A stretch of 64,000 nucleotides of DNA, from the NCBI GenBank assembly GCA_902826455.1, contig CADEEV010000007.1:1-64000 (forward strand), in the 5' to 3' direction. The DNA comes from an uncultured Acidobacteriota bacterium (GTDB taxonomy: Bacteria; Acidobacteriota; Vicinamibacteria; Fen-336). Shown piece by piece: positions 1-64,000 of this stretch (position 1 is its first letter; each line of letters opens with the position of its first letter). The translations under genes were made by a program, and so were the position numbers. Below the pieces are notes generated by a model. It searched no databases and was not told the DNA's origin. It saw only the letters and a list, made by a program, of their open reading frames with translations.

Positions 1-301
1 GCTGCTCCTCGACGAGCCCGGTGCCCACCTCGACGTCGGCCATCAGCTGGCGCTCTTCCGGGTCCTCGACGGCGTGCGCGGCTGCGGGGTCGCGGTGCTC
101 GCCGTGGTCCACGACCTCGCGCGCGCCGCCGCCTGGGCCGAGCAGATGGTGCTGCTCGAGGCCGGCCGCGTGGCCGCCCGCGGCACCCCGGCCGAGGTGC
201 TGACGAGCGAGGCCTGCGGCCGTGCCTTCGGCGTGCGCATCGCGGCCCATAATGTTCCCGGTGCGAAGCTGCCCTTGTGGAGCTTCGAGGAGGGAGAGTG
301 A
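1..301 (+). CDS. ABC transporter ATP-binding protein, C-terminal part (B12/iron-siderophore type)
   Basis: Only the last 99 codons are in the window; the reading frame enters at base 2. They hold the Walker B motif LLLDEP, a D-loop region (GAHLDVGHQ) and the switch histidine in VVHDL, followed by the usual tail GRVAARGTPAEVLTSE found in FecE/BtuD/FhuC-like ATPases. The protein would energise an inner-membrane importer for vitamin B12 or a chelated metal. Its stop overlaps the GTG start of the BtuF-like gene (GTGA at 298-301), so the two are translationally coupled and probably belong to one transporter whose permease gene lies upstream of the window. The substrate cannot be decided from the ATPase alone. 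Confidence 0.9.
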   Translation, partial: LLLDEPGAHLDVGHQLALFRVLDGVRGCGVAVLAVVHDLARAAAWAEQMVLLEAGRVAARGTPAEVLTSEACGRAFGVRIAAHNVPGAKLPLWSFEEGE

Positions 302-1203
302 AGATCGTCTCGCTGCTGCCGGCGGCCACGGAGATCGTCTGCGCCCTCGGCCTGCGCGACAGCCTGGTCGGCCGTTCCCACGAGTGCGACTTCCCCGTGG
401 ACGTCGCCTCGCTCCCCGCGCTCACGAAGGCGCGCATCGACACGTCCCTGCCCAGCGAGACCCTGGACGCCGAGGTCCACAAGATCATCCGCGCGGGCCT
501 TCCGATCTACGAGCTCGACGACGCCCGGCTCTCGGCCCTGGCGCCCGACGTTGTGGTGACCCAGGAGGCCTGCGAGGTCTGCGCGATCTCCTACGACCAG
601 GTCGTCGCGTCGACCACGCGCACGGCCCCGAAGGCGACGGTGGTCTCGCTCAAGCCGACCTATCTCTCCGACATCTTCGAGGACGTGCGGACGGTGGCCG
701 CCGCCTGCGGCGTCCGGCCGCGCGGCGAGGCCCTGGTGAGCGCGCTCAAGGAGCGTGTGGCGAAGGCGACGCGCCAGAGCGACGAGGCCTGGCCGCGGGT
801 GGCCGTGATCGAGTGGCTGTCGCCGCCGATGCTGGCGGGCCACTGGGTGCCCGAGACGATCGTGGCGGCCCGCGGCACGCCCGTCGGGCCCGAGCCCGGG
901 GAGATGTCGCCCTACACGACGTGGGACTCGGTGAAGGCCCTCGGCGTCGACGCGGTGATCGTCGCGCCGTGCGGCTTCGACCTGCCCCGCACCCTCGAGG
1001 AAGCGACGCCCCACGCGCGCACCCTCAACGGCCTGGCGCCGCGCGTGCTGCTGCTCGACGGCAACGCCTACCTCAATCGCCCCGGCCCGCGCATCGTGGA
1101 CGCGATCGAGACGATCGCCGGCTGGCTCCGCGGCGAGACGGTGGCCGACGGCCGCGGCGTCGAGCTGCAGAGCGCCCGCCGGAGCGTCCGAACGGAGGCG
1201 TAG
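298..1203 (+). CDS. btuF: BtuF-like cobalamin/metal-chelate binding protein
   Basis: A 301-residue protein of the periplasmic-binding-protein class III fold (BtuF/FecB-like). The N-terminus MKIVSLLPAATEIVCALGL and the motif SHECDFP are typical of the cobalamin-binding group; a cysteine motif ACEVCAISYDQV follows near residue 105. I chose GTG 298 over GTG 277 because it overlaps the upstream stop and has GGAGG six bases before it. From this start there is no signal peptide, unlike E. coli BtuF, although the family contains such members. The overlap with the ATPase gene indicates shared function in import. Whether it acts outside the membrane or inside is open. Confidence 0.82.
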   Translation: MKIVSLLPAATEIVCALGLRDSLVGRSHECDFPVDVASLPALTKARIDTSLPSETLDAEVHKIIRAGLPIYELDDARLSALAPDVVVTQEACEVCAISYDQVVASTTRTAPKATVVSLKPTYLSDIFEDVRTVAAACGVRPRGEALVSALKERVAKATRQSDEAWPRVAVIEWLSPPMLAGHWVPETIVAARGTPVGPEPGEMSPYTTWDSVKALGVDAVIVAPCGFDLPRTLEEATPHARTLNGLAPRVLLLDGNAYLNRPGPRIVDAIETIAGWLRGETVADGRGVELQSARRSVRTEA

Positions 1204-1210
1204 AGCCGGC

Positions 1211-1660
1211 ATGTCGCTGCTCGACGGGAGCCCGCCGCCCGAGCCGACCGGCCGCGCCCTGAAGGCGGCCATCCTGGTCGGGAGCCTGCTCGTCACCGGC
1301 CTGCTCGTGACCGGAGCGCTCTTCCTCGGCTCCTGGGCCTTCGGGCAGCGCGAGGGCTCGCTCCACGTGGGTCGGCTCGAGTCGCTGGTCGAGAAACATC
1401 CGCGCGGCGAGGACGTGCGGGCGGGCCTCGAGGCCGAGGGCACGCGGCTCCTGGGAGCCGCCGACGGACCGGAGGCCTTGACGCGCCTCGTACGGCAGCT
1501 CGCTCCCGAAGCGGAAGGCGCAGTGCGCGCCCGCTCGCGCGGCGCGGCGCGGACGCGGGCCTTCGGCGCCGGACGCTACGTGTACTGGCTCTTCTTCGAC
1601 GCCGGCGACACGCTCACCGGGTTCCTGGTGGTGCCGGCCGGCGCCGGCCCGGGCCGCTAG
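1211..1660 (+). CDS. Small single-pass membrane protein of unknown function
   Basis: 149 residues; no family recognised. Residues about 18-45 (from ALKAAILVGSLLV onward) form one strong transmembrane segment, with a short proline-rich cytoplasmic start and a soluble remainder containing a conserved-looking C-terminal stretch YVYWLFFDAGDTLTGFLVV. It starts seven bases after the btuF-like gene and is probably cotranscribed with it. Its stop codon TAG shares the palindrome CTAG (1657-1660) with the stop of the convergent phosphotransferase gene. A signal-anchor role in the envelope is likely, but no biochemical function can be inferred. Confidence 0.65.
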   Translation: MSLLDGSPPPEPTGRALKAAILVGSLLVTGLLVTGALFLGSWAFGQREGSLHVGRLESLVEKHPRGEDVRAGLEAEGTRLLGAADGPEALTRLVRQLAPEAEGAVRARSRGAARTRAFGAGRYVYWLFFDAGDTLTGFLVVPAGAGPGR

Positions 1661-2364
1661 TCGAGAGCCGCCTCGATGGCCTCGGCCAGCGACCGCAGCA
1701 CCTTGAGCCGCGCCCAGTACTTGTCGTTGGCCTCCACGACGACCCACGGCGCGACCGCCTGCGACGTGAGCTCCAGCATGTCCTCGACCGCGGCCTCGTA
1801 CTCGCCCCAGCGCGCCCGGTTGCGCCAGTCCTCTTCCGTGAGCTTGTAGGAGCGGAACGGATCCTTCTCGCGGGCCTTGAAGCGGCGCAGCTGCTCGGCC
1901 TTCGAGATGTGCATCCAGAACTTGACGACGATCGTCCCGGCGGAGGCCTGCTGCGCCTCGAACTCGCTGATCTCGCGGTAGGCGCGGCGCCACGCCGCTT
2001 CGTCGCAAAAGCCCTCCACGCGCTCGACGAGCACGCGCCCGTAGTGCGAGCGGTCCCAGATCGCGAGATGGCCGTCGCGGGGCAAGGCCCGCCAGAAGCG
2101 CCATAGATAATGATGGGTCTTCTCCTCGCCGCGGGGAGCCGCGAACGAGGACACGGTGTAGCCGCGAGGCTCGAGGGTCTCGGTGATGCGCTTGATGGCG
2201 CCGCCCTTGCCTGCCGCGTCCCAGCCCTCGAACACCGCCAGGCAGGCGCGGCGCTCTTCGTACATCCGGAAGTGAAGCCGCCGCAGCCTCAGTTGCGCGG
2301 CGCCGAGCGCCTTCCGGTACGCCTTCTCGGTCACCGCCTGATCCAGGTCGACGTGTTGCAGCAT
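1657..2364 (-). CDS. PPK2-family kinase, matching the C-terminal domain of polyphosphate:AMP phosphotransferase
   Basis: 235 residues of the polyphosphate kinase 2 fold, which transfers phosphate from polyphosphate to a nucleotide. The Walker A-like loop is FEGWDAAGKGG, followed by the lid motif SHYGRVLVERVEGFC and IVVKFWMHISKAEQLRRF, then TEEDWRNR and VVEANDKYWARLKVL. These match the second domain of the fused two-domain enzyme PAP (PA3455 type). The start ATG overlaps the stop of the preceding PPK2 gene (ATGA at 2361-2364 on the minus strand), so both are made from one mRNA. In PAP the C-terminal domain carries the activity, so this is probably the catalytic half. The acceptor nucleotide (AMP or a nucleoside diphosphate) is inferred, not seen. 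Confidence 0.88.
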   Translation of the reverse strand: MLQHVDLDQAVTEKAYRKALGAAQLRLRRLHFRMYEERRACLAVFEGWDAAGKGGAIKRITETLEPRGYTVSSFAAPRGEEKTHHYLWRFWRALPRDGHLAIWDRSHYGRVLVERVEGFCDEAAWRRAYREISEFEAQQASAGTIVVKFWMHISKAEQLRRFKAREKDPFRSYKLTEEDWRNRARWGEYEAAVEDMLELTSQAVAPWVVVEANDKYWARLKVLRSLAEAIEAALD

Positions 2365-3179
2365 CAGGCTTCGTCCAGCGGCAGGCCGGCTTCGCGGGCC
2401 GTGGCGCGCGCCCTCTCGAGCGCGGCGCTCTTCCGCTTCTGGGCGAGCGCCGGCTGGGGCGCGCCCTGGTGGCGCGCGAGGGCCTCCTCCATGCGCGCCA
2501 CGAGGGTCTCGAACACCTGGTGCCTCAGGTGGCGGAAGTCGGTGGCGGCCACGACCGTCCAGGGCGCGTGGCTCGTGTGGGTCTTCGCGAGCATGTCCTC
2601 GGCCGCTTCGGCCCAGTCGTCGTAGCGCCGGTTGCGGCGCCAGTCCTGCTTCTGGACCTTCCAGTGCTCGACCGGGTCCTCCTCCATGCGCCGCAGCCGC
2701 CGCTTCTGCTCCCGCTTCGAGATGTGGAGGAAGAACTTGACGATCACCTGGCCGTCGTCCGCGAGCCAGCGCTCGAAGGCGTTGATCTGGTCGTAGGCGA
2801 GCTTCCATTGCTTGCGGGGGGTGAGCTTCTCGACGCGCTCGACCAGCACGCGGCCGTACCAGGAGTGGTCGAAGAAGCCGATCTGGCCGTCCTCGGGCAG
2901 GCGCATCTGGTAGCGCCAGAGGAAGTGGTAGCGCCGCTCGAGCTCGGAGGGCGGCGCGCTGGGCGTGTGGCGGAAGACCCGCGGGTCGAGGCGCTCGGTG
3001 AGCCGCTGGATGACCGTGCTCTTGCCGGCCCCGTCCCAGCCCTCGAAGACCACGAGGGTCGGGACCCGGGCGTCGTGGAGGGCCGACTGCGGGAGGCGGA
3101 CCGGGTCCTGGAGCGGGGGAAGGACGTGCACGTAGCGCGGCCGAGCGAGGCCCCGTGACCGGTCGACGGACTCGAGCAT
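2364..3179 (-). CDS. PPK2-family kinase, matching the N-terminal domain of polyphosphate:AMP phosphotransferase
   Basis: 271 residues with a complete PPK2 core: Walker A-like VFEGWDGAGKST (about residues 44-55), FFDHSWYGRVLVERVEKL, VIVKFFLHISKREQKRRL and TVVAATDFRHLRHQVF. It is the first gene of a two-gene unit, in the same order as the two domains of fused PAP. The nucleotide-binding loop is intact, so it may itself be active or form a hetero-oligomer with the downstream half. A -10-like TATGCT lies on the minus strand at 3213-3208, giving a leader of about 20 bases. The gene is divergent from the PilT-like gene. Confidence 0.86.
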   Translation of the reverse strand: MLESVDRSRGLARPRYVHVLPPLQDPVRLPQSALHDARVPTLVVFEGWDGAGKSTVIQRLTERLDPRVFRHTPSAPPSELERRYHFLWRYQMRLPEDGQIGFFDHSWYGRVLVERVEKLTPRKQWKLAYDQINAFERWLADDGQVIVKFFLHISKREQKRRLRRMEEDPVEHWKVQKQDWRRNRRYDDWAEAAEDMLAKTHTSHAPWTVVAATDFRHLRHQVFETLVARMEEALARHQGAPQPALAQKRKSAALERARATAREAGLPLDEA

Positions 3180-3261
3180 GGGAGCCTCAGGCCGGCGGAT
3201 GAGCGGAGCATAGCATGGCGGTTTGGGGTATCATCCCCGCCTCACTCGGAGGTTCCTGCTC

Positions 3262-4452
3262 ATGCCCTTCTTCGATCTCGATCCGCTGCTCGAGACGATG
3301 CTGGATGCCGCGCCGGGCATCTCGGACCTCAACCTCTCGGTGGGCCGCCCCCCCCAGGTCGAAGTGGACGGCGCGCTGCGCCCCGTGCCGTACGCCGGGG
3401 TCGAGCGGCTGATGCCCTACCAGACCGAGATGATCGCGATGCGGCTGCTCGCGAACAAGCGCGACCTGGCCGACAAGCTGGTGAAGACGGGCTCCGTCGA
3501 CCTGTCCTACAGCCTGGCCCGCCGCACCCGGTTCCGCGTCAACGTCTTCGCCCAGCGCGGCAGCTATTCCGTCGTGCTCCGCGTCATCCCCAACAAGATC
3601 CCGACGGTCGAGGAGCTGGGGCTGCCCGAGGCCTTGAACAGCATCGGCAACGAGCGCAACGGCATCGTCCTCGTGACCGGGCCCACGGGCTCGGGCAAGT
3701 CCACGTCCCTCGCGGCGATCATCAACAAGATCAACCGCGAGAAGGCGATGCACATCATCACGATCGAGGACCCGATCGAGTACCTGCATCCCCACCAGAT
3801 GGCCACGATCAACCAGCGCGAGGTCGGCGCCGACACCCAGACCTTCGCCCTGGCCCTGCGCGCCGCCCTGCGCCAGGCCCCCAAGGTGATCCTGGTCGGC
3901 GAGATGCGCGACGTCGAGACCATCTCGATCGCCCTCGAGGCCTCGGAGACGGGCCACCTCGTGCTCTCGACCCTCCACACGATCGACGCGGCCAAGACCA
4001 TCGACCGCATCGTCGGCGTGTTCCCGAAGAACGAGGAGCGCCAGATCCGCACGCGCTTCTCCCAGTCCTTCAAGTGGATCGTGTCCCAGCGCCTCGTGCC
4101 GAAGGTCGGCGGCGGGCGCGTCGCCGTCTGCGAGGTGCTGCGCTCGACGTCGCGCACCAAGGAGTACGTGCAGGAAGGCGAGCGCGAGGGCAAGAGCCTG
4201 CTCGACGCCATGGAGGACGGCGTCCTCGAGGGCATGCAGAGCTTCGACTACGAGCTCGAGCGGCTCATCAACGCGGGTGTGATCGACCGCGAGGTGGCGC
4301 TCTCCTACGCGACCAACCGCACCAACCTCCAACTCAAGCTGGAGACCCAGAGCGGCAACGACGCCGGGCCTTCCATCAAGGCCAAGGCGCCGGAGCCCGC
4401 GCCCAAGCGGCCGCAGCCCCGGTCGGACATGGACGACCTGATCGAGAGGTAG
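3262..4452 (+). CDS. pilT: PilT/PilU-like twitching motility ATPase
   Basis: 396 residues of the type II/IV secretion ATPase family that depolymerises type IV pili at the inner membrane. Walker A is TGPTGSGKSTSLAAI (near residue 140), the Asp box includes TIEDPIEYLHPH, Walker B is KVILVGEMRD, and the His box includes STLHTIDAAKTIDRIV. The C-terminus has a proline/alanine-rich extension after the core. Start ATG 3262 is chosen over the upstream in-frame codon at 3223 because GGAGG (3248-3252) lies nine bases before it. The next gene starts five bases after the stop. PilT versus PilU cannot be separated with certainty; no other pilus genes are in the window. Confidence 0.9.
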   Translation: MPFFDLDPLLETMLDAAPGISDLNLSVGRPPQVEVDGALRPVPYAGVERLMPYQTEMIAMRLLANKRDLADKLVKTGSVDLSYSLARRTRFRVNVFAQRGSYSVVLRVIPNKIPTVEELGLPEALNSIGNERNGIVLVTGPTGSGKSTSLAAIINKINREKAMHIITIEDPIEYLHPHQMATINQREVGADTQTFALALRAALRQAPKVILVGEMRDVETISIALEASETGHLVLSTLHTIDAAKTIDRIVGVFPKNEERQIRTRFSQSFKWIVSQRLVPKVGGGRVAVCEVLRSTSRTKEYVQEGEREGKSLLDAMEDGVLEGMQSFDYELERLINAGVIDREVALSYATNRTNLQLKLETQSGNDAGPSIKAKAPEPAPKRPQPRSDMDDLIER

Positions 4453-4456
4453 AAGC

Positions 4457-5161
4457 GTGCAGGGAAGCTGTCCGCAGTGCTCGAGCAAGATCGCGATCGA
4501 CGACGCCAAGGTTCCCGATCGCTCGTTCCAGGTGAAGTGCCCGAAGTGCGGCAACCTGGTGCGGTTCCCGGGCCGCGCGCCTGAAGCCGCCGCGGCGGCG
4601 CCTGCACCGGCCTCCAGCGCCCCCGAGCCCGTTCCCGCGTCGACCCCGGCCGCGGGAGATGAAGAGATGCGGGCGCAGATGATGGCCCAGGTCCGGCGCG
4701 AGATGTCGCTGACCGAGGCCGTCGGGGGCGGCGGCCGCGCCCTCGTCCACCTCGGCGACAAGACCCAGGCCGGCGCCATCACCCTGAGCCTGTCCCGCCA
4801 GGGCTACCAGGTCGACACCTCCGACGACTCGGGCGAAGGCTCGCGGCTGATCGAGCAGGGCGTCTACGACCTCGTGGTCACCGCGCGCGTCGCCGGCTCG
4901 GTCGCGAAGGGCGAGAGCCTGTACCAGCGCCTGAACCGCCTCAATCCCGAGAGCCGCCGCCGGCTGTTCGTGGTGCTGGTCGGCGACGAGTTCAAGACCG
5001 GCGACGGGACCCAGGCCTGGTCGTGCCTGGCCGACCTCGTGGTGAGCGCCCGCGACGCCGGCGCCGCCGACGCCGCGATCCGCAACGTGACCCAGGAGCG
5101 CCAGCGGCTGTTGCAGGCCTACACCGACGCTCGACGCCGGCACGAGGCCGCCGCGAACTAG
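4457..5161 (+). CDS. MJ0042-type zinc-ribbon protein with a receiver-like domain
   Basis: 234 residues starting at GTG. The first 40 residues are a zinc ribbon with two CxxC pairs (SCPQCSSKIAIDD and VKCPKCGNLVRF), as in MJ0042-family proteins. A proline/alanine linker follows, then from about residue 95 an alpha/beta domain (ALVHLGDKTQAGAITLSLSR, QGVYDLVVTARV, RRLFVVLVGDEF) that resembles a response-regulator receiver without an obvious phosphorylatable aspartate. It follows the PilT-like gene by four bases and is probably cotranslated with it, suggesting a link to pilus control or polar signalling. The function is not known. Confidence 0.75.
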   Translation: MQGSCPQCSSKIAIDDAKVPDRSFQVKCPKCGNLVRFPGRAPEAAAAAPAPASSAPEPVPASTPAAGDEEMRAQMMAQVRREMSLTEAVGGGGRALVHLGDKTQAGAITLSLSRQGYQVDTSDDSGEGSRLIEQGVYDLVVTARVAGSVAKGESLYQRLNRLNPESRRRLFVVLVGDEFKTGDGTQAWSCLADLVVSARDAGAADAAIRNVTQERQRLLQAYTDARRRHEAAAN

Positions 5162-5169
5162 CGCCGGGC

Positions 5170-5910
5170 CTAGCGGCGCACGGCCGCGGACACGGACTGA
5201 ACCAGCTCCCGCATCGCCTTGTCGTCGAGGCCGTTTCGTTCGCGGAGCCCACGGCGTTGTCCGGCTTCCACCCACGAGCGCCGCGCCGTCTCGTCGGCGG
5301 TTTCCACGTCGGTCGCGATGCGACGGGCGATGTCCTGCAGGCTCCCGCGAGCCGCCTCGCAACCCGTGACCTGCTGGTCCTCGCGCGTGCACTGTTCATG
5401 GTAGCGATTGCGCTTCTGCCGGAACTCGTCGGCCTGCGCCGCGAGCGCACTCAAGGCCGCCTGGAACTCGGCGACGCCGATCGCGCGCTGGGCCTCGATC
5501 GAATCGTCCGGAGTGGCCTGGGGCGCAGGCGTCGGCGGCACCTCGGCAGCCGCGGGGCTCGCGGCCTCGGTCTCGGGAACGGGTGTCGGCTCGATCGCGA
5601 GCGCCTTCCACGCCTCGGACAGCGTGCTCGGGGGAGCCTCGAGAGGCTCCCTGGCGACGGCGGAGCGGGCCGGAGCCGACGCCTGCGCCGGGGCCTTCGC
5701 CGTCACCGGCGGCTCCCAGCCGCCCTGCCACGCGAGAGCCCCACCCAGGACCAGCAGGCCGAACGCGATCGCGACGGCACGCGTCGTTCGCCTCGCGGGT
5801 ACGGTCGGCGCAGGCGTCCGGGTGTGCTTGTAACCGCAGTAGCACTCGCCGACTTTGGCCGGCACGCGCCGCAGGCAGATCGGACAGTCCCAGGATGGCG
5901 CCGCGGTCAC
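5170..5910 (-). CDS. Zinc-ribbon single-pass membrane protein, paralogue A
   Basis: 246 residues starting at GTG. The N-terminus is a short cytoplasmic zinc ribbon (DCPICLRRVPAKVGECYCGY: one CxxC and one CxC), followed by one transmembrane helix (AVAIAFGLLVLGGALAW, about residues 46-62), a Pro/Ala-rich linker, and a C-terminal alpha-helical domain containing WKALAIEP, QVTGCEAARGSLQDIARRI and RERNGLDD. It is 22 bases downstream of a clear paralogue (5933-6670) sharing the same architecture and motifs. There is no Shine-Dalgarno sequence; a -10-like TACACT ends five bases before the start. No known family recognised for the C-terminal domain. Confidence 0.75.
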   Translation of the reverse strand: MTAAPSWDCPICLRRVPAKVGECYCGYKHTRTPAPTVPARRTTRAVAIAFGLLVLGGALAWQGGWEPPVTAKAPAQASAPARSAVAREPLEAPPSTLSEAWKALAIEPTPVPETEAASPAAAEVPPTPAPQATPDDSIEAQRAIGVAEFQAALSALAAQADEFRQKRNRYHEQCTREDQQVTGCEAARGSLQDIARRIATDVETADETARRSWVEAGQRRGLRERNGLDDKAMRELVQSVSAAVRR

Positions 5911-5915
5911 GTCCC

Positions 5916-5921
5916 AGTGTA
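5916..5921 (-). promoter_or_regulatory. -10-like element close to the zinc-ribbon paralogue A start
   Basis: TACACT on the minus strand, five bases before the GTG at 5910. A start seven bases downstream falls on the start codon. Confidence 0.35.
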
Positions 5922-5932
5922 GCGCGCGGGGC

Positions 5933-6670
5933 TCAGGTGCCGATCGCGTCCGCGGCCGCCTTCAGGATGCCGTTGACGCCGTTCTCGTCGAGGCCGTTCT
6001 TCTCGCGCAGCGCGCGGCGCACGCCCGGATCCACCCAGGACTTCCTGGCGGCCTCGTCGAGTGCCTCGACGTCCGCCGCGATCCGGGTCGCGCCGTCCTT
6101 CAGGTCGCGCCGCGCGGCATTGCATCCCACGACCTGCGTGTTCTCGCGGATGCACTGGTCGTTGAAGCGGCGGATCAGCCCCCAGAAGTCGTCCACGCGC
6201 GGGCGGAGCGCCTCGAGCCCGCGCTCCAGGGCCTCCTGGCCATGCCGTCGCTGGGCGTCCACGGATTCCGCGGCGGCGCCGGCCGGGGCCCCGGCGCCGG
6301 GCGTGGCCGCCACCACTGCCGGAGAGGGCGTCGCCGGCGGCTCGATCGCGAGGGCGCGCCAGGCCGCGGGCAGCGTCGTGCTCACGGAGGCGACGCTCGA
6401 GCCCTGGGCCGGAGCGCGGACCGGCCTCGGCGAGGGCGACGGCGCGACGGAAGACGCGGCCGGCGGAGGCGGCGGCGCGGGCCGCAGCCAGAACGCGAGC
6501 CCGGCTCCGCCGAGCAGAGCGAACAGGGCGAAGCCCAGGGATGCGAGCGCTCCAGGCGACCGCGAGCCGCGTGCGTGGGCCGCCCGCTTGTACCCGCAAT
6601 AACACTCGGGCACCTTCGCCGGAACGTGGCGGAGGCAGATCGGACAGTCCCAGGGCTGCGGCGCGGCCAT
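5933..6670 (-). CDS. Zinc-ribbon single-pass membrane protein, paralogue B
   Basis: 245 residues with the same plan as the gene at 5170-5910: zinc ribbon DCPICLRHVPAKVPECYCGY, transmembrane helix around residues 41-62 (LASLGFALFALLGGAGLAFW), Pro/Ala linker, and a C-terminal domain with WRALAIEP, QVVGCNAARRDLKD, RIAADVEALDEAARKSWV and LREKNGLDE. The two cysteines QC...GC in this domain are conserved in both copies and could form a disulfide outside the membrane. The pair clearly arose by tandem duplication. It begins 11 bases after glgP ends. A -10-like TAGACT ends eight bases before the ATG, with no real Shine-Dalgarno sequence. Confidence 0.75.
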   Translation of the reverse strand: MAAPQPWDCPICLRHVPAKVPECYCGYKRAAHARGSRSPGALASLGFALFALLGGAGLAFWLRPAPPPPPAASSVAPSPSPRPVRAPAQGSSVASVSTTLPAAWRALAIEPPATPSPAVVAATPGAGAPAGAAAESVDAQRRHGQEALERGLEALRPRVDDFWGLIRRFNDQCIRENTQVVGCNAARRDLKDGATRIAADVEALDEAARKSWVDPGVRRALREKNGLDENGVNGILKAAADAIGT

Positions 6671-6678
6671 CGGCGCCT

Positions 6679-6684
6679 AGTCTA
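6679..6684 (-). promoter_or_regulatory. -10-like element close to the zinc-ribbon paralogue B start
   Basis: TAGACT on the minus strand, eight bases before the ATG at 6670, partly overlapping the end of glgP. No strong Shine-Dalgarno sequence. Confidence 0.35.
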
Positions 6685-8793
6685 GCGCGCGGCGGCCGGC
6701 AGGTAGACGGTTTCCACGTAGTCCCGGACCATGCGGTGCGCGCTGAACGCCGGCACCACCGACGCGATCGAGGCCTTCATGGTGGCGATCCAGCGCTCTG
6801 GCAGGCCGGAGGGCCCGAGCTCGAAGAAGCGCGGGATCACGTCGTTCTCCAGCAGGCCGTACAGGGCCTCGGCGTCGGCGCGATCCTGCGCCTCCGTGTC
6901 CGGGTTGATGGCGCCGTCGCCGATCGACCAGCCGTTGTCGCCGCGATAGCCCTCGACCCACCAGCCGTCGGGGATCGACAGGTTCACGCCGCCGTTGACG
7001 GGCACCTTCTGTCCCGAGGTGCCGCTCGCCTCCTGGGGACGGCGCGGCGTGTTGAGCCACACGTCGCAGCCCTGGACCAGCATGCGGCCCATCTCGATGT
7101 CGTAGTCCTCGAGGAACACGACCTTGCCCCGGAACTCGCCCTGGGTGAGCAGGAACAGCCGGCGGATCAGGTCCTGGCCGGCGCGGTCGGCGGGATGCGC
7201 CTTGCCGGCGAACAGGAACTGCACCGGGCGATCGGCGTCGGTCAGCATGCGCCGCAGCCGGTCCATGTCCGAGAGGGCCAGCACCGCGCGCTTGTAGGTC
7301 GCGAAGCGCCGCGCGAAGCCGATCGTCAGGGCCTCGGGATCGAGCAGCGTCTCGACCGTGCGGAGGTCTCCGGGCCCCAGGCCGCTGCGCGCGCCCTGGA
7401 GCCGGACGCGCTCGCGCACGAAGCGGATGAGCCGCTCCTTCTGGGAGCGGTGCGCGGCCCACAGCTGCGCGTCGGGAGCCGCGGCGATGCGGTTCCAGAA
7501 CTCGGGCTCGAGGAGATGATCCTCCCAGCTCGGATCCAGGCTCTGCGCGTAGAGCGCCCGCATCTCGGGGCCGATCCAGCTCTCGGTGTGGACGCCGTTC
7601 GTGATCGAGCCGACCGGGCTCTCGGGGTTGCCCGGCCACAGGTGGCGCCACATGGCCGACGACACCGCGCCGTGGAGCCGGCTCACGCCGTTCGTGGTCG
7701 ACGAGAGCCGGATCGCGAGCACCGTGAGGTTGAAGCTGCCGTTCTCGGTGCCGAGGGAGAGCACCTCGTCCGGGGTGCAGCCGACGTCGCGCACCCAGGG
7801 CTCGAGGTGGTGCTTCACGAGCTCGCGCTCGAAGGTCTCGTTGCCCGCGGGGACCGGCGTGTGGGTCGTGAAGACGGAGTTGCGCGCGACGGACTTGAGG
7901 GCGACCCCGAGGCCGTCGCCGTGGAGCACCTTCTCGCGGGCGCGCTCGAGGCCGAGGAAGGCGACGTGGCCCTCGTTCATGTGCCAGACGGCGGGATGGA
8001 TGCCGAGGGCCCGCACGGCCCGTACGCCGCCGATGCCGAGGACGATCTCCTGGCACAGGCGCATCTCGCGCCCGCGCACGTACAGCATCCCGGTGATCGG
8101 ACGGTCGGCCGGATCGTTCAGGGGGATGTCGGTGTCGAGCATCAGCACCGGCACGTTGCCGACCTGGGCCTTCCACACGGCCGCCTGCACCACGCGGCCG
8201 GGCAGGTCGATCGGAACCGTGAGGACGCCGCCGCCGGGGGCCTCGACCGGGAGGATCGGCAGGCGCGCGAAGTCGTAGTCGGGGTAGATGTGCTGCTGGA
8301 AGCCGTCGGCGTCCACGGTCTGCCGGAAGTAGCCCGATTGGTACAGGAGGCCCACGCCGACGAGGGGCACGCCCAGGTCGCTCGCGGCCTTGCAGTGGTC
8401 GCCGGCCAGCACGCCCAGGCCTCCGGAGTAGACGCCCAGGGACTCGTGGATGCCGAACTCCATCGAGAAGTAGGCGACGGGGCCGCCCATCTGCTTCGCG
8501 CGTTCGTCGCACCAGCGGGCCCGGGTGCGGTAGCGGTCGAGAGCCTCGATGACCGCGTCGTAGGTGCGGCGGAACTCGGGATCCCCGAGCAGGCGCTTCC
8601 ACTGGTGCGGCTCGACGTTGATCAGCAGCTCGATCGGGTTGTGGTAGCGGCGCCAGTGGTCGGGATCGATCCAGGCGAACAGGCGCGTCGCCTGGGGATG
8701 CCAGCTCCACCAGAGGTCGTAGGCGAGGTCCCGCAGACGCTCCATTTCCGGCGGCAGCTCGATGTCGGCGACGTGAAGCGTCCTGATCTCCAT
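6682..8793 (-). CDS. glgP: Alpha-glucan phosphorylase
   Basis: 703 residues of the short alpha-glucan phosphorylase type (glycosyltransferase family 35). It releases glucose 1-phosphate from glycogen or maltodextrin using pyridoxal phosphate. Characteristic parts are the N-terminal LAYDLWWSWHPQATRLF, the TTHTPVPAGNETF loop, VSRLHGAVSSAMW, and the cofactor region EASGTSGQKVPVNGGV, where the lysine after SGQ is the expected Schiff-base residue, followed by IPDGWWVEGY. It lies downstream of the receiver-PilZ gene; a perfect -10 TATAAT at 8834-8829 overlaps that gene's stop, so glgP probably has its own promoter. No other glycogen genes are in the window. Confidence 0.95.
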   Translation of the reverse strand: MEIRTLHVADIELPPEMERLRDLAYDLWWSWHPQATRLFAWIDPDHWRRYHNPIELLINVEPHQWKRLLGDPEFRRTYDAVIEALDRYRTRARWCDERAKQMGGPVAYFSMEFGIHESLGVYSGGLGVLAGDHCKAASDLGVPLVGVGLLYQSGYFRQTVDADGFQQHIYPDYDFARLPILPVEAPGGGVLTVPIDLPGRVVQAAVWKAQVGNVPVLMLDTDIPLNDPADRPITGMLYVRGREMRLCQEIVLGIGGVRAVRALGIHPAVWHMNEGHVAFLGLERAREKVLHGDGLGVALKSVARNSVFTTHTPVPAGNETFERELVKHHLEPWVRDVGCTPDEVLSLGTENGSFNLTVLAIRLSSTTNGVSRLHGAVSSAMWRHLWPGNPESPVGSITNGVHTESWIGPEMRALYAQSLDPSWEDHLLEPEFWNRIAAAPDAQLWAAHRSQKERLIRFVRERVRLQGARSGLGPGDLRTVETLLDPEALTIGFARRFATYKRAVLALSDMDRLRRMLTDADRPVQFLFAGKAHPADRAGQDLIRRLFLLTQGEFRGKVVFLEDYDIEMGRMLVQGCDVWLNTPRRPQEASGTSGQKVPVNGGVNLSIPDGWWVEGYRGDNGWSIGDGAINPDTEAQDRADAEALYGLLENDVIPRFFELGPSGLPERWIATMKASIASVVPAFSAHRMVRDYVETVYLPAAAR

Positions 8794-8828
8794 CTGTCTT
8801 CTTGATTCCTCGAGGGGATGAGCCGGCG

Positions 8829-8834
8829 ATTATA
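8829..8834 (-). promoter_or_regulatory. -10 element of glgP
   Basis: Perfect TATAAT on the minus strand overlapping the stop codon of the receiver-PilZ gene. The expected leader is about 29 bases. It suggests glgP is not only read through from nadE. Confidence 0.5.
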
Positions 8835-9498
8835 GACCCGCCCGTTGGGCGAGGAAGCGCCCGAGGGCGAGCTCGGCCGTGTTCGGCAGCGTGATGAACT
8901 CGAGGCCGAACTGCGTGCTCGTCGCCTTGCGCATGATCCGGCCGTGGGCCGTGATCGGGTCGCTCTCGCCGGGCAGGACGAACTCGAGGCCGAGCTCCTC
9001 CCCCACTTCCAGGCTGAGGCTCGACTCGAGCAGCATCCCGGTGACGCTCAGGTTCAAGGCCAGCGCGGGCATCGGGGCGCCGCTGTTCGCCGGGAGCGTG
9101 CCGATCGCGAACGACACCGGCAGACGCGCGGCCTTGCGGATCGCGACCTCCATCAGTCGTTTCAGGCGCTCGTCCCACGAGGGATCGGGCGGCAGCCGCA
9201 GGATCGCGTTGGCGCCGGCCTCGAGGAACGCCACCTCGCCCGGATCGAAGTCGCCCCGGGCCAGGACGGCGATGGACAGGCGGCGGGTCGAGGGGTCGGA
9301 GCGCAGCGCCTCGATCAGGGGCACGGCCCGCGGCAGGTCGCGGTCGATGAGGACGATCTCGGGGCGCGCGGCCAGGGCCAGGGTGCGGGCCTCCTCGAGC
9401 TTCGAGGCGAAGTGCCGCTCGACGCCGGGCGCCATGACGGGCGAGCCGGCCAGGTCGGCCTCGAGGGAGGCGCCGCTGCAGACGAGGACGGTGGGCAC
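8830..9498 (-). CDS. Degenerate receiver-PilZ protein
   Basis: 222 residues starting at GTG. Residues 1-110 resemble a response-regulator receiver domain (EIVLIDRDLPRAVPLIEALR; the aspartate in LIDRD aligns with the phosphoacceptor position). Residues about 118-220 form a PilZ domain with RKAAR and the NxSxxG motif in LNLSVTGMLLES, the two parts of a cyclic di-GMP site. Such proteins are often two-component output units in surface motility. It starts four bases after the end of nadE and shares its transcript. The N-terminal acidic pocket looks incomplete, so phosphorylation is uncertain. Confidence 0.8.
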   Translation of the reverse strand: MPTVLVCSGASLEADLAGSPVMAPGVERHFASKLEEARTLALAARPEIVLIDRDLPRAVPLIEALRSDPSTRRLSIAVLARGDFDPGEVAFLEAGANAILRLPPDPSWDERLKRLMEVAIRKAARLPVSFAIGTLPANSGAPMPALALNLSVTGMLLESSLSLEVGEELGLEFVLPGESDPITAHGRIMRKATSTQFGLEFITLPNTAELALGRFLAQRAGL

Positions 9499-9502
9499 TG
9501 GC

Positions 9503-11455
9503 CTAGGCCTCGTCCAGGTCGCGCAGCCAGGCGGCCTTCGAGGCGTCGCTCGGCATGCGCCAGTCGCCGCGCGGCGAGAGGCTCACGGAGCCCACCTTGG
9601 GGCCGTCGGGCAGCGTCGAGCGCTTGAACTGCTGGTCGAAGAAGCGCTCGACGAACAGCCGCAGCCAGCGCCTGAGGACCGGGGTCTCGTAGCGGCCGGC
9701 GAAGGCGTGCTCCGCGAGGAACAGGATCTTGCGCGGGGACGCGCCGAGGCGCAGCAGGGCCCAGAGGAAGAAGTCGTGGAGCTCGTAGGGTCCGACCAGG
9801 TCCTCGGTCACCTGGGGAGAGGCGCCGTCCGCGGACAGCGGCACGAGCTCCGGCGACACCGGCGTGTCGAGCACGGCGCGCAGCACCTGCCGGGCGCTCG
9901 CGTTCGACGTGCGCCCCTCGACCCACTCGAGCAGCCTCCGCACCAGGGTCTTCGGGACGCCGCCGTTCACGTTGTACATCGCGAGGTGATCGCCGCCGAA
10001 GGTGCAGAAGCCGAGAGCCAGCTCGGAGAGATCGCCCGTGCCGACCACGAGACCGCCCTCCTTGTTCGCGAGATCCATGAGGATCTGGGTGCGCTCCCGG
10101 GCCTGGACGTTCTGGTAGGTGTTGCTCGAGCGGTCGGCGGGATCGAGGCCGATGTCGCGGATGTGCTGGGCACAGGCGGCCTTGATGTCGATCTCGCGCA
10201 GCTCGACGCCCAGCGCGAAGGCGAGCTCCCGCGCGCTCGCGAGGGTCCGCTCCGTGGTGCCGGGACCCGGCATGGTGACCGCCAGGATGCCGCCGAGATC
10301 GCGCTTCAGGAGCTCGAAGGTCCGCACGGCCACGAGCAGCGCCAGGGTCGAGTCGAGCCCGCCGGAGAGCCCCAGCACCACGCGCGCGAGGCGGGTGTGC
10401 TCGAGGCGCTTCGCGAGGCCGGCGGTCTGGACCTGGAAGATCTCGAGGCAGCGCTCGTCGAGGGTCGCGGGATCGCTCGGCACGAACGGGTGCGGGTCGA
10501 CGCGGCGCTCGAGGCGATGCGGCGTCGGGGCGGGAATCGGATCGAGGGGCACGCGCCGATAGGCCTTGCGCAGGGCCTGCGCGTCGTCGCCGAACGAGGT
10601 GAGCCGGATGCGCTCGACCCGCAGGCGCTCGGTGTCGACGTCGCTCACGAGCAGCTGGTTGTCGCGGCGGAAGCGCTCACCCTCTGCGAGCAGCACGCCG
10701 TCCTCGGCGACGACCAGGTGGCCTCCGAACACGACGTCCGTCGTCGACTCGTGGACGCCGGAGTTCGCGAGGATGTAGGCCGAGATGGTCCGGCCCGACT
10801 GCTGCCGCACCAGCTCGCGGCGGTAGTCCGCCTTGCCCACGAGGTCGATCGAGGCCGACGGGTTGAGGAACACGCTGGCGCCGGCAATCGCCAGGGAGCC
10901 GCTGGGCGGCATCGGCACCCACAGGTCCTCGCAGATCTCGACGCCCAGCACCGCGCCGGGCTCGCCTTCCACGGGGAACAGCAGGTCGGCCCCGAAGGGC
11001 GCGTCCTGGCCCGCGAGCCGGACCTCGGAGCGCAGGGCCTGGCGCGCGGTCGAGAACCAGCGCTCCTCGTAGTACTCCTTGTAGCTGGGCAGGAAGCTCT
11101 TGGGCACGACGCCCCGCAGCGTCCCCGACTGGAACACCGCGGCCGCGTTGAACAACTGGCTGTCGATCGCCACGGGCAGGCCGACGGTGACGACCATCCG
11201 CGACGCCGCGGTCGCCCGGATCAGGCGCTCGAGGGCGCGCTCGGCTCCCCCGACGAGCGTCGTCAGGCTGAAGAAGAGGTCGCCGGAGGTGTAGCCCGTG
11301 AGGGCGAGCTCGGGGAAGACCAGGACCTGCACGCCCCGGCCCCGGGCCGTCTCGTAGAGCTCGAGGATCTCGGTCGCGTTCCATTCGGGGTCGGCGACGC
11401 GGAGCCGGGGGCAGGCGGCGCCCACGCGCAGGAAGCCGAACGGCGCTGTGGACAT
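9503..11455 (-). CDS. nadE: Glutamine-dependent NAD+ synthetase
   Basis: 650 residues combining an N-terminal nitrilase-type glutaminase with a C-terminal ATP-dependent NAD synthetase domain. The glutaminase triad is visible: Glu in FPELALTGYTSGDLFF, Lys in VPKSFLPSYKEYYEERWF and Cys in LGVEICEDLWVP. The synthetase P-loop is VLGLSGGLDSTLALLVAV, followed by RTQILMDLANKEGGLVVGTGDLSELALGF. It completes NAD synthesis from nicotinate adenine dinucleotide. The size matches the long bacterial class. It is the first gene of a minus-strand run and is followed after four bases by the receiver-PilZ gene. Confidence 0.96.
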   Translation of the reverse strand: MSTAPFGFLRVGAACPRLRVADPEWNATEILELYETARGRGVQVLVFPELALTGYTSGDLFFSLTTLVGGAERALERLIRATAASRMVVTVGLPVAIDSQLFNAAAVFQSGTLRGVVPKSFLPSYKEYYEERWFSTARQALRSEVRLAGQDAPFGADLLFPVEGEPGAVLGVEICEDLWVPMPPSGSLAIAGASVFLNPSASIDLVGKADYRRELVRQQSGRTISAYILANSGVHESTTDVVFGGHLVVAEDGVLLAEGERFRRDNQLLVSDVDTERLRVERIRLTSFGDDAQALRKAYRRVPLDPIPAPTPHRLERRVDPHPFVPSDPATLDERCLEIFQVQTAGLAKRLEHTRLARVVLGLSGGLDSTLALLVAVRTFELLKRDLGGILAVTMPGPGTTERTLASARELAFALGVELREIDIKAACAQHIRDIGLDPADRSSNTYQNVQARERTQILMDLANKEGGLVVGTGDLSELALGFCTFGGDHLAMYNVNGGVPKTLVRRLLEWVEGRTSNASARQVLRAVLDTPVSPELVPLSADGASPQVTEDLVGPYELHDFFLWALLRLGASPRKILFLAEHAFAGRYETPVLRRWLRLFVERFFDQQFKRSTLPDGPKVGSVSLSPRGDWRMPSDASKAAWLRDLDEA

Positions 11456-11500
11456 ACGCCCTCAGGATACAACGACCGCTCGTGGAGCGCTTTACAGGGT

Positions 11501-12331
11501 CTAGAACAGTTGGTTGCGGCGGCCGAACGCGTCGATGTCGGGCCAGTAGTCCGCTCCGGGCAGGCCGTGGCCCTCGCCGGCATACACGACGTACGCGCTG
11601 CGCGCGCCCTGCTGGTGCAGCCTGTCGAGAACGCCGACGCAGACCCGGGTCGGCACCAGCCGGTCCTCGGCGCCCAGCAGCCACAGCGTCGGCACGTCCA
11701 GGGACTGAAGGACCGGCTCCGGGTCGTAGCCCGGCGTGCCCGAGAAACGGGCGAGCCGCGCGTAGGCGTCGTCGATGGGCAGGCTGCGGGCGTCCTCGTA
11801 GGCGATGTTGGCCCCGATCGTCATCACGGATCCGGTCACCGCGATCGCGAAGCGCGCCAGGGGCGTGCGCCGGGCGGCCTCGACCATCACCCAGCCGGCC
11901 TGGCTCGTGCCCATGAGGCCGAGGCGCGTCGGGTCGATTTCGGGGCGCGTCGCGAGGTAGCCGAGCGCCGCCGCCATGTCTCCCGCCAGCTCGGGGATCT
12001 GGGTGGCGCTGTTGGCCGCGGAGACGCCGCGATAGGTGCCACCCGAGGCCCCGGCTCCGCGCTTGTCGTAGCGCAGCACGGCGAAGCCGCGCTCGCGCAG
12101 GAACGGCACGTAGGCGGCGCCATCGCTCGTGGTCACCCGCCCCGAGCCATGGCCGATCACGACGGCGGGAAACGGCGGGGAGCCCGAGGGGTACTCGAGG
12201 ACGAAGCGCAGCCGGGCGCCGCTGCTCTCGAAGAAGTCCTCTTGCGTCGCGATCGCCCCGGGCCCGGCGGGGCCGTGGTCGCCGCAGCCGGTCGCGGCCA
12301 ACGCCAGGCACAACGCCACGATCCGGCTCAT
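11501..12331 (-). CDS. Alpha/beta hydrolase lipoprotein
   Basis: 276 residues. The N-terminus MSRIVALCLALAATGCGD is a lipoprotein signal with cysteine at position 16. The core is an alpha/beta hydrolase: oxyanion region PAVVIGHGSG, LRYDKRGAGASGGTYRG, the nucleophile elbow LGLMGTSQAGW (G-T-S-Q-A-G rather than plain GxSxG spacing), LWLLGAEDRLVP for the acidic residue and AGEGHGLPG for the histidine. It resembles dienelactone hydrolase/prolyl-oligopeptidase-like esterases. Its start overlaps the stop of the upstream lipoprotein gene (ATGA), so the two are coupled. Substrate unknown. Confidence 0.85.
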   Translation of the reverse strand: MSRIVALCLALAATGCGDHGPAGPGAIATQEDFFESSGARLRFVLEYPSGSPPFPAVVIGHGSGRVTTSDGAAYVPFLRERGFAVLRYDKRGAGASGGTYRGVSAANSATQIPELAGDMAAALGYLATRPEIDPTRLGLMGTSQAGWVMVEAARRTPLARFAIAVTGSVMTIGANIAYEDARSLPIDDAYARLARFSGTPGYDPEPVLQSLDVPTLWLLGAEDRLVPTRVCVGVLDRLHQQGARSAYVVYAGEGHGLPGADYWPDIDAFGRRNQLF

Positions 12332-13215
12332 GGGCGCGTGTAGCGGCCGTCGAAGATGAAGCGCCACGTCTGGCCCCCGTCGGACGTGCTCTCCGCGTAG
12401 AAGTGGATCGTCTGGGCATCGAGAGGATCCCATATCCAGCGCTCGCCGGCCCGCTCCAGCACCATGCGCCGGCCGTCGCGGCCTCCGACGAGCACGATGC
12501 GGCTGCCGCGGGAGTCGATGTACGTCTGGTGCCAGCGGCCGTCGCTGCGGCTGAACAGGCTGACGCTGCGGCCCTGGACGCCGGTGGGGTCGCGATAGTG
12601 CTCCTCGACGAGACAGCCGCGGCCTTCCTTCGTGATCTCGTTCGTGGCGCCGGACCCCGCGCCTTCCGTGTAGCTCCAGGACCCCAGCCAGAAGTCGAAC
12701 TCGCGGTCCTGGCTCGACCCGCACGCGCTGCGCGGCCCCGTCCAACGCACGCCGTAGGTTCCGCCGCCGGGAACGGTGGCGTCCGTCAGCGGCTCCCAGG
12801 TCGCTCCGGCCCCGAGCACGTGCAGGCGCAGGTCGCTCTCGGGCACTCCGGAAGGCCCGTTGCCGGCGTCGAAGCGCAGCGTCAGCCGGGCCGGGATCGC
12901 GAACGCCAGGCCGGCCGGGAGGATCTCGTAGCCCGAGCCCTGGACGAAGTGCGGGTCGAGAGGAAGCGCGCTCGCGGCACGGATCGTGATCCCGGTCGCG
13001 GCCGTCAGCGCGTTCGCGGGAATGACGAGGCTCACAGCGCCGCCGAAGGCCGTCACCGAGCCCCCTTCCGGTCCCACCGTGGCGTCGGGGGCCGGCGGGG
13101 GCGTCGGTGTGGGTGCCGGCGTCGAGGGTCCGGCCGGCGAACCGCCGCCGCAGGCGCAGAGCCCGGCGAGCAGCGACAGCGTAGCGAAGCGCCCGAGCGA
13201 CCTGGAGATCATCAT
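12328..13215 (-). CDS. Lipoprotein with ZU5-like and DFWLGSW domains
   Basis: 295 residues from ATG 13215 (two adjacent ATGs). The signal MISRSLGRFATLSLLAGLCACGGGS ends in a lipobox cysteine, then a Pro/Thr linker. Next comes a ZU5-like stretch (TVGPEGGSVTAFGGAVSLVI ... PANALTAATGITI) and a C-terminal half with REFDFWLGSWSY, a motif seen in DUF1579-like secreted proteins, and WHQTYIDSRGSRIVL. A -10-like AACCTT (13227-13222) ends only six bases before the ATG and there is no Shine-Dalgarno sequence, so the mRNA is probably leaderless. A 32-bp repeat element lies at 13249-13280. It is translationally coupled to the hydrolase downstream. Confidence 0.78.
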   Translation of the reverse strand: MMISRSLGRFATLSLLAGLCACGGGSPAGPSTPAPTPTPPPAPDATVGPEGGSVTAFGGAVSLVIPANALTAATGITIRAASALPLDPHFVQGSGYEILPAGLAFAIPARLTLRFDAGNGPSGVPESDLRLHVLGAGATWEPLTDATVPGGGTYGVRWTGPRSACGSSQDREFDFWLGSWSYTEGAGSGATNEITKEGRGCLVEEHYRDPTGVQGRSVSLFSRSDGRWHQTYIDSRGSRIVLVGGRDGRRMVLERAGERWIWDPLDAQTIHFYAESTSDGGQTWRFIFDGRYTRP

Positions 13216-13248
13216 GCTCGCAAGGTTGGGGCGGCGCGGCCCGCCACG

Positions 13249-13280
13249 CCATGGCGCGGGCATGGAATGGAGGTGGAGTC
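13249..13280 (-). promoter_or_regulatory. 11-bp-phased direct-repeat operator, copy 1
   Basis: The plus strand has ATGG at 13251 and 13262 and GTGG at 13273, again 11 bases apart. The element lies 21 bases upstream of a -10-like AACCTT (13222-13227), the same spacing as copy 2, before the lipoprotein gene starting at 13215. Confidence 0.6.
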
Positions 13281-13321
13281 GGAAGCCGTTGCCGGTCTTC
13301 CACTTGTCGGCCTCGATGGAG

Positions 13322-13789
13322 CTACGGGAGGACGTTCGGCGTGCCTTGCTTGATCCCCGCCCAGCTCTCCCGCACGCGGCAGGCAGGAGCCGGCGGCGTT
13401 CCCAGGGCGCGATCGATGTCGATGCGCACCGGTACCTCGAAGCCCGTGGCCGTGAAGCGTCCGGTGTCGAACGTGCTGACGACCGGGGCGCCTCCTTCCG
13501 TTCCCGTCCGTGTCGCCGGGATCGTGAACGCGCCGCCCGGCTCTACCCGGCCGGGCAGGTCGTTGAACGAGTCGTTGAGCACGAAGCTCGCCGAGCCCGG
13601 ATCGTGGCGCACGCGTGCCGTGAAGGCGAACGTGCGGATCGCCCCGCCGCAGGCGTCCTCGAGCACCGTCTTCGTGAGCCCGTAGGTGCCGCCCACGCTG
13701 ATCCCCGACGGCGGCGCCGCCGGGCTCGACCCTCCACAGCCCGCGACCGCCGCGGCGAATGCCGCCGCACTCCAGATCCGCCGTGTCAT
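13322..13789 (-). CDS. Small secreted lipoprotein, unknown function
   Basis: 155 residues starting at the ATG preceded by GGGAGGG. MTRRIWSAAAFAAAVAGCGGSS is a lipoprotein signal with cysteine at position 18. The mature part contains GTYGLTKTVLEDACGG, two further cysteines (ACGG and ACRV) that may pair, and a beta-rich body (TFAFTARVRHDPGSASFVL). No family recognised. The gene ends about 100 bases before the ZU5-type lipoprotein gene on the same strand. It shares with that gene an upstream 11-bp-phased repeat (13852-13883) located at the same distance from its -10-like TAGCCT, so both are likely controlled by one regulator, possibly the divergent gene at 13987. Confidence 0.75.
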   Translation of the reverse strand: MTRRIWSAAAFAAAVAGCGGSSPAAPPSGISVGGTYGLTKTVLEDACGGAIRTFAFTARVRHDPGSASFVLNDSFNDLPGRVEPGGAFTIPATRTGTEGGAPVVSTFDTGRFTATGFEVPVRIDIDRALGTPPAPACRVRESWAGIKQGTPNVLP

Positions 13790-13824
13790 GTCCGCCCTCC
13801 CTCGTGCCTCCGGGCACGCGCACC

Positions 13825-13830
13825 AGGCTA
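13825..13830 (-). promoter_or_regulatory. -10-like element of lipoprotein gene 13322-13789
   Basis: TAGCCT on the minus strand, 21 bases downstream of operator copy 2. It predicts a start near 13818 and a leader of about 29 bases holding the GGGAGGG ribosome site. Confidence 0.4.
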
Positions 13831-13851
13831 GCGCCCCGGGAGCGCCCGCCA

Positions 13852-13883
13852 CCATGGCGCCGGGATGGAATCGGCATGGAGTC
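13852..13883 (-). promoter_or_regulatory. 11-bp-phased direct-repeat operator, copy 2
   Basis: On the minus strand three CCAT units begin exactly 11 bases apart (plus-strand ATGG at 13854, 13865 and 13876). The element resembles copy 1 over about 47 bases. It lies 21 bases upstream of the -10-like TAGCCT of the lipoprotein gene 13322-13789, and 104 bases before the winged-helix regulator gene. Confidence 0.6.
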
Positions 13884-13971
13884 ACAAGCCCTTGGCCCGC
13901 GCGTCGTTGGCCGTCCCCCTGAATTGCTCGTTCGAGGCCAGATTGGGGGCTCTCGCCGAGGAGGCCACGGA

Positions 13972-13977
13972 TACAAT
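13972..13977 (+). promoter_or_regulatory. -10-like element close to the winged-helix regulator start
   Basis: TACAAT nine bases before ATG 13987, with no Shine-Dalgarno sequence, in the same arrangement as at pxpA. Confidence 0.4.
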
Positions 13978-13986
13978 CCATCCCGC

Positions 13987-16047
13987 ATGGCACAGGCGAG
14001 CGGGGGCCTTCCGCTTCCGGAACCGCACGGCGGGGGCGCTCCGGAAGCGCGGGTGCTGCGCTTCGGCGTGTTCGAGCTGGAGCCCGGGAGCGGCGCGCTG
14101 CGCAAGGCCGGCGTCCTCGTCAAGCTGAGGCAGCAGCCGGCGAAGGTGCTCGCCTTCCTCGCCGCGCGGCCCGGCCAGGTGGTCACCCGCGAGCTGCTGC
14201 AGACCCAGGTGTGGGGCGGCGACACCTTCGTCGACTTCGAGCAGGGTCTCAACTACTGCATCAAGGAGATCCGGGCGGCGCTCTCCGATTCCGCCGAGAC
14301 GCCGCTCTACGTCGAGACGCTGCCGCGCCGTGGCTACCGGTTCATCGCGCCGGTCGAGGGCCTGACCCAGACGCCATCGACGCCGCCCGCGGCGCGACGC
14401 TGGCCCATCGTGGCCGCCGTCAGCGTCGCGGTCCTGGCGCTCGCGGCCGCCGCGTACTTCGCCACGCGACGGGCCCCCGAGCCCCTCGACTGGCAGCGCG
14501 TGACGTTCCGGCGCGGCGCCCTCTCCGCGGCGCGCTTTGCTCCCGGCGGCGAGGTGGTGTTCTCGGCGGCCTGGGACGGCGGGCCAGGAGCGCTGTACGC
14601 CATGCGGCCGGGCACTCCCGACGCCCGGCAGGTCAGCGATCGCCCGGTGCGCCTCGTCAGCGTCTCGGAGCGCGGGGAGGTCGCGTATCTCGACCCGCGG
14701 CCGGGCGTGCTGCCGGCGCTGGCCCGCGCGCCGCTCGCGGGGGGCGCGCCCAAGGCCCTGCTCGACAACGTGATCGCCGCCGACGGCCGCGCGGACGGCG
14801 CCGCGTTCGCCGTGGCCCACCTCGTGGCGGGCGAGGGCTTCCGCATCGAGTATCCCGTCGGCCAGGTGCTGGCCCGCGTGAACGCGCCGAGCGACCTGCG
14901 GATCGCCCCGGACGGCTCGGCGGTGGCCTTCATCGAGCACCCGCGCACGGGCGACGACATGGGCTACGTCGCGATCCTCGACACCGCGGGCAAGGGCCTC
15001 GCGTACTCGGCGACGTACCCGAGCGCCGAGGGCCTCGCCTGGTCGCCCGACGGCCGCGAGGTGTGGTTCACCGCCGCGCGCTCCGGCGGCTCCCTGGCGC
15101 TGCGCGCCCTCGATCGCCGCGGCCGGGAGCGAACCCTGCTGCCGGCGAGCGGACGCCTCGTGCTCCACGACGTGTCCCCGACCGGCGAGCTGCTGCTCGA
15201 CCGGGCGGTGCTCCGTCTCGAGATCGGATTCGTCGGACGCGACGGGGTGACGCGCGACCTTCCGTGGTTCGACGCTCCCCAGGCCGCGAGCCTGTCGAGC
15301 GACGGCCGCACGCTGCTGTTCAACGAGAGCGGCGAGGCGGGCGGCCCGGGCTACGGCGTCTACCTGCGCGGCACCGACGGCGCCCTGCCGGTGCGCCTGG
15401 GCAGCGGCGTGCCGAGCTCGCTCACTCCGGACGGCCGTTTCGCCGTGGTCGTCCCTCTCGTGGATCCGGACCGCATCGACTTCGTGCCCACGGGTCCCGG
15501 GGAGACCCGCAGCCTGCGCTACGACGGCATCCACCAGTACGACTGGGCAGCCTTGACCCCCGACAGCTCCCAGGTCGTCTTCGTCGGCCGCGAGAAGGAG
15601 CACAACCTGCGGGTCTGGGTGGGGGCCCCGGACGGCGGAAAGCCGCGGCCGATCACGCCCGACGGGCTGATCGTCAACCGCGACACGATCTCCCCCGACG
15701 GCCGCCGGCTGATCGCCCGCTGCCGGCCCGGGCCGTTCTGCCTGTACCCGCTCGACGGCGGCGCGCCCCAGCCCCTGCCGCGCGTCGACGGCTTCGCGCC
15801 CATGGCCTGGGAGCCGTCGGGCCAGGCGCTCTACCTGAGGGCCGACGACGACCCGGGCCGCGTTCGCCTCGAGCGCTTCGACCTGCGCACCGGCGAGCGC
15901 CGGCCGTTCAAGGACGTCGGCGCGCGCGACCCGGTGGGCGTCAGGGGCATCGGGCGCGTGGTGTTGAGCCGCGACGGCAGCTCCCTCGCGTTCAACTACG
16001 CCCGCCGGCTCTCGGAGCTGTATCGGCTTCCCGGCCTCGTGCGGTGA
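13987..16047 (+). CDS. CadC/OmpR-type winged-helix regulator with membrane helix and PD40 beta-propeller
   Basis: 686 residues. Residues about 20-125 are an OmpR/PhoB-type winged helix (VLRFGVFELEPGSGALR, VVTRELLQTQVWGG, VETLPRRGYRFIAPVEGL). A transmembrane helix follows (IVAAVSVAVLALAAAAYF, about 140-157), then a large extracytoplasmic six- to seven-bladed WD40/PD40 propeller with repeated LAWSPDGREVWF-like units. This is the one-component membrane regulator plan common in acidobacteria. ATG 13987 is chosen because the winged helix begins shortly after; a -10-like TACAAT ends nine bases before it and no Shine-Dalgarno is present. Its stop overlaps the GTG of the DUF1295 gene. Targets may be the divergent lipoprotein genes, as judged from repeated operators. 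Confidence 0.9.
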   Translation: MAQASGGLPLPEPHGGGAPEARVLRFGVFELEPGSGALRKAGVLVKLRQQPAKVLAFLAARPGQVVTRELLQTQVWGGDTFVDFEQGLNYCIKEIRAALSDSAETPLYVETLPRRGYRFIAPVEGLTQTPSTPPAARRWPIVAAVSVAVLALAAAAYFATRRAPEPLDWQRVTFRRGALSAARFAPGGEVVFSAAWDGGPGALYAMRPGTPDARQVSDRPVRLVSVSERGEVAYLDPRPGVLPALARAPLAGGAPKALLDNVIAADGRADGAAFAVAHLVAGEGFRIEYPVGQVLARVNAPSDLRIAPDGSAVAFIEHPRTGDDMGYVAILDTAGKGLAYSATYPSAEGLAWSPDGREVWFTAARSGGSLALRALDRRGRERTLLPASGRLVLHDVSPTGELLLDRAVLRLEIGFVGRDGVTRDLPWFDAPQAASLSSDGRTLLFNESGEAGGPGYGVYLRGTDGALPVRLGSGVPSSLTPDGRFAVVVPLVDPDRIDFVPTGPGETRSLRYDGIHQYDWAALTPDSSQVVFVGREKEHNLRVWVGAPDGGKPRPITPDGLIVNRDTISPDGRRLIARCRPGPFCLYPLDGGAPQPLPRVDGFAPMAWEPSGQALYLRADDDPGRVRLERFDLRTGERRPFKDVGARDPVGVRGIGRVVLSRDGSSLAFNYARRLSELYRLPGLVR

Positions 16048-16829
16048 CGCCCGCGGGCCTGCTGCTGGTGGGGGCGCTGCTGATCGCCGGATCGATGAGC
16101 GCCGCGTTCCTCCTGGCCCGACGCATCGACAACTTCTCGATCGTGGACGTCGCGTGGTCGGCCAACTTCACGATCCTCGCGATCCTCTACGCGGCGCTGG
16201 GCCGCGGCGATGGGGCACGACGGGCCGTGATCGCGGGGCTCGCGACGCTGTGGAGCCTGCGGCTCGCGGGGCACCTGCTCGCGCGCATCGCGCGGCTGCA
16301 TCCCGAGGAGGAGGGCCGTTACCGCACGCTGCGCCGGCGCTGGGCGGGCGCCCTCGGGCGCCGCTTCTTCGTCTTCTTCCTGGCCCAGGGCCTGCTGAAC
16401 GTCGCGCTCTCGACGCCGTTCCTGGCGAGCGCGCTCGACCCGCGGCGCGGCCTGGGGCCGTTCGAATGGGCCGGCGTCCTGGTCGTCCTCGTCGGTCTCG
16501 CCGGCGAGGCGACGGCCGACGCGCAGCTCGCGGCATTCAAGGGCGTGCCCGGGAATCGCGGTCGCACCTGCAGCGCCGGGCTCTGGCGGTATTCGCGCCA
16601 TCCCAACTACTTCTTCGAGTGGCTCGTCTGGTGCGGCTTCTTCCTCTTCGCGCTGGCCTCGCCCTTGGGATTCGCGACCGTCTACTGCCCGCTCCTGATG
16701 TTGTGGTTCCTGTTCCGCGTCACCGGCGTCCCGGCGACCGAAGCGCAAGCGCTGTCCACGAAGGGCGACGAGTATCGCGAGTATCAGCGCACCACGAGCG
16801 CGTTCGTGCCCTGGTTTCCGCGGCCCTAG
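16044..16829 (+). CDS. DUF1295 membrane protein (steroid 5-alpha-reductase-like)
   Basis: 261 residues starting at GTG 16044, overlapping the regulator stop (GTGA). Six to seven hydrophobic helices and the signature GLWRYSRHPNYFFEWLVWCG place it in the DUF1295 family, whose C-terminal half resembles steroid reductases and isoprenylcysteine methyltransferases. The loop SKGDEYREYQRTTSAFVPWFP is also typical (here STKGDEY). Family members are integral membrane proteins thought to act on lipids with a nucleotide cofactor; the substrate is not known. A GC-rich hairpin (16853-16875) shortly after the stop may end the transcript. Confidence 0.9.
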   Translation: MTPAGLLLVGALLIAGSMSAAFLLARRIDNFSIVDVAWSANFTILAILYAALGRGDGARRAVIAGLATLWSLRLAGHLLARIARLHPEEEGRYRTLRRRWAGALGRRFFVFFLAQGLLNVALSTPFLASALDPRRGLGPFEWAGVLVVLVGLAGEATADAQLAAFKGVPGNRGRTCSAGLWRYSRHPNYFFEWLVWCGFFLFALASPLGFATVYCPLLMLWFLFRVTGVPATEAQALSTKGDEYREYQRTTSAFVPWFPRP

Positions 16830-16852
16830 AGCCGTCGTTCGAGAGTGGGAGC

Positions 16853-16875
16853 CGGCGTCCCACAAGCGGACGCCG
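16853..16875 (+). terminator. GC-rich hairpin after the DUF1295 gene
   Basis: CGGCGTCC, seven-base loop, GGACGCCG: a perfect 8-bp stem 23 bases after the stop codon. There is no following T run, so intrinsic termination is doubtful. Confidence 0.4.
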
Positions 16876-16977
16876 CGGGAACATGCGCCGAAGCCAGACG
16901 TCGTGTCAAAGGGTTGATCCATCGGTACTTTCCCAACCGCGCGCCACTGGCACGCGTCGTGGGTAAGGGAGCACTCC

Positions 16978-19419
16978 ATGGAGTCCTTCCTCGACGACCT
17001 GCGACTCGCCTGCCGCAGCCTGCGCAAGGCGCCGGCCTTCGCGCTCGTCGCGATCGCGACGCTCGCGCTCGGCATCGGCGTGAACACGGCGGTGTTCAGC
17101 CTGGTGGAGGGCCTGCTGCTGCGTCCGCTGCCGTTCCCCGACGCGGACCGCCTGGTGCGCGTGTACGAGACCCAGCCGGGCGAAGGCGAGCGCGCGGCAG
17201 CGCCCGCCAACTTCCTCGACTGGCGCCGGGACAGCCGCTCCTTCGACGGCCTCGCCGCGTATGTCGAGCGACGCCGCAACCTCCTCGCGGGCGACGAGCC
17301 GGAACAGATCGACGTGGCGTCGGTGAGCGCCAACTTCATCGGCGTCGTCGGGCTGCCCACCGCCCTCGGGCGCAGCTTCCGGCCCGGCGTCGAAGGCGAC
17401 AAGCCCGAGGCGATCCTGAGCCACGCGCTGTGGGTGCGGCGCTTCGGCTCCGACCCGGGCGTCGTGGGACGAACGGTGCGGATCGACGAGAACAGCTACG
17501 AGGTCGTGGGCGTCCTCGCGCCGAAGGCGGCGTTCCCCGACGACGCCGAGCTGTGGACGCGGGCGCCCCGAGACGTCCCCGAGGTCGGGCTGCCGATCGG
17601 GGCCGACCCCGCCAGCCTGCGCGATGCCCACTTCCTCGGCGTCGTGGGACGCCTCGTCGGCGGCGCGAGCCTCGGCTCGGCCCAGGCCGAGATGACGACG
17701 ATCGCCGCGCGCCTCGAGAAGGCTTACCCGGAAGAGAACGTGAAGTCCGGCATCCGCATCGTGGCGCTGCGCGACGACCTCGTGGGCCCCACGCGGCCGA
17801 CCCTCGCGCTCATGACCGGGGCCGTGGCGTTCGTGCTGCTCATCGCTCTCGTGAACGTGGCCGGGCTGCTGCTGGCCCGGGCCATGAAGCGCGGCCCCGA
17901 GATCGCGGTGCGCACGGCGCTCGGCGCGGGCCGCCGCCGCCTGGCCCAGCAGCTGTTCGCGGAGGGCCTGGTGCTCGCGGTCGCCGGCGCGACCCTCGGC
18001 GTCGGCCTCGCGGCGTGGGGCGTGCCGCTCCTGCGCTCGGCCCTTCCCGACGATCTCCCCGGCTTCGCGGCCTTCCGCATCGACCTGTCTGCACTCGCCT
18101 TCACCCTGGGGATCTCCATGCTCTCCGCGGTGCTCCTGAGCCTGCTCCCGCTGCTCGCGGCGCCCAGCGTCGCGCCGGCCCAGGCGCTGCGCGGCAACCG
18201 CACCGTCACGCTCTCGCGCACGCAGCAGCGCGTCCACGGCGGACTCGTGGCGAGCGAGCTCGCCCTGGCGGTCGTGCTCGTGGCCGGCACCGGCCTGCTC
18301 CTGAAGAGCCTGTGGCGCCTCGAGACCGCGGACGCCGGGCTCACCCGCGAGGCCGTGGTGACGTTCCGGGTGTCGCTGCCCGCCGCCCGCAGCCAGGAGC
18401 CCGCGCAGCGCAAGGCGTTCTACCAGGCCGTCGTGGACCGGGTCGAAGCGCTGCCGGGCGTCGCCCACGCGGCCGCGATCCAGACGCTCCCGTTCGCCGG
18501 CGGAGGCATCAGCGCCGGGCTCCGTGTCGAGAACCGCGGCTTCGCGCCGGGCGAGGAGGTCGACACCTCCTGGCGCGTCGTGACGCCCGGCTACTTCGCG
18601 ACCCTGGGCGTGCCCCTCGTGGGGGGCCGCGCCCTCGACTCCCGTGACGGCGCCACGGCGCCGACGGTCGCGGTCATCAACCGGACGCTCGCGCGCCGGC
18701 TGTGGCCCGATGCCGATCCCGTGGGGCACCGCATCGGGACCGGCATGGACGACGAGGGCGAGGGCGAGTCGTTCGTCACGGTGGTGGGCGTCGTGGGCGA
18801 CGTGCCGCAGCGCGGCGTCGCCGCCGGCGTCGCTCCCCAGATGTACCGGCCGCTCGCCCAGGAGACGCGCTTCGCCGCGGAGTCGATGAGCGTCGCGGTG
18901 CGCGTCACGGGCACTCCGGCGACGGTCGCGGGCAGCCTGCGCGAGGCGGTGCGCTCCGTGAACCCGCAGGCCCCGGTGTACGACATCAAGGGCCTCGACG
19001 AGCTGCGTCGCGCGACCACCTCGCGCGAGCGGGGCGCCGGCGCGGTGCTGGCGCTGTTCGGGTCCCTGGCCCTGATCCTGGCGGCGATCGGCCTCTACGG
19101 CGTCCTCAACTTCGTGGTGGGCGAGCGGCTGCGCGAGTTCGGCGTGCGGATGGCCCTCGGGGCGCGGCCCGTCGACATCCTCCGCCAGGTCCTGGGCGGC
19201 GGCCTGCGGCTGGTCGCGGTCGGCCTCGCCCTCGGCCTCGTCGCGGCCCTGGGTCTCGGCCGGTTCCTGGCCGGCCTGCTCTACGCGGTGCCGGCGTCGG
19301 ACGCGCCGACCCTCGCCGGCGTGGTGGTGCTCCTGGGGAGCGTCGCGCTGTTCGCGAGCTACCTGCCGGCGCGCCGCGCGGCCGGCGCCGACCCGATCCT
19401 GGCGCTGCGGCAGGAGTAG
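16978..19419 (+). CDS. Orphan MacB/FtsX-type permease (acidobacterial duplicated orphan permease family)
   Basis: 813 residues. The N-terminus DDLRLACRSLRKAPAFALVA and LALGIGVNTAVFSLVEGLLL, RPLPFPDADRLVRVYE are hallmarks of the ADOP family. Two FtsX modules are present: the first after residue about 275 (ALMTGAVAFVLLIALVNVAG), the second near the end (AIGLYGVLNFVVGERLREFG, RMALGARPVDILRQVLGGGL). A MacB-like periplasmic domain precedes each. No ABC ATPase gene is adjacent, which is usual for ADOPs. GGGAG lies about ten bases before the ATG. The family is greatly expanded in acidobacteria, so it serves as a lineage hint; its substrate is unknown. Confidence 0.92.
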   Translation: MESFLDDLRLACRSLRKAPAFALVAIATLALGIGVNTAVFSLVEGLLLRPLPFPDADRLVRVYETQPGEGERAAAPANFLDWRRDSRSFDGLAAYVERRRNLLAGDEPEQIDVASVSANFIGVVGLPTALGRSFRPGVEGDKPEAILSHALWVRRFGSDPGVVGRTVRIDENSYEVVGVLAPKAAFPDDAELWTRAPRDVPEVGLPIGADPASLRDAHFLGVVGRLVGGASLGSAQAEMTTIAARLEKAYPEENVKSGIRIVALRDDLVGPTRPTLALMTGAVAFVLLIALVNVAGLLLARAMKRGPEIAVRTALGAGRRRLAQQLFAEGLVLAVAGATLGVGLAAWGVPLLRSALPDDLPGFAAFRIDLSALAFTLGISMLSAVLLSLLPLLAAPSVAPAQALRGNRTVTLSRTQQRVHGGLVASELALAVVLVAGTGLLLKSLWRLETADAGLTREAVVTFRVSLPAARSQEPAQRKAFYQAVVDRVEALPGVAHAAAIQTLPFAGGGISAGLRVENRGFAPGEEVDTSWRVVTPGYFATLGVPLVGGRALDSRDGATAPTVAVINRTLARRLWPDADPVGHRIGTGMDDEGEGESFVTVVGVVGDVPQRGVAAGVAPQMYRPLAQETRFAAESMSVAVRVTGTPATVAGSLREAVRSVNPQAPVYDIKGLDELRRATTSRERGAGAVLALFGSLALILAAIGLYGVLNFVVGERLREFGVRMALGARPVDILRQVLGGGLRLVAVGLALGLVAALGLGRFLAGLLYAVPASDAPTLAGVVVLLGSVALFASYLPARRAAGADPILALRQE

Positions 19420-19451
19420 CTCCGTCTATTATTCGCATCACGACGCAAGCC

Positions 19452-19480
19452 GACGCGCTGCCACGCGTTCGCGGCGCGTC
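19452..19480 (+). terminator. Hairpin after the orphan permease gene
   Basis: GACGCGC, 15-base loop, GCGCGTC, about 32 bases after the stop codon. The stem is perfect over seven pairs but has no T run after it. Confidence 0.3.
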
Positions 19481-19519
19481 TGAGGGGAGAAGGGAGCGGC
19501 GGGCGGAGGCGTTTCGGCC

Positions 19520-19525
19520 TACATT
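19520..19525 (+). promoter_or_regulatory. -10-like element close to the SGNH hydrolase start
   Basis: TACATT eleven bases before ATG 19537, with no Shine-Dalgarno sequence. It predicts a leader of about five bases. Confidence 0.35.
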
Positions 19526-19536
19526 CCCTGTACACC

Positions 19537-20295
19537 ATGCCCCGACACTGGATCCGCTCCGTCGCCGTCCTCCTCTGCCTCTCGGCGCCGGCCTGCTCGG
19601 GCTCGTCGAGTCCCGGCGCCCCGAGCGGGACCCCGCCGCCGCCCGGCTCGGACTCGGTGCTGTTCATCGGCAACAGCCTCACCGAGGTCAACGACGTGCC
19701 GTCGATCGTCGAGGCCCTCGCGCGCGCCGGAGGCCACCCGCTGTTCGTGGACAGCGTCACCTACGGCGGCGTGAGCATCGAGGACCACTGGAACAGGGGC
19801 ACTCCCCAGCGCGTCCAGGCCGGCGGCTGGAAGTACGTGGTGCTGCAGCAGGGGCCGTCGTCCCTCGCCGAGAGCCGCGTCAACCTGCGCGAGTGGACGA
19901 AGCGCTTCGACGCCGTGATCCGCGCCCAGGGCGGCACGACCGCGCTCTACGCGGTCTGGCCCGACGCCACGCGGCGCGCCTTCTTCCAGGACGTGAGCGA
20001 CTCCTATCGGCTCGCCGCACAGGACGTGAACGGCATCTTCCTGCCTGCGGGAGACGCCTGGCGCGCGGCCTGGCGGCGCGAGTCGTCGCTGCCCCTCTAC
20101 GGACCGGACCAGTTCCATCCTTCGGAGATGGGGTCCTACCTGGCGGCCCTCACGATCTACGCCGGGCTCACGGGAGCGTCGCCCGCGGGCCTGCCGAGCC
20201 GGCTCACGCTGCGCACGGGGGCGACCCTCGAGGTGCCCGCGGCCAAGGCGTCCCTGCTCCAGGACGCGGCGGCCGAGGCCCTCGCGAGCCGCTAG
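19537..20295 (+). CDS. SGNH-hydrolase lipoprotein
   Basis: 252 residues. MPRHWIRSVAVLLCLSAPACSGSS is a lipoprotein signal with cysteine at position 20. The mature protein opens with SVLFIGNSLTEVNDVPSIVE, the GNS block I serine of SGNH/DUF4886-like hydrolases, and ends with GPDQFHPSEMGSYLAALTIY, containing the catalytic D-x-x-H pair. WKYVVLQQGPSSL supplies the middle block. It is probably a surface esterase acting on carbohydrate or lipid acyl groups. A -10-like TACATT ends 11 bases before the ATG, with no Shine-Dalgarno. Its stop shares CTAG (20292-20295) with the convergent RND pump gene. Confidence 0.85.
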   Translation: MPRHWIRSVAVLLCLSAPACSGSSSPGAPSGTPPPPGSDSVLFIGNSLTEVNDVPSIVEALARAGGHPLFVDSVTYGGVSIEDHWNRGTPQRVQAGGWKYVVLQQGPSSLAESRVNLREWTKRFDAVIRAQGGTTALYAVWPDATRRAFFQDVSDSYRLAAQDVNGIFLPAGDAWRAAWRRESSLPLYGPDQFHPSEMGSYLAALTIYAGLTGASPAGLPSRLTLRTGATLEVPAAKASLLQDAAAEALASR

Positions 20296-23200
20296 GCGAC
20301 GCTGCGCCCGTTGGCGAGGCGCAGCCGGCGACGCTCGTTCCACTCGATCGCGTCGTCGAACAGGCTGTAGGCCGCCGGCACCACGAACAGCGTCAGGGCC
20401 GTCGAGACCAGCATGCCGCCCACGAGGGCGATCGCCATGGGCCGCTGCAGCTCGGCGCCGGGACCGATCGCGAGGGCCGGGGGCAACGCGCCCGCGATCG
20501 TCGCCATCGACGTCATGAGGATCGGCCGCAGCCGCACCGGGCACGCCTCGAGCAGCGCCTGGTGGCGCTCGACGCCCCGCTCGCGCACCTGGTTCGTGAA
20601 GTCCACCAGCATGATCGAGTTCTTCTTCGCGATACCCATGAGCAGGATCAGCCCGAGCGCGCTGTACACGTTCAGGCTCTGGCCGGCCAGCCACAGCGCC
20701 GCGAACGCGCCGCTGATGCTGAAGGGCAGCGCCAGCAGCACCGTGAGCGGGTGCGTGAACGAGTTGAACTGGGCCGCGAGCACCATGTAGGCGACGATCA
20801 GCCCCATCAGGAACGCGAAGCGCAGCGAGTCCTTCGACTCCTGGAACGCCTGGCTGCTCCCGCCGGGAAGGGCGCGGTAGCCGTCGGGCAGGGACTCCCG
20901 GGCGATGGCCATGGAGCGCGCGATCGCGTCCACCTGCGACGAGCCCGGGGTGATGTTGGCCGTGATCGTGATGGCGCGCTCGCGATCCCGGCGCGTGATC
21001 GCCTGGAGCGTCGGCCGCTGCTCGATGCGGACGAGATCGCCGAGCCGCACGACGTCGCCGCCGCTCGTGCGCACCAGCAGCCGCGTGATGTCCTCGGGCC
21101 GCTCGCGCTGCTGCGCCAGCAGCCTCACGCGGATGTCGAAGCGGCGGCCCTTGTCCTTGAACTTGCCGACGCGCAGCCCGCCGATCGCGGAGTTCACGGT
21201 CTCGCCCAGCGCCGACATGCTCACGCCGAGGTCGGCGGCCTTGTTGCGATCGGGCACCACCTGCACCTCGGGCATGCCGACCTGGTAGTCGCTGTCGACG
21301 TCGCTCACGAGGCCGCTAGCGACCATCTTGTCGATGATCTCCTTGCTCTTGCCGGCGAGCACGTCCCAGTCGCGGCCGCGGATCGTCATCTCCACGGGGA
21401 AGCCGCCGCCGCGCGTCGCCGAGAAGCCCTGCTGCGAGGGGTCCTGGAGCACGGCGCGGACGCCGGGGATCTGGGCCATCGCCGCGCGGGTGACGCCCAT
21501 GAACTGGGTCTGGTCGAGGGCCTTGCCGGTCTTCGCGTCGGGCGGCCGGTCGTGGGGCTCCTTCAGGGTCACGAAGAGGAAGCCGCTGTTGACTTCGCCG
21601 CCCCCGAAGCCCCCCACGACGCCGAAGTAGCGCTCGACCTCGGGCCGGCTCGCCATGAACGCCTCGATCTTCTGGAAGACGCGGTCGGTGGCATCGAGGC
21701 TGGTGCCGACCGGCGTCTGGAAGCGCATCTGGAACAGGCTCGTGTCCTGGGAGGGAACCATCTCCTCCTTGAGCAGCGGCTTCAGGACGAACACCGAGAC
21801 CACGAAGAACGCGAGGGCCAGGCCCAGCACCAGGCCGCGCCGCTCGAGGGAGGAGGCGAGGGTGCGGGCATAGCTCGCGGCGAGGCGTGCGAAGCCCCGG
21901 TCGATCGAAGCACCCAGGCCGCTCGTGCGCTCTTGCACCTCGAGGAAGCGCGAGCAGCGCATGGGGGCGAGGGTGAGCGCCTCGAGCAGCGAGATCAGCA
22001 CGGCCACCGAGATCGTCACGCCGAACTGGAAGAAGAACTTGCCGATGATGCCCTTCATGAACGCGACGGGCAGGAAGATGGCGATGATCGCGGCGGTGGT
22101 GGCGGCCGCGGCGAACGTGATCTCGCGGGCGCCGATCGAGGCCGCCTTCACCTTGCGCTCGCCCATCTCCCGGTGCCGGTAGATGTTCTCGAGCACCATG
22201 ATCGCGTCGTCGACGACGATGCCCACGACGAGGGTCAGGCCCAGCACCGTGAAGGTGTTGAGGGTGAAGCCCAGCACGTACATGACGATGAAGGTGCCCA
22301 GGATCGAGGTGGGGATCGCGAGCAGGACGTTGAAGGTCGTGGACCACGAGCCCAGGAACAGCCAGCACACGACGCCCGTGAGCACCGCCGCCAGCAGCAG
22401 CGTGAACAGGATCTCGCCGATCGCCTCCTCGATGAACGTCGTGGAGTCGAAGTTGACGCTCAGCACCAGGCCCTCGGGCAGCTGCTCGCGCAGCTCGACG
22501 AGCTTCGCCTTGACGTTGGCGCCGACCTGCACGGCGTTGGCGCCGCGCAGCTTCTTGATGCCGATGCCGATCGACGGGATGCCCGAGGCCCGCGCCATGC
22601 GGCGCTTGTCCTCGAGGCCGTCCTCGACGACCGCCACGTCCTTGAGGCGCACCGGCGTCGCGTTGCGGTAGGCCACCACGAGGTTGCGGAAGCCCTCGAC
22701 GTCGACGGCCTCCCCCTCGGCGCGCACGTTCATCTCGCGCTCGGGGGTCTCGATGCGGCCCGCCGGCATCTCGAGGTGCTCGCGCTCGATGGCCGCGTTC
22801 ACGTCGAGCACCGTGAGGTTCGCGGCCTCGAGGCGCGGCGCGTCGTACCACACGCGGATCGAGCGCTCGCGGTAGCCGCCGAGGTTCACCTCCCCGACGC
22901 CTTCGATGGTCTGGAACTGCGGCCGCAGCACGTTGCGGATGTAGTCGGCGAGGAACGTGGGCGGCCGGTTGCCGGCCAGGGTCACCCACAGGATCGGCTG
23001 GTCCTCGGGGTTGTTCTTGGTGATGACCGGCGGGTCCATCTCCCGGGGCAGGCGCCGCGCGGCCTGGGCGACACGCGTCTGGACGTCCTGCAGGGCCGCG
23101 TCGATGTTGCGCGAGAGCTCGAACTCCACCGTGATGGAGGCGGCGCCCTGCCGGGACGTGGAGTTGATCTGCTTGACGCCCTCCACCGACGTGATCGCGT

Positions 23201-23486
23201 CCTCGATGAAATCCACGACGTCGGTCTCCATGACCTCGGGCGAAGCGCCCTCGTAGGTCACGGACACGTTGATGACCGGGAAGTCCACGTCGGGGTTCTG
23301 GCTGATGCCGAGGCCGCGCACGACACCGCCGACGCCCCGGAAGCAGATGAAGCCGAAGCCGATCAGCCCCGCCATCAGCATCCACGCGAACACGTGGTTG
23401 CGGATCGAGATGTCCGCGAGGGTCATGCCCGTCGCGATCTTCTTCGGATCCTCGGGCTCTTCCGGCGTGCGGACGTGCTCGCTCAT
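20292..23486 (-). CDS. RND efflux transporter, hydrophobe/amphiphile (AcrB/MexB) type
   Basis: 1064 residues, the normal size for an HAE-1 RND pump. After the first helix come two large periplasmic regions, each followed by a group of six helices. Motifs include ARRLPREMDPPVITK, FTVLGLTLVVGIVVDDAIMV with the paired aspartates of the proton relay, and LLMGIAKKNSIMLVDF in helices 10-11. It exports drugs, dyes or lipids using the proton gradient, together with the adaptor encoded just upstream (11-base gap). No outer-membrane channel gene accompanies this pair, so it must borrow one, possibly the TolC-like product at 34725. Confidence 0.94.
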   Translation of the reverse strand: MSEHVRTPEEPEDPKKIATGMTLADISIRNHVFAWMLMAGLIGFGFICFRGVGGVVRGLGISQNPDVDFPVINVSVTYEGASPEVMETDVVDFIEDAITSVEGVKQINSTSRQGAASITVEFELSRNIDAALQDVQTRVAQAARRLPREMDPPVITKNNPEDQPILWVTLAGNRPPTFLADYIRNVLRPQFQTIEGVGEVNLGGYRERSIRVWYDAPRLEAANLTVLDVNAAIEREHLEMPAGRIETPEREMNVRAEGEAVDVEGFRNLVVAYRNATPVRLKDVAVVEDGLEDKRRMARASGIPSIGIGIKKLRGANAVQVGANVKAKLVELREQLPEGLVLSVNFDSTTFIEEAIGEILFTLLLAAVLTGVVCWLFLGSWSTTFNVLLAIPTSILGTFIVMYVLGFTLNTFTVLGLTLVVGIVVDDAIMVLENIYRHREMGERKVKAASIGAREITFAAAATTAAIIAIFLPVAFMKGIIGKFFFQFGVTISVAVLISLLEALTLAPMRCSRFLEVQERTSGLGASIDRGFARLAASYARTLASSLERRGLVLGLALAFFVVSVFVLKPLLKEEMVPSQDTSLFQMRFQTPVGTSLDATDRVFQKIEAFMASRPEVERYFGVVGGFGGGEVNSGFLFVTLKEPHDRPPDAKTGKALDQTQFMGVTRAAMAQIPGVRAVLQDPSQQGFSATRGGGFPVEMTIRGRDWDVLAGKSKEIIDKMVASGLVSDVDSDYQVGMPEVQVVPDRNKAADLGVSMSALGETVNSAIGGLRVGKFKDKGRRFDIRVRLLAQQRERPEDITRLLVRTSGGDVVRLGDLVRIEQRPTLQAITRRDRERAITITANITPGSSQVDAIARSMAIARESLPDGYRALPGGSSQAFQESKDSLRFAFLMGLIVAYMVLAAQFNSFTHPLTVLLALPFSISGAFAALWLAGQSLNVYSALGLILLMGIAKKNSIMLVDFTNQVRERGVERHQALLEACPVRLRPILMTSMATIAGALPPALAIGPGAELQRPMAIALVGGMLVSTALTLFVVPAAYSLFDDAIEWNERRRLRLANGRSVA

Positions 23487-23496
23487 GGCCTACCTC

Positions 23497-24573
23497 TTAC
23501 GTCGTGGGCTGCACCGGCACGCCGTCGGCGATGCGGTCCGAGCCCTCGATCACGACGCTGTCGCCGGCCGCGACGCCCGACAGGATCTCGACGATCCCGG
23601 TGCCGGTGCGCAGGCCGATCTGCACCGGCTTCAGCTTCGCCTTGCCCGAGACCACGACGTAGGCGACGAAGCCGCGCTCGCTCGCCTGGATGGCGCCCTC
23701 GGGCACGACGAGCGCGCCCTTCTTGGATTCCGTGGCGAGCGTCACCTCGGCGAAGAAGCCGGGCTTGAGCACGCCCGGGTTCTTGACCCAGGCCATCACC
23801 TCGACCTGGCGCGTCGTGGGATCCGCAACCTCGCTCACGTGGTAGATCGAGGCCGGGAAGTCGCGATCGCCCAGGGCCGCCACCCGGAACGTGACGGTCT
23901 GGGACTGGCGCGCCCGCAACGACTCGGCCTCGGAGACCTTGAAGCGCAGGCGCAGGCGACCCGTGTCGACGATCGTCGCGAGGACGTCGCCTTCCTTCAC
24001 GAAGCGGCCGGTCTCGACGGTGCGAGTGTTCACGATGCCGCCGAGCGGCGCCTTCACGTCGGCGCGCGACTGGTTCTGGCGGGCCCAGTCCCAGGCGGCC
24101 TTGGTGGTCGCGGTCTCGGCCGCCAGGCGCTCGGCCTCCTGGCGCGCCCGGTTGAGCTCCTCCGCGGCAACCAGCTTCTCCCGGGCGAGCTCTTCGCGGC
24201 GCGCGAGGTCGGACTCGGCCCGGTGCTCGTCGGCCAGCGCCTTCTTGTAGGCGCCCTCGGTGCGCTCGGCCTCGAGACGGTAGCGCTCGGGATCGATGCG
24301 CAGCAGCACGGTGTCGGGGGTGGCGCGATCGCCCTCGTGGAACAGCACCTGGGCCACGGCGCCCTCCACCTGGGCCGTGACCTGCACCATCTCCTGCGCC
24401 TCGAGGGAGCCCAGGGCCTGGACGCGATAGACGAGCTCCTCGGATCTCACGGGGGCGACGCGGACGTGGATGGGCGCCGGGCCCTTGCTCGCCGGCGTCG
24501 CGCTCTCGGTCTTCGCGCAGCCGGCGGCCGCGACGATCAGGACCGGGAGGAGGAGGGTCGGGCTCGATCGCAT
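23497..24573 (-). CDS. RND periplasmic adaptor lipoprotein (AcrA/MexA type)
   Basis: 358 residues. MRSSPTLLLPVLIVAAAGCAK is a lipoprotein signal (cysteine 19). The order is beta-barrel start (RVAPVRSEELVYRVQALGSL), lipoyl half, a coiled-coil hairpin of alternating charged residues (AYKKALADEHRAESDLARRE), the second lipoyl half (APLGGIVNTRTVETGRFVKE) and beta-barrel plus membrane-proximal domains. It links the RND pump encoded immediately downstream to an outer-membrane channel. The two genes form an operon on the minus strand. Nothing in the sequence identifies the exported compound. Confidence 0.93.
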   Translation of the reverse strand: MRSSPTLLLPVLIVAAAGCAKTESATPASKGPAPIHVRVAPVRSEELVYRVQALGSLEAQEMVQVTAQVEGAVAQVLFHEGDRATPDTVLLRIDPERYRLEAERTEGAYKKALADEHRAESDLARREELAREKLVAAEELNRARQEAERLAAETATTKAAWDWARQNQSRADVKAPLGGIVNTRTVETGRFVKEGDVLATIVDTGRLRLRFKVSEAESLRARQSQTVTFRVAALGDRDFPASIYHVSEVADPTTRQVEVMAWVKNPGVLKPGFFAEVTLATESKKGALVVPEGAIQASERGFVAYVVVSGKAKLKPVQIGLRTGTGIVEILSGVAAGDSVVIEGSDRIADGVPVQPTT

Positions 24574-24620
24574 GCAGCCTCTTGGTCTTCGGACGAAGCG
24601 CTATTGTCCGCGACAACGGC

Positions 24621-24640
24621 CGGGGCTTTCAAAGGCCCCG
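24621..24640 (-). terminator. Hairpin after the TRAP permease gene
   Basis: CGGGGC-TTTCAAAG-GCCCCG, five bases past the end of the permease gene on the minus strand and before the RND adaptor gene. No T run follows on the minus strand, so this is only a candidate terminator. Confidence 0.35.
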
Positions 24641-24644
24641 CGTG

Positions 24645-26714
24645 TCAAACGTTGTTTCGCCTCGCGCGGGCGCGGCGCGCCAGGTGGAGGGCGACGCCGG
24701 CGCCGAGAAGGAGCGCGCCCACGGCATCGCCGCGGACGTCCGCGTACAGCAGGCCGAGTGCCCCGAGGCCGCACAGGATCCGCTCGGCCAGGCTCGCCGG
24801 CCCGAACAGCCAGCCGCCGAACGCCGCCGCGAAGCCGAACACGGCGACGCAGGCCGTCGCGAAGGTCCAGGCGATCGTGGCCGGCTCGCCGATCAGCAGC
24901 AGCCCGGCGCCCTCGGGCGTGAGCGTGAACATGAACGGCACCAGGAAGGCCGGCAGGCAGTACTTCCAGGTGAGCATCATGGTGCGGAAGGGGTTGCCGC
25001 CGGTGATGGCGGCGGCCGCGAACGGCGAGAGGGCCGTGGGCGGCGAGACGTCCGAGAGCACCGCGTAGTAGAAGACGAACATGTGCGCGGCGGCCGCCGG
25101 CACCCCCACGGCCGTGAGGGCCGGGATGATCATGACGGCCGCGATGATGTACGAGGCGGTGACCGGGACCGCGAGCCCCAGCACCGAGACCGCGACCGCG
25201 GCGTAGGTCACGGTCAGGAACACGCTGGCGCCCGCCAGCGACACGATGATCCCGGAGATCTTGAGGCCGAGGCCGGTGAGCGTGACCACCGACACGATCA
25301 GGCCCGCCGTGGCCGTGGTGGCGGCCACGGACAGCACGCCGCGCCCGCCCGCCGCGAGCGCGTCAAAGAAGCGCGCCTCGCCGCGCAGCGCCGACACCGC
25401 CATGGCCAGCAGCAAGCCCCAGAAGCAGGCGAGCGCCGGGCGCTGGCCGAGCGCCAGCAGGAGCCCCGCGAGCGCGAGCCCGCAGACGCCGGCCAGCGGC
25501 GTCGCGTGACGCAGCTCACGGTCGAGGAAGCTCGGCGCGAACGCGATCACCAGGGACCAGAACACCGCGAGGAACGGCGTCATGCCGAGCGCCATGAACA
25601 GCGCGACGGCGACGAGCGAGGTGAAGTGATAGCCCTGGCGCCGGGTGAGGGCGCCCAGGGACTCCGTGGCCGGCGGCGCCGGTCGCGTCGCGAGCCGGCG
25701 CGAGTCGGCCTCGATCATCAGCAGGCAGGAGAGGTAGTAGAGCAGCGTCGGCAGCGACGCCATCACCAGCACCTGGAGGTACGAGATCTTGAGGTACTCG
25801 GCGATCAGGAAGGCCGCGGCGCCCAGCGTCGGCGGCGAGAGCAGGGCGCCGATGCCGGCGGCAGCCAGGATGGCGCCGCCCGTGTCCTTGTCGAAGCCGG
25901 CGCGCTTCAGCATGGGCCAGGAGAGCGAGCCCAGGGTCACGGTCGTCGCGACGCCGCTCCCGGAGACCGTGCCCAGCAGGAAGCCGGCGGCGGTGACGGT
26001 GCGGCCCGGGCCCGCGCCGCTCTTCGAGCGGCCCAGGGCGGCGAAGGACCAGTCGAGGAAGAAGCGGCCCGCGCCGCTGGCCTCGAGCACGGCGCCGTAG
26101 ATCGTGAACAGCACGATGAACGTGGCCGCCACGTCGAGCGGCGCGCCGAACATCCCCTCGAGCGTCAGGTAGTTCTGCCCGACGATGCGCGGCACGCGGT
26201 AGCCGCGGTGGTCGAAGGGCTCGGGCATGTGCGGACCCAGGTACGCGTAGGCGAGGAAGAGCACCGCGACGGCCGGCAGCACCCAGCCCGTGGTGCGGCG
26301 CGTGGCCTCGAGCACCAGCAGGATCAGCAGCGCGCCCCAGATCACCTCGGCGCGCGTGGGGTTCGTGATGCGCTGCAGCGCCTGCTCGTAGTGCGCGAGC
26401 AGCACGCCGAGGCTCGCGATCGCGAGCAGGCCCAGGGCTACGTCCCAGTACGGCACCCTGCCGCGGTCGGCGCGCCGCGCGGGATACAGCAGGAAGGTGA
26501 GCACCAGCACCACGAGCAGGAAGCTCGCCCGGTAGGCGTGGGTGGCGAGGGAGTACTGGGTCCACCACAGCGCGAAGATCGCGAGGCCGGCCGAGAGCCC
26601 GGCCGCGAGGACGCTCCAGCCCCGGGGCAGCGGGCGGGTGGCGGCTTCGACTTCGAACTCCTCGAGGATCTGGCGGGTGCGGCCGGGGTCGAGCGCGTCC
26701 TCTACTTCGGCCAG
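24645..26714 (-). CDS. TRAP transporter permease, fused small and large subunits (TAXI type)
   Basis: About 689 residues with 16-18 hydrophobic helices. It combines a DctQ-like N-terminal part with a DctM-like large subunit (AAGIGALLSPPTLGAAAFLI, TASYIIAAVMIIPALTAVG, FYYAVLSDVSPPTALSPFAA), the fused layout used with TAXI binding proteins for sodium- or proton-driven uptake of organic acids. The expected start lies at the end of the upstream TAXI gene, but no ATG, GTG or TTG occurs there in frame; the first GTG is after the first membrane helix. I set the start at CTG 26714, which has AGGAG eight bases before it. The true start needs experimental support. Confidence 0.82.
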   Translation of the reverse strand: MAEVEDALDPGRTRQILEEFEVEAATRPLPRGWSVLAAGLSAGLAIFALWWTQYSLATHAYRASFLLVVLVLTFLLYPARRADRGRVPYWDVALGLLAIASLGVLLAHYEQALQRITNPTRAEVIWGALLILLVLEATRRTTGWVLPAVAVLFLAYAYLGPHMPEPFDHRGYRVPRIVGQNYLTLEGMFGAPLDVAATFIVLFTIYGAVLEASGAGRFFLDWSFAALGRSKSGAGPGRTVTAAGFLLGTVSGSGVATTVTLGSLSWPMLKRAGFDKDTGGAILAAAGIGALLSPPTLGAAAFLIAEYLKISYLQVLVMASLPTLLYYLSCLLMIEADSRRLATRPAPPATESLGALTRRQGYHFTSLVAVALFMALGMTPFLAVFWSLVIAFAPSFLDRELRHATPLAGVCGLALAGLLLALGQRPALACFWGLLLAMAVSALRGEARFFDALAAGGRGVLSVAATTATAGLIVSVVTLTGLGLKISGIIVSLAGASVFLTVTYAAVAVSVLGLAVPVTASYIIAAVMIIPALTAVGVPAAAAHMFVFYYAVLSDVSPPTALSPFAAAAITGGNPFRTMMLTWKYCLPAFLVPFMFTLTPEGAGLLLIGEPATIAWTFATACVAVFGFAAAFGGWLFGPASLAERILCGLGALGLLYADVRGDAVGALLLGAGVALHLARRARARRNNV

Positions 26715-27739
26715 ACGCCCTTCTCCTCGTAGTAGCGGACGGCGGCCGGGTGGAACGGGACCGGCGAGCGGTGCGCGGCGCCGGCCAGCGTCAGGCCGGC
26801 GGCCTCGGGATGGCTCTTGCGCACGTCCTCGAGGTTGTCGAAGAGCGCCGTGAGCAGCGCCGTGACCTGGGCATCGGCCATCGACGCGTTGACGAACAGG
26901 ATGTTGTCGACGCCGATGCCGGGCACGTCCGCGTCCTGGCCGGAGTAGGTGCCCTTCGGCAGCAGGGCCGGGTCGTACACCGGCCCCGACTTCGCGCGCA
27001 TGGGCTCGATGAACTCGGACGTGGGCACGAAGGCGATGCGGCGGCCGGGCGTCGTCGCGAGGTCGGTGACGGCCGCGGTCGGCATGCCGCCGATCCAGAA
27101 GAAGGCGTCCACCTTCTCGTCCTTCATGGCGCTCGCCGACTCGGCGACGCTCAGGTTGTCGCGGCGGATGTCCCTGCGCGGGTCGAGGCCGGCGGCCTCG
27201 AGGATCCGGTCGGCGGCGGCCTCGGTACTGCTGCCCGCGGAGCCCACCGAGATGCGCTTGCCGCGCATGTCGGCGACCTTGCGGATGCCCGTGCCCTCGA
27301 GGGTCACGACGTGCACGAAGCTCTTGTAGACGACGGCCAGCGTGCGCGCCGGCACCGGCCCGGTGTCGGCGTAGGAGCCGATGCCGCGGGTGGCGTCGAA
27401 GGCCGAATCCAGCGTCGAGAGCCCGAGGTCGGCCTCGCCCGCCTGCACCAGCTTCATGTTGTCCACCGAGCCGCCGGTCAGCTCGGCCGTCGCGTCGGCG
27501 TTCGGGAGCTTCGCGGACAGCACCCGCGCCAGGCCGCCGCCGAAGGGGTAGTAGACGCCGCCGGTGCCGCCGGTGGCGATCACGAGGCGCAGCTTGGCGG
27601 GCTTCGAGGACGTGGCCTGGGGCGCGCCGCACGCGGCGAGCCCCAGCAAGACGAGCGGGAAGAGACGGAGATGTCGCGTCGTAAGGTCTCCTGGAATCGC
27701 GAGGGTAGAATGATGACACCGAAGGGAGAGAGCGTCCAT
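26702..27739 (-). CDS. TAXI-family TRAP transporter solute-binding lipoprotein
   Basis: Up to 345 residues. After a lipoprotein signal (LRLFPLVLLGLAACGAP) the mature protein has LVIATGGTGGVYYPFGGGLA, GEADLGLSTLDSAF, GKRISVGSAGSSTEAAADRI and MKDEKVDAFFWIGGMPTAAV, all typical of TAXI receptors (often glutamate- or glutamine-like or other carboxylate ligands). The listed ATG 27739 adds some 20 unusual residues before the signal and has no Shine-Dalgarno. A better placed start would be ACG at 27682 or 27679, five and eight bases after a clear AGGAG, giving MTRHLRLF as the start of the signal. The stop overlaps the permease coding region. Confidence 0.88.
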   Translation of the reverse strand: MDALSLRCHHSTLAIPGDLTTRHLRLFPLVLLGLAACGAPQATSSKPAKLRLVIATGGTGGVYYPFGGGLARVLSAKLPNADATAELTGGSVDNMKLVQAGEADLGLSTLDSAFDATRGIGSYADTGPVPARTLAVVYKSFVHVVTLEGTGIRKVADMRGKRISVGSAGSSTEAAADRILEAAGLDPRRDIRRDNLSVAESASAMKDEKVDAFFWIGGMPTAAVTDLATTPGRRIAFVPTSEFIEPMRAKSGPVYDPALLPKGTYSGQDADVPGIGVDNILFVNASMADAQVTALLTALFDNLEDVRKSHPEAAGLTLAGAAHRSPVPFHPAAVRYYEEKGVWPK

Positions 27740-28574
27740 GCACGATCCGCGAGTTCCGGAGACGCTGGAGGGATGGAGCCTGCTCCATCAACTGTTCCGC
27801 GTCCGCTGGAGCGCGTGGCAGGAGCTCGCCGAGGGCGAGCGCAGCCGCATCGCGGCCGACGCCGCGGCCCACCTCGGCGCCATGGGCCGGGGCGAGGCCG
27901 GCACCACGGCGCTCACGACCGTGCTGGGCCACAAGGCCGACCTCATGCTCGTCCACTTCCGGCGCAGCTTCGACGCGCTGCAGGAGGCGCAGCTGCAGAT
28001 CGCCTCGCTCGCCCTCGCCCGCTACCTCGAGCCCACGACGTCCTACGTGTCGATCGTGGAGCTCGGCATGTACGAGATGACGGCCCAGATCCACGGGCGC
28101 CTGGGCGAGAAGGGCCTGAAGACCGGCTCGGCGGAGTTCGAGACCGCCTTCGACGCCGAGATGGAGGAGCAGAGGAAGCGCGTCGTCGGGCGGCTGTTCC
28201 AGGAAGTGCCGCGGCGCCGCTACGTGTGCTTCTACCCGATGAACAAGCGCCGCGGCGAGGCGAAGAACTGGTACGCCGTGGCCTTCGAGGAGCGCGCCCG
28301 CATGATGCGCGATCACGGCATGATCGGCCGCCACTACGCGGGCGCCGTGAACCAGATCATCTCGGGCTCGATCGGCTTCGACGACTGGGAATGGGGCGTC
28401 GACCTGTTCGCCGACGATCCGGCCGTCTTCAAGAAGCTCATCTACGAGATGCGCTTCGACGAGGCCTCCGCGTGGTACGCGGAGTTCGGCCCGTTCTACA
28501 CGGGCCTGCAGTTCGCGGCGAGGGAGCTGCCGGGGTTCCTGGCCGGCCGCGTGCCTGCGCTGGTCGCGCCCTAG
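27738..28574 (+). CDS. hemQ: Coproheme decarboxylase (HemQ/ChdC, chlorite dismutase family)
   Basis: 278 residues. The segment YVCFYPMNKRRGEAKNWYAV contains the conserved tyrosine of HemQ after the NW pair, and HGMIGRHYAGAVNQIISGS, DDWEWGVDLFADDPAVFKKL and YEMRFDEASAWYAEFG are diagnostic for coproheme decarboxylases. HemQ carries out the last step of the coproporphyrin-dependent heme pathway, converting iron-coproporphyrin to heme b with hydrogen peroxide. GAAGGGAGAG lies about eight bases before the ATG and a -10-like TAGAAT is at 27706-27711. No other heme gene is in the window. It is divergent from the TAXI transporter. Confidence 0.92.
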   Translation: MHDPRVPETLEGWSLLHQLFRVRWSAWQELAEGERSRIAADAAAHLGAMGRGEAGTTALTTVLGHKADLMLVHFRRSFDALQEAQLQIASLALARYLEPTTSYVSIVELGMYEMTAQIHGRLGEKGLKTGSAEFETAFDAEMEEQRKRVVGRLFQEVPRRRYVCFYPMNKRRGEAKNWYAVAFEERARMMRDHGMIGRHYAGAVNQIISGSIGFDDWEWGVDLFADDPAVFKKLIYEMRFDEASAWYAEFGPFYTGLQFAARELPGFLAGRVPALVAP

Positions 28575-28598
28575 GCCCGGCCGCTCACCCCTCTGTTC

Positions 28599-28628
28599 TT
28601 GTCTCGGCCTTCGACCCTCCGCTACTAT
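28599..28628 (+). promoter_or_regulatory. Promoter of the Mpo1-like gene, probably leaderless
   Basis: TTGTCT (28599-28604), 18 bases, TACTAT (28623-28628). A start seven bases after the -10 falls on the GTG codon at 28635, supporting that start. Confidence 0.45.
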
Positions 28629-28634
28629 GGCGAG

Positions 28635-29069
28635 GTGAGCCCGGCCCTGCGTTCGCTCTTCACGGACTACTCGCGCTTCCACGCGACGGCCGGCAACCAG
28701 GCGTGCCACATGTTCGCCATCCCGCTCATCGTGTTCTCGGTGTTCGCGATGCTCGCCCACGTGGCGCTGTTCGAGGTGTCGGGGTTCGTGGTCACGGCCG
28801 CCGAGCTCGTGCTGGTCGGCAGCGTCCTGTACTACCTCACGCTCGACGCGCCGCTGGGCGCGCTCATGCTCGTGTTCTCGGCGTTGCTCGTCGCCGCCGG
28901 ACGGCAGACGCCTTTCCTCGTCGGTCTCGGACTCTTCCTCTTCGGCTGGATCATCCAGTTCGTGGGTCACTACGTGTACGAAAAGAAATCGCCGGCGTTC
29001 TATCGCAACCTGGTTCACCTCCTCGTCGGCCCGCTCTGGGTGCTGGCCAAGGCCACGGGGCGCTCGTGA
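28635..29069 (+). CDS. Mpo1-like (DUF962) membrane protein
   Basis: 144 residues from GTG 28635. FHATAGNQACHMFAIPLIVFSV near the start and GWIIQFVGHYVYEKKSPAFY with HLLVGPLWVLAK near the end are the conserved histidine-containing blocks of the DUF962/Mpo1 family, in which the yeast member is an iron-dependent dioxygenase acting on 2-hydroxy fatty acids. Four hydrophobic helices lie between. An in-frame TTG at 28599 would add 12 residues; I prefer GTG 28635 because a promoter-like pair TTGTCT/TACTAT places the transcript start at the GTG itself. The stop overlaps the start of the sugar dehydrogenase gene (GTGA). Confidence 0.87.
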   Translation: MSPALRSLFTDYSRFHATAGNQACHMFAIPLIVFSVFAMLAHVALFEVSGFVVTAAELVLVGSVLYYLTLDAPLGALMLVFSALLVAAGRQTPFLVGLGLFLFGWIIQFVGHYVYEKKSPAFYRNLVHLLVGPLWVLAKATGRS

Positions 29070-30268
29070 GGATCCTCCCGGCGCTCCTCGGACTCGCCCT
29101 GCTCGCGGGCTGCAACAAGGGCGAGGGCGACCCCGATCCCAACCCGACGCCGACTCCCGGCACGACGTGCACGGCGGGCGCGCCCCTCGACGGCACGCCG
29201 CCCCTCACGAGCCAGCGCGTCGTCGCGGGCCTGAACGCGCCCGTGGACATCCAGACCCCGCGCGGCGACCTCAACCGCATCTTCATCGTGGAGCAGGGCG
29301 GCCGCATCCTGATCCTGAGCCACGGCGCGATCGTCACGACGCCCTTCCTCAACATCTCGGATCGCATCAGCACGGGCGGCGAGCAGGGGCTGCTCGGCCT
29401 CGCCTTCCACCCGCGCTTCATGGAGAACGGGCGCTTCTTCGTGAACTACACCGACCGCAGCGGCGACACCCACGTCGCGGAGTTCCGCTCGAGCGGCGAT
29501 CTCGCCGATCCCAGCACCGAGCGCACGCTGTTGCGCGTCGACCAGCCGTTCTCGAACCACAACGGCGGCGGCCTGAGCTTCGGCAACGACGGCCTGCTGT
29601 ACATCGGCCTCGGCGACGGCGGCTCGGCCGGCGACCCCCAGAACAACGCCCAGAACCTCACGACGCTCCTCGGCAAGATGCTGCGCATCGACGTGGACGC
29701 CGCGCAGCCCTACGGCGTGCCCGGCGACAACCCCTTCGTCGGCAGCCCGGGCCTGATGCGCGAGATCTGGGCCTACGGCCTGCGCAACCCGTGGCGCTTC
29801 GCCTTCGACCGGGCCACCGGCGACCTGTTCATCGGCGACGTGGGCCAGGGCGACCGCGAGGAGGTCGACATCGGCTTCCAGACCCGCAACGGCGGGGAGA
29901 ACTACGGCTGGCGCATCACCGAGGGCTCGCGCTGCTACAACCCGGCGTTCAACTGCGGCACCGCGGGCATCACGTTCCCCGTCGTGGAGTACGACCACAA
30001 CGCGGGCTGCTCGATCACGGGCGGCGTCGTGTATCGGGGCTGCCGCCTGCCGGGATACGCCGGCACCTACTTCTACGGCGACTTCTGCTCGGGCCTGATC
30101 CGCTCCTTCCGCGTGCAGAACGGCCAGGTCACCGACCAGCGCGACTGGACCGACACCCTGGGCCGCAACATCGACAACATCAGCGGCTTCGGCGTCGACA
30201 ACGACGGCGAGGCCTACATCCTCGACTACGCCGACGGGGAGCTATACAAGATCGTCCCCTCGACCTAG
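29066..30268 (+). CDS. PQQ-dependent aldose/sugar dehydrogenase-like lipoprotein
   Basis: 400 residues from GTG 29066. The signal MRILPALLGLALLAGCNKG gives a lipoprotein (cysteine 16). The mature part is a six-bladed propeller of the soluble glucose dehydrogenase/aldose sugar dehydrogenase family: IFIVEQGGRILIL, GEQGLLGLAFHPRF, NHNGGGLSFGNDGLLYIGLG, YGLRNPWRFAFDRATGDLFI and GENYGWRITEG, which carry the usual cofactor histidine and calcium-site residues. Such proteins oxidise aldoses outside the membrane using pyrroloquinoline quinone. No PQQ synthesis genes are present here. Its stop shares CTAG (30265-30268) with the convergent metal pump gene. Confidence 0.9.
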   Translation: MRILPALLGLALLAGCNKGEGDPDPNPTPTPGTTCTAGAPLDGTPPLTSQRVVAGLNAPVDIQTPRGDLNRIFIVEQGGRILILSHGAIVTTPFLNISDRISTGGEQGLLGLAFHPRFMENGRFFVNYTDRSGDTHVAEFRSSGDLADPSTERTLLRVDQPFSNHNGGGLSFGNDGLLYIGLGDGGSAGDPQNNAQNLTTLLGKMLRIDVDAAQPYGVPGDNPFVGSPGLMREIWAYGLRNPWRFAFDRATGDLFIGDVGQGDREEVDIGFQTRNGGENYGWRITEGSRCYNPAFNCGTAGITFPVVEYDHNAGCSITGGVVYRGCRLPGYAGTYFYGDFCSGLIRSFRVQNGQVTDQRDWTDTLGRNIDNISGFGVDNDGEAYILDYADGELYKIVPST

Positions 30269-33200
30269 GGCGTCGCGACCTCCCGGCGTCGCCACAACAG
30301 GTACACCGCCGGGTAGACGAGCAGCTCGAGGGCGAACGACGACACCAGGCCGCCGACCATGGGCGCCGCGACGCGCTTCATCAGGTCGGCGCCGGTGCCC
30401 GTCGACCACAGGATCGGCAAGAGTCCGATGATGGCCGCGGTCACGGTCATCATCTTGGGCCGCAAGCGCTTCACGGCGCCGTGGACGATCGCCTCGTGGA
30501 CGTCGCCGAGGGTCTTCAGTCGGCCTTCGCGCTTCGCCTCGTCCCAGGAGAGATCGAGGAACAGCAGCATGAAGACGCCGGTCTCGGCGTCGAGCCCCAT
30601 CAGGGCGATCATGCCGACCCAGACCGCGATCGACACGTTGTAGTCGAGGAACCAGAGCAGCCAGACGGCCCCGATCACCGAGAACGGCACGGCCAGCAGC
30701 ACGATCGACGTGCGCGCGAGCGAGCGCGTGTTCATGTAGAGCAGGAAGAAGATGAGGAAGAGCGTCAGGGGCACGACGACCTTGAGCCGCTCGCGGACGC
30801 GGGCCAGGTTCTCGTACTGCCCGCTCCACTCCAGGGAATAGCCGGGCCGCGCCTCGAGGCGCGCCGCCACGGCGCGCTTCGCGTCGTCGACGTAGCCCCC
30901 CACGTCGCGGCCGGTGATGTCCACGTACACGTAGCCCACGAGCAGACCGTTCTCGTTGCGGATCATCGACGGGCCCGTGACCGTCCGGACCTCGGCCACC
31001 TGCGAGAGCGGGATCGAGGCGCCCGCAGGGGTCGCGACGAGGATGCGCCTCAGGGCGTCGAGATCGTCGCGCAGCTCGCGCGGATAGCGGACGTTCACGG
31101 GGAAGCGCGCGCGGCCCTCGATGGTCGTCGTCACGTTCTCCCCGCCGATCGCCGACAGGATGACCTCCTGCACGGCCGCCACGGTGAGGCCGTGGCGCGC
31201 GAGCTCCGCGCGCTTCAGGTCGAAGTCCACGAAGTAGCCGCCGGCCACGCGCTCGGCGAAGACGCTGCGGGTGCCGGGCACGTCGCGCAGGATGTGCTCG
31301 ACGCGCTGGCCCAGGGCCTCGATCTCGGCCAGGTCGGGACCGAAGATCTTGAGGCCGACGGGCGTGCGGATGCCGGTCGTCAGCATGTCGATGCGGTTCT
31401 TGATCGGCATGGTCCAGGCGTTGGTCGTGCCGGGGATCTGCAGGGCGGCGTGCATCTCGCCCACCAGCGAGTCCCAGGTCACGCCGGGCCGCCACTGCTC
31501 CCTGGGCTTCAGTGTCACGACCGTCTCCATCATCGAGAACGGCGCCGAGTCGGTCGACGTGTCGGCGCGGCCGGCCTTGCCGTGGACGGTCTCGACCTCG
31601 GGGAACGCCTTCAGCAGCCGGTCCTGGGCCTGCAGCAGCCGGCTCGCCTCGCCCACCGAGATGCCCGGCAGCGTCGTGGGCATGTAGAGGATCGTGCCTT
31701 CGTTGAGCGGCGGCATGAACTCGTGGCCCAGGGCGAGATAGGCGGGCACCGCGGTCGCGAGGAGCAGCGCCGCCGCGACGAGCGTCGTGCGCGGGCGCCG
31801 CAGCACGGCGCGGCACACGGGCTCGTAGACCGCGAACAGCGCGCGGCTCACGGGGTGCCTCTCTTCCGGGTAGTAGCGGCCCACGGCCACGTGGTTGAAC
31901 AGGGCCGCGAGCCAGCGCGGACGGAAGCTCACGAAGTCGACGCGCGTGAACAGCATGCGCAGCGCGGGATCGAGGGTGAGGGCGAGCAGCGCGGCCAGGC
32001 CCATGGTGAGGTTCTTGGTCCAGGCGAGGGGCTTGAAGAGACGGCCCTCCTGGTCGACCAGGGTGAAGATCGGCAGGAACGCGGCGGCGATCAGCAGCAG
32101 CGAGAAGAAGACCGAGGGGCCGACCTCCATCAAGGCCTCGAGGCGCACCGCGTGAAAGTCCCCCTTGCGGCCGCCGGCCATCCACAGCTCGAGTTTCTTG
32201 TAGGCGTTCTCGACCTCGATGATGGCACCGTCCACGAGCACGCCGATCGAGATCGCGATGCCCGCGAGGGACATGAGGTTCGACGAGATGCCGAGGAGCG
32301 ACATGGGGATGAAGGCCAGCAGCACCGAGATCGGGATCGTCAGGATCGGCACGAGGGCCGACGGGATGTGCCACAGGAACACCAGGATCACGAGGCTCAC
32401 CACGAGCATCTGCAGCAGCAGCTCGTGCTTCAGCGTGTCGATGGCGCTCTGGATCAGGCGCGAGCGGTCGTAGGTCGTGACGACCCGGACGCCCGGGGGC
32501 AGCGACGGCTTCACCTCCTCGAGGCGCTCCTTGACCCGGCGGATCACCTCGCGCGCGTTCTCGCCGTGGCGCATCACGACGATCCCGCCCACCGCGTCGC
32601 CCTCGCCGTCGAGGTCGGACACGCCGCGGCGGATCTCGGGGCCGAGGGCGACGCTGCCGACGTCGCGCACCAGCACGGGCGTGCCGCGCTCGTCGGTCTT
32701 CAGCACGATCTGCTCGAGGTCGCGCTTGTCCTTCACGTAGCCGCGGCCCCGGACCATGTACTCCTTGCCGGCGAGCTCCAGGAGCCGCCCGCCGACCTCG
32801 TCGTTGCTGGCGCGCACGGCCGCCGTGACCTCGTTCAAGGCGAGGCCGAAGGCGCGCAGGCGGTTCGGCTCGACCGTGATCTGGTACTGCTGCACGAAGC
32901 CGCCCAGGGCCGCGACCTCCGCGACGCCCGGCACGGACTGCAGCCGGTAGCGCAGGTTCCAGTCCTGGAAGGCGCGCAGCTCGGCGAGCGAGTGCGACTT
33001 CGAGTCGTCGACGAGGGCGTACTGGAAGACCCAGCCGACGCCCGTGGCGTCAGGGCCGATCTCGGTCTTGACGTCGGCGGGAAGCAGCGGCTGGATCTTC
33101 GACAGGTACTCGAGGACGCGGCTGCGGGCCCAGTAGATGTCCGTGCCGTCCTTGAAGATGACGTAGACGTACGAGAAGCCGAAGTCCGACAGGCCGCGCA

Positions 33201-33441
33201 CGACCTTCACGTTCGGCGCGCCCAGCAGCGACGCGACGATCGGATATGTGACCTGGTCCTCGATGATGTCGGGGCTGCGGTCCCAGCGCGAGTAGACGAT
33301 CACCTGGGTGTCGGAGAGATCGGGGATCGCGTCGACGGGGATGCGGTCGACCGTGTAGAGCCCGTAGCCGATCGCGACGGCGAAGCCGAGCAGGACGAGG
33401 AAGCGGTTCTCGGCGCTGAAGCGGATGATCGCGCGCAGCAT
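30265..33441 (-). CDS. cusA: Heavy-metal efflux RND pump (CusA/CzcA type)
   Basis: 1058 residues. The start MLRAIIRFSAENRFLVLLGF, VDAIPDLSDTQVIVYSRWD, IEDQVTYPIVASLLGAPNVK and VDGAIIEVENAYKKLE are typical of heavy-metal RND pumps. Late helices contain VWVGMIALMGLDAETGVFML, where the glutamate in DAETGV belongs to the proton relay. The adaptor, upstream by one base, carries a metal-binding CPMHP motif, so monovalent copper/silver export (Cus) is more likely than zinc/cobalt export, but ion choice cannot be proved here. It is the last gene of the operon 36412-30265. Confidence 0.92.
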   Translation of the reverse strand: MLRAIIRFSAENRFLVLLGFAVAIGYGLYTVDRIPVDAIPDLSDTQVIVYSRWDRSPDIIEDQVTYPIVASLLGAPNVKVVRGLSDFGFSYVYVIFKDGTDIYWARSRVLEYLSKIQPLLPADVKTEIGPDATGVGWVFQYALVDDSKSHSLAELRAFQDWNLRYRLQSVPGVAEVAALGGFVQQYQITVEPNRLRAFGLALNEVTAAVRASNDEVGGRLLELAGKEYMVRGRGYVKDKRDLEQIVLKTDERGTPVLVRDVGSVALGPEIRRGVSDLDGEGDAVGGIVVMRHGENAREVIRRVKERLEEVKPSLPPGVRVVTTYDRSRLIQSAIDTLKHELLLQMLVVSLVILVFLWHIPSALVPILTIPISVLLAFIPMSLLGISSNLMSLAGIAISIGVLVDGAIIEVENAYKKLELWMAGGRKGDFHAVRLEALMEVGPSVFFSLLLIAAAFLPIFTLVDQEGRLFKPLAWTKNLTMGLAALLALTLDPALRMLFTRVDFVSFRPRWLAALFNHVAVGRYYPEERHPVSRALFAVYEPVCRAVLRRPRTTLVAAALLLATAVPAYLALGHEFMPPLNEGTILYMPTTLPGISVGEASRLLQAQDRLLKAFPEVETVHGKAGRADTSTDSAPFSMMETVVTLKPREQWRPGVTWDSLVGEMHAALQIPGTTNAWTMPIKNRIDMLTTGIRTPVGLKIFGPDLAEIEALGQRVEHILRDVPGTRSVFAERVAGGYFVDFDLKRAELARHGLTVAAVQEVILSAIGGENVTTTIEGRARFPVNVRYPRELRDDLDALRRILVATPAGASIPLSQVAEVRTVTGPSMIRNENGLLVGYVYVDITGRDVGGYVDDAKRAVAARLEARPGYSLEWSGQYENLARVRERLKVVVPLTLFLIFFLLYMNTRSLARTSIVLLAVPFSVIGAVWLLWFLDYNVSIAVWVGMIALMGLDAETGVFMLLFLDLSWDEAKREGRLKTLGDVHEAIVHGAVKRLRPKMMTVTAAIIGLLPILWSTGTGADLMKRVAAPMVGGLVSSFALELLVYPAVYLLWRRREVATP

Positions 33442-33442
33442 G

Positions 33443-34720
33443 TCAGTGCTGATGCGGCGCGGGGGGCGCGCCGGGAGCGAGCGACTCGAGGGTGGCGCGC
33501 AGGCTCGACTCCGAGTCGAGCAGGAAGTTGGCGGAGGTCACCACGCGCTCGCCCGGCGCTAGCCCGGAGAGAACCGGGTAGACGCCGTCGGCGCGCGCCC
33601 CCAGCGCGACCTCGCGGGGCTCGAGCCGTCCGCCGTCGCCGTCCACGAACACCAGGCGGCGGGCGCCGGTCTCGATCACCGCGCTCTCCGGGACCACCAG
33701 GGCCTCGCCGAGCGACGCCGTGAGCGTGACGTCCGCGAACATGTCGGGCTTCAGCAGCCCCTCGGCGTTGTCGACCTCGATCCGGACCTTCGTGGTGCGG
33801 GTCGCGTCCTCGACCGTCGGAGCGATGTACGACACGGGCCCGCGAAAGCGCCGGCCCGGCGCGAACGCCGCCGTGACCTCGGCCGGCATGCCGAGCCGCA
33901 CCTGGGGCAGGTCCGCCTCGTAGACGTCGGCCAGCACCCAGAGCCGCGACAGGTCGGCGATGTCGTAGAGGGTGTCGGCGGGCGTCACGCGCATGCCGTG
34001 GAACGCCATCTTCTCCACCACGAAGCCGCCGTGCTCGGCGTGGACGTCGAGGGCGCGCAGGACCTGGCCGGTGCGACGCAGCCGAGCGATCTCCTCGGGC
34101 CGGATGTCCCAGAAGAGCAGCCGCTCGCGGGCCGCGTCCAGGAGCGACTCGCCCCGCGCCGCGACGTCGGGCGTCGCCTGGGCCGCCAGGGTGTCCCGGG
34201 CCCGCAGCGCGAGCAGGTACTCCTGCTGGGCCGAGACGAGGTCCGGGCTGTAGATCGAGAGCAGCCGCTCCCCTGCCCGGACGAACTGGCCCGTGAAGTC
34301 GACGTACAGCTCCTCCACGTAGCCGTCGTACTTCACGTGGACGTGCTGCAGCCGCCGCTCGTCGACCGCCACGCGGCCGACGGTGCGGATCACGTACTGA
34401 AGCGGGCGTCTCGCGATCGCCTCGCTGCGCACGCCCAGCACCGCGCGCCGCTCGGGGCTCAGTGTGAACGCGGCGCGTCCCGACACGGACGACGCGATCG
34501 GCCCTTCGTCCCCGGCGCCTCCGCGAGGCACGAGACGCATGTGGCAGATCGGGCATTCCCCGGGACGATCCGAGACCACCTGCGGGTGCATGGGGCAGAC
34601 GTAGCGCGTGGCGGCGGGGAGCGGTGTCGCCGCGCGCGGGGCCGCGTCACGGCCCGCCCTGTAGCCGAGGCCGGCCGCGAGGAGCAGGCCCATGGGAATC
34701 GCGATGCGGGAGAGCGTCAT
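33443..34720 (-). CDS. cusB: Metal RND periplasmic adaptor with heavy-metal binding domain (CusB type)
   Basis: 425 residues from the ATG at 34720, preceded by GAGGAG. After an N-terminal membrane anchor (MTLSRIAIPMGLLLAAGLGY) comes the heavy-metal-binding module YVCPMHPQVVSDRPGECPIC ending in HMRLV (residues about 39-64), where Cys, Met and His could bind Cu(I). The rest is a CusB-like adaptor: VDERRLQHVHVKYDGYVEEL, FVRAGERLLSIYSPDLVSAQ (start of the helical hairpin) and FADVTLTASLGEALVVPESA. It delivers metal to, and joins, the pump and the outer-membrane channel. Gaps to its neighbours are one and four bases, so it is certainly in their operon. Confidence 0.92.
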   Translation of the reverse strand: MTLSRIAIPMGLLLAAGLGYRAGRDAAPRAATPLPAATRYVCPMHPQVVSDRPGECPICHMRLVPRGGAGDEGPIASSVSGRAAFTLSPERRAVLGVRSEAIARRPLQYVIRTVGRVAVDERRLQHVHVKYDGYVEELYVDFTGQFVRAGERLLSIYSPDLVSAQQEYLLALRARDTLAAQATPDVAARGESLLDAARERLLFWDIRPEEIARLRRTGQVLRALDVHAEHGGFVVEKMAFHGMRVTPADTLYDIADLSRLWVLADVYEADLPQVRLGMPAEVTAAFAPGRRFRGPVSYIAPTVEDATRTTKVRIEVDNAEGLLKPDMFADVTLTASLGEALVVPESAVIETGARRLVFVDGDGGRLEPREVALGARADGVYPVLSGLAPGERVVTSANFLLDSESSLRATLESLAPGAPPAPHQH

Positions 34721-34724
34721 GGTC

Positions 34725-35987
34725 CTACTCCTCGGCCAGCCACGCGTCGAGACGCGCGCTGTGCCTGAGCACGTGATAGAGCAGCTCGGCGTGACGGGCG
34801 CGATCCTGGTCCCAGGCGCGCTGCGCGTCGAGCACGGCGACGAAGGGTTGGCGGCCGGCACGGAAACCGGCGAGCGCCGACTCCGTGGCGAGGGCGTCGG
34901 CCGCGAGCACGCCGCCCGCGTATGCGGCCGACTCGCGCACGGCGGCCTCGAGGTCCGCGCGGCTGCGCTCCGCCACGGCCCGCACCTCCAGCATCATCGC
35001 CTCGCAGTCCGCCTGCTCCGCCTTGAGCAGCGCCGTCGCCTCCGCGACCTTGCGCTCCTGGCGCTTCGACTTGTGGAGCGGCAGGACGATGCCGAGGTCG
35101 AGGCTGAAGCGGCCGGGCGTCGAGCCGCGATTGAGATAGCTGGCCGAGGCCACGAAGTCGGGCTTCGTCTCCCGGCGCGCGGCCGCGAGGCTCGCCTCGG
35201 CGCGCTCCACCTGGGCGAGGCCGGCCTCGACGTCGGGGCTCAGCCCGTTCGAGAGCCGGACCACGTCCTCGAGGCTCGGCACGCGCGTCGCGCTCGGATC
35301 GAGATCGCGGAGGCGGACGGTGGGCGTGACGCCGGCTCCGGCCGGGCGCGCCGCGAGCCGGTTGAGGGTGGCCACCGCCGAGACGCGCAGGCCTTCCTCG
35401 TGGGCCCGCATCTGGACGAGCCGGGCGAGCTCGGCCTGGGCCCGGAGCACGTCGGCCTGCTCGGCGAGCCCGACGCCGTAGCGCGTGCGCGTGAGCTCCT
35501 CGATGTCGCGGACCGCGCGCTCCTGCTCGTCGAGCAGCGCCAGGTTCTCGCCGGCCAGCAGGAGCTGCGCGTAGGCGAGACGCAGCCCGTAGACGAGGCT
35601 GAGGCGCGCGCGGGCGACGGCATGGTCGAGGCGCGCGGCGTCCTTCTCGGCCACCGCTGCCGCCAGGCGCCGCTTGCCCGAGCCGGGCAGCGGCTGGCTC
35701 ACCGCGACGCGCGCGCCCGTGTCGTCGTCGGCGCCGGGCTCGAGGCCGCGGCCACCGTACTCGTAGCCGAGGCTGAGGGTCGGGTCGGGCAGCGCTTCCG
35801 CCTGGGCCACGCGCTCGCGAGCCGCGGCCGCCTGGAGCTGCGCGCGACGTACGACGGGGCTGCGCTCGAGGGCCTCTTCCACGAGGGCCTTCAGCCCCGG
35901 ATCCTCCGACAGGGGAAACACGTCCTGGGCGCGGGCGAGCTCCGCCCCGAGGATCATGCACAGGGCCACGGCCATACGGAACGGCAT
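34725..35987 (-). CDS. cusC: TolC-family outer-membrane efflux channel (CusC type)
   Basis: 420 residues from the ATG at 35987, six bases after GGAGG (an upstream in-frame GTG at 36008 lacks such a site). A Sec signal MPFRMAVALCMILGAELARA precedes the mature protein. Two outer-membrane-efflux repeats are visible, each with a beta-strand hairpin and long helices: LVEEALERSPVVRRAQLQAA, ALPDPTLSLGYEYGGRGLEP, and later VVRLSNGLSPDVEAGLAQVE, KPDFVASASYLNRGSTPGRF. It provides the exit channel for the metal pump and may also serve the drug-type pump at 20292-24573. Confidence 0.9.
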   Translation of the reverse strand: MPFRMAVALCMILGAELARAQDVFPLSEDPGLKALVEEALERSPVVRRAQLQAAAARERVAQAEALPDPTLSLGYEYGGRGLEPGADDDTGARVAVSQPLPGSGKRRLAAAVAEKDAARLDHAVARARLSLVYGLRLAYAQLLLAGENLALLDEQERAVRDIEELTRTRYGVGLAEQADVLRAQAELARLVQMRAHEEGLRVSAVATLNRLAARPAGAGVTPTVRLRDLDPSATRVPSLEDVVRLSNGLSPDVEAGLAQVERAEASLAAARRETKPDFVASASYLNRGSTPGRFSLDLGIVLPLHKSKRQERKVAEATALLKAEQADCEAMMLEVRAVAERSRADLEAAVRESAAYAGGVLAADALATESALAGFRAGRQPFVAVLDAQRAWDQDRARHAELLYHVLRHSARLDAWLAEE

Positions 35988-36024
35988 CACACACCTCCAC
36001 CCGACCACGCACGAGACGCGGGAA

Positions 36025-36042
36025 GCGGCGCGAGCGCGCCGC
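36025..36042. promoter_or_regulatory. 18-bp palindrome in the metal-efflux operon
   Basis: GCGGCGCG-AG-CGCGCCGC: perfect 8-base arms, in the 68-base gap between the Cys-rich gene and the channel gene. It could be an operator for a metal regulator or an RNA hairpin that lowers downstream expression. Confidence 0.4.
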
Positions 36043-36055
36043 GATCAGGCGGAGA

Positions 36056-36412
36056 TCAGACGCGGAGGACGGAGGGCGGCGAGGGCGCGAGATGCGCCAC
36101 GGCGACGACGAGCCGGCGCGGAGCCGGCCGCTCCAGGAGCGTGACGAGCTGCGAGGCCGGCGCGAGGACGACCGCGAGGGGCGCGTCGACGACGGCCTCC
36201 GGCGTCCGGGCCGGCGCGAGGGTCGCGCAGCAGTCGCTCGCGACCGCCCGCAGCGCCGGGCCTTCGGAGCAGCAGTCGTGGGCGTCGGCCGCCGGCATGC
36301 GGTCGGGTCCGCAAGGGCACAGCGACAGCAGCCCCAGGGAGAGCGCGTACACGGCGAGCAGGACGGCGCGGGAGGCGCGGATCATCGTCGGGACCAGGAA
36401 GGATGGGAGCAT
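36056..36412 (-). CDS. Small cysteine-rich exported protein at the head of the metal-efflux operon
   Basis: 118 residues from ATG 36412; ATG 36385 is an alternative. After a hydrophobic N-terminal helix (AVLLAVYALSLGLLSL) the protein has CPCG followed by AHDCCSEGP and ASDCCATLAP, giving six closely placed cysteines, then a hydrophobic tail without features. No family recognised. It lies directly ahead of the three metal-efflux genes, which suggests a periplasmic or membrane-bound soft-metal chaperone or sensor, but this rests on position and cysteine content only. There is no clear Shine-Dalgarno at either ATG. An 18-bp palindrome (36025-36042) separates it from the channel gene. Confidence 0.6.
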   Translation of the reverse strand: MLPSFLVPTMIRASRAVLLAVYALSLGLLSLCPCGPDRMPAADAHDCCSEGPALRAVASDCCATLAPARTPEAVVDAPLAVVLAPASQLVTLLERPAPRRLVVAVAHLAPSPPSVLRV

Positions 36413-36435
36413 GGAAGCGGCGTCGGCGTCAAACC

Positions 36436-38802
36436 TCAGCCGATCCGGACCATGTCCTTCAGCTCCCGCGCGAAGTCGTCGGCCTCGGCCAGCCGCAGCT
36501 CCTGCCGCGGGTGAAGGGCGCGCAGCAGCAGCTTGTCGAAGGCCTCGGGGACGCCCGCCGCGAGCTTGCTGGGGAGCGGCAGGCCGGAGCCCTGGGGCTG
36601 CGAGCGCGGGTGGACCCCGGTCAGCAGGTGGTACAGGACGCCCGCCAGGGCGTACAGGTCGCCGGCCTTGTCGAGCTTGTTCTCCGGGGCGCGGTAGTGG
36701 TCGGCGGGCGCGACCGCGAAGGCGAGGCGCCCCAGGCCGAGGTCCGTGATCTTCACGACGCCGGTGGCCACCATGATGTTCGAGGGCTGGATCGAGCCGT
36801 GGACGAGGCCCTTCGCGTGGAGCGCCGACAGGGCCTGGGCCAGCACCCGGCCCAGGGAGTGGGCCTGCTGGAACGTCATCTTGTGGCCGCTCTTCAGGGC
36901 GTCGGCGAAGTTGCGACCCTTCACGAGCTCCGTCACGACGCACTTCTCTCCGGACGCGTCCACGAGCCCGAGCACCTTCGCGATGTTGGGATGGGAGAAG
37001 GGAGCCGTGGCCTTGAGGTCGGCGACCAGGGCGGCGCCCACCCCGTCGCCGCGCAGCAGCGCCGCGGGCAAGGCGCGCAGCGCGACACTGCGTCCGTCGG
37101 TCGTGTCTTCGGCGCGATAGACGACGCCGACGGGGCCACGGCCGATCTCCTCCTGGCGCGAGAAGCGGGGCGGCTTCGGCGCGGCCGGCGGCGCAGGCGC
37201 CGCTGGAGCGGCCGGAGCCGGGTACGGCGACGTCGGGGTGGCGAGAGACACGCCGGCGGCCTGCAGGCGGGCCACGCGCTCGTTCACGTCGAGGAAGCGA
37301 AGGTCCTCCGAGAGGATCCGCTTGTAGATCGCGAGGGCCTCACGGGGGTTGCCCGACGCCTCGTGGCCGGCGGCCAGCCAGTAGTTGAGGTCGAGGTTCG
37401 CGGGCGAGACCGGGTCGTGGCCGAGGATCTTCTGCAGGCGCTCGACCGCGAGGCCGGCCATCTTGCCCTCGACGAAGAGCTGCGCGAGGAGCACGGTCGC
37501 CGGGCGGTAGTTCTCGTCGGTCGACGACACGCGCTGCAGCAGGGAGATCGCCCGGTCGCGGTTGCCCGCGCGCGCCGCGGCCTCGCCGCTCTTGAACGTG
37601 AGCCCGGCGCGCTCGTAGAGCTCGACGGCCTTCGGGGTGTTGCCGGCCTCTTCGTAGAACTTCGCGGCGTTCTCGTACTCGTTGCCGCGCTCGTAGCTGG
37701 CGGCGGCGCGCTCCTTGAGTCCCGCGCGCACGTAGACGTTGGCGGCGGCCACGAAGCTGTCGCCCGCCTCGTAGGCGCCCGCGGCCTCGGCCAGCATGCC
37801 GATCGATTCGAAGAGCTCGGCGGAGCGCAGGTAGTCCTGGCCTTCCTGGAAGTAGCGGGCGGCCTCCGGCACCTTCTCCTGCTTGAGCGCCACCTCGCCG
37901 CGCAGGTTCGCGGCCTTCACCGCGTCCCCGGCCTGCTCGTACGCCCCGGCGGCCGCGTTCGGGTCCTCGGCGCGCATGTACAGCTCGGCCGCCTTGGCGT
38001 GCTGGCCGAGCTTCACGAGGGCGCTCGCGGCCTCCTTGAAGTAGTCGCCCCTGCTGTAGGCCTGGAAGGCCCGGTTGAGGTCGCCGGCCTTCTCGTACAG
38101 CCGGCCGGCCAGGAGCGCGCTGCGCTGGTCGGCGTTCTGGGCCGTCGAGGAGTAGCCCGTGGAGTAGGAGACGTTCTCGGTGAAGTGGCGCTCGTGGCAC
38201 TCGGCCGCCTTCAGGAAATCGCCGGTCTTCTCGTAGGCTTCGGCGGCCCGCAGCGGATAGCCGCTCTTGAGATAGAGCTCGGCGGCCCTCAACCATTCTC
38301 CGGAGACGCCGAACAGGCGCGCGGCCTCGAGGGTGTTGCCCTTCTCCAGGAACAGGGCCGCCGCCCGCGCCGGCTTGTTCGTCGTGATGAAGACGGCCGC
38401 GGCCTTCTTGTAGTCGCCGTGCTGGAGGAACAGCTCGGCCGCCCGGTCGAGCTTGCCCATCTTCTCGAGCACCGAGCCGGCCGCGAAGAACTCCTGGCCC
38501 TCGCTGTAGACGTCGACGGCCTCCTGCAGGCGGCCGGCCTCCTCGTAGTAGCGACCGGCGGACAGCCAGTTGCCGTTCTTCTTCTCCTGGTTGACGGCGC
38601 GCTCGAGCTTGCGGTTCTCGTAGCTCTTGCCGAGGACCTTGCCGAGGACGGCATCGAGGGTGAGGCCCTCGCCCTTCCCCTTCCGCATGCCCGGGATCGT
38701 GCGACCCGCCACGACCTTGTTGAAGACGACCCAGACGACGACCAGCGCCAGGCCGATCTGGACAAGGGTGTTTTCGAAGAGCAGCGAAAAAATTTGATCC
38801 AT
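36436..38802 (-). CDS. TPR-repeat membrane protein with C-terminal pseudokinase domain
   Basis: 788 residues. An N-terminal membrane helix (LVQIGLALVVVWVVFNKVVA) is followed by a long array of TPR-like repeats of the AAELYLKSGYPLRAAEAYEK kind (about residues 60-470), a Pro/Ala linker, and a protein-kinase fold from about residue 548. The kinase motifs are broken: VALR replaces VAIK, HGSIQPSN replaces HRDLKPxN, and TDLG replaces DFG; the APE motif remains. It should therefore bind rather than phosphorylate. A perfect -10 TATAAT is at 38858-38853 and a 16-bp palindrome lies in the leader. It is divergent from the intact kinase gene. Confidence 0.88.
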   Translation of the reverse strand: MDQIFSLLFENTLVQIGLALVVVWVVFNKVVAGRTIPGMRKGKGEGLTLDAVLGKVLGKSYENRKLERAVNQEKKNGNWLSAGRYYEEAGRLQEAVDVYSEGQEFFAAGSVLEKMGKLDRAAELFLQHGDYKKAAAVFITTNKPARAAALFLEKGNTLEAARLFGVSGEWLRAAELYLKSGYPLRAAEAYEKTGDFLKAAECHERHFTENVSYSTGYSSTAQNADQRSALLAGRLYEKAGDLNRAFQAYSRGDYFKEAASALVKLGQHAKAAELYMRAEDPNAAAGAYEQAGDAVKAANLRGEVALKQEKVPEAARYFQEGQDYLRSAELFESIGMLAEAAGAYEAGDSFVAAANVYVRAGLKERAAASYERGNEYENAAKFYEEAGNTPKAVELYERAGLTFKSGEAAARAGNRDRAISLLQRVSSTDENYRPATVLLAQLFVEGKMAGLAVERLQKILGHDPVSPANLDLNYWLAAGHEASGNPREALAIYKRILSEDLRFLDVNERVARLQAAGVSLATPTSPYPAPAAPAAPAPPAAPKPPRFSRQEEIGRGPVGVVYRAEDTTDGRSVALRALPAALLRGDGVGAALVADLKATAPFSHPNIAKVLGLVDASGEKCVVTELVKGRNFADALKSGHKMTFQQAHSLGRVLAQALSALHAKGLVHGSIQPSNIMVATGVVKITDLGLGRLAFAVAPADHYRAPENKLDKAGDLYALAGVLYHLLTGVHPRSQPQGSGLPLPSKLAAGVPEAFDKLLLRALHPRQELRLAEADDFARELKDMVRIG

Positions 38803-38810
38803 GCGACTTC

Positions 38811-38826
38811 TTGGGAGGTCTCCCAA
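38811..38826. promoter_or_regulatory. 16-bp palindrome in the leader of the TPR-pseudokinase gene
   Basis: TTGGGAG-GT-CTCCCAA: two perfect 7-base arms around two bases, ending eight bases before the start codon (38802). It may be an operator or an mRNA hairpin that limits ribosome access. Confidence 0.5.
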
Positions 38827-38852
38827 CCCTGTGGGGCAGGAAGCGCGCCGGG

Positions 38853-38858
38853 ATTATA
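38853..38858 (-). promoter_or_regulatory. -10 element of the TPR-pseudokinase gene
   Basis: Perfect TATAAT on the minus strand, giving a leader of about 44 bases. That leader contains the 16-bp palindrome at 38811-38826. Confidence 0.5.
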
Positions 38859-38915
38859 CCCTCTCGATCCCGAAGCGGCGTGGCGACGGCCAAGGCGGCG
38901 TCGCGCACCCGGACT

Positions 38916-38944
38916 TTGACTTGGAGGACGGCGGCCGTTATCCT
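38916..38944 (+). promoter_or_regulatory. Sigma-70 type promoter of the Ser/Thr kinase gene
   Basis: TTGACT (38916-38921), 17 bases, TATCCT (38939-38944). The transcript would start near 38951, about 13 bases before the GTG start codon. It is the clearest vegetative promoter in the window. Confidence 0.65.
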
Positions 38945-38963
38945 CGCAAAATATTGTGCCATC

Positions 38964-41117
38964 GTGAGTACAGGCCCTGGGAAGGACGTCCCGACACCGC
39001 CTCCCGAGAACCTCTCGGCTGATCCGGACGAAGCTCTGCTGACCTCCGAAGACCTCTTCGGAGACATGATCGACGAGCCGATCGCGCCGGCCGCGGCGGT
39101 CGCGCCGGGGCGCAGCGCGCCGATCAAGGTGCAGGTCAACGAGGCCGGCGACGCGGCGCCGCTCGTGCCGAAGACGGCGCAGCTCCTCCCCGAAGACATG
39201 TCGGGACTGCTGAACGCGTTCTCCGATCCGCTGGAGGTCGCGCCTGTCGCGACGGTCGTCGCCCCGCCGCCACAGGTCCAGGAGCCGGCCGCGCCGGCGC
39301 CGCCGCCTGTGCCGCGGCCGGTCGCGACCAAGCAGGCGTCGCCGCTCGCCGGAGACGACCAGGATTTTTCCGGGCTTCTCGACAGCATGGCGCCGACGAG
39401 CGAGCCCGAGGAGATCGAGGAGGCCGCGCCACCCGCCGCCGCGCTCCTGGACGAAGCGGAACAGGAATCGAAGACCCTGGCGCCGGGACGATTCAAGGCC
39501 CCGGTGTTCGAGGACGACCTGCCGCCCGCGAGCCTCGACGACGACGTCTCGCTCGACACCCTGCTGGACGAACCCGCGGAGGACGACAGCGCGAAGACCC
39601 TGGCGCCGGGTCGCATGAAGGCGCCGCTCTTCGAAGACGACCTGCCGCCCGCCGATCCGGCGCCGGTCGCGCCGCCCCCGCCTCCGCCGGCGCCCGAGAA
39701 GATCGCACTGCCCCCGACCGACCTCGATCAGCTCCTGGAAGGCGTCTTCGCGTCGTCGGCGCCGGCGAAGGCCGAGCCCGCGGCCGCGGCCGCGAGCGAG
39801 GAGGTTCCGGGCCTGGGCGACCTGCTCAAGGCCGTGCCGAAGCCGGTGAGCCGCACGGCCACGAAGTTCCAGGCAGCGGCGCCCAAGATCGCGCCGTCCG
39901 GCGAATCGCGGATGATGCTCGACCTCGCGGGCCTCGCCGAGGACGCCTTCACGCTGCCGCCGCCCCGCGAGTCGAGCGTGGCGGCCCACGCCACCGGCGC
40001 GGGCGACGAGTTCGGCCCGTACCAGCTCGTCGAGAAGATCGCGGCCGGAGGCATGGCCGAGGTGTTCCGGGCCAAGCGCTCGGGCGTCGAGGGCTTCGAG
40101 AAGGTGGTGGCGCTGAAGCGCATCCTGCCCCACCTCTCCGACAACAAGGAATTCGTCGACATGTTCATCGACGAGGCCAAGATGGTGGCGGGGCTGACGC
40201 ACCCGAACATCGTCCAGATCTTCGACCTCGGCCGGATCGACGCGACCTACTTCATCGCCATGGAGTACGTCCATGGCCACGACCTGCGCACGATCCTGCG
40301 GCGCGCCAAGGACAAGGGCATCCGCATCCCCCTCGACCTGTGCGTGTTCGTGATCGGCCGCGTGGCGGCCGCCCTCGAGTACGCCCACCGCAAGAAGGAC
40401 GAGGCGGGCCGTCCCCTCAAGATCGTGCACCGCGACGTGAGCCCGCAGAACATCCTGATCGCCTTCGAGGGCGAGGTGAAGCTCACGGATTTCGGCATCG
40501 CGAAGGCGACCTCGAAGGCCACCAGCACCGACCGCGGCGCGCTGCGCGGGAAGCTCCTCTACATGAGCCCCGAGCAGGCCACGGGCAAGCTCATGGACAA
40601 GCGCGCCGACGTGTTCTCCCTGGGCGTGTGCTTCTACGAGATGATCACCGACCGCAAGCCGTTCATGGGCACGTCGGAGAAGAGCATCCTCGACATGGTG
40701 CGGGAGTGCCGCGTGTCGCCTCCCAGCATGCTGAACCCGCGCATCCCGGAGCGCATCGAGAAGGTCGTGATGAAGGCCCTCGACCGCGATCCGGAGCAGC
40801 GCTACCAGGACGCGGGCGAGATGCTCCGGGATCTCGAGCGCGCGCTCCAGGACCGGCAGCCGCCCACGGCGCTGGAACTGTCCCGCTTCATGGAAGTACT
40901 CTTCGAGCGCGACGAGCGGGGCGAGGCGGCCCTGCCCGAGGAGGACGACCCGGAGGATTCCATCGTCCCGGTCGAGGACCGCCTCGAGATCGATCTCGAG
41001 GAGGACGACGTGGACATCGAGGCGCCGCCCGCGGCGGCGCCTCCCGAGGCCCAGCCGGCGAAGGCTCCGGAACAGGCGGGCTTCGGCAGGCTTCTCAAGA
41101 AGTTCGGCATCAAATAG
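38964..41117 (+). CDS. Serine/threonine protein kinase with long acidic N-terminal region
   Basis: 717 residues from GTG 38964. Residues 1-345 are low-complexity, rich in Pro, Ala and acidic residues, with a 20-residue repeat (KTLAPGRxKAPxFEDDLPPA) at about 170 and 211. The kinase domain (about 350-620) is complete: IAAGGMAEVFRA, VVALKRILPHL with the ATP lysine, KIVHRDVSPQNILIAF, KLTDFGIAKA, GALRGKLLYMSPEQATGK. The C-terminus is acidic and ends in GFGRLLKKFGIK. There is no transmembrane helix. The promoter TTGACT-17-TATCCT (38916-38944) is the best sigma-70 type site in the window. The divergent pseudokinase may be its partner. Confidence 0.92.
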   Translation: MSTGPGKDVPTPPPENLSADPDEALLTSEDLFGDMIDEPIAPAAAVAPGRSAPIKVQVNEAGDAAPLVPKTAQLLPEDMSGLLNAFSDPLEVAPVATVVAPPPQVQEPAAPAPPPVPRPVATKQASPLAGDDQDFSGLLDSMAPTSEPEEIEEAAPPAAALLDEAEQESKTLAPGRFKAPVFEDDLPPASLDDDVSLDTLLDEPAEDDSAKTLAPGRMKAPLFEDDLPPADPAPVAPPPPPPAPEKIALPPTDLDQLLEGVFASSAPAKAEPAAAAASEEVPGLGDLLKAVPKPVSRTATKFQAAAPKIAPSGESRMMLDLAGLAEDAFTLPPPRESSVAAHATGAGDEFGPYQLVEKIAAGGMAEVFRAKRSGVEGFEKVVALKRILPHLSDNKEFVDMFIDEAKMVAGLTHPNIVQIFDLGRIDATYFIAMEYVHGHDLRTILRRAKDKGIRIPLDLCVFVIGRVAAALEYAHRKKDEAGRPLKIVHRDVSPQNILIAFEGEVKLTDFGIAKATSKATSTDRGALRGKLLYMSPEQATGKLMDKRADVFSLGVCFYEMITDRKPFMGTSEKSILDMVRECRVSPPSMLNPRIPERIEKVVMKALDRDPEQRYQDAGEMLRDLERALQDRQPPTALELSRFMEVLFERDERGEAALPEEDDPEDSIVPVEDRLEIDLEEDDVDIEAPPAAAPPEAQPAKAPEQAGFGRLLKKFGIK
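39471..39653 (+). repeat. Duplicated 60-base coding repeat in the Ser/Thr kinase gene
   Basis: Bases 39471-39530 and 39594-39653 encode near-identical 20-residue units (KTLAPGRxKAPxFEDDLPPA), 123 bases apart and in frame. They could be docking or phosphorylation sites in the acidic N-terminal region. Confidence 0.7.
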
Positions 41118-41144
41118 ACGGATCGTTCAGGAGGAAGGACCACC

Positions 41145-41375
41145 ATGGCGCTCTCGAAGGAACAGGCGGCGTTCTACCAGCAGACGCTCGAGATGACCCG
41201 CAAGCAGATCACCGACCTCAACGCCCAGATCGAAGAGGAGCTGGCGAAGGTCAAGGAGCGGCTGGCCGAGCTCCAGAACGGCAAGAACGCCGCGAAGCAG
41301 ATCTACGACGGCGCCTGTCGCATCCTCGGGGTCGAGAACGACCTCGAGAAGGAAGAAGAAGGATCGGGCGACTAG
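41145..41375 (+). CDS. Small coiled-coil protein
   Basis: 76 residues with a strong AGGAGG Shine-Dalgarno sequence before the ATG. Almost the whole length is a predicted coiled coil (TLEMTRKQITDLNAQIEEEL, AKVKERLAELQNGKNAAKQI), ending in an acidic tail EKEEEGSGD. It sits 27 bases after the kinase gene and six bases before accD, apparently in the same transcript. No family recognised; such short helical proteins often serve as scaffolds or subunit bridges. The good ribosome site and coding-like composition make it a real gene. Confidence 0.72.
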   Translation: MALSKEQAAFYQQTLEMTRKQITDLNAQIEEELAKVKERLAELQNGKNAAKQIYDGACRILGVENDLEKEEEGSGD

Positions 41376-41381
41376 CCGGTA

Positions 41382-42221
41382 ATGGCGTGGTTCCGTCGTG
41401 AAGACGCCTCGCTCCCGTCCGGGGAGCAGGCGAGCCGGGTGCCCGAGGGGCTCTGGATCAAGTGCGGCGCCTGCAAGGAGATCCTCTACCGCAAGGAGGT
41501 GATCCAGAACCTCTCCGTCTGCAGCAAGTGCGGCTTCCACTTCCGCATCTCCGCCCGCGAGCGCCTCGCGATGCTCTTCGACGGGGACTGGGAGGAGTTC
41601 GACGAGAGCCTGGTGAGCGCCGACCCGCTGCGCTTCCGGGACACGAAGGCCTACGCGGCGCGCCTCAAGGACGGCAAGGCCAAGACCCAGTCCTACGACG
41701 CCCTGGTGTCGGCGATCGGGGCGATGGAGGGGCAGCGGCTCGTCATCGCGGCGATGGAGTACGGCTTCATCGGCGGCTCGATGGGCGTCGTGGTCGGCGA
41801 GAAGGTGACGCGGGCGATCGAGCGCGCCCTGGCCGAGTCCCTGCCCATCGTCGTGGTGTCCTGCTCCGGCGGCGCGCGCATGATGGAGGGCACGCTCTCG
41901 CTCATGCAGATGGCCAAGATCTCGGCGGCCCTGGCGCGCCTCGACGACGCCCGCCTGCCCTTCATCAGCCTGATGACCGATCCCACCACGGGCGGCGTCA
42001 CGGCGTCCTACGCGATGCTGGGCGACCTGAACGTGGCCGAACCCGGGGCGCTGATCGGGTTCGCGGGCCCGCGGGTCATCGAGCAGACCATCCGCCAGAA
42101 GCTGCCCGAGGGCTTTCAGCGCTCGGAGTTCCTGCTCGAGCACGGCATGGTCGACATCGTCGTGGACCGGCGCGAGCTCAAGAAGACGCTCGCCCGGAGC
42201 CTGCGGCTGCTCCGGGCGTAG
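41382..42221 (+). CDS. accD: Acetyl-CoA carboxylase carboxyltransferase subunit beta
   Basis: 279 residues, usual size. The N-terminal zinc ribbon WIKCGACKEILYRKEVIQNL followed by SVCSKCGFHFRIS has the two CxxC pairs of AccD. The crotonase-like body contains SYDALVSAIGAMEGQRLVIA, MEYGFIGGSMGVVVGEKVTR, VVVSCSGGARMMEGTLSLMQ and TDPTTGGVTASYAMLGDL. It forms the carboxyltransferase with AccA and makes malonyl-CoA for fatty acid synthesis. accA is not in the window. It begins six bases after the coiled-coil gene and probably relies on readthrough and coupling for expression. Confidence 0.96.
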   Translation: MAWFRREDASLPSGEQASRVPEGLWIKCGACKEILYRKEVIQNLSVCSKCGFHFRISARERLAMLFDGDWEEFDESLVSADPLRFRDTKAYAARLKDGKAKTQSYDALVSAIGAMEGQRLVIAAMEYGFIGGSMGVVVGEKVTRAIERALAESLPIVVVSCSGGARMMEGTLSLMQMAKISAALARLDDARLPFISLMTDPTTGGVTASYAMLGDLNVAEPGALIGFAGPRVIEQTIRQKLPEGFQRSEFLLEHGMVDIVVDRRELKKTLARSLRLLRA

Positions 42222-42237
42222 ACCTCGCGTCCGGCGC

Positions 42238-43329
42238 TCAGTACCGGATGCCCGCGTCCTTGCCGCGCGTGCGCAGGGACTCGACCACCGCCTCGTCGAA
42301 GGCATCCTTCGGGCCGGCGCCCTTCGCGAGGATCGCGTCGCGCTCCTTCTGGAGCTCGACCACCCGGGACTGGAGCTTCGCGCGCTTGGCCTTCTGCGCG
42401 GCGAGGTAGGCGATCGCCTCGGGATCGCTCTTGCCCTGGAGCTGGCCCGGCGCGCCACCGTCCTTCTTCGCCGCCGCGAGCTCGCGCTTCTGCTCCTCGA
42501 CCGGCATGTCCACGAGGTCCTTGTCGGCGAGCCGGCCCGAGGTCGCGAAGTAGGACGCCGCCTCGGCCGCGGCCGGCGCCGCCATCGCGGCGCGGGCTTC
42601 GAGGCGCCGGGACGTCTTCGCGCGCTCGGCGACGCTGCCGCCGCCCACGACGGTCGCGGCGAGCTCGCCGTTGAGCCGCGCCAGCTCCGCGTCGACCGGC
42701 GTCGCGCGCGTCGGCATGCCGCCGTCGGCGTCGATGCGGGCGTAGGTGCCGCCGCCGAGGCTCGCGACCTCGTGCCACACCGAGGCGGTGAGGGCGTCGC
42801 CGCCGCACTGGATCGGCTCGACGCCGATGCCGCGCTGGGCGGCCTCGCGAACGTGGCGGCGGTAGTCGAAGCCGTCCTGGTAGTCGACGTGGGGCGGCGC
42901 GTCGCCGACGAGGAAGATCACGCGCATGCCGCGGCCTCGCGACCAGGACACCTTGTGGACCGCGTCGGAGAGCGCGGCCGACACGTGCTCGGGGGTGTCG
43001 CCGCCGCCCTCGGCCTGGAAGGACATGAGGTTCGCGTAGACGTCGTCCATGTCGGACGTGAAGTCGAAGACGCGGGTCACGTACTGGTCGCCGCGGTCCC
43101 GGTACGCGACGAGGGCGATGCGCAGCTCGGGCCGGGGCTGGCCCTCGCCGATGCGCCGCGCGATCGACCAGATGCGGCGCTTCGCCCCCTCGATCAGGCC
43201 GCCCATGCTGCCGGTCGTGTCGAGGACGAACGTCACGTCGACCCGCGGACGCTCGACCTGCGTCGCGATCGCCGCCTTCGGCGTGATCGCGGCCGCCAGA
43301 ACTCCCATCGCCAGTGCCAGGCTCGTCAT
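42238..43329 (-). CDS. Secreted von Willebrand factor A domain protein
   Basis: 363 residues from an ATG with GGAGG. An N-terminal signal (MTSLALAMGVLAAAITPKAA) precedes a VWA domain (about 28-220) with a complete metal-ion-dependent adhesion site: VTFVLDTTGSMGGLIEGAKR (DxTxS variant), ALVAYRDRGDQYVTRVFDFT, QAEGGGDTPEHVSAALSDAV and VIFLVGDAPPHVDYQD. The C-terminal third is helical and ends in a coiled coil. It starts 56 bases after the His-rich lipoprotein gene on the same strand and could be driven by the same sigma-54 promoter. Binding partner unknown. Confidence 0.85.
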   Translation of the reverse strand: MTSLALAMGVLAAAITPKAAIATQVERPRVDVTFVLDTTGSMGGLIEGAKRRIWSIARRIGEGQPRPELRIALVAYRDRGDQYVTRVFDFTSDMDDVYANLMSFQAEGGGDTPEHVSAALSDAVHKVSWSRGRGMRVIFLVGDAPPHVDYQDGFDYRRHVREAAQRGIGVEPIQCGGDALTASVWHEVASLGGGTYARIDADGGMPTRATPVDAELARLNGELAATVVGGGSVAERAKTSRRLEARAAMAAPAAAEAASYFATSGRLADKDLVDMPVEEQKRELAAAKKDGGAPGQLQGKSDPEAIAYLAAQKAKRAKLQSRVVELQKERDAILAKGAGPKDAFDEAVVESLRTRGKDAGIRY

Positions 43330-43384
43330 GTTCGCCTCCTGGCACGCTCTACAGCGCCGCCGTAGCGGCTATTCCGGGCCGGCT

Positions 43385-43801
43385 TCAGTACCCGTCGTAG
43401 GGGTTGCCGCCGCCGTTCTGGGCCGCGCGGAACGTCACGGTGTGGCTGTGCTGGTTCGTGTCGCCGGCGGTCGACAGCTTCGCGACCTCCTCGCCGCGGC
43501 GCAACGCCGTGATCTCGGTCGCGCTCAGCGCCACCACGTGGGCGTGGGTCGCCGTCCCCTGGATGTTGAGGCTCACCGAGTTGCCGGCCACGATGTCGGC
43601 GCCGGCGATCACCGCGCTGTGGTTGTGGTTCGCGGAGACGACTCCGACCATGTTCGGCGGCGCCCCGTTGGGGGCCGTCGGGTTGGGGCTGCCGCTCCCC
43701 CCGCCGCCACAGCCGGAGATCGTGACGGTCGTGACGGCGAGCAGGGCCATCACCGCCTCCCGGTTGAACTCGCGCCGGCTCTCGAGATCGGGCTTCTTCA
43801 T
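43385..43801 (-). CDS. Tat-type lipoprotein with three His-x-His pairs, paralogue 1
   Basis: 138 residues from the ATG with GGAGGA. SRREFNREAVMALLAVTTVT followed by ISGC (cysteine 31) is a twin-arginine-like lipoprotein signal. The mature beta-rich domain carries three His-x-His pairs: H59/H61 (SANHNHS), H86/H88 (THAHV) and H118/H120 (QHSHTVTF), spaced 27 and 32 residues apart. The same plan occurs in the gene at 49077-49484. Such pairs could bind copper, zinc or nickel, but this is inference. A sigma-54 promoter (43844-43829) lies 28 bases upstream of the start. No known family recognised. Confidence 0.8.
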   Translation of the reverse strand: MKKPDLESRREFNREAVMALLAVTTVTISGCGGGGSGSPNPTAPNGAPPNMVGVVSANHNHSAVIAGADIVAGNSVSLNIQGTATHAHVVALSATEITALRRGEEVAKLSTAGDTNQHSHTVTFRAAQNGGGNPYDGY

Positions 43802-43828
43802 GACGCTCCTCCTGGATGGCGGCCCTAT

Positions 43829-43844
43829 CGCAAGGGGCGTGCCC
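43829..43844 (-). promoter_or_regulatory. Sigma-54 (-24/-12) promoter of the first His-x-His lipoprotein gene
   Basis: On the minus strand GGGCAC, five bases, TTGCG. This matches TGGCAC-N5-TTGCA at nine of eleven positions with exact spacing and the invariant GG and GC. The predicted start of transcription is near 43818, leaving a 17-base leader that contains the GGAGGA ribosome site. Confidence 0.72.
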
Positions 43845-43896
43845 GGGACCATCCGTTGGCGCTCAAGCAGTTGCGCCGGCGTGGGACCGGCGCGCG

Positions 43897-43911
43897 TTAC
43901 CGGCCGGGTAA
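43897..43911 (-). promoter_or_regulatory. Candidate enhancer (UAS) for the first sigma-54 promoter
   Basis: Inverted repeat TTACC-N5-GGTAA centred at 43904, about 86 bases upstream of the predicted start on the minus strand. The sequence GGTAAGC is shared with the region upstream of the second sigma-54 promoter. It also lies 70 bases before the divergent porin gene. Confidence 0.4.
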
Positions 43912-43941
43912 GCGGACGACGGGTCCCGAAAGGCGCCCGCC

Positions 43942-43947
43942 TATAAT
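43942..43947 (+). promoter_or_regulatory. -10 element of the porin-cupredoxin-kinase-regulator unit
   Basis: A perfect TATAAT in otherwise GC-rich sequence, 33 bases before ATG 43981. No convincing -35 hexamer is present. It probably starts the transcript that runs through the two-component genes. Confidence 0.5.
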
Positions 43948-43980
43948 CCGGCCTGGCTCTTGCACTCCGCGGGGCTCACC

Positions 43981-45171
43981 ATGCGCCCTACCCCCCGACG
44001 CCTCGTCCTCCTTCTCCTCGCCTGCCTCGCTTGCGGGTCCGCCGTGGCCGAGGACGCCAAGACCACGGGATTCCACGTGCGCGTCGGCGGCGAGGCGAGC
44101 GGCACCGTGGCCGGCGAGGACCGCGGCTTCTTCAACGACACCGCCTACCGCCGCAACGCCCTGCAGCTCTTCCGGGCGAGCCTGCTGGGCGAGCTGCAGG
44201 CCGGGCCCCACGCCGCGCTCCTCGGCGAGCTGCGGACCGAGAACCTCGAGCGGCCGCAGCTCTACGGCCTCTACCTCCGGCTGCGGCCCCTGCCCAAGAG
44301 GGCGATCGACCTGCAGGTGGGCCGGATCCCGCCGGTCTTCGGCGCGTTCGCGCGGCGGCGCTACGGCCAGGACAATCCCCTGATCGGCACGCCCCTCGGC
44401 TACCAGTACCTCACGACGGTGCGCGCCGACGCCGTGCCGGCGAACGCCGACGAGATGCTGGCGCGGCGCGGCGGGGGCTGGCTCACGCGCTACTCGATCG
44501 GCTCGCAGCGCTTCGACGCCGGGCTTCCCGTGATCGAGTCGCTGCGCTGGGACACGGGCGTCGAGCTGCGCGTCGGCGAGGAGCCGGTCGAGTGGAGCGT
44601 CGCCCTGACCCGGGGCAGCCTCGGCAACCCGCGCCTCGGGGACGACAACGGCGGGAAGCAGGTCGCGACGCGCCTCGCGTGGTATCCGCTGCCGGGCCTG
44701 CGGCTGGGCGGCTCGTTCGCCCGCGGCGAGTATCTCGACGACACCGTGCGAGCCCTGCTCCCGACGCCCGGCCACTACCGCCAGCAGGCGTTCGGAGCCG
44801 ACGTGGAGTACTCCTGGTCGCGCGTGCTGCTGCGCAGCGAGGCGATCGTCGGCCGCTGGCAGATGTGGCCCGGCGGCACGCCGCGCATCGAGGCTCCCCT
44901 CTCCTTCCGGTCCGCGTTCCTCGAGGGCCGCTACCGCGCGGCGCCCGGCTTGACCCTGGCCGCGCGCGTCGATCGCCTGGACTTCGGACACATCACGGGC
45001 TCGGAGGGAACGCAGACCTGGGACGCGCCCGTCACCCGCGTCGAGGCGGCCGTTGGCTACGCGGTGCAGCGCCACGTGCAGGTGAAGGCGTCCTACCAGT
45101 ACAACTGGCGGAACGCGGGCCTCGTGCACCGGCAGGGCTTCGTGATCGGACAGGTGCTCCTGTGGTTCTGA
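43981..45171 (+). CDS. Outer-membrane beta-barrel protein (porin-like)
   Basis: 396 residues from ATG 43981. A Sec signal (MRPTPRRLVLLLLACLACGSAVA) is followed by alternating amphipathic strands rich in aromatic and charged residues (HAALLGELRTENLERPQLYG, RVLLRSEAIVGRWQMWPGG), ending with HRQGFVIGQVLLWF, a terminal aromatic as in outer-membrane barrels. RAIDLQVGRIPPVFGAFARR resembles the porin/phosphate-porin type strand. The gene has a TATAAT box at 43942-43947. Its end overlaps the cupredoxin gene by ten bases. It may conduct the substrate or metal handled by that protein; this is inferred from coupling only. Confidence 0.78.
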   Translation: MRPTPRRLVLLLLACLACGSAVAEDAKTTGFHVRVGGEASGTVAGEDRGFFNDTAYRRNALQLFRASLLGELQAGPHAALLGELRTENLERPQLYGLYLRLRPLPKRAIDLQVGRIPPVFGAFARRRYGQDNPLIGTPLGYQYLTTVRADAVPANADEMLARRGGGWLTRYSIGSQRFDAGLPVIESLRWDTGVELRVGEEPVEWSVALTRGSLGNPRLGDDNGGKQVATRLAWYPLPGLRLGGSFARGEYLDDTVRALLPTPGHYRQQAFGADVEYSWSRVLLRSEAIVGRWQMWPGGTPRIEAPLSFRSAFLEGRYRAAPGLTLAARVDRLDFGHITGSEGTQTWDAPVTRVEAAVGYAVQRHVQVKASYQYNWRNAGLVHRQGFVIGQVLLWF

Positions 45172-45824
45172 GCCTCGCGCCGCTCCTCGGCCTGTTGCTG
45201 CTCCAGGCGGCGCCCGTCGCGGGGCGCCCCACGTCCACGATCCGCGGCGTCGTCGAGGTGCGCCTCGACCTGCCGAGCGCCTCGGCCCGGCCGAGCGTCA
45301 ACGAGATGGGCGCGCCCGCGCGCCACGACACGCCCGATCGCCGCCGCAGCGTCGTGTACTTCGAGACGGCGCCCCAGGGCGCCTTCGAGGACCACGACCG
45401 GCCCCACGCCGCGATGGACCAGAAGAACGAGAGCTTCGTGCCCTACGTGCTGCCCATCGCGATCGGAACGACGGTCGACTTCCCCAACCGCGACCGCACG
45501 TTCCACAACGTGTTCTCGCTGTCGAAGCCCCAGCGCTTCGACCTGGGCCGCTATGCCGCCGGGCGCTCGAAGGCGGTGCGCTTCGACCGCCCCGGCGTGG
45601 TGCGCGTGTTCTGCGACATCCACTCCCACATGAACGCGTTCATCCTCGTCTTCGCCCACCGCTTCTTCGCCGCGACGGACGAGAACGGCGCGTACCGGAT
45701 CGACAACGTCCCGCCGGGGACGTACAACCTTGCGGTGTGGACCGACGGCCGGGTGCGAGGCGTCAAGAGCGTGCGCGTGGGCGACGACGGCGGCATCGTG
45801 ACCCAGGACTTCGTCGTCGAGTGA
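45162..45824 (+). CDS. Cupredoxin/carboxypeptidase-regulatory-like periplasmic protein (MauL-like)
   Basis: 220 residues from GTG 45162; a CTG at 45168 that overlaps the porin stop is an alternative. After a signal peptide there is a cupredoxin-like fold with a likely type I copper site: H115 in RTFHNVFSLSKPQRFDLG, C151, H154 and M157 in VRVFCDIHSHMNAF. This is followed by a CarboxypepD-regulatory-like module (DENGAYRIDNVPPGTYNLAV). Related proteins are annotated as methylamine-utilisation protein MauL. It is translated with the porin and is eight bases from the sensor kinase gene, so it may be part of what the kinase monitors. Copper binding is predicted, not shown. Confidence 0.82.
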   Translation: MVLSLAPLLGLLLLQAAPVAGRPTSTIRGVVEVRLDLPSASARPSVNEMGAPARHDTPDRRRSVVYFETAPQGAFEDHDRPHAAMDQKNESFVPYVLPIAIGTTVDFPNRDRTFHNVFSLSKPQRFDLGRYAAGRSKAVRFDRPGVVRVFCDIHSHMNAFILVFAHRFFAATDENGAYRIDNVPPGTYNLAVWTDGRVRGVKSVRVGDDGGIVTQDFVVE

Positions 45825-45831
45825 CGCGCCC

Positions 45832-47538
45832 GTGACGATCCTCCCGTCGCTGCGGCACCGCGTGTTCCTCGCGAGCGCCCTCGTGGCCATCGCGTCCGTG
45901 GCGGTCGCCACGCGCTTCGTGACGGCCCGGGTCACGCGCGAGGCCGAGGCCGAGCTGCGGCGCGGTCTCGTGGGCTCTGCCGACCTGATCGAGCGCCACC
46001 ACCAGGCGCGTCTCGAGACGCTGCGCTCGATGGCGCGCCTCGTGGCCGACCTGCCGAAGCTGAAGGCCGCCGTGGCCACGGGCGATCCGCCGACGGTGGA
46101 GCCCGTCGCCCGCGACTATCGCGATCGCGTGGGATCCGACGTGCTCATCGTCACCGGCCTCGGGGCCCGGCCCCTCGCCGCGCTCGGAGCGCGCGCCGAC
46201 ACGGCCGCGACCGCCGAGGCCCTGGCCGGCAGCGAGGCGATCACGTTCCAGGAGGACGGCGGCCGGCTCCTCGAGATCGTCACGGTGCCGATCGCGATCG
46301 GCCTCACGCCGCCCGACGTGCTCGGCACGCTGTCTCTCGGCTTCGCTCTCGACGACGGCCTGGCGCGTCAGTTCCGCGAGCTGTCCCAGAGCGAGATCGC
46401 CTTCGTGGCCGGGGGCCGGGTGCGCGCGTCGACGCTGGCCGATCGCGGTCCGCTGACGGCCGTCACCGGCTCCGACATCGCCACGGTGCAGCTCGGCGGC
46501 AGCGAGTACGTGGCCCTCGCCCGCGGGCTCGGCCACGACGGCCCGCTCGCGCTGGTGCTGCGCTCCCGCACGGAGCGCCTGCAGTTCCTCACGACGTTCC
46601 GGGCCGGCTTGTGGGTCGCGGCGCTGGTGGCCGTCCTCGTGGCCGTGGCGGGAAGCTACGCGGTGGCCCGCACGGTCACGCGGCCGCTCGGCGCCATCAC
46701 CGCCGCCATGGACGAGATGGCGGCGACCGGCGACCTGACCCGCAAGATCCAGCTGCCCCGGCCCTGGCACGACCACGACGCGAGCCTTCTCGCCACGACG
46801 TTCAACACGCTCACCGACTCGATCGGCAAGTTCCAGCGCGAGGCGGCCCTCAGGGAACGACTCTCGGCCCTGGGGCGTCTGTCGACGGTGGTGGCCCACG
46901 AGATCCGCAACCCCCTCATGATCCTGAAGGCCGCGACCCGCACGCTGCGGCGCGAGGGGGTCGGCGCCGACGAGGTGAAGGAGGCCGCCGCCGACATCGA
47001 CGGCGAGGTGAAGCGCCTCAACAGGATCGTGGACGACGTGCTCGACTTCGCGCGGCCCCTGCACCTCGAGTTCGCATCCTGCGATTTGAATCAGCTCTGC
47101 CGGGACGCGGCCCAGGCCGCCCTGACCGGCGACGCCTCCCCGCGCCCTCGCTTCGCCCTCGAGGCCGGCATCGCGCCCGTCGTGACCGACAGTGAACGTT
47201 TGCGCACCGTTCTCGTCAACATCCTGGTGAACGCGCGGGATGCGGTCCTGGGACGCGGCGAGCCGGTCGGCGAGGGCGCCGTCGAGGTCCGGACCTCCTC
47301 GGTCGCTCCCGACCGCGTGGCGATCGTCGTGGCCGATCGCGGCATGGGGATCGCCCCCGAGGACCTGCCCCACGTGTTCGATCCCTACTTCACGACCAAG
47401 CGCACGGGAACTGGCCTGGGTCTTGCCATAGCCCGCAACGTGATCGACGCCCTGGGCGGTGCGCTGACGGTCGAAAGCCGGCGGGGAGAGGGCACCGAGG
47501 TGCGCCTCGAGCTGCCGCGGAAGCCGAGGACGGCCTAG
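45832..47538 (+). CDS. Sensor histidine kinase of an NtrB/ZraS-like two-component pair
   Basis: 568 residues from GTG 45832. The first helix (about 10-30) and second helix (about 258-278) bound an extracytoplasmic sensor region of some 220 residues (double-Cache-like by size and shape: FRELSQSEIAFVAGGRVRAS). A HAMP domain follows (VTRPLGAITAAMDEMAATGD), then the HisKA motif with H356 in LSTVVAHEIRNPLMILKAAT and the ATPase motifs NILVNARDAV, DRGMGIAPEDLPHVFDPYFT and GTGLGLAIARNVIDALGG. It ends immediately before the NtrC-type regulator, its partner. The ligand is unknown; flanking genes point to metals or envelope state. Confidence 0.93.
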   Translation: MTILPSLRHRVFLASALVAIASVAVATRFVTARVTREAEAELRRGLVGSADLIERHHQARLETLRSMARLVADLPKLKAAVATGDPPTVEPVARDYRDRVGSDVLIVTGLGARPLAALGARADTAATAEALAGSEAITFQEDGGRLLEIVTVPIAIGLTPPDVLGTLSLGFALDDGLARQFRELSQSEIAFVAGGRVRASTLADRGPLTAVTGSDIATVQLGGSEYVALARGLGHDGPLALVLRSRTERLQFLTTFRAGLWVAALVAVLVAVAGSYAVARTVTRPLGAITAAMDEMAATGDLTRKIQLPRPWHDHDASLLATTFNTLTDSIGKFQREAALRERLSALGRLSTVVAHEIRNPLMILKAATRTLRREGVGADEVKEAAADIDGEVKRLNRIVDDVLDFARPLHLEFASCDLNQLCRDAAQAALTGDASPRPRFALEAGIAPVVTDSERLRTVLVNILVNARDAVLGRGEPVGEGAVEVRTSSVAPDRVAIVVADRGMGIAPEDLPHVFDPYFTTKRTGTGLGLAIARNVIDALGGALTVESRRGEGTEVRLELPRKPRTA

Positions 47539-48903
47539 ATGGAGCCCCGCGGCTCCGTCCTGCTCCTCGACGACGAGGAGAAGATCGTCCGGGCCCTGGG
47601 CCGCGCCTTGCGCGACGCCGACCACGAGGTGATCGCGACCACCAGCGTCGCCGAAGCGCAGCGCCTGCTCGCCGAGCGCAGCTTCGACGTGCTGGTCGTG
47701 GACAACCGCATGCCCGAGAAGACCGGGCTCGAGGTGATCCGCGAGCTCGCCACGACCCTCGCGGACGGCGAGCGGCCGCAGGTCGTGATGATGACGGCCC
47801 ACGCGACGGTCGAGAGCGCGATCGAGGCCATGCGCCTCGGCGCCTTCGACTACCTGCAGAAGCCCTTCGAGGTGGACGAGCTGCTGGTCGTCGTGGGACG
47901 CGCCCTCGACCATCAGCGCCTGCGGACCCAGCACGGCTACCTGCTGTCCGAGCGCGAGGAGGACTTCGGCCACTACGGGATCGTCGGCAAGAGCCGCGCG
48001 ATCCAGGACGTGCTGCACCGCATCGAGCGCGTCGCGCAGTCGAAGAGCACGGTGCTCGTGACCGGCGAGACCGGCACCGGCAAGGAGCTCGTGGCCCGCG
48101 CGATCCACGACCGCAGCGCGCAGCGCGCGATGCCGCTGATCAAGGTCAACTGCGCCGCGATCCCCGAGCCTTTGCTGGAATCCGAGCTGTTCGGCCACGT
48201 CCGCGGAGCCTTCACGGGCGCGACCGCGAACAAGAAGGGCCGCTTCGCCCTGGCCGACGGCGGCTCGATCCTGCTCGACGAGATCGGCACGATGGGCCCG
48301 TCGCTGCAGGCGCGCCTGCTGCGCGTGTTGCAGGAGCGCGAGTTCGAGCCCCTCGGCTCCGAGCGCACGGTGAGCGTCGACGTGCGCGTGATCGCGGCCA
48401 CGAACCGCGACCTGCGCCGGCTGGTCGCGGAGGGCAAGTTCCTCGAGGACCTCTACTACCGCCTGAGCGTGATCCCGATCGAGATCCCGCCGCTGCGCGC
48501 GCGCCGCGAGGACATCCCGGCCCTCGTCGAGCACTTCGTCGAGAAGCACGCGCACCGCACCGGCAAGCGCATCGATCCCGTGGACGCGGCGGTGCTCGAG
48601 ACGCTGCGCGACCACGACTGGCCGGGCAACGTGCGCGAGCTCGAGAACACGATCGAGCGCGCCGTCGTCCTCGCCGCCGGCACGAGCCTGGACGCCGCCG
48701 ACATCTCGATGCTGGGGGCGCGCCAGGAATCCGGCGCGGGCCTGCCGTCGGAAAAGCTCCACGACAACGTCGAGTGGGCCGAGCGCGAGTCGGTGAAGCG
48801 CTCTCTCGAGGCGGCCCAGGGCGTCAAGAAGAAGGCCGCCGAGATCCTCGGCATCAGCCAGCGGGCGCTCTCCTACTACCTCGCCAAGTACCACATCGAC
48901 TGA
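47539..48903 (+). CDS. Sigma-54-dependent NtrC-family response regulator
   Basis: 454 residues; its ATG directly follows the kinase stop. Receiver domain with phosphoacceptor D55 in VLVVDNRMPEKTGLEV; AAA+ domain with Walker A VTGETGTGKELVARAIH (about 175-191) and the sigma-54 contact loop GAFTGA (224-229) intact; C-terminal Fis-like helix-turn-helix KKKAAEILGISQRALSYYLA. It therefore activates only -24/-12 promoters. Two such promoters are found next to it, at 49002-49017 and 43829-43844, each before a triple-His-x-His lipoprotein gene, and each with an inverted repeat 85-100 bases upstream of the predicted transcript start. Confidence 0.95.
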   Translation: MEPRGSVLLLDDEEKIVRALGRALRDADHEVIATTSVAEAQRLLAERSFDVLVVDNRMPEKTGLEVIRELATTLADGERPQVVMMTAHATVESAIEAMRLGAFDYLQKPFEVDELLVVVGRALDHQRLRTQHGYLLSEREEDFGHYGIVGKSRAIQDVLHRIERVAQSKSTVLVTGETGTGKELVARAIHDRSAQRAMPLIKVNCAAIPEPLLESELFGHVRGAFTGATANKKGRFALADGGSILLDEIGTMGPSLQARLLRVLQEREFEPLGSERTVSVDVRVIAATNRDLRRLVAEGKFLEDLYYRLSVIPIEIPPLRARREDIPALVEHFVEKHAHRTGKRIDPVDAAVLETLRDHDWPGNVRELENTIERAVVLAAGTSLDAADISMLGARQESGAGLPSEKLHDNVEWAERESVKRSLEAAQGVKKKAAEILGISQRALSYYLAKYHID

Positions 48904-48922
48904 GGCCGGGCGGTTTCCGTAG

Positions 48923-48941
48923 ACCGTAAGGCGCGTACGGT
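48923..48941 (+). promoter_or_regulatory. Candidate enhancer (UAS) for the NtrC-type activator
   Basis: Inverted repeat ACCGTA-N7-TACGGT centred at 48932, about 97 bases before the predicted sigma-54 transcript start, the usual distance for an activator site. GGTTTC appears twice around it (48912 and 48939), and GGTAAGC follows at 48945. The link to the activator is inferred. Confidence 0.45.
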
Positions 48942-49001
48942 TTCGGTAAGCAATCGGTCGGTCCGCGCTTCCGATCCGCGCCCCGCGCCGCTTTTTTCGT
49001 G

Positions 49002-49017
49002 CGGCACAGCCGTTGCA
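49002..49017 (+). promoter_or_regulatory. Sigma-54 (-24/-12) promoter of the second His-x-His lipoprotein gene
   Basis: CGGCAC, five bases, TTGCA: ten of eleven consensus positions with exact spacing. It directly follows the gene for the NtrC-type activator and is preceded by a T tract (48992-48997). The predicted transcript start is near 49028, about 50 bases before the ATG. Confidence 0.75.
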
Positions 49018-49076
49018 GCCCTCAGGCGCGACGGGGGTTTTCTTGCCGGGCCATTTTCTCGTTTGAGGTGCTTTTC

Positions 49077-49484
49077 ATGATGCAGGACAAGGTCGACCGT
49101 CGCAGCGCAATCCAGCTCGCGATGCTCATGCTGGGAGGCGCCGCCATCACCATTTCGGGCTGCGGTGGTGGAGGCAGCAGTCCCGCCGGACCTTCGAACC
49201 CCACGCCGACCCCGACGCCCGCTCCGACGCCGACCCCGACGCCGGGCGCCGCCGCCGACAAGAACGGGGCGATCTCGGGCAACCACGGACACGTCGCGAC
49301 GATCACCGGCGCCGTGTTGACCGCCGGCAGCGCTGTCGTCGGTCTCAGCATCCGCGGCAGTTCAGGCCACAACCACAACATCTCCCTGAGCGGAGCCCAG
49401 GTCGTTCAGGTCCGGGACGGCGCGCGGGTCTCGGTCGAATCGACCGAGGGGGACGGCCACACCCACCAGGTGACGTTCAACTAG
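49077..49484 (+). CDS. Tat-type lipoprotein with three His-x-His pairs, paralogue 2
   Basis: 135 residues from ATG 49077 (a second ATG follows at once), with GAGGTG before it. KVDRRSAIQLAMLMLGGAAI followed by TISGC (cysteine 29) forms a twin-arginine-like lipoprotein signal, identical to paralogue 1 around TISGCGGGG. A Pro-Thr repeat linker (residues 41-57) leads to a domain with H70/H72 (SGNHGHVA), H98/H100 (GHNHNIS) and H128/H130 (GHTHQVTF), spaced 28 and 30 residues. A sigma-54 promoter (49002-49017) lies about 60 bases upstream. The stop shares CTAG with the convergent phosphatase gene. Function unknown; metal binding is plausible. Confidence 0.82.
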   Translation: MMQDKVDRRSAIQLAMLMLGGAAITISGCGGGGSSPAGPSNPTPTPTPAPTPTPTPGAAADKNGAISGNHGHVATITGAVLTAGSAVVGLSIRGSSGHNHNISLSGAQVVQVRDGARVSVESTEGDGHTHQVTFN

Positions 49485-50698
49485 TTCGTTCCGGCCGGGT
49501 CTGCGACGAAGGGGGTCGCAGGCCCGGTCCGTTTCGCCACGATCAGCGTGACGTCGTCGCGCTGCTCCCCCGGACCGAACTCCTTGAGGGCCGCAAGGAT
49601 CGCTTCGAGCTGCGCGGCCGCCGACTGACCGCGGTTGCGCCGGCACAGCGTCGCCAGGCGCGCGAGGCCGAAGTCCTCCCCCGCCGCGTTCCAGCACTCG
49701 CTCACGCCGTCGGTGTAGAGCACCAGGCTGTCACCGGCCTCGAACTGCGTCTCGCGCGTCACGCACTCCCAGTCCTCGAAGAGCCCGACCACGCTGGTGG
49801 TCGCCGCCAGTTCCTGCACGTCGCCGCTCGCGCGCACGAGCAGCCCCGGCGGATGGCCGCAGTTCACGTAACGGAGCCGGCCCGTCTCCTGGCTGTAGTC
49901 GCCGAAGAACAGCGAGGCGTAGGCGCCGGCCGTGGTGTTCTCGAAGAAGTGGCGGTTGACGGACAGCAGGAAGCGCTCGGGCTCGTCGAGCGCGACCGAG
50001 GACTGGCTGCGGATGCTCGCCTGCAGGTTCGCCATCAGCAGGGCGGCCCCGATGCCCTTGCCGGAGATGTCGCCCAGGACGAGGCCGAGGCGCTGGCGGC
50101 CGAGGGGCAGGAAGTCGTAGTAGTCCCCGCCCACCTCGCGGGCCTGGAGACAGCGGCCGGCGAGCTCGATGCCGGGCGTCGGCGGTGGAACCTGGGGGAA
50201 GAGCCGGGCCTGCACCTGGCGCGCGATGTCCATCTCGCGGGCCGCGCGGCGCTCGGTCTCCTCGCGCTCCACGACTTCCGCGCGCTGGGCGGCGAGCGCG
50301 CGCGTGAGGCCGTCCTGGCTCATGAGCACGAAGCGATTGCCGTCCGGATCGTTGAAGGTCGTGTACATGCCGGCCCACTCGGTCGCGAGTGGCGGCGCGT
50401 CGAAGACGACGCCGTTCCTCGTCCACTCGGCGTACTTCGCCCCGATGTCGTCGGTCGCGAGCACGACGTGGCCCGAGCGTCCGACGAGGGCGTGCTCCGG
50501 CGTATCGGGCGCCGGGGCCACCAGGCTCAGCAGCGAGCCCCGGTCCGGCGCCGCGATCGCCACGAAGCGGTGCCTGGCCTTCGTGACGCTGTCGAACAGC
50601 ACGCTGAAGCCCAGCTTCTCCGTGAGGAAGCGGATCGCCGCATCCTGGTCGCGGACGTAGACGTTGACGTGATGGATCGAGAGATGGGGTGTCGTCAT
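49481..50698 (-). CDS. VOC (glyoxalase-like) domain fused to SpoIIE-type PP2C phosphatase
   Basis: 405 residues from the ATG at 50698. Residues about 1-125 are a vicinal-oxygen-chelate domain (LSIHHVNVYVRDQDAAIRFL, SGHVVLATDDIGAKYAEW, TTFNDPDGNRFVLMSQ); the usual glutamate ligand near its end seems replaced by valine. A short helical linker (REMDIARQVQARLFPQVPPP) leads to a SpoIIE/RsbU-type phosphatase (EVGGDYYDFLPLGRQRLGLV, GDISGKGIGAALLMANLQAS, LVLYTDGVSECWN, GEQRDDVTLIVAKR). The metal-binding aspartates are present. Likely role: partner-switch signalling through an anti-anti-sigma factor, which is not in the window. The VOC domain may be the sensor. Confidence 0.88.
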   Translation of the reverse strand: MTTPHLSIHHVNVYVRDQDAAIRFLTEKLGFSVLFDSVTKARHRFVAIAAPDRGSLLSLVAPAPDTPEHALVGRSGHVVLATDDIGAKYAEWTRNGVVFDAPPLATEWAGMYTTFNDPDGNRFVLMSQDGLTRALAAQRAEVVEREETERRAAREMDIARQVQARLFPQVPPPTPGIELAGRCLQAREVGGDYYDFLPLGRQRLGLVLGDISGKGIGAALLMANLQASIRSQSSVALDEPERFLLSVNRHFFENTTAGAYASLFFGDYSQETGRLRYVNCGHPPGLLVRASGDVQELAATTSVVGLFEDWECVTRETQFEAGDSLVLYTDGVSECWNAAGEDFGLARLATLCRRNRGQSAAAQLEAILAALKEFGPGEQRDDVTLIVAKRTGPATPFVADPAGTN

Positions 50699-50773
50699 TT
50701 TTAGAGATCCGTGGGAGAGATCGCCATCCATGCCTTGCGCCGCACGGCGCCATCTTACCCGCCGCCCGCGCCG

Positions 50774-50779
50774 TACAAT
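50774..50779 (+). promoter_or_regulatory. -10-like element close to the pxpA start
   Basis: TACAAT nine bases before ATG 50789; no Shine-Dalgarno sequence. A near-leaderless mRNA is expected. No good -35 hexamer is seen. Confidence 0.4.
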
Positions 50780-50788
50780 GCGGTCTCC

Positions 50789-51538
50789 ATGTCCATCGAC
50801 CTCAACGCGGACATCGGAGAGGGCCTGCCGGCGGCCGACGACGAGGCGCTCCTCGACGTCGTGACCTCGGCCAACGTCGCCTGCGGCGTCCATGCGGGCG
50901 ATCCCGCCGTCATGGCCCGTACCGTGGCCGCCTGCGTCGCGCGCGGCGTCGCGATCGGCGCGCACCCCGGATACGCCGACCGCGAGGGCTTCGGACGCCG
51001 GCTCCAGGCCCTGGCTCCCGCGGCCGTCGAGGCGCTCGTCCACGAGCAGATCGCGGCGCTGGCCTCGATCGCCCGCGATCACGACGCCGTCCTGACCCAC
51101 GTGAAGCCCCATGGCGCGCTCTACAACCAGGCCGCGAGCGACGACGGTCTCGCGCTGGCGATCGCGCGCGGCATCGCGCGCAGCGGCGCCCTCGCGTTCG
51201 TGGGCCTTGCCACCTCCGGCGCCATGCGTCGCGCCGCCGCGAGCTGCGGGCTGCGCTTCGTCGGCGAGGCCTTCGCGGATCGTCGCTACCTCGCGAACGG
51301 CTCCCTCCAGTCGCGCGGTGACGCCGGCGCCGTCCTCGAGGATGCCCGGACTGCCGCTGCGCAGGCCCTGGCGATCGCGCGCGACGGCTTCGTGGAGGCG
51401 ACCGACGGCACGCGCCTTCCCGTCGCCGCCGAGACCCTGTGCCTGCACGGCGACAGGCCCGGAGCCGCGCGCCTCGCGCGACACGTCCGCGGCGCCCTCG
51501 AAGCCGCCGGCATCCGCGTCGCGCCGCTCTCCTCGTGA
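50789..51538 (+). CDS. pxpA: 5-Oxoprolinase subunit A (LamB/YcsF family)
   Basis: 249 residues. SIDLNADIGEGLPAADDEAL, SANVACGVHAGDPAVMARTV, GVAIGAHPGYADREGFGRR and TPHGALYNQ-like HVKPHGALYNQAASDDGLAL are the standard LamB/YcsF blocks. With PxpB and PxpC it forms the ATP-dependent 5-oxoprolinase that returns pyroglutamate to glutamate. ATG 50789 is the natural start; there is no Shine-Dalgarno, and a -10-like TACAAT ends nine bases before it. Its stop overlaps the next gene (GTGA at 51535), so the complete enzyme is made from one transcript. Confidence 0.94.
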   Translation: MSIDLNADIGEGLPAADDEALLDVVTSANVACGVHAGDPAVMARTVAACVARGVAIGAHPGYADREGFGRRLQALAPAAVEALVHEQIAALASIARDHDAVLTHVKPHGALYNQAASDDGLALAIARGIARSGALAFVGLATSGAMRRAAASCGLRFVGEAFADRRYLANGSLQSRGDAGAVLEDARTAAAQALAIARDGFVEATDGTRLPVAAETLCLHGDRPGAARLARHVRGALEAAGIRVAPLSS

Positions 51539-53091
51539 GCGACTTCCCGCGGATCCGTCCCGTCGGCGACGCCGCCCTCACGCTGGAGTGGGGCGAGACC
51601 CTCGACGACGCGATCAACGCCCGCGTCCGGGCCTGCGACCGGGCGCTGCGCGAGCGGCCCTTCTCCGGCTTCCTCGAGAGCGTCCCGACCCACCGCTCGC
51701 TGCTCGTGATCTACGACCCGTTGCGCACGTCGCTCGTGGCGGCCTCCACCGCGCTCTTCGTGCTGGACCTGGACGCGAGCCCGGACGACGCCGGCACGCT
51801 CCACGTGCTGCCGACGCTCTACGGCGGCGACGCCGGCCCCGACCTCGAGCGCGTCGCCGACCACACCGGCCTGTCGCCCGCCCAGGTCGTCGCGCGTCAC
51901 GCCGCGCAGGAGTACACGGCGCGCATGCTGGGCTTCGCGCCGGGCTTCGCGTATCTCGGTCCCCTTGCGGCGGCCTTGTCGACGCCGCGTCTCGAGACGC
52001 CGCGCACGCGCGTGCCAGCGGGCTCGGTCGCCATCGCGGGCGACCAGACCGCCGTCTACCCTGCCGCCACGGCCGGCGGCTGGAACCTGATCGGCCGTAC
52101 GTCCGTGCGCCTGTTCGATCCGGAGGCCCCGCGCGCCAGCCGGATCCAGCCCGGCGATCGCGTGCGCTTCCAGCCGGTCTCCGAGCTGCCGAGCGTCGAC
52201 GCGGGCGCGCCAGAGCGCACGACGCTGCACTCGCCCGCGTTCGAGGTGCTCTCGCCCGGCATGCTCACGACGGCCCAGGATGCGGGACGCCGTGGCTCCC
52301 GGCGCTACGGCGTGAGCGGCGCCGGCGCCGCCGACGTCGCGTCCCTCGCGGCCGCGAACGCCGCCGTCGGCAATCCCGAGGGTGCGGCAGCCCTCGAGTG
52401 CACCATCGTGGGCCCGCGCCTGCGGTTTCTCGAGGACGCGGCGTTCGCGATCGCCGGCGCCGATCTCGGCGCCACGCTGCGCGGCGCTCCCGTCGCTCCC
52501 GGAGCCGCGACGCACGCCGTCGCCGGCGACGAGCTGTCTTTCGCAGGGCGCCGCGATGGCTGCCGGGCCTACATCGCGTTCGCGGGCGGTCTGGACGTTC
52601 CGGTCGTCCTGGGATCGCAGGCGACGGATCTCCAGACCGGGTTCGGCGGCCATCTCGGCCGGGCGCTGCGCCGCGGCGATCGCCTGTCGCTCTCCCGGGG
52701 GGCGACGGTCGCGCCGCGAGCTCTGGAACAGCCGCGACCCGGGGAAGCCGTCACCGTGCGTCTCGTGCCGGGGCCGCAGGACGACGCCTTCGCACCGGAA
52801 GCGCTCGACACCCTGACGCGCACGGAGTGGCGCGTGGCGCCGGAGTCGGATCGCGTCGGCCTGCGCCTGGCCGGTCCGCCGCTGCGCCATCGCACGTCGG
52901 CCGAGATCGTCTCCGACGGCATGGTCCCCGGCTGCATCCAGGTTCCGCCGGACGGACGGCCCATCGTCGTGCTGTGCGACGGGCCGACGACCGGGGGCTA
53001 CGCGAAGATCGCCACGGCCGTGAGCGGCGACCTGCCGCGGCTCGCCCAGCTCCTGCCGGGCGTCGGCCGCGTGCGCTTCGAGCGCCTCTAG
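51535..53091 (+). CDS. pxpBC: 5-Oxoprolinase subunits B and C fused (KipI-KipA type)
   Basis: 518 residues from GTG 51535. The N-terminal third (to about 220) is PxpB/KipI-like: PRIRPVGDAALTLEWGETLD, YTARMLGFAPGFAYLG, PRTRVPAGSVAIAGDQTAVY, GGWNLIGRTSVRLFDP. The remainder is PxpC/KipA-like: SPGMLTTAQDAGRRGSRRYG, SGAGAADVASLAAANAAVGN, VVLGSQATDLQTGFGGHLGR, SDGMVPGCIQVPPDGRPIVV. The two subunits are separate proteins in many bacteria; the fusion here fixes their ratio. It shares its promoter and mRNA with pxpA and ends in CTAG shared with the convergent phosphatase gene. Confidence 0.93.
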   Translation: MSDFPRIRPVGDAALTLEWGETLDDAINARVRACDRALRERPFSGFLESVPTHRSLLVIYDPLRTSLVAASTALFVLDLDASPDDAGTLHVLPTLYGGDAGPDLERVADHTGLSPAQVVARHAAQEYTARMLGFAPGFAYLGPLAAALSTPRLETPRTRVPAGSVAIAGDQTAVYPAATAGGWNLIGRTSVRLFDPEAPRASRIQPGDRVRFQPVSELPSVDAGAPERTTLHSPAFEVLSPGMLTTAQDAGRRGSRRYGVSGAGAADVASLAAANAAVGNPEGAAALECTIVGPRLRFLEDAAFAIAGADLGATLRGAPVAPGAATHAVAGDELSFAGRRDGCRAYIAFAGGLDVPVVLGSQATDLQTGFGGHLGRALRRGDRLSLSRGATVAPRALEQPRPGEAVTVRLVPGPQDDAFAPEALDTLTRTEWRVAPESDRVGLRLAGPPLRHRTSAEIVSDGMVPGCIQVPPDGRPIVVLCDGPTTGGYAKIATAVSGDLPRLAQLLPGVGRVRFERL

Positions 53092-55583
53092 GTCACGCGC
53101 GCGACGATCAGCGTCAGGTCGTCGTGCTGTGGCGCGCCGTGAGCCCAGTTGCGCGCGGCGCCCACCACGGCGTCGGCCAGGACCTGGGCCGAGGCGCCCG
53201 CCTGCCCGGTCACGACAGCGCGCAGGCGGTCCTCGCCGAACTCCTCGCCCGTGAGGGAGAACGACTCCGTGACGCCGTCGGTGTAGGCCACGAGCAGGTC
53301 GCCCGTCTCGAGGACCACCGAACCGTGCTCGTAGGTCGAGTCCGGGAGCGCGCCCAGCACGACGCCCCCGGTCGAAAGCGTGCGCACGAGCGGCCCGTGG
53401 TAGCCGGCTCCGGGCCGGACCAGGAGCGGCGGGTTGTGGCCGGCGTTCACGTAGTCGAGCTGGCCGGTCGCTTCGTCGAAGCGCGCATAGAAGAAGGAGG
53501 CGAAGCAGTTGCGGGCCGTGGAGCGGTAGAGCAGCTCGTTCATCGAGGCCACGAGGTCCCCGGGCTGCACGTCGCTGCGGGCCTGGCTGCGCAGGGACGC
53601 CTGGACGATCGACATCAGCAGCGCCGCCGAGAGCCCCTTGCCGGCCACGTCGGCCACGGCGAGGCCGATGCGCCCGTCGGGCAGCGCGAGGAAATCGTAG
53701 TAGTCGCCGCCGACGCCCTGGGCCGGCAGGCAGACCCCGGCCAGCTCGAGACGGCGCGTGGCCGGAGGCTGGGCGGGGAAGAGCCGCCGCTGCACCTCGC
53801 TCGCGAGGGCGATCTCGCGGCGCAGGCGCTTCTCCTCCACGCGCCGCTCCACGAGATGGGCGTTCTCCGCCGCGAACGCGAGCTGCCACGCGACGGACTC
53901 GAGCAGCCGGCGGTCGTCGGCCGAGTACGGGAAGTCCCCGCGCCGCCGGCCCACCGACAGGATGCCCAGGAGGTCGCGGCGGGCCACGACGGGAACCGAC
54001 AGGCCGCCGAGCTCGGTCTCGAGGGACCGCGGCGACTGACGCAGGCGCGTGAGGAGCGGCGCGTCGGCGCTCATGCGGTTCGTGGTCTCGGGGAACACCG
54101 ACACGTAGTGCCCGCTCTCGCGGTCGCGCAGGAACACCGTGAGGCTCTCCGGGTGCATCGCGGCTTCGATGCGCTGCGAGGCGAGGGTGAGCAGCTCGGG
54201 GATCGAGGCCAGCGACCGCGCGGCCTCCGCGATCTCGTCGAGGACCTGCTGCGCGTCGTAGTCCTCGCGGAAGAAGCGCCGGTCGAGGGCCGGCATCAGC
54301 ACGCGGTTGAGCGGCGTCAGGAGCGCGATGCCGAGGGTCGTCACGATCGCGGTCGCCACGATGTCCGCGCGCGGCCCCAGGCTCTCGAGGAGGGCCGCAC
54401 GCGAGCCGGTCAGGACGAATACCAGGACGCCCGCCAGCACGACCGCCTCGACGAGCACGACGCCGCGGGCGACGAGCAGGTAGCGCAGGCTGCGGCGCAG
54501 GATCAGCCGCACGGGAATCACGCGGTGCCGCACGATCGCGTACGCGAAGGCGAGCGGCACGAGGGGCAGGCTCAGGAGCATCCACACGAGCAGCGTGCGG
54601 TTCGCCCAGAGCGGGAGCTGGCGCAGGTCGGCGAAGAGGCTCACGCCGAGGAACAGCACGAACGGCAGGAAGCCGGCGGTGCAGCCGGCCACCACCACCG
54701 TGAGCTTGCGGCGCCCGGCCTCGTCGGACTGGCCGTAGTTGACGTAGAGCGCGACGAGCGCCGCGACGGAGTAGAGGATCGCCGCGGAGCTGAAGACGAG
54801 GCCGAAGCCCGAGGAGGGCGACAGGATCGCGGAGCCCGTGGCCGGGTCGCGCACCAGGAGCGTCGCGGCCCACAGCGCCATCGGCAGCAGGCCGGCCAGG
54901 GGCAGGTAGATGACCGCCTCGAGGCTCGGCACGCGCCGCAGGAACGCCGACGGCTGCGGAAAGACCAGGCACAGGTGCAGGAACACCGGCCAGAAGCACA
55001 GCGAGAGAGCCGGCGCCGCGGCCATGGCGAAGGCCATCCACACCGGCAACGGGCCCACGGGATAGTCGGGATACAGCACTCCCCCGCCGGCGCTGAACAG
55101 GAGCAGGGCCGCGCCGAGGAGCGCCGCCTGCTTGTTCCCCGGCTTCAGCCAGTAGACGGCGACGCCGCCCATCAGGAACACCGCGGCCACGAGGGGGAAC
55201 GCCAGCATGAAGAACGTCGCGAAGCTGAACCCGTAGGACTCGGTGCGCAGCGCCACCTCGCGGAGCCGGCCGTCGCGGCGCACCAGGACCCGGTAGCTCT
55301 CTCCCGGCGCGTGGCCGGCGAACTGCCGGCGCAGGTCGAACCCGCGCACGACGCCGCGGCCCTCGAAGGCCACGACCTCGTCGCCGCGCAGGAGCGGGCC
55401 GTCGGCGGGGCTCCCCGGCCGGATCGGCCCGACGCGCAGCACGTCGCCACGCGTCGACGGCAGCCACGAGGGATTGCCCGAGCGCAGCACCATGTCGAAC
55501 GTGAACGCCGCGTTCAGGGCCGCGTAGGCCAGGAAGAGCCCGAAGAGCAGGCCTCCCGCGATAAGATGCAGCCGCCGGGTCAA
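53088..55583 (-). CDS. Membrane PP2C/SpoIIE phosphatase with PDZ and GAF domains
   Basis: 831 residues from TTG 55583, preceded by GGGAGGG. Order: first helix, a PDZ-like periplasmic segment (VGPIRPGSPADGPLLRGDEV, VAFEGRGVVRGFDLRRQ), about seven further helices (130-400), a GAF domain (about 435-590; SVFPETTNRMSADAPLLTRL, LLGILSVGRRRG), and a SpoIIE phosphatase (VGGDYYDFLALPDGRIGLAV, DVAGKGLSAALLMSIVQAS, LVAYTDGVTESFSLTGEEFG, HDDLTLIVARVT). It would dephosphorylate an anti-anti-sigma factor in response to envelope and cytosolic signals. A -10-like TATGAT is at 55612-55607. Confidence 0.9.
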   Translation of the reverse strand: MTRRLHLIAGGLLFGLFLAYAALNAAFTFDMVLRSGNPSWLPSTRGDVLRVGPIRPGSPADGPLLRGDEVVAFEGRGVVRGFDLRRQFAGHAPGESYRVLVRRDGRLREVALRTESYGFSFATFFMLAFPLVAAVFLMGGVAVYWLKPGNKQAALLGAALLLFSAGGGVLYPDYPVGPLPVWMAFAMAAAPALSLCFWPVFLHLCLVFPQPSAFLRRVPSLEAVIYLPLAGLLPMALWAATLLVRDPATGSAILSPSSGFGLVFSSAAILYSVAALVALYVNYGQSDEAGRRKLTVVVAGCTAGFLPFVLFLGVSLFADLRQLPLWANRTLLVWMLLSLPLVPLAFAYAIVRHRVIPVRLILRRSLRYLLVARGVVLVEAVVLAGVLVFVLTGSRAALLESLGPRADIVATAIVTTLGIALLTPLNRVLMPALDRRFFREDYDAQQVLDEIAEAARSLASIPELLTLASQRIEAAMHPESLTVFLRDRESGHYVSVFPETTNRMSADAPLLTRLRQSPRSLETELGGLSVPVVARRDLLGILSVGRRRGDFPYSADDRRLLESVAWQLAFAAENAHLVERRVEEKRLRREIALASEVQRRLFPAQPPATRRLELAGVCLPAQGVGGDYYDFLALPDGRIGLAVADVAGKGLSAALLMSIVQASLRSQARSDVQPGDLVASMNELLYRSTARNCFASFFYARFDEATGQLDYVNAGHNPPLLVRPGAGYHGPLVRTLSTGGVVLGALPDSTYEHGSVVLETGDLLVAYTDGVTESFSLTGEEFGEDRLRAVVTGQAGASAQVLADAVVGAARNWAHGAPQHDDLTLIVARVT

Positions 55584-55633
55584 CAGACCCTCCCAGGTGA
55601 CAGACGATCATACGCGGTTCAGGAGGAAGGCCG

Positions 55634-57091
55634 ATGAAGTCCTACCAGATGCTGATCGACGGCGAGTGGGTGAAGGCGGGCTCGGGGAAGACCTTCGACG
55701 TCTTGAACCCCGCGACGGGCGCGGTGATGGCGAAGTGCCCCGAAGCCTCCGACCACGACGTCGATCGCGCCGTCAGGGCCGCGCGGCGCGCCTTCGACGA
55801 GGGCTGGCGCGACGTCACGGCCCAGGAGCGCGGCCGCATCCTGCTCCGCCTCGCCGAGCGCATGCGCAAGGAGCTGCCGCGGCTCGCCGAGATCGAGACG
55901 AAGAACTCCGGCAAACCCCTGACCGAGTCCGAGTACGACCTCACCGACGTCGCCACCTGCTTCGAGTACTACGGCGGCCTCGCCACGAAGCTCCACGGAG
56001 AGGTCATGAACGTGCCCGACAACGCCATCTCCATGGCGATGCGCGAGCCGCTCGGCGTCGCGGGCCAGATCATCCCGTGGAACTACCCGCTCCTGATGGC
56101 CGCCTGGAAGCTGGCGCCCGCGATCTGCGCGGGCTGCACGATGGTGATCAAGCCGGCCGAGCAGACGCCCCTGACGCTCCTCGAGTTCGCGAAGTTCTTC
56201 GCGGACGCCGGCCTGCCCAAGGGCGTCGTGAACGTGGTCACGGGCTTCGGCGAGACGGGCGCCGCGATCGTCGCCCACAAGGACGTCGACAAGATCGCGT
56301 TCACCGGCAGCATGGAGGTCGGCCGCATCATCATGCGCAGCGCCGCCGAAACCCTGAAGAAGGTGGGCCTCGAGCTGGGCGGCAAGTCCCCGAACATCTT
56401 CTTCGCGGACGCCGACTTCGAGGCCGCCGTCGACGGCGCGCTGTTCGGCGTGTTCGTGAACCAGGGCGAGGTCTGCTCCGCGGGCAGCCGGGTGCTGATC
56501 CAGAAGCCCATCTACAAGAAGATGCTCGACGCGATGGTGGCGAAGGCGAAGACCATCAAGCTCGGCGACGGCATGGACCGCGCGACCAAGATGGGCCCGG
56601 TCGTCTCCCGCGAGCAGATGGAGCGCATCCTCAAGTACCAGGCGATCGGGAAGCAGGAGGCCAAGCTCGCGGTGGGCGGCGGGCGGCCGACGCAGAAGGA
56701 CCTGCAGAAGGGCTTCTACGTCCAGCCCACGATCTTCTACGACGTGAAGAACTCCGCCCGCATCGCCCAGGAGGAGATCTTCGGGCCGGTGATGTCGGTG
56801 ATCCCGTTCGACAAGGAAGAGGACGCGCTGCGCATCGCGAACGACACGCCCTACGGCCTGGCCGCGGCGGTGTGGAGCCGCGACATCTTCAAGTGCATGC
56901 GCATGGTGAAGCGCCTGCAGGCCGGCATCGTGTGGGTGAACCACATGCAGCCCACCTACGTCGAGGCCCCCTGGGGCGGCTATAAGATGAGCGGCATCGG
57001 CCGCGAGCTCGGACCCTGGGGCGCCGAGGAGTACATGCAGGTGAAGCAGGTCCACATCAACCTCAACGAAACTCCCATCGGCTGGTATTGA
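55634..57091 (+). CDS. NAD(P)-dependent aldehyde dehydrogenase (betaine-aldehyde dehydrogenase-like)
   Basis: 485 residues, typical ALDH size, with AGGAGG before the ATG. The cofactor region is EPLGVAGQIIPWNYPLLMAA, the general base glutamate is in LELGGKSPNIFF, and the catalytic cysteine is in NQGEVCSAGSRVLIQ. QEEIFGPVMSVIPFDKEEDA and WVNHMQPTYVEAPWGGYKMS complete the family signature. The last motif and overall likeness favour betaine- or aminobutyraldehyde-type substrates; the exact one cannot be told. The stop overlaps the TTG of the PilZ gene (TTGA), so the two are coupled. Confidence 0.93.
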   Translation: MKSYQMLIDGEWVKAGSGKTFDVLNPATGAVMAKCPEASDHDVDRAVRAARRAFDEGWRDVTAQERGRILLRLAERMRKELPRLAEIETKNSGKPLTESEYDLTDVATCFEYYGGLATKLHGEVMNVPDNAISMAMREPLGVAGQIIPWNYPLLMAAWKLAPAICAGCTMVIKPAEQTPLTLLEFAKFFADAGLPKGVVNVVTGFGETGAAIVAHKDVDKIAFTGSMEVGRIIMRSAAETLKKVGLELGGKSPNIFFADADFEAAVDGALFGVFVNQGEVCSAGSRVLIQKPIYKKMLDAMVAKAKTIKLGDGMDRATKMGPVVSREQMERILKYQAIGKQEAKLAVGGGRPTQKDLQKGFYVQPTIFYDVKNSARIAQEEIFGPVMSVIPFDKEEDALRIANDTPYGLAAAVWSRDIFKCMRMVKRLQAGIVWVNHMQPTYVEAPWGGYKMSGIGRELGPWGAEEYMQVKQVHINLNETPIGWY

Positions 57092-57762
57092 CCGACAAGG
57101 ACCATCGCCGGCAGCCGCGCTTCGTGGTGGAGGGTCTCCACGGCCGCATGACCTTCGCCTCGGACGTGGAGATCGTGAACATGAGCCTGTCCGGCGTCGC
57201 ACTCCGCCTCGACCGGCGCCTCAACATCGGCACCGAGTACACCCTGAAGCTCGAGGTCCACGAGAAGCACCTGGCCGTGAAGGGGCTCATCGTGTGGTCG
57301 GCCCTCGACGACCGCAAGAAGGGCCCGAAGGGCGAGGACATCCTCGTGTACTCGGCGGGCATGAAGTTCACGGACGTGCTCACCCAGCGCCTGATGGAGC
57401 TCGTGGCCTTCATCGACGAGAACAAGCTCATCGAGGAGAAGCGCCTGGGCGGCCTGCGCTTCTACATCGACGCCCCGGGCAAGGCGCTGCTCGACGTGCC
57501 TCGGCCCTATCAGGTCAAGGTGATCAGCATCCGCGGCATGCTCATCGAGGCCGACTATCGCCTCGCGGTCGAAGCACGCTGCCCGATGGAGATGACGATG
57601 CGCGAGGGCGAGGCCTCCCTGGCCTTCCTGGGCCGCGTCGCGTTCTGCTCGGAGCCCGGCGCCGAGAGCGGGCTCCACCAGCTGGGGATCGAGTTCGTCG
57701 AGCTCTCGAGCAGCGACCGGCGGCGCCTCGACGACTTCATCCAGTCCCTTGCGAAGGCCTGA
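57088..57762 (+). CDS. PilZ-domain protein
   Basis: 224 residues from TTG 57088. The PilZ signature is at the N-terminus: RRQPRF (RxxxR) and, about 25 residues later, IVNMSLSGVALRLDRRLN (NxSxxG), which together bind cyclic di-GMP. A second, similar half (VISIRGMLIEADYRLAVEAR, QLGIEFVELSSSDRRRLDDF) suggests a tandem PilZ fold with a degenerate second motif. It is cytoplasmic. It is translated with the aldehyde dehydrogenase before it and overlaps the dipeptidase gene after it by 14 bases. A diguanylate cyclase is encoded 0.7 kb downstream in the same chain. Confidence 0.85.
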   Translation: MTDKDHRRQPRFVVEGLHGRMTFASDVEIVNMSLSGVALRLDRRLNIGTEYTLKLEVHEKHLAVKGLIVWSALDDRKKGPKGEDILVYSAGMKFTDVLTQRLMELVAFIDENKLIEEKRLGGLRFYIDAPGKALLDVPRPYQVKVISIRGMLIEADYRLAVEARCPMEMTMREGEASLAFLGRVAFCSEPGAESGLHQLGIEFVELSSSDRRRLDDFIQSLAKA

Positions 57763-58426
57763 GCTCCCGACCCTCGCCTTCCTGCTCCTGGCGGCCGGGC
57801 TCGAGGCCCAGCAGACGCCGCCCCGGGAAGCGGGGACCTTCCGGGCGCCGGACCTCGTCGAGCTGATCGTCCTCGAGCCCACGCTGCGCCTCGACATCCG
57901 CTACGCGACCGCGAACAACTTCGTCGGGCGCCCGGTCTATCCCGAGGCGCGCGCGTTCCTCCAGCGGCCCGCCGCCGCGGCGCTGATCCGGGTCCACCGC
58001 GCGCTGAAGGCGAAGGGCTACGGGCTCCTGATCTTCGACGGCTATCGCCCCTGGACGATCACGAAGCTGTTCTGGGACGTGGTGCCGCCCGGGGGACGCG
58101 AGTTCGTGGCCGATCCCGCGAAGGGCTCGAAGCACAACCGCGGCTGCGCCGTGGACCTGTCGCTCTTCGATCGCGCCACCGGCCTCGAGGTCCCGATGCC
58201 GTCGGCCTACGACGAGATGTCCGAGCGCGCCTATCCGCCCTACGCCGGGGGTCCCGCCGCGGCGCGTGCCGCGCGCGACGTGCTGCGCGCCGCCATGGAG
58301 GCGGAAGACTTCAGCGTCGAGCCCAACGAGTGGTGGCACTTCAACTACGTCGACTGGCCGGCGTATCCGATCCTCGACGTCCCGTTCTCCGCGATCCACA
58401 CACAGGCCGCCTCCGACACGCCGTGA
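57749..58426 (+). CDS. D-alanyl-D-alanine dipeptidase, VanX/M15 family
   Basis: 225 residues from TTG 57749. A signal peptide (MRRPELPTLAFLLLAAGLEA) is followed by the M15D core: IRYATANNFVGRPVYP, LLIFDGYRPWTITKLFW, the zinc motif SKHNRGCAVDLSLFD (SxHxxGxAxD) and VEPNEWWHFNYV with the catalytic glutamate and third zinc ligand. VanX-like enzymes cut D-Ala-D-Ala; chromosomal, exported members probably recycle peptidoglycan fragments rather than confer vancomycin resistance, and no vanH or vanA gene is here. It overlaps the PilZ gene before it and the GGDEF gene after it. Confidence 0.9.
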   Translation: MRRPELPTLAFLLLAAGLEAQQTPPREAGTFRAPDLVELIVLEPTLRLDIRYATANNFVGRPVYPEARAFLQRPAAAALIRVHRALKAKGYGLLIFDGYRPWTITKLFWDVVPPGGREFVADPAKGSKHNRGCAVDLSLFDRATGLEVPMPSAYDEMSERAYPPYAGGPAAARAARDVLRAAMEAEDFSVEPNEWWHFNYVDWPAYPILDVPFSAIHTQAASDTP

Positions 58427-61398
58427 AGGCCGCGGTCCTGCTCGCGGCCCTCGCCGTACTGCCCGCCCGCGTGAGGGCCGAGTCGCTCTCCCTGGACGTC
58501 GCCGACCGGGCGATCGGCGTGAGCGACGGCCTGCCGGCGGCCCAGGTGCTGGCGCTCCACGAGGATCGCGCGGGCGCCGTCTGGGCGGGCACCACCGCCG
58601 GCCTCGCGCGGCTGGGCGGGCCGGAGATCCGCGTCTTCGGTCTCGCCGACGGCCTGCCGCGCAACCTCGTCTCGGCGATCGCCGAGAGCCGCTCGGGCGC
58701 CCTGATCGTCGGAACCCTGGGCGGCCTCGCCCGCTTCGACGGCCGCGCGTTCCGTCGCGAGGCCGGCGAGGCCGGCGCCGAGCACCGCGTGCGCTCCCTC
58801 GTGACGGGCCCCGACGGCGATCTCTACGCGCTGCTCGGCCGCGACGGCGTGCTCCGGCTCCACGACGACGCCTGGCGGGCGCTCACGCTGCCGCGCGAGC
58901 TCGCGGTCGATGGGCTGAGCCTCGCGGTCGACGGCGGCGGCGACGTGTGGCTCGCGACGCGCGGCCGCGGCCTGCTGCGGTTCGGGCAGGACGACGGCGC
59001 CCTGCACTTGAAGACGGCGTTCGGGGCGGCGGCCGGCTTCCCCGGCAACGACGCGTTCTTCGTCCTGGCGGACGGCGCCGGCGTCGCGGCCAGCGCGCGC
59101 GACGCGGTGCTGCGCCTCGGCCCCGACGGCTCGCGGCGCGTCGTCCTGCCCCCGGGATACGACGACGGGCATCGCGCCCTGGCCCGCAGCGCCGACGGTC
59201 GCCTGTACGTCGGCACCGACGCCGGGATCGCGATGGTCGGCGCCGACGCCGTGCGGCCGCTCGTCTCGAGCCGCGGCCTCGCCCGGGCGCCCGTCGTGGC
59301 GCTCATGGCCGACCGCGCCGGCAACCTGTGGTCCGGCACGGTCGATCGCGGCGTCCACCTGCTGCTGACGGGCACCGGCGTCTCGGTGCTCCGGATCGAC
59401 GGCCGCGACCTGCGCGGCATCGACTGCGACGCCGAGTCGTTCTGCTGGCTCGGCGAGGATCGTGGCCTGCACCGGGTCCGGCTCGACGCGGCCGGCGAGC
59501 CCGTGTCGGCCGTGAGCGTCGCGGCGGAGGACATCGCCCCCGGGCCGCTGTTCGCCTTCGAGGAGGACGGCGCCGGCAACGTCGTCGTCGGCACGGAGAA
59601 CGGCGTCGGCGTGCTGCCGCGCGAGTCGCGCGCGGGCCCGGCGCCGGTGCTGAAGCGCGACCCGCGCTTCGCGCCCTGCGGCGCCGGCTTCACGCCCCGC
59701 ATCCTGCGTGACCGCTCGGGCGCGCTCTGGGTCGCGAGCGTGCTGGGCTTGTTCCGGCTCGATCCCGGCGCGCGCCTCGCACAGCCGGTGGCGCTGCCCG
59801 GCCCCCAGCGCGACCGGGTGTGGGCGATGGCGTTCGATCGCACGGACACGCTCTGGCTCGCGGACCAGTCCGGCGGGCTCTGGCGGCTGCCGGCGCCCGG
59901 CCGCGTGCCGGTGCGGGTGCCCGGCCTGGGCTCGACGCGCCAGCCCGTCGAGCAGCTCGCCCCTTCGCCCACCGGGGACATGCTCGTGTCGTTCGAGGAC
60001 GGCGGGTTCGTCGTGCTCGACGCCGCGACGCTGCGTCCGCGCTCGCGCGTGGCGCCGAGCGGCGATCTCGCGGGCCTCGCCGTGTTCTCGGTCGCGCGGC
60101 TTCCCGACGGGCGCGACGTGGCGGCTCACGGCGGCAACCGCCTGTCGGTCATCCGCCTGGAATCGCCGCAGATCGTGGCGCCGCTGATCGCGTCCTCCGA
60201 CCTCGACGACGCGGACTTCCGGTACCTGACGGTCCGCCCCGGCCGCGGCGGCTCGCTGTGGCTCGGCACGCTCGGGTCGGTCGCGCGCCTCGGCCGCGTC
60301 GCGGCCCCGCCGCCGCCGAACCCGCTCACGGTGTGGAGCCTGCACACCGAGAACAGCGACGCCGGGTCCACCAACCAGGCGCCGGTGCTCGGCCCCCGTC
60401 CCAACGCGGTGGACGTGGTGCTGTCCCTCGCCGAGCCCGTGGCCCCGCGCCAGGTGCGCTACCGCTGGCGCCTGCGGGGGGAGAACGACGCGTGGTCCCA
60501 GTGGACGAGCGACCCCCGCGTCCGCATCTCGAACCTCGGCGCGGGCGACTTCCGGCTCGAGGCCGAGGCCCGCGACCGCTACGGCCGGCCCGCGCCCGTC
60601 ACGCTCTCGATCCCGGTCCGGGCGGCCCCGCTCTACTTCGAGACCGGGCCCTTCCGCGCCATGCTCGTGCTGGCCGGCGGGCTCGTGATCTGGGCCGCCT
60701 ACCGCGTGCGCGTGCGCCACATCGTGCGCGACCGCCTGCGCCTCGAGGCCGCCGTGGCCGAGCGCAACGAGGAGCTGGCGCGGGCCAACCGGGAGCTGCG
60801 CGAGGCGTCCTTCAGCGATCCGCTCACGGGCCTGCGCAACCGCCGCTACTTCGACGCCGCGATCGCCGACGAGGAGAGCCGCGCCCGGCGCGCGCACTCG
60901 CCGCGTCCGGGCGAGGCGCCCTCGGAGAAGCCGGACCTCATCCTGTACGTCGTGGACCTCGACCACTTCAAGGAGGTCAACGACACCTGGGGCCACCCGG
61001 CCGGCGACCGGGTGCTGATCGAGACCGCGCGCCGCCTCATGACCGTCGTGCGTCACTCCGACCTGCTGATCCGCTGGGGCGGCGAGGAGTTCCTCGTCGT
61101 GTCGCGCGACGCGCGGCGCGACCTGGGCGAGCATCTCGCGCGCCGCATCCTGAACGCCGTGGGCTCGGTGGAGTTCGACCTCGGCGAGGGCCAGTCCACG
61201 CGCCGCACCTGCTCCGTGGGCTGGGCGCCGTTCCCCTGGCGGCCCGAGTCCGCGGCGAGCGAGGACCATCGGCCCGTGCTGCGCCTCGCCGACCGCGCGC
61301 TCTACCAGGCGAAGCACGAAGGCCGCAACCGCGCGATCGGTTTCCTGCCGGGCGCGAACGGCGAGGAGCAGACGCTGCGCACCCTCGGGCCGGGGTAG
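58423..61398 (+). CDS. Beta-propeller sensor diguanylate cyclase
   Basis: 991 residues from GTG 58423 (GTGA overlap). After a signal peptide come about two seven-bladed propellers of the two-component-regulator type (GLPRNLVSAIAESRSGALIV, VALMADRAGNLWSGT), a Y_Y_Y domain (RQVRYRWRLRGENDAWSQWT), one membrane helix (AMLVLAGGLVIWAAYRV, near 745), a coiled coil and a GGDEF domain (SFSDPLTGLRNRRYFDAAIA, YVVDLDHFKEVNDTWGH). The active site is RWGGEEFLVV and an inhibitory RxxD site (RHSD) lies five residues before it, so it should make cyclic di-GMP under product control. The PilZ gene just upstream is a possible receiver. Confidence 0.93.
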   Translation: MKAAVLLAALAVLPARVRAESLSLDVADRAIGVSDGLPAAQVLALHEDRAGAVWAGTTAGLARLGGPEIRVFGLADGLPRNLVSAIAESRSGALIVGTLGGLARFDGRAFRREAGEAGAEHRVRSLVTGPDGDLYALLGRDGVLRLHDDAWRALTLPRELAVDGLSLAVDGGGDVWLATRGRGLLRFGQDDGALHLKTAFGAAAGFPGNDAFFVLADGAGVAASARDAVLRLGPDGSRRVVLPPGYDDGHRALARSADGRLYVGTDAGIAMVGADAVRPLVSSRGLARAPVVALMADRAGNLWSGTVDRGVHLLLTGTGVSVLRIDGRDLRGIDCDAESFCWLGEDRGLHRVRLDAAGEPVSAVSVAAEDIAPGPLFAFEEDGAGNVVVGTENGVGVLPRESRAGPAPVLKRDPRFAPCGAGFTPRILRDRSGALWVASVLGLFRLDPGARLAQPVALPGPQRDRVWAMAFDRTDTLWLADQSGGLWRLPAPGRVPVRVPGLGSTRQPVEQLAPSPTGDMLVSFEDGGFVVLDAATLRPRSRVAPSGDLAGLAVFSVARLPDGRDVAAHGGNRLSVIRLESPQIVAPLIASSDLDDADFRYLTVRPGRGGSLWLGTLGSVARLGRVAAPPPPNPLTVWSLHTENSDAGSTNQAPVLGPRPNAVDVVLSLAEPVAPRQVRYRWRLRGENDAWSQWTSDPRVRISNLGAGDFRLEAEARDRYGRPAPVTLSIPVRAAPLYFETGPFRAMLVLAGGLVIWAAYRVRVRHIVRDRLRLEAAVAERNEELARANRELREASFSDPLTGLRNRRYFDAAIADEESRARRAHSPRPGEAPSEKPDLILYVVDLDHFKEVNDTWGHPAGDRVLIETARRLMTVVRHSDLLIRWGGEEFLVVSRDARRDLGEHLARRILNAVGSVEFDLGEGQSTRRTCSVGWAPFPWRPESAASEDHRPVLRLADRALYQAKHEGRNRAIGFLPGANGEEQTLRTLGPG

Positions 61399-61418
61399 AC
61401 TGGAATCGAGGAGGGCGC

Positions 61419-62042
61419 ATGGGCAAGGTCGCGCTGGTGTTGCTGGTCGTGGTTCTGGGCGTCGTGCTCCTCGCGGGCGCATGCGGCGTGTCCCGCTACA
61501 ACAACCTCGTCGGCCTGAGCCAGGCCGTCGACGCGCAGTGGTCGCAGGTGGAGAGCGTCTACCAGCGCCGCGCCGATCTCATCCCGAACCTCGTGGCGAC
61601 GGTGCAGGGCGCCGCGAACTTCGAGCAGTCGACGCTGACGGCCGTGACCGAGGCCCGCGCGAGCGTCGGCAAGGCGCAGGTTCCCGACCTCGTCAACAAC
61701 CCCGCCGCCTTCGCCCAGTGGCAGCAGGCCCAGAGCCAGCTCTCGGGGGCCTTGTCGCGGCTGCTCGTCGTGGCCGAGGCCTATCCCGACCTCAAGGCCA
61801 CGGCGAACTTCCGTGACCTGCAGGCCCAGCTCGAGGGCACCGAGAACCGCATCACGGTCGAGCGCATGCGCTTCAACGAGGCCGCCCAGGCCTACAACAC
61901 CCAGCGCCAGACCTTCCCGACGAACATCATCGCGAACTTCACCGGGTTCAAGGAAAAGGCCTACTTCCAGTCGGCCCCGGGCTCCGAGAAGGCGCCGTCC
62001 GTCAACTTCCAGTTCGGCGCGACTCCGGCGCCCGCGCACTGA
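61419..62042 (+). CDS. LemA family protein
   Basis: 207 residues with GAGGAGG before the ATG. A single N-terminal membrane helix (VALVLLVVVLGVVLLAGACG) leads to SRYNNLVGLSQAVDAQWSQV, YQRRADLIPNLVATVQGAAN, FEQSTLTAVTEARASVG, YPDLKATANFRDLQAQLEGT and ENRITVERMRFNEAAQAYNT, the diagnostic LemA helical bundle. LemA proteins commonly sit next to TPM-domain proteins, as here, and are linked to envelope or protein-assembly stress. It overlaps the following gene by four bases (CTGA). Confidence 0.95.
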   Translation: MGKVALVLLVVVLGVVLLAGACGVSRYNNLVGLSQAVDAQWSQVESVYQRRADLIPNLVATVQGAANFEQSTLTAVTEARASVGKAQVPDLVNNPAAFAQWQQAQSQLSGALSRLLVVAEAYPDLKATANFRDLQAQLEGTENRITVERMRFNEAAQAYNTQRQTFPTNIIANFTGFKEKAYFQSAPGSEKAPSVNFQFGATPAPAH

Positions 62043-62812
62043 TCACGCGTCTTTCGGCGCTGGCCGTCGCGGCCGCGTTCTTCGTCTCGCCCGCACGGGC
62101 GGCCGAGGCGCCGCTGCCGCCGGCGCCCGCCCACTACTTCAACGACGACGCCGGCTTCGTGCCGGCGTCCGTCGCGAGCGTCCTCGACGCGAAGCTCCAG
62201 GCCTTCGACGCCCAGACCTCGAACCAGGTCGTGGTCGCGATCTTCCCCTCGCTGCCCTCGGGCTCCCTCGAGGACTTCACCGTGCGCACGGCCCAGGCCT
62301 GGCGCGCGGGCCGCGCCAAGCTCGACAACGGCGTCGTGCTGTTCGTGTTCGTGGCCGAGCACAGGGTGCGCCTCGAGGTGGGCTACGGTCTCGAGGGCGC
62401 GCTCCCCGACGCTCTCGCCAAGCGCATCGTCGAGGACGAGATCACGCCGCGCTTCCACGCCGGCGACAACGCCGGCGGCCTCGAGGCCGGCATCGACGCG
62501 ATCCTCAAGGCCACGCGCGGCGAGTACACGGCGGAGAAGCCGCGGACGCACCGCATCGAGCCGGTGTACCTCTTCCTCCTGCTGATCCTCGCCGTCTTCG
62601 TGCTCTCGTGGATCCAGAACCAGGTCGCAGGCGCCACGTACACGGGCCGCGGCTATCGCACCTACCGCCGCGGGGGTTGGGGAGGCGGCGGCTGGGGCGG
62701 GGGCGGCTTCGGCGGTGGCGGTGGCGGTTGGGGGGGCGGCTCGAGCGGCGGCGGCGGGTTCTCGGGCGGTGGCGGCGGCTTCGGCGGAGGCGGCGCCTCC
62801 GGAAGCTGGTAG
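62039..62812 (+). CDS. Secreted TPM-domain protein with glycine-rich tail
   Basis: 257 residues if translated from CTG 62039, in a CTGA overlap with the LemA stop. This start gives a clean Sec signal (ITRLSALAVAAAFFVSPARA) and the whole TPM domain beginning YFNDDAGFVPASVASVLDAK. The nearest standard start, GTG 62159, would delete both. The TPM domain continues TSNQVVVAIFPSLPSGSLED, NGVVLFVFVAEHRVRLEVGY and is followed by a membrane helix (VYLFLLLILAVFVLSWI, near residue 177-193) and an uninterrupted Gly/Trp/Ser-rich tail ending GGGASGSW. Partner of LemA; role unknown. Confidence 0.87.
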   Translation: MITRLSALAVAAAFFVSPARAAEAPLPPAPAHYFNDDAGFVPASVASVLDAKLQAFDAQTSNQVVVAIFPSLPSGSLEDFTVRTAQAWRAGRAKLDNGVVLFVFVAEHRVRLEVGYGLEGALPDALAKRIVEDEITPRFHAGDNAGGLEAGIDAILKATRGEYTAEKPRTHRIEPVYLFLLLILAVFVLSWIQNQVAGATYTGRGYRTYRRGGWGGGGWGGGGFGGGGGGWGGGSSGGGGFSGGGGGFGGGGASGSW

Positions 62813-62827
62813 GCTTCGGCGGTTCCC

Positions 62828-63271
62828 ATGCAGCTCCAGGACTTCCTCGACAAGGTGGACGCTCCGCGGGTGGTCGCGGCCATCCACGACGCTGAGGCCC
62901 GCACCCGCGGCGAGATCCGCGTCCACGTCACGCATCGCGACGTCGTGGACGCCGAGGCCGAGGCCGCGCGACAGTTCGAACGGCTGGGCATGACGGCGAC
63001 CCGCGAGCGCAACGGCGTGCTGCTCTACGTGGCGCCTCAGTCGCGGCGCTTCGCGGTCGTGGGCGACACCGGCGTGCATCAGGCCGGCGGCGCCGCCTTG
63101 TGGCCCGAGATCGCGGCGCTCCTGGCCGAGCGCTTCCGCGACGGCCTCTACACCGAAGGCCTGGTGGCTGCGGTGGAGCGCCTGGGCGCCCTGCTCGCGG
63201 AGCGCTTTCCCCAGAGCCCCGGCGAGGCCGACACCAATGAGCTCCCCGACGCGATCTCGGAGGACCGTTGA
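62828..63271 (+). CDS. Second TPM-domain (DUF477) protein
   Basis: 147 residues. FLDKVDAPRVVAAIHDAEAR, TRGEIRVHVTHRDVVDAEAE, RERNGVLLYVAPQSRRFAVV, GDTGVHQAGGAALWPEIAAL and YTEGLVAAVERLGALLAERF make a compact TPM domain without a signal peptide or membrane helix, so it is probably cytoplasmic. The TRGEI and DTGVH segments match the type often found as third gene of lemA-TPM-TPM clusters. It follows the secreted TPM gene by 15 bases; its stop overlaps the TTG of the next gene (TTGA). Confidence 0.9.
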   Translation: MQLQDFLDKVDAPRVVAAIHDAEARTRGEIRVHVTHRDVVDAEAEAARQFERLGMTATRERNGVLLYVAPQSRRFAVVGDTGVHQAGGAALWPEIAALLAERFRDGLYTEGLVAAVERLGALLAERFPQSPGEADTNELPDAISEDR

Positions 63272-64000
63272 CGCTGCGGCCCGACGTGGTGGTGGCCGGC
63301 GCCGGCGTCATGGGCATCTTCACGGCGCTCACGCTCCAGGAGCGCGGCGCGCGGGTGCTGCTCGCCGATCCGTGGGAGCCCGGCCATCCGCGGGGCACGT
63401 CGTCCTCCGAGACCCGCGTGATCCGCGTGCTCTACGGGAGCGACCGCCTCTACAGCGAATGGACCGTGGCGTCGCTCGCCGCCTGGCAGCGCTGGGAGCG
63501 CGCCCTGCCGCGGCCGGTGTTCCTCAAGACCGGCGTCCTCTGGCTCACGCGCCACGACGACGGCTACGCGGCCCGCGGCGAGGCGGTGTTGCGGGAGCTC
63601 GGCGTTCCCGTCGAGCGCCTGACGAACGCCGACGTCGAGCGGCGCTACCCGGCCGTGGGGACGTCGGACCTGAAGTTCGCGCTGTTCGAGCCCGAGTCCG
63701 GGGCGCTGCTGTCGCGCGAAGCCGTGCGGCGCCTCGCGGAGCTCTTCGTGAGCCGCGGCGGCACGCTGCGGCGCGGCGAGGTGGGGCTGGGCCAGAGCAC
63801 CGGCCGCACGCTCGGCGCCGTCTCGGTTGGAGGCGAGCGGATCGACACCGGCGCCGCGGTGTTCGCCTGCGGGCCCTGGCTGCCCGAGCTGTTCCCGGCG
63901 CTCCTGGGCTCGGTGATCCGCGTGCGCCGGGCCGAGGAGTACTTCTTCGGCGTCGCGCCGGGAGACCAGCGCTTCGACAGCAGCCACCTCCCCACCTGGG
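63268..64000 (+). CDS. FAD-dependent amine oxidase (sarcosine oxidase/SolA-like), 5' part
   Basis: Starts at TTG 63268 and runs open to the window edge (244 codons seen). The dinucleotide-binding motif VVVAGAGVMGIFTALTLQER opens the protein, followed by GTSSSETRVIRVLYG, which corresponds to the GxSHGxxRxxR region of monomeric sarcosine oxidase and N-methyltryptophan oxidase, then FLKTGVLWL, FEPESGALLSREAVRRLAEL and FACGPWLPELFPALLGS. It oxidises a secondary amine or methylated amino acid, with covalently bound FAD in well-studied members; the C-terminal cysteine is outside the window. The start overlaps the TPM gene (TTGA). Confidence 0.88.
   Translation, partial: MTLRPDVVVAGAGVMGIFTALTLQERGARVLLADPWEPGHPRGTSSSETRVIRVLYGSDRLYSEWTVASLAAWQRWERALPRPVFLKTGVLWLTRHDDGYAARGEAVLRELGVPVERLTNADVERRYPAVGTSDLKFALFEPESGALLSREAVRRLAELFVSRGGTLRRGEVGLGQSTGRTLGAVSVGGERIDTGAAVFACGPWLPELFPALLGSVIRVRRAEEYFFGVAPGDQRFDSSHLPTW

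Follow-up and report, generated by a model that had tools for sequence, protein, structure and literature searches.

The tox-box of ToxR reads TNAAA-N5-TNAAA and has a 10-bp period (PMC8517210). For PhoP-type winged helices, 11-bp direct repeats are established, with TCACAGC-n4-TCACAGC in M. tuberculosis and repeats carrying GTTCACC in S. coelicolor (PMC9019756). A prokaryote-wide survey of transmembrane transcription regulators reported raised numbers in Acidobacteriae (PMC10269533). Winged-helix regulators that are tethered to the membrane and bear a propeller or TPR sensor are numerous in acidobacterial genomes; the winged helix was matched in 336 of the 396 genomes sampled from the phylum, with at least 12 matches in some of them. 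No paper on the binding sites of this acidobacterial family was found in the open-access literature, outside which subscription journals largely fall.

The locus described here lies in a 64,000-nucleotide stretch of DNA from an uncultured Acidobacteriota bacterium, the whole of which is referred to as the window. A direct-repeat search revealed two copies of a 43-bp sequence, 603 bp apart, that are identical at 34 of 43 positions without gaps and share the minus-strand consensus CAAnGGCTTnnGACTCCAnnnCnATTCCATnCCnGCGCCATGG (Table 1). Copy 2 lies in the divergent gap between lip2 and the regulator gene, whose ATG is 92 nt away. When the 6-kb region was dinucleotide-shuffled 60 times, the best pair of 43-mers reached 28 to 31 identities; shuffling the two intergenic regions gave 21 to 26. 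The repeat reported in the initial annotation upstream of two minus-strand lipoprotein genes is thus real and above every shuffle, but it spans 43 bp rather than 47. The three CCAT/CCAC units described for each copy were read in the sequence as claimed, starting at 13251/13262/13273 in copy 1 and 13854/13865/13876 in copy 2, in exact 11-base steps. As half-sites they give ...TCCAY/TCCAT/CCATGG on the minus strand and ATGG...ATGGA...RTGGAGTC on the plus strand. Both copies have the form of a PHO-box-like operator, i.e., 11-bp direct repeats of a unit of about 7 bp, and neither carries the ToxR pattern, the units being TCCAY/TCCAT/CCAT with an 11-bp period. In the interval that separates copy 2 from the start of the regulator gene, CCCCCTGAATTGCTCGTTCGA (window 13914-13935) is the fourth-best match of a two-unit model in the window and is possibly an extra half-site.

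Table 1. Candidate operators and neighboring genes (window coordinates)
Feature	Position	Strand	Description
Operator copy 1 (candidate)	13249..13291	-	CAACGGCTTCCGACTCCACCTCCATTCCATGCCCGCGCCATGG; three units, 11-bp period; lip1 ATG 33 nt downstream
Operator copy 2 (candidate)	13852..13894	-	CAAGGGCTTGTGACTCCATGCCGATTCCATCCCGGCGCCATGG; in divergent gap; 62 nt upstream of lip2 ATG
ToxR/CadC-like regulator	13987..16047	+	686 aa; winged helix (Trans_reg_C) 23-126, TM helix 140-160, beta-propeller 177-681 (PD40)
lip2	13322..13789	-	155-aa predicted lipoprotein (VAGC); lipobox from sequence; divergent from regulator; rare family
lip1	12328..13215	-	295-aa predicted lipoprotein; start taken as MMISRS; no Pfam family
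Alpha/beta hydrolase	11501..12331	-	Lipoprotein-type signal (ATGC); Pfam Peptidase_S9, Hydrolase_4

The gene beside copy 2 encodes a protein in which Pfam recognizes only Trans_reg_C and PD40. The PF00486 (Trans_reg_C) match covers residues 45-119 and scores 50.5 bits against a cut-off of 26.2. The N-terminal winged helix is closest to those of ToxR and CadC, which gave its best sequence matches in the PDB (2.2e-11 and 1.2e-8, respectively), and the receiver domain of two-component response regulators is absent by Pfam. An AlphaFold2 model built from ten homologues (mean pLDDT 83) places about 20 low-confidence residues ahead of the winged helix. The model gives the winged-helix and helix boundaries of Table 1, with residues 177-681 all beta, and the hydropathy peak falls at 141-159. 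A single transmembrane helix followed by an extracytoplasmic sensor domain is therefore predicted from the model, and the domain analysis, hydropathy, and model agree with the initial annotation, which had described a winged helix anchored to an extracytoplasmic propeller; the membrane topology is what we infer from them. GTDB genomes yielded no close relative of the regulator over its whole length. Winged-helix paralogues number at least 12 in the genome (17 matches in one scan, at least 12 in another). Downstream of the regulator and on the same strand lies a MacB/FtsX-type permease gene (window 16978-19419).

Lipoprotein-type signals were recognized by inspection in the products of lip1, lip2, and the hydrolase gene. 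The hydrolase gene overlaps lip1 by 4 nt, and the two are probably one operon. Confident members of the lip2 family occur in three genomes, with two copies in one of them, and three of the four members adjoin a winged-helix regulator gene (the window, G000:C22, and G002:C75); the member in G014 is not beside one. lip1 occurs elsewhere free of regulator linkage, and its paralogue at C51 is likewise not beside a regulator. The divergent gap between the lip2 paralogue and the regulator in G000:C22 (L018 1963-2071) is devoid of a CCAT array and contains an inverted AACCTAC...GTAGGTT pair.

The spacing of sites upstream of regulators of this family was explored by counting, for every distance in turn, how often the same 5-mer recurred in the roughly 220 bp ahead of the gene, relative to shuffles. 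In a discovery set of 46 regulators, lag 11 was the top distance among all those tested, with 35 pairs versus 15.0 in shuffles. The lag-11 test was then fixed, before the second set was fetched. The replication set of 72 new regulators gave 80 versus 25.7 (z 7.6), and a third, phylum-wide set of 22 gave 24 versus 6.9 at lag 11 and 22 versus 6.4 at lag 22. Pooling the three sets yielded 139 pairs versus 47.6 expected, and 126 versus 45 (z 8.2) were counted in the 130 regulators left once similar upstream regions had been removed. No excess was observed for 227 other genes taken from these loci and related ones (77 versus 101 expected) or for 91 intergenic control genes (28 versus 35.5). Upstream of a non-regulator gene, L181 carries tandem GACTCCC repeats at about 5000-5222 (+), and these heptanucleotide repeats may feed a 7/14/21-bp signal in control genes. 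An individually significant 11-bp array (p <= 0.05) was found in only 29 of 118 regulators, compared with 5 to 10 for other distances. Clear examples are CATGAAG/CCTGAAG/GCTGAAG in L187, GATGAGC/GCTGAGG/GATGAGC in L280, and GATGAGA/GATGAAA/GATGAA in L284. These data point to an 11-bp tandem-site architecture, often with a TGA core, at the acidobacterial winged-helix regulator family.

A model of three tied 11-bp units, obtained by expectation maximization (EM) and trained without the window, learned a TGA-centered unit, and 31 of its 35 high-scoring sites are oriented with the regulator gene. In the held-out window, copies 1 and 2 ranked 5th and 17th of 127,936 33-mers. A period of 12 outscored 11 in these models but took in most sequences (gamma 0.92), and we read it as codon periodicity. 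Under cross-validation a single shared unit matrix generalized only weakly (p 0.007 and 5e-5); with matrices from half the data the window copies ranked just 45th to 343rd. This indicates that the spacing is common while the unit sequence varies. One universal matrix was dropped for this reason, and the claim made here is of a common spacing, not a common sequence.

Scanning 40 genomes with three CTGAR-N6 units returned 37 matches, eight of them at regulators of the window type, including one (G003:C96) assigned by position. Two of the eight, in G011 and G013, lie between the homologue of the window regulator and a TonB-dependent receptor gene, and the match at G035:C1:1898298 marks a regulator outside the training set. 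In G011 and G013, a perfect CTGAG-type 11-bp triplet directly follows the stop codon of the homologue (L240 1501-1527 and L241 1501-1527); in G011 the TonB-dependent-receptor-like gene comes next and is a possible target there. Perfect CTGAG 11-bp triplets also stand at the starts of HxlR-like genes in G003 and G002 (L235 1037-1063 and L237 1501-1527). These genes adjoin TonB-dependent-receptor-like genes, and no winged-helix regulator lies within either locus.

The recognition helix of the window regulator, EQGLNYCIKEIR, was compared with those of 169 winged-helix hits. The closest, at 11 of 12 residues, is EQGLNYCIKELR of L164, a regulator in genome G015 that belongs to another family and has a different sensor; L162 of G014 (EQGLNYCVKEVR) and a few more follow at 10 of 12. 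Upstream of L164, GAATCCATGTGGAATCCATCCCGGC is identical at 21 of 25 positions to the core of copy 2, GACTCCATGCCGATTCCATCCCGGC. Among 140 regulator upstream regions L164 matched this core best, the second reaching 16 of 25 and the best of 227 controls 17. The resemblance of L162 and L164 was first spotted by eye, and the helix and DNA rankings were then made independently and unbiased. The site at L162 matches less well than that of L164. Two perfect matches to ATGGANTNNNSATGGANTC, copy 2 and the L164 site, were returned from 40 genomes, the pattern having been drawn from those two. Upstream, the L164 and L162 regulators face a TonB-dependent-receptor-like gene, and it is on this side that their site lies. 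Since both regulators have TPR sensors and not a propeller, the shared site goes with the DNA-binding domain rather than with the sensor. Regulators of G003 and G010, whose winged helices are closer overall (68-69% identity), have a GATGAGT/CTGAGG pair and no ATGGA-type site, and no similar array turned up when the regions ahead of 16 homologous regulator genes were searched for CCAT triplets, other units being present there. Apparent resemblances noticed by eye at L075 and L086 were not taken as significant.

The distribution of the repeat was assessed with a sequence-only model of both copies run against the whole 5.26-Mb genome. Both copies were recovered (E 1.1e-9 and 2.0e-9), and the third-best match (E 0.93) is inside a coding region of the ORF list. 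Looser patterns gave match counts close to chance. The copies could serve as operators of a different DNA-binding protein, whether a winged-helix paralogue or an unrelated regulator, with the adjacent gene there by coincidence or as a fellow target. The number of paralogues and the indirect assignment of binding to the neighbor leave some room for this, but the genome has no further copy, and the same site precedes the gene of the other-family regulator whose recognition helix comes closest. We consider this explanation improbable.

Less credible still is a core promoter or leader shared by the two lipoprotein genes through a short duplication and acting with no dedicated regulator. The distances to the start codons (33-62 nt) and the fact that both genes encode lipoproteins would fit such an element. 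However, a sigma-70 promoter scan and a terminator search at the copies found none, RNA structure within them did not exceed that of shuffles, the conserved blocks recur with the 11-bp period, and the remaining lipoprotein promoters of the genome lack the repeat. The -10-like hexamers that had been proposed downstream of the copies did not hold up, AACCTT (13222-13227) agreeing with TATAAT at 2 of 6 positions and TAGCCT (13825-13830) at 3 of 6, with no sigma-70-like site. The genes behind the two copies are non-homologous, and the repeat therefore does not stem from a duplicated gene. Two similar copies 603 bp apart might also suggest a dispersed repeat or the remnant of a mobile element, the outcome that would have spoken against the initial annotation, but this is very improbable, since the genome-wide scan found exactly two copies, both upstream of genes, and the similar site in the other family likewise lies upstream of a regulator.

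Our preferred reading, to which we assign a probability of roughly 80%, is that both copies are three-half-site operators of the regulator encoded at 13987-16047. Binding by this regulator is what we infer, and the same holds for the sign of regulation, autoregulation, and the signal. The proposal that the regulator binds the 11-bp repeats gains support from the lag-11 excess in three sets with none in controls, from the L164 site, from the uniqueness of the site to this locus in the genome, and from the regulator linkage of the lip2 family; the proposed control of the two lipoproteins is extended here by the hydrolase gene as a likely target. The likely targets are then three lipoprotein genes in two units, lip2 and lip1-hydrolase. 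Winged-helix monomers of the tethered regulator would line up head to tail along one face of the DNA helix, each on one of the three half-sites. Copy 2, from its place in the divergent gap, may serve both lip2 and the regulator gene, and copy 1 would act before lip1 and the overlapping hydrolase gene. A signal at the extracytoplasmic propeller would alter occupancy and thereby change transcription of lip2 and lip1-hydrolase.

Beyond this locus, it seems somewhat more probable than otherwise that acidobacterial ToxR-like regulators share one operator grammar, in which half-sites follow one another head to tail every 11 bp, usually in the direction of the regulator gene, and carry a (C/A)TGA(G/A) core whose sequence shifts with the recognition helix. 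Examples are NFCIRQIR with ATGAGT/CTGAGT and NYCIKE with ATGGANTC. If true, sequence could be used to predict operators and possibly regulons across a large regulator family. A candidate operator, a matching protein, and a family-wide 11-bp spacing together make a poorly known regulator class testable and offer a starting point for a helix-to-site code.

Compared with described systems, the window regulator belongs to the same general class as the proteins of the prokaryote-wide survey, the main text of which does not mention PD40/TolB-type sensors such as the one found here (PMC10269533). With PhoB/PhoP-type response regulators and their PHO boxes it shares the winged helix and the 11-bp direct repeats, and it differs from them in its membrane tether, in the absence of a receiver domain, and in the unit sequence. 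The likeness to ToxR/CadC-like transmembrane one-component regulators extends to an OmpR-type winged helix at the N terminus that carries the wing motif P(K/R)RGY, the single transmembrane helix, the extracytoplasmic sensor, and a direct-repeat operator, which is putative here. It differs from these in having a beta-propeller sensor (TPR in L162 and L164) and three units with an 11-bp period. What appears to be new is thus a putative 11-bp variant of known direct-repeat operators, with three units in the window, at an acidobacterial regulator family.
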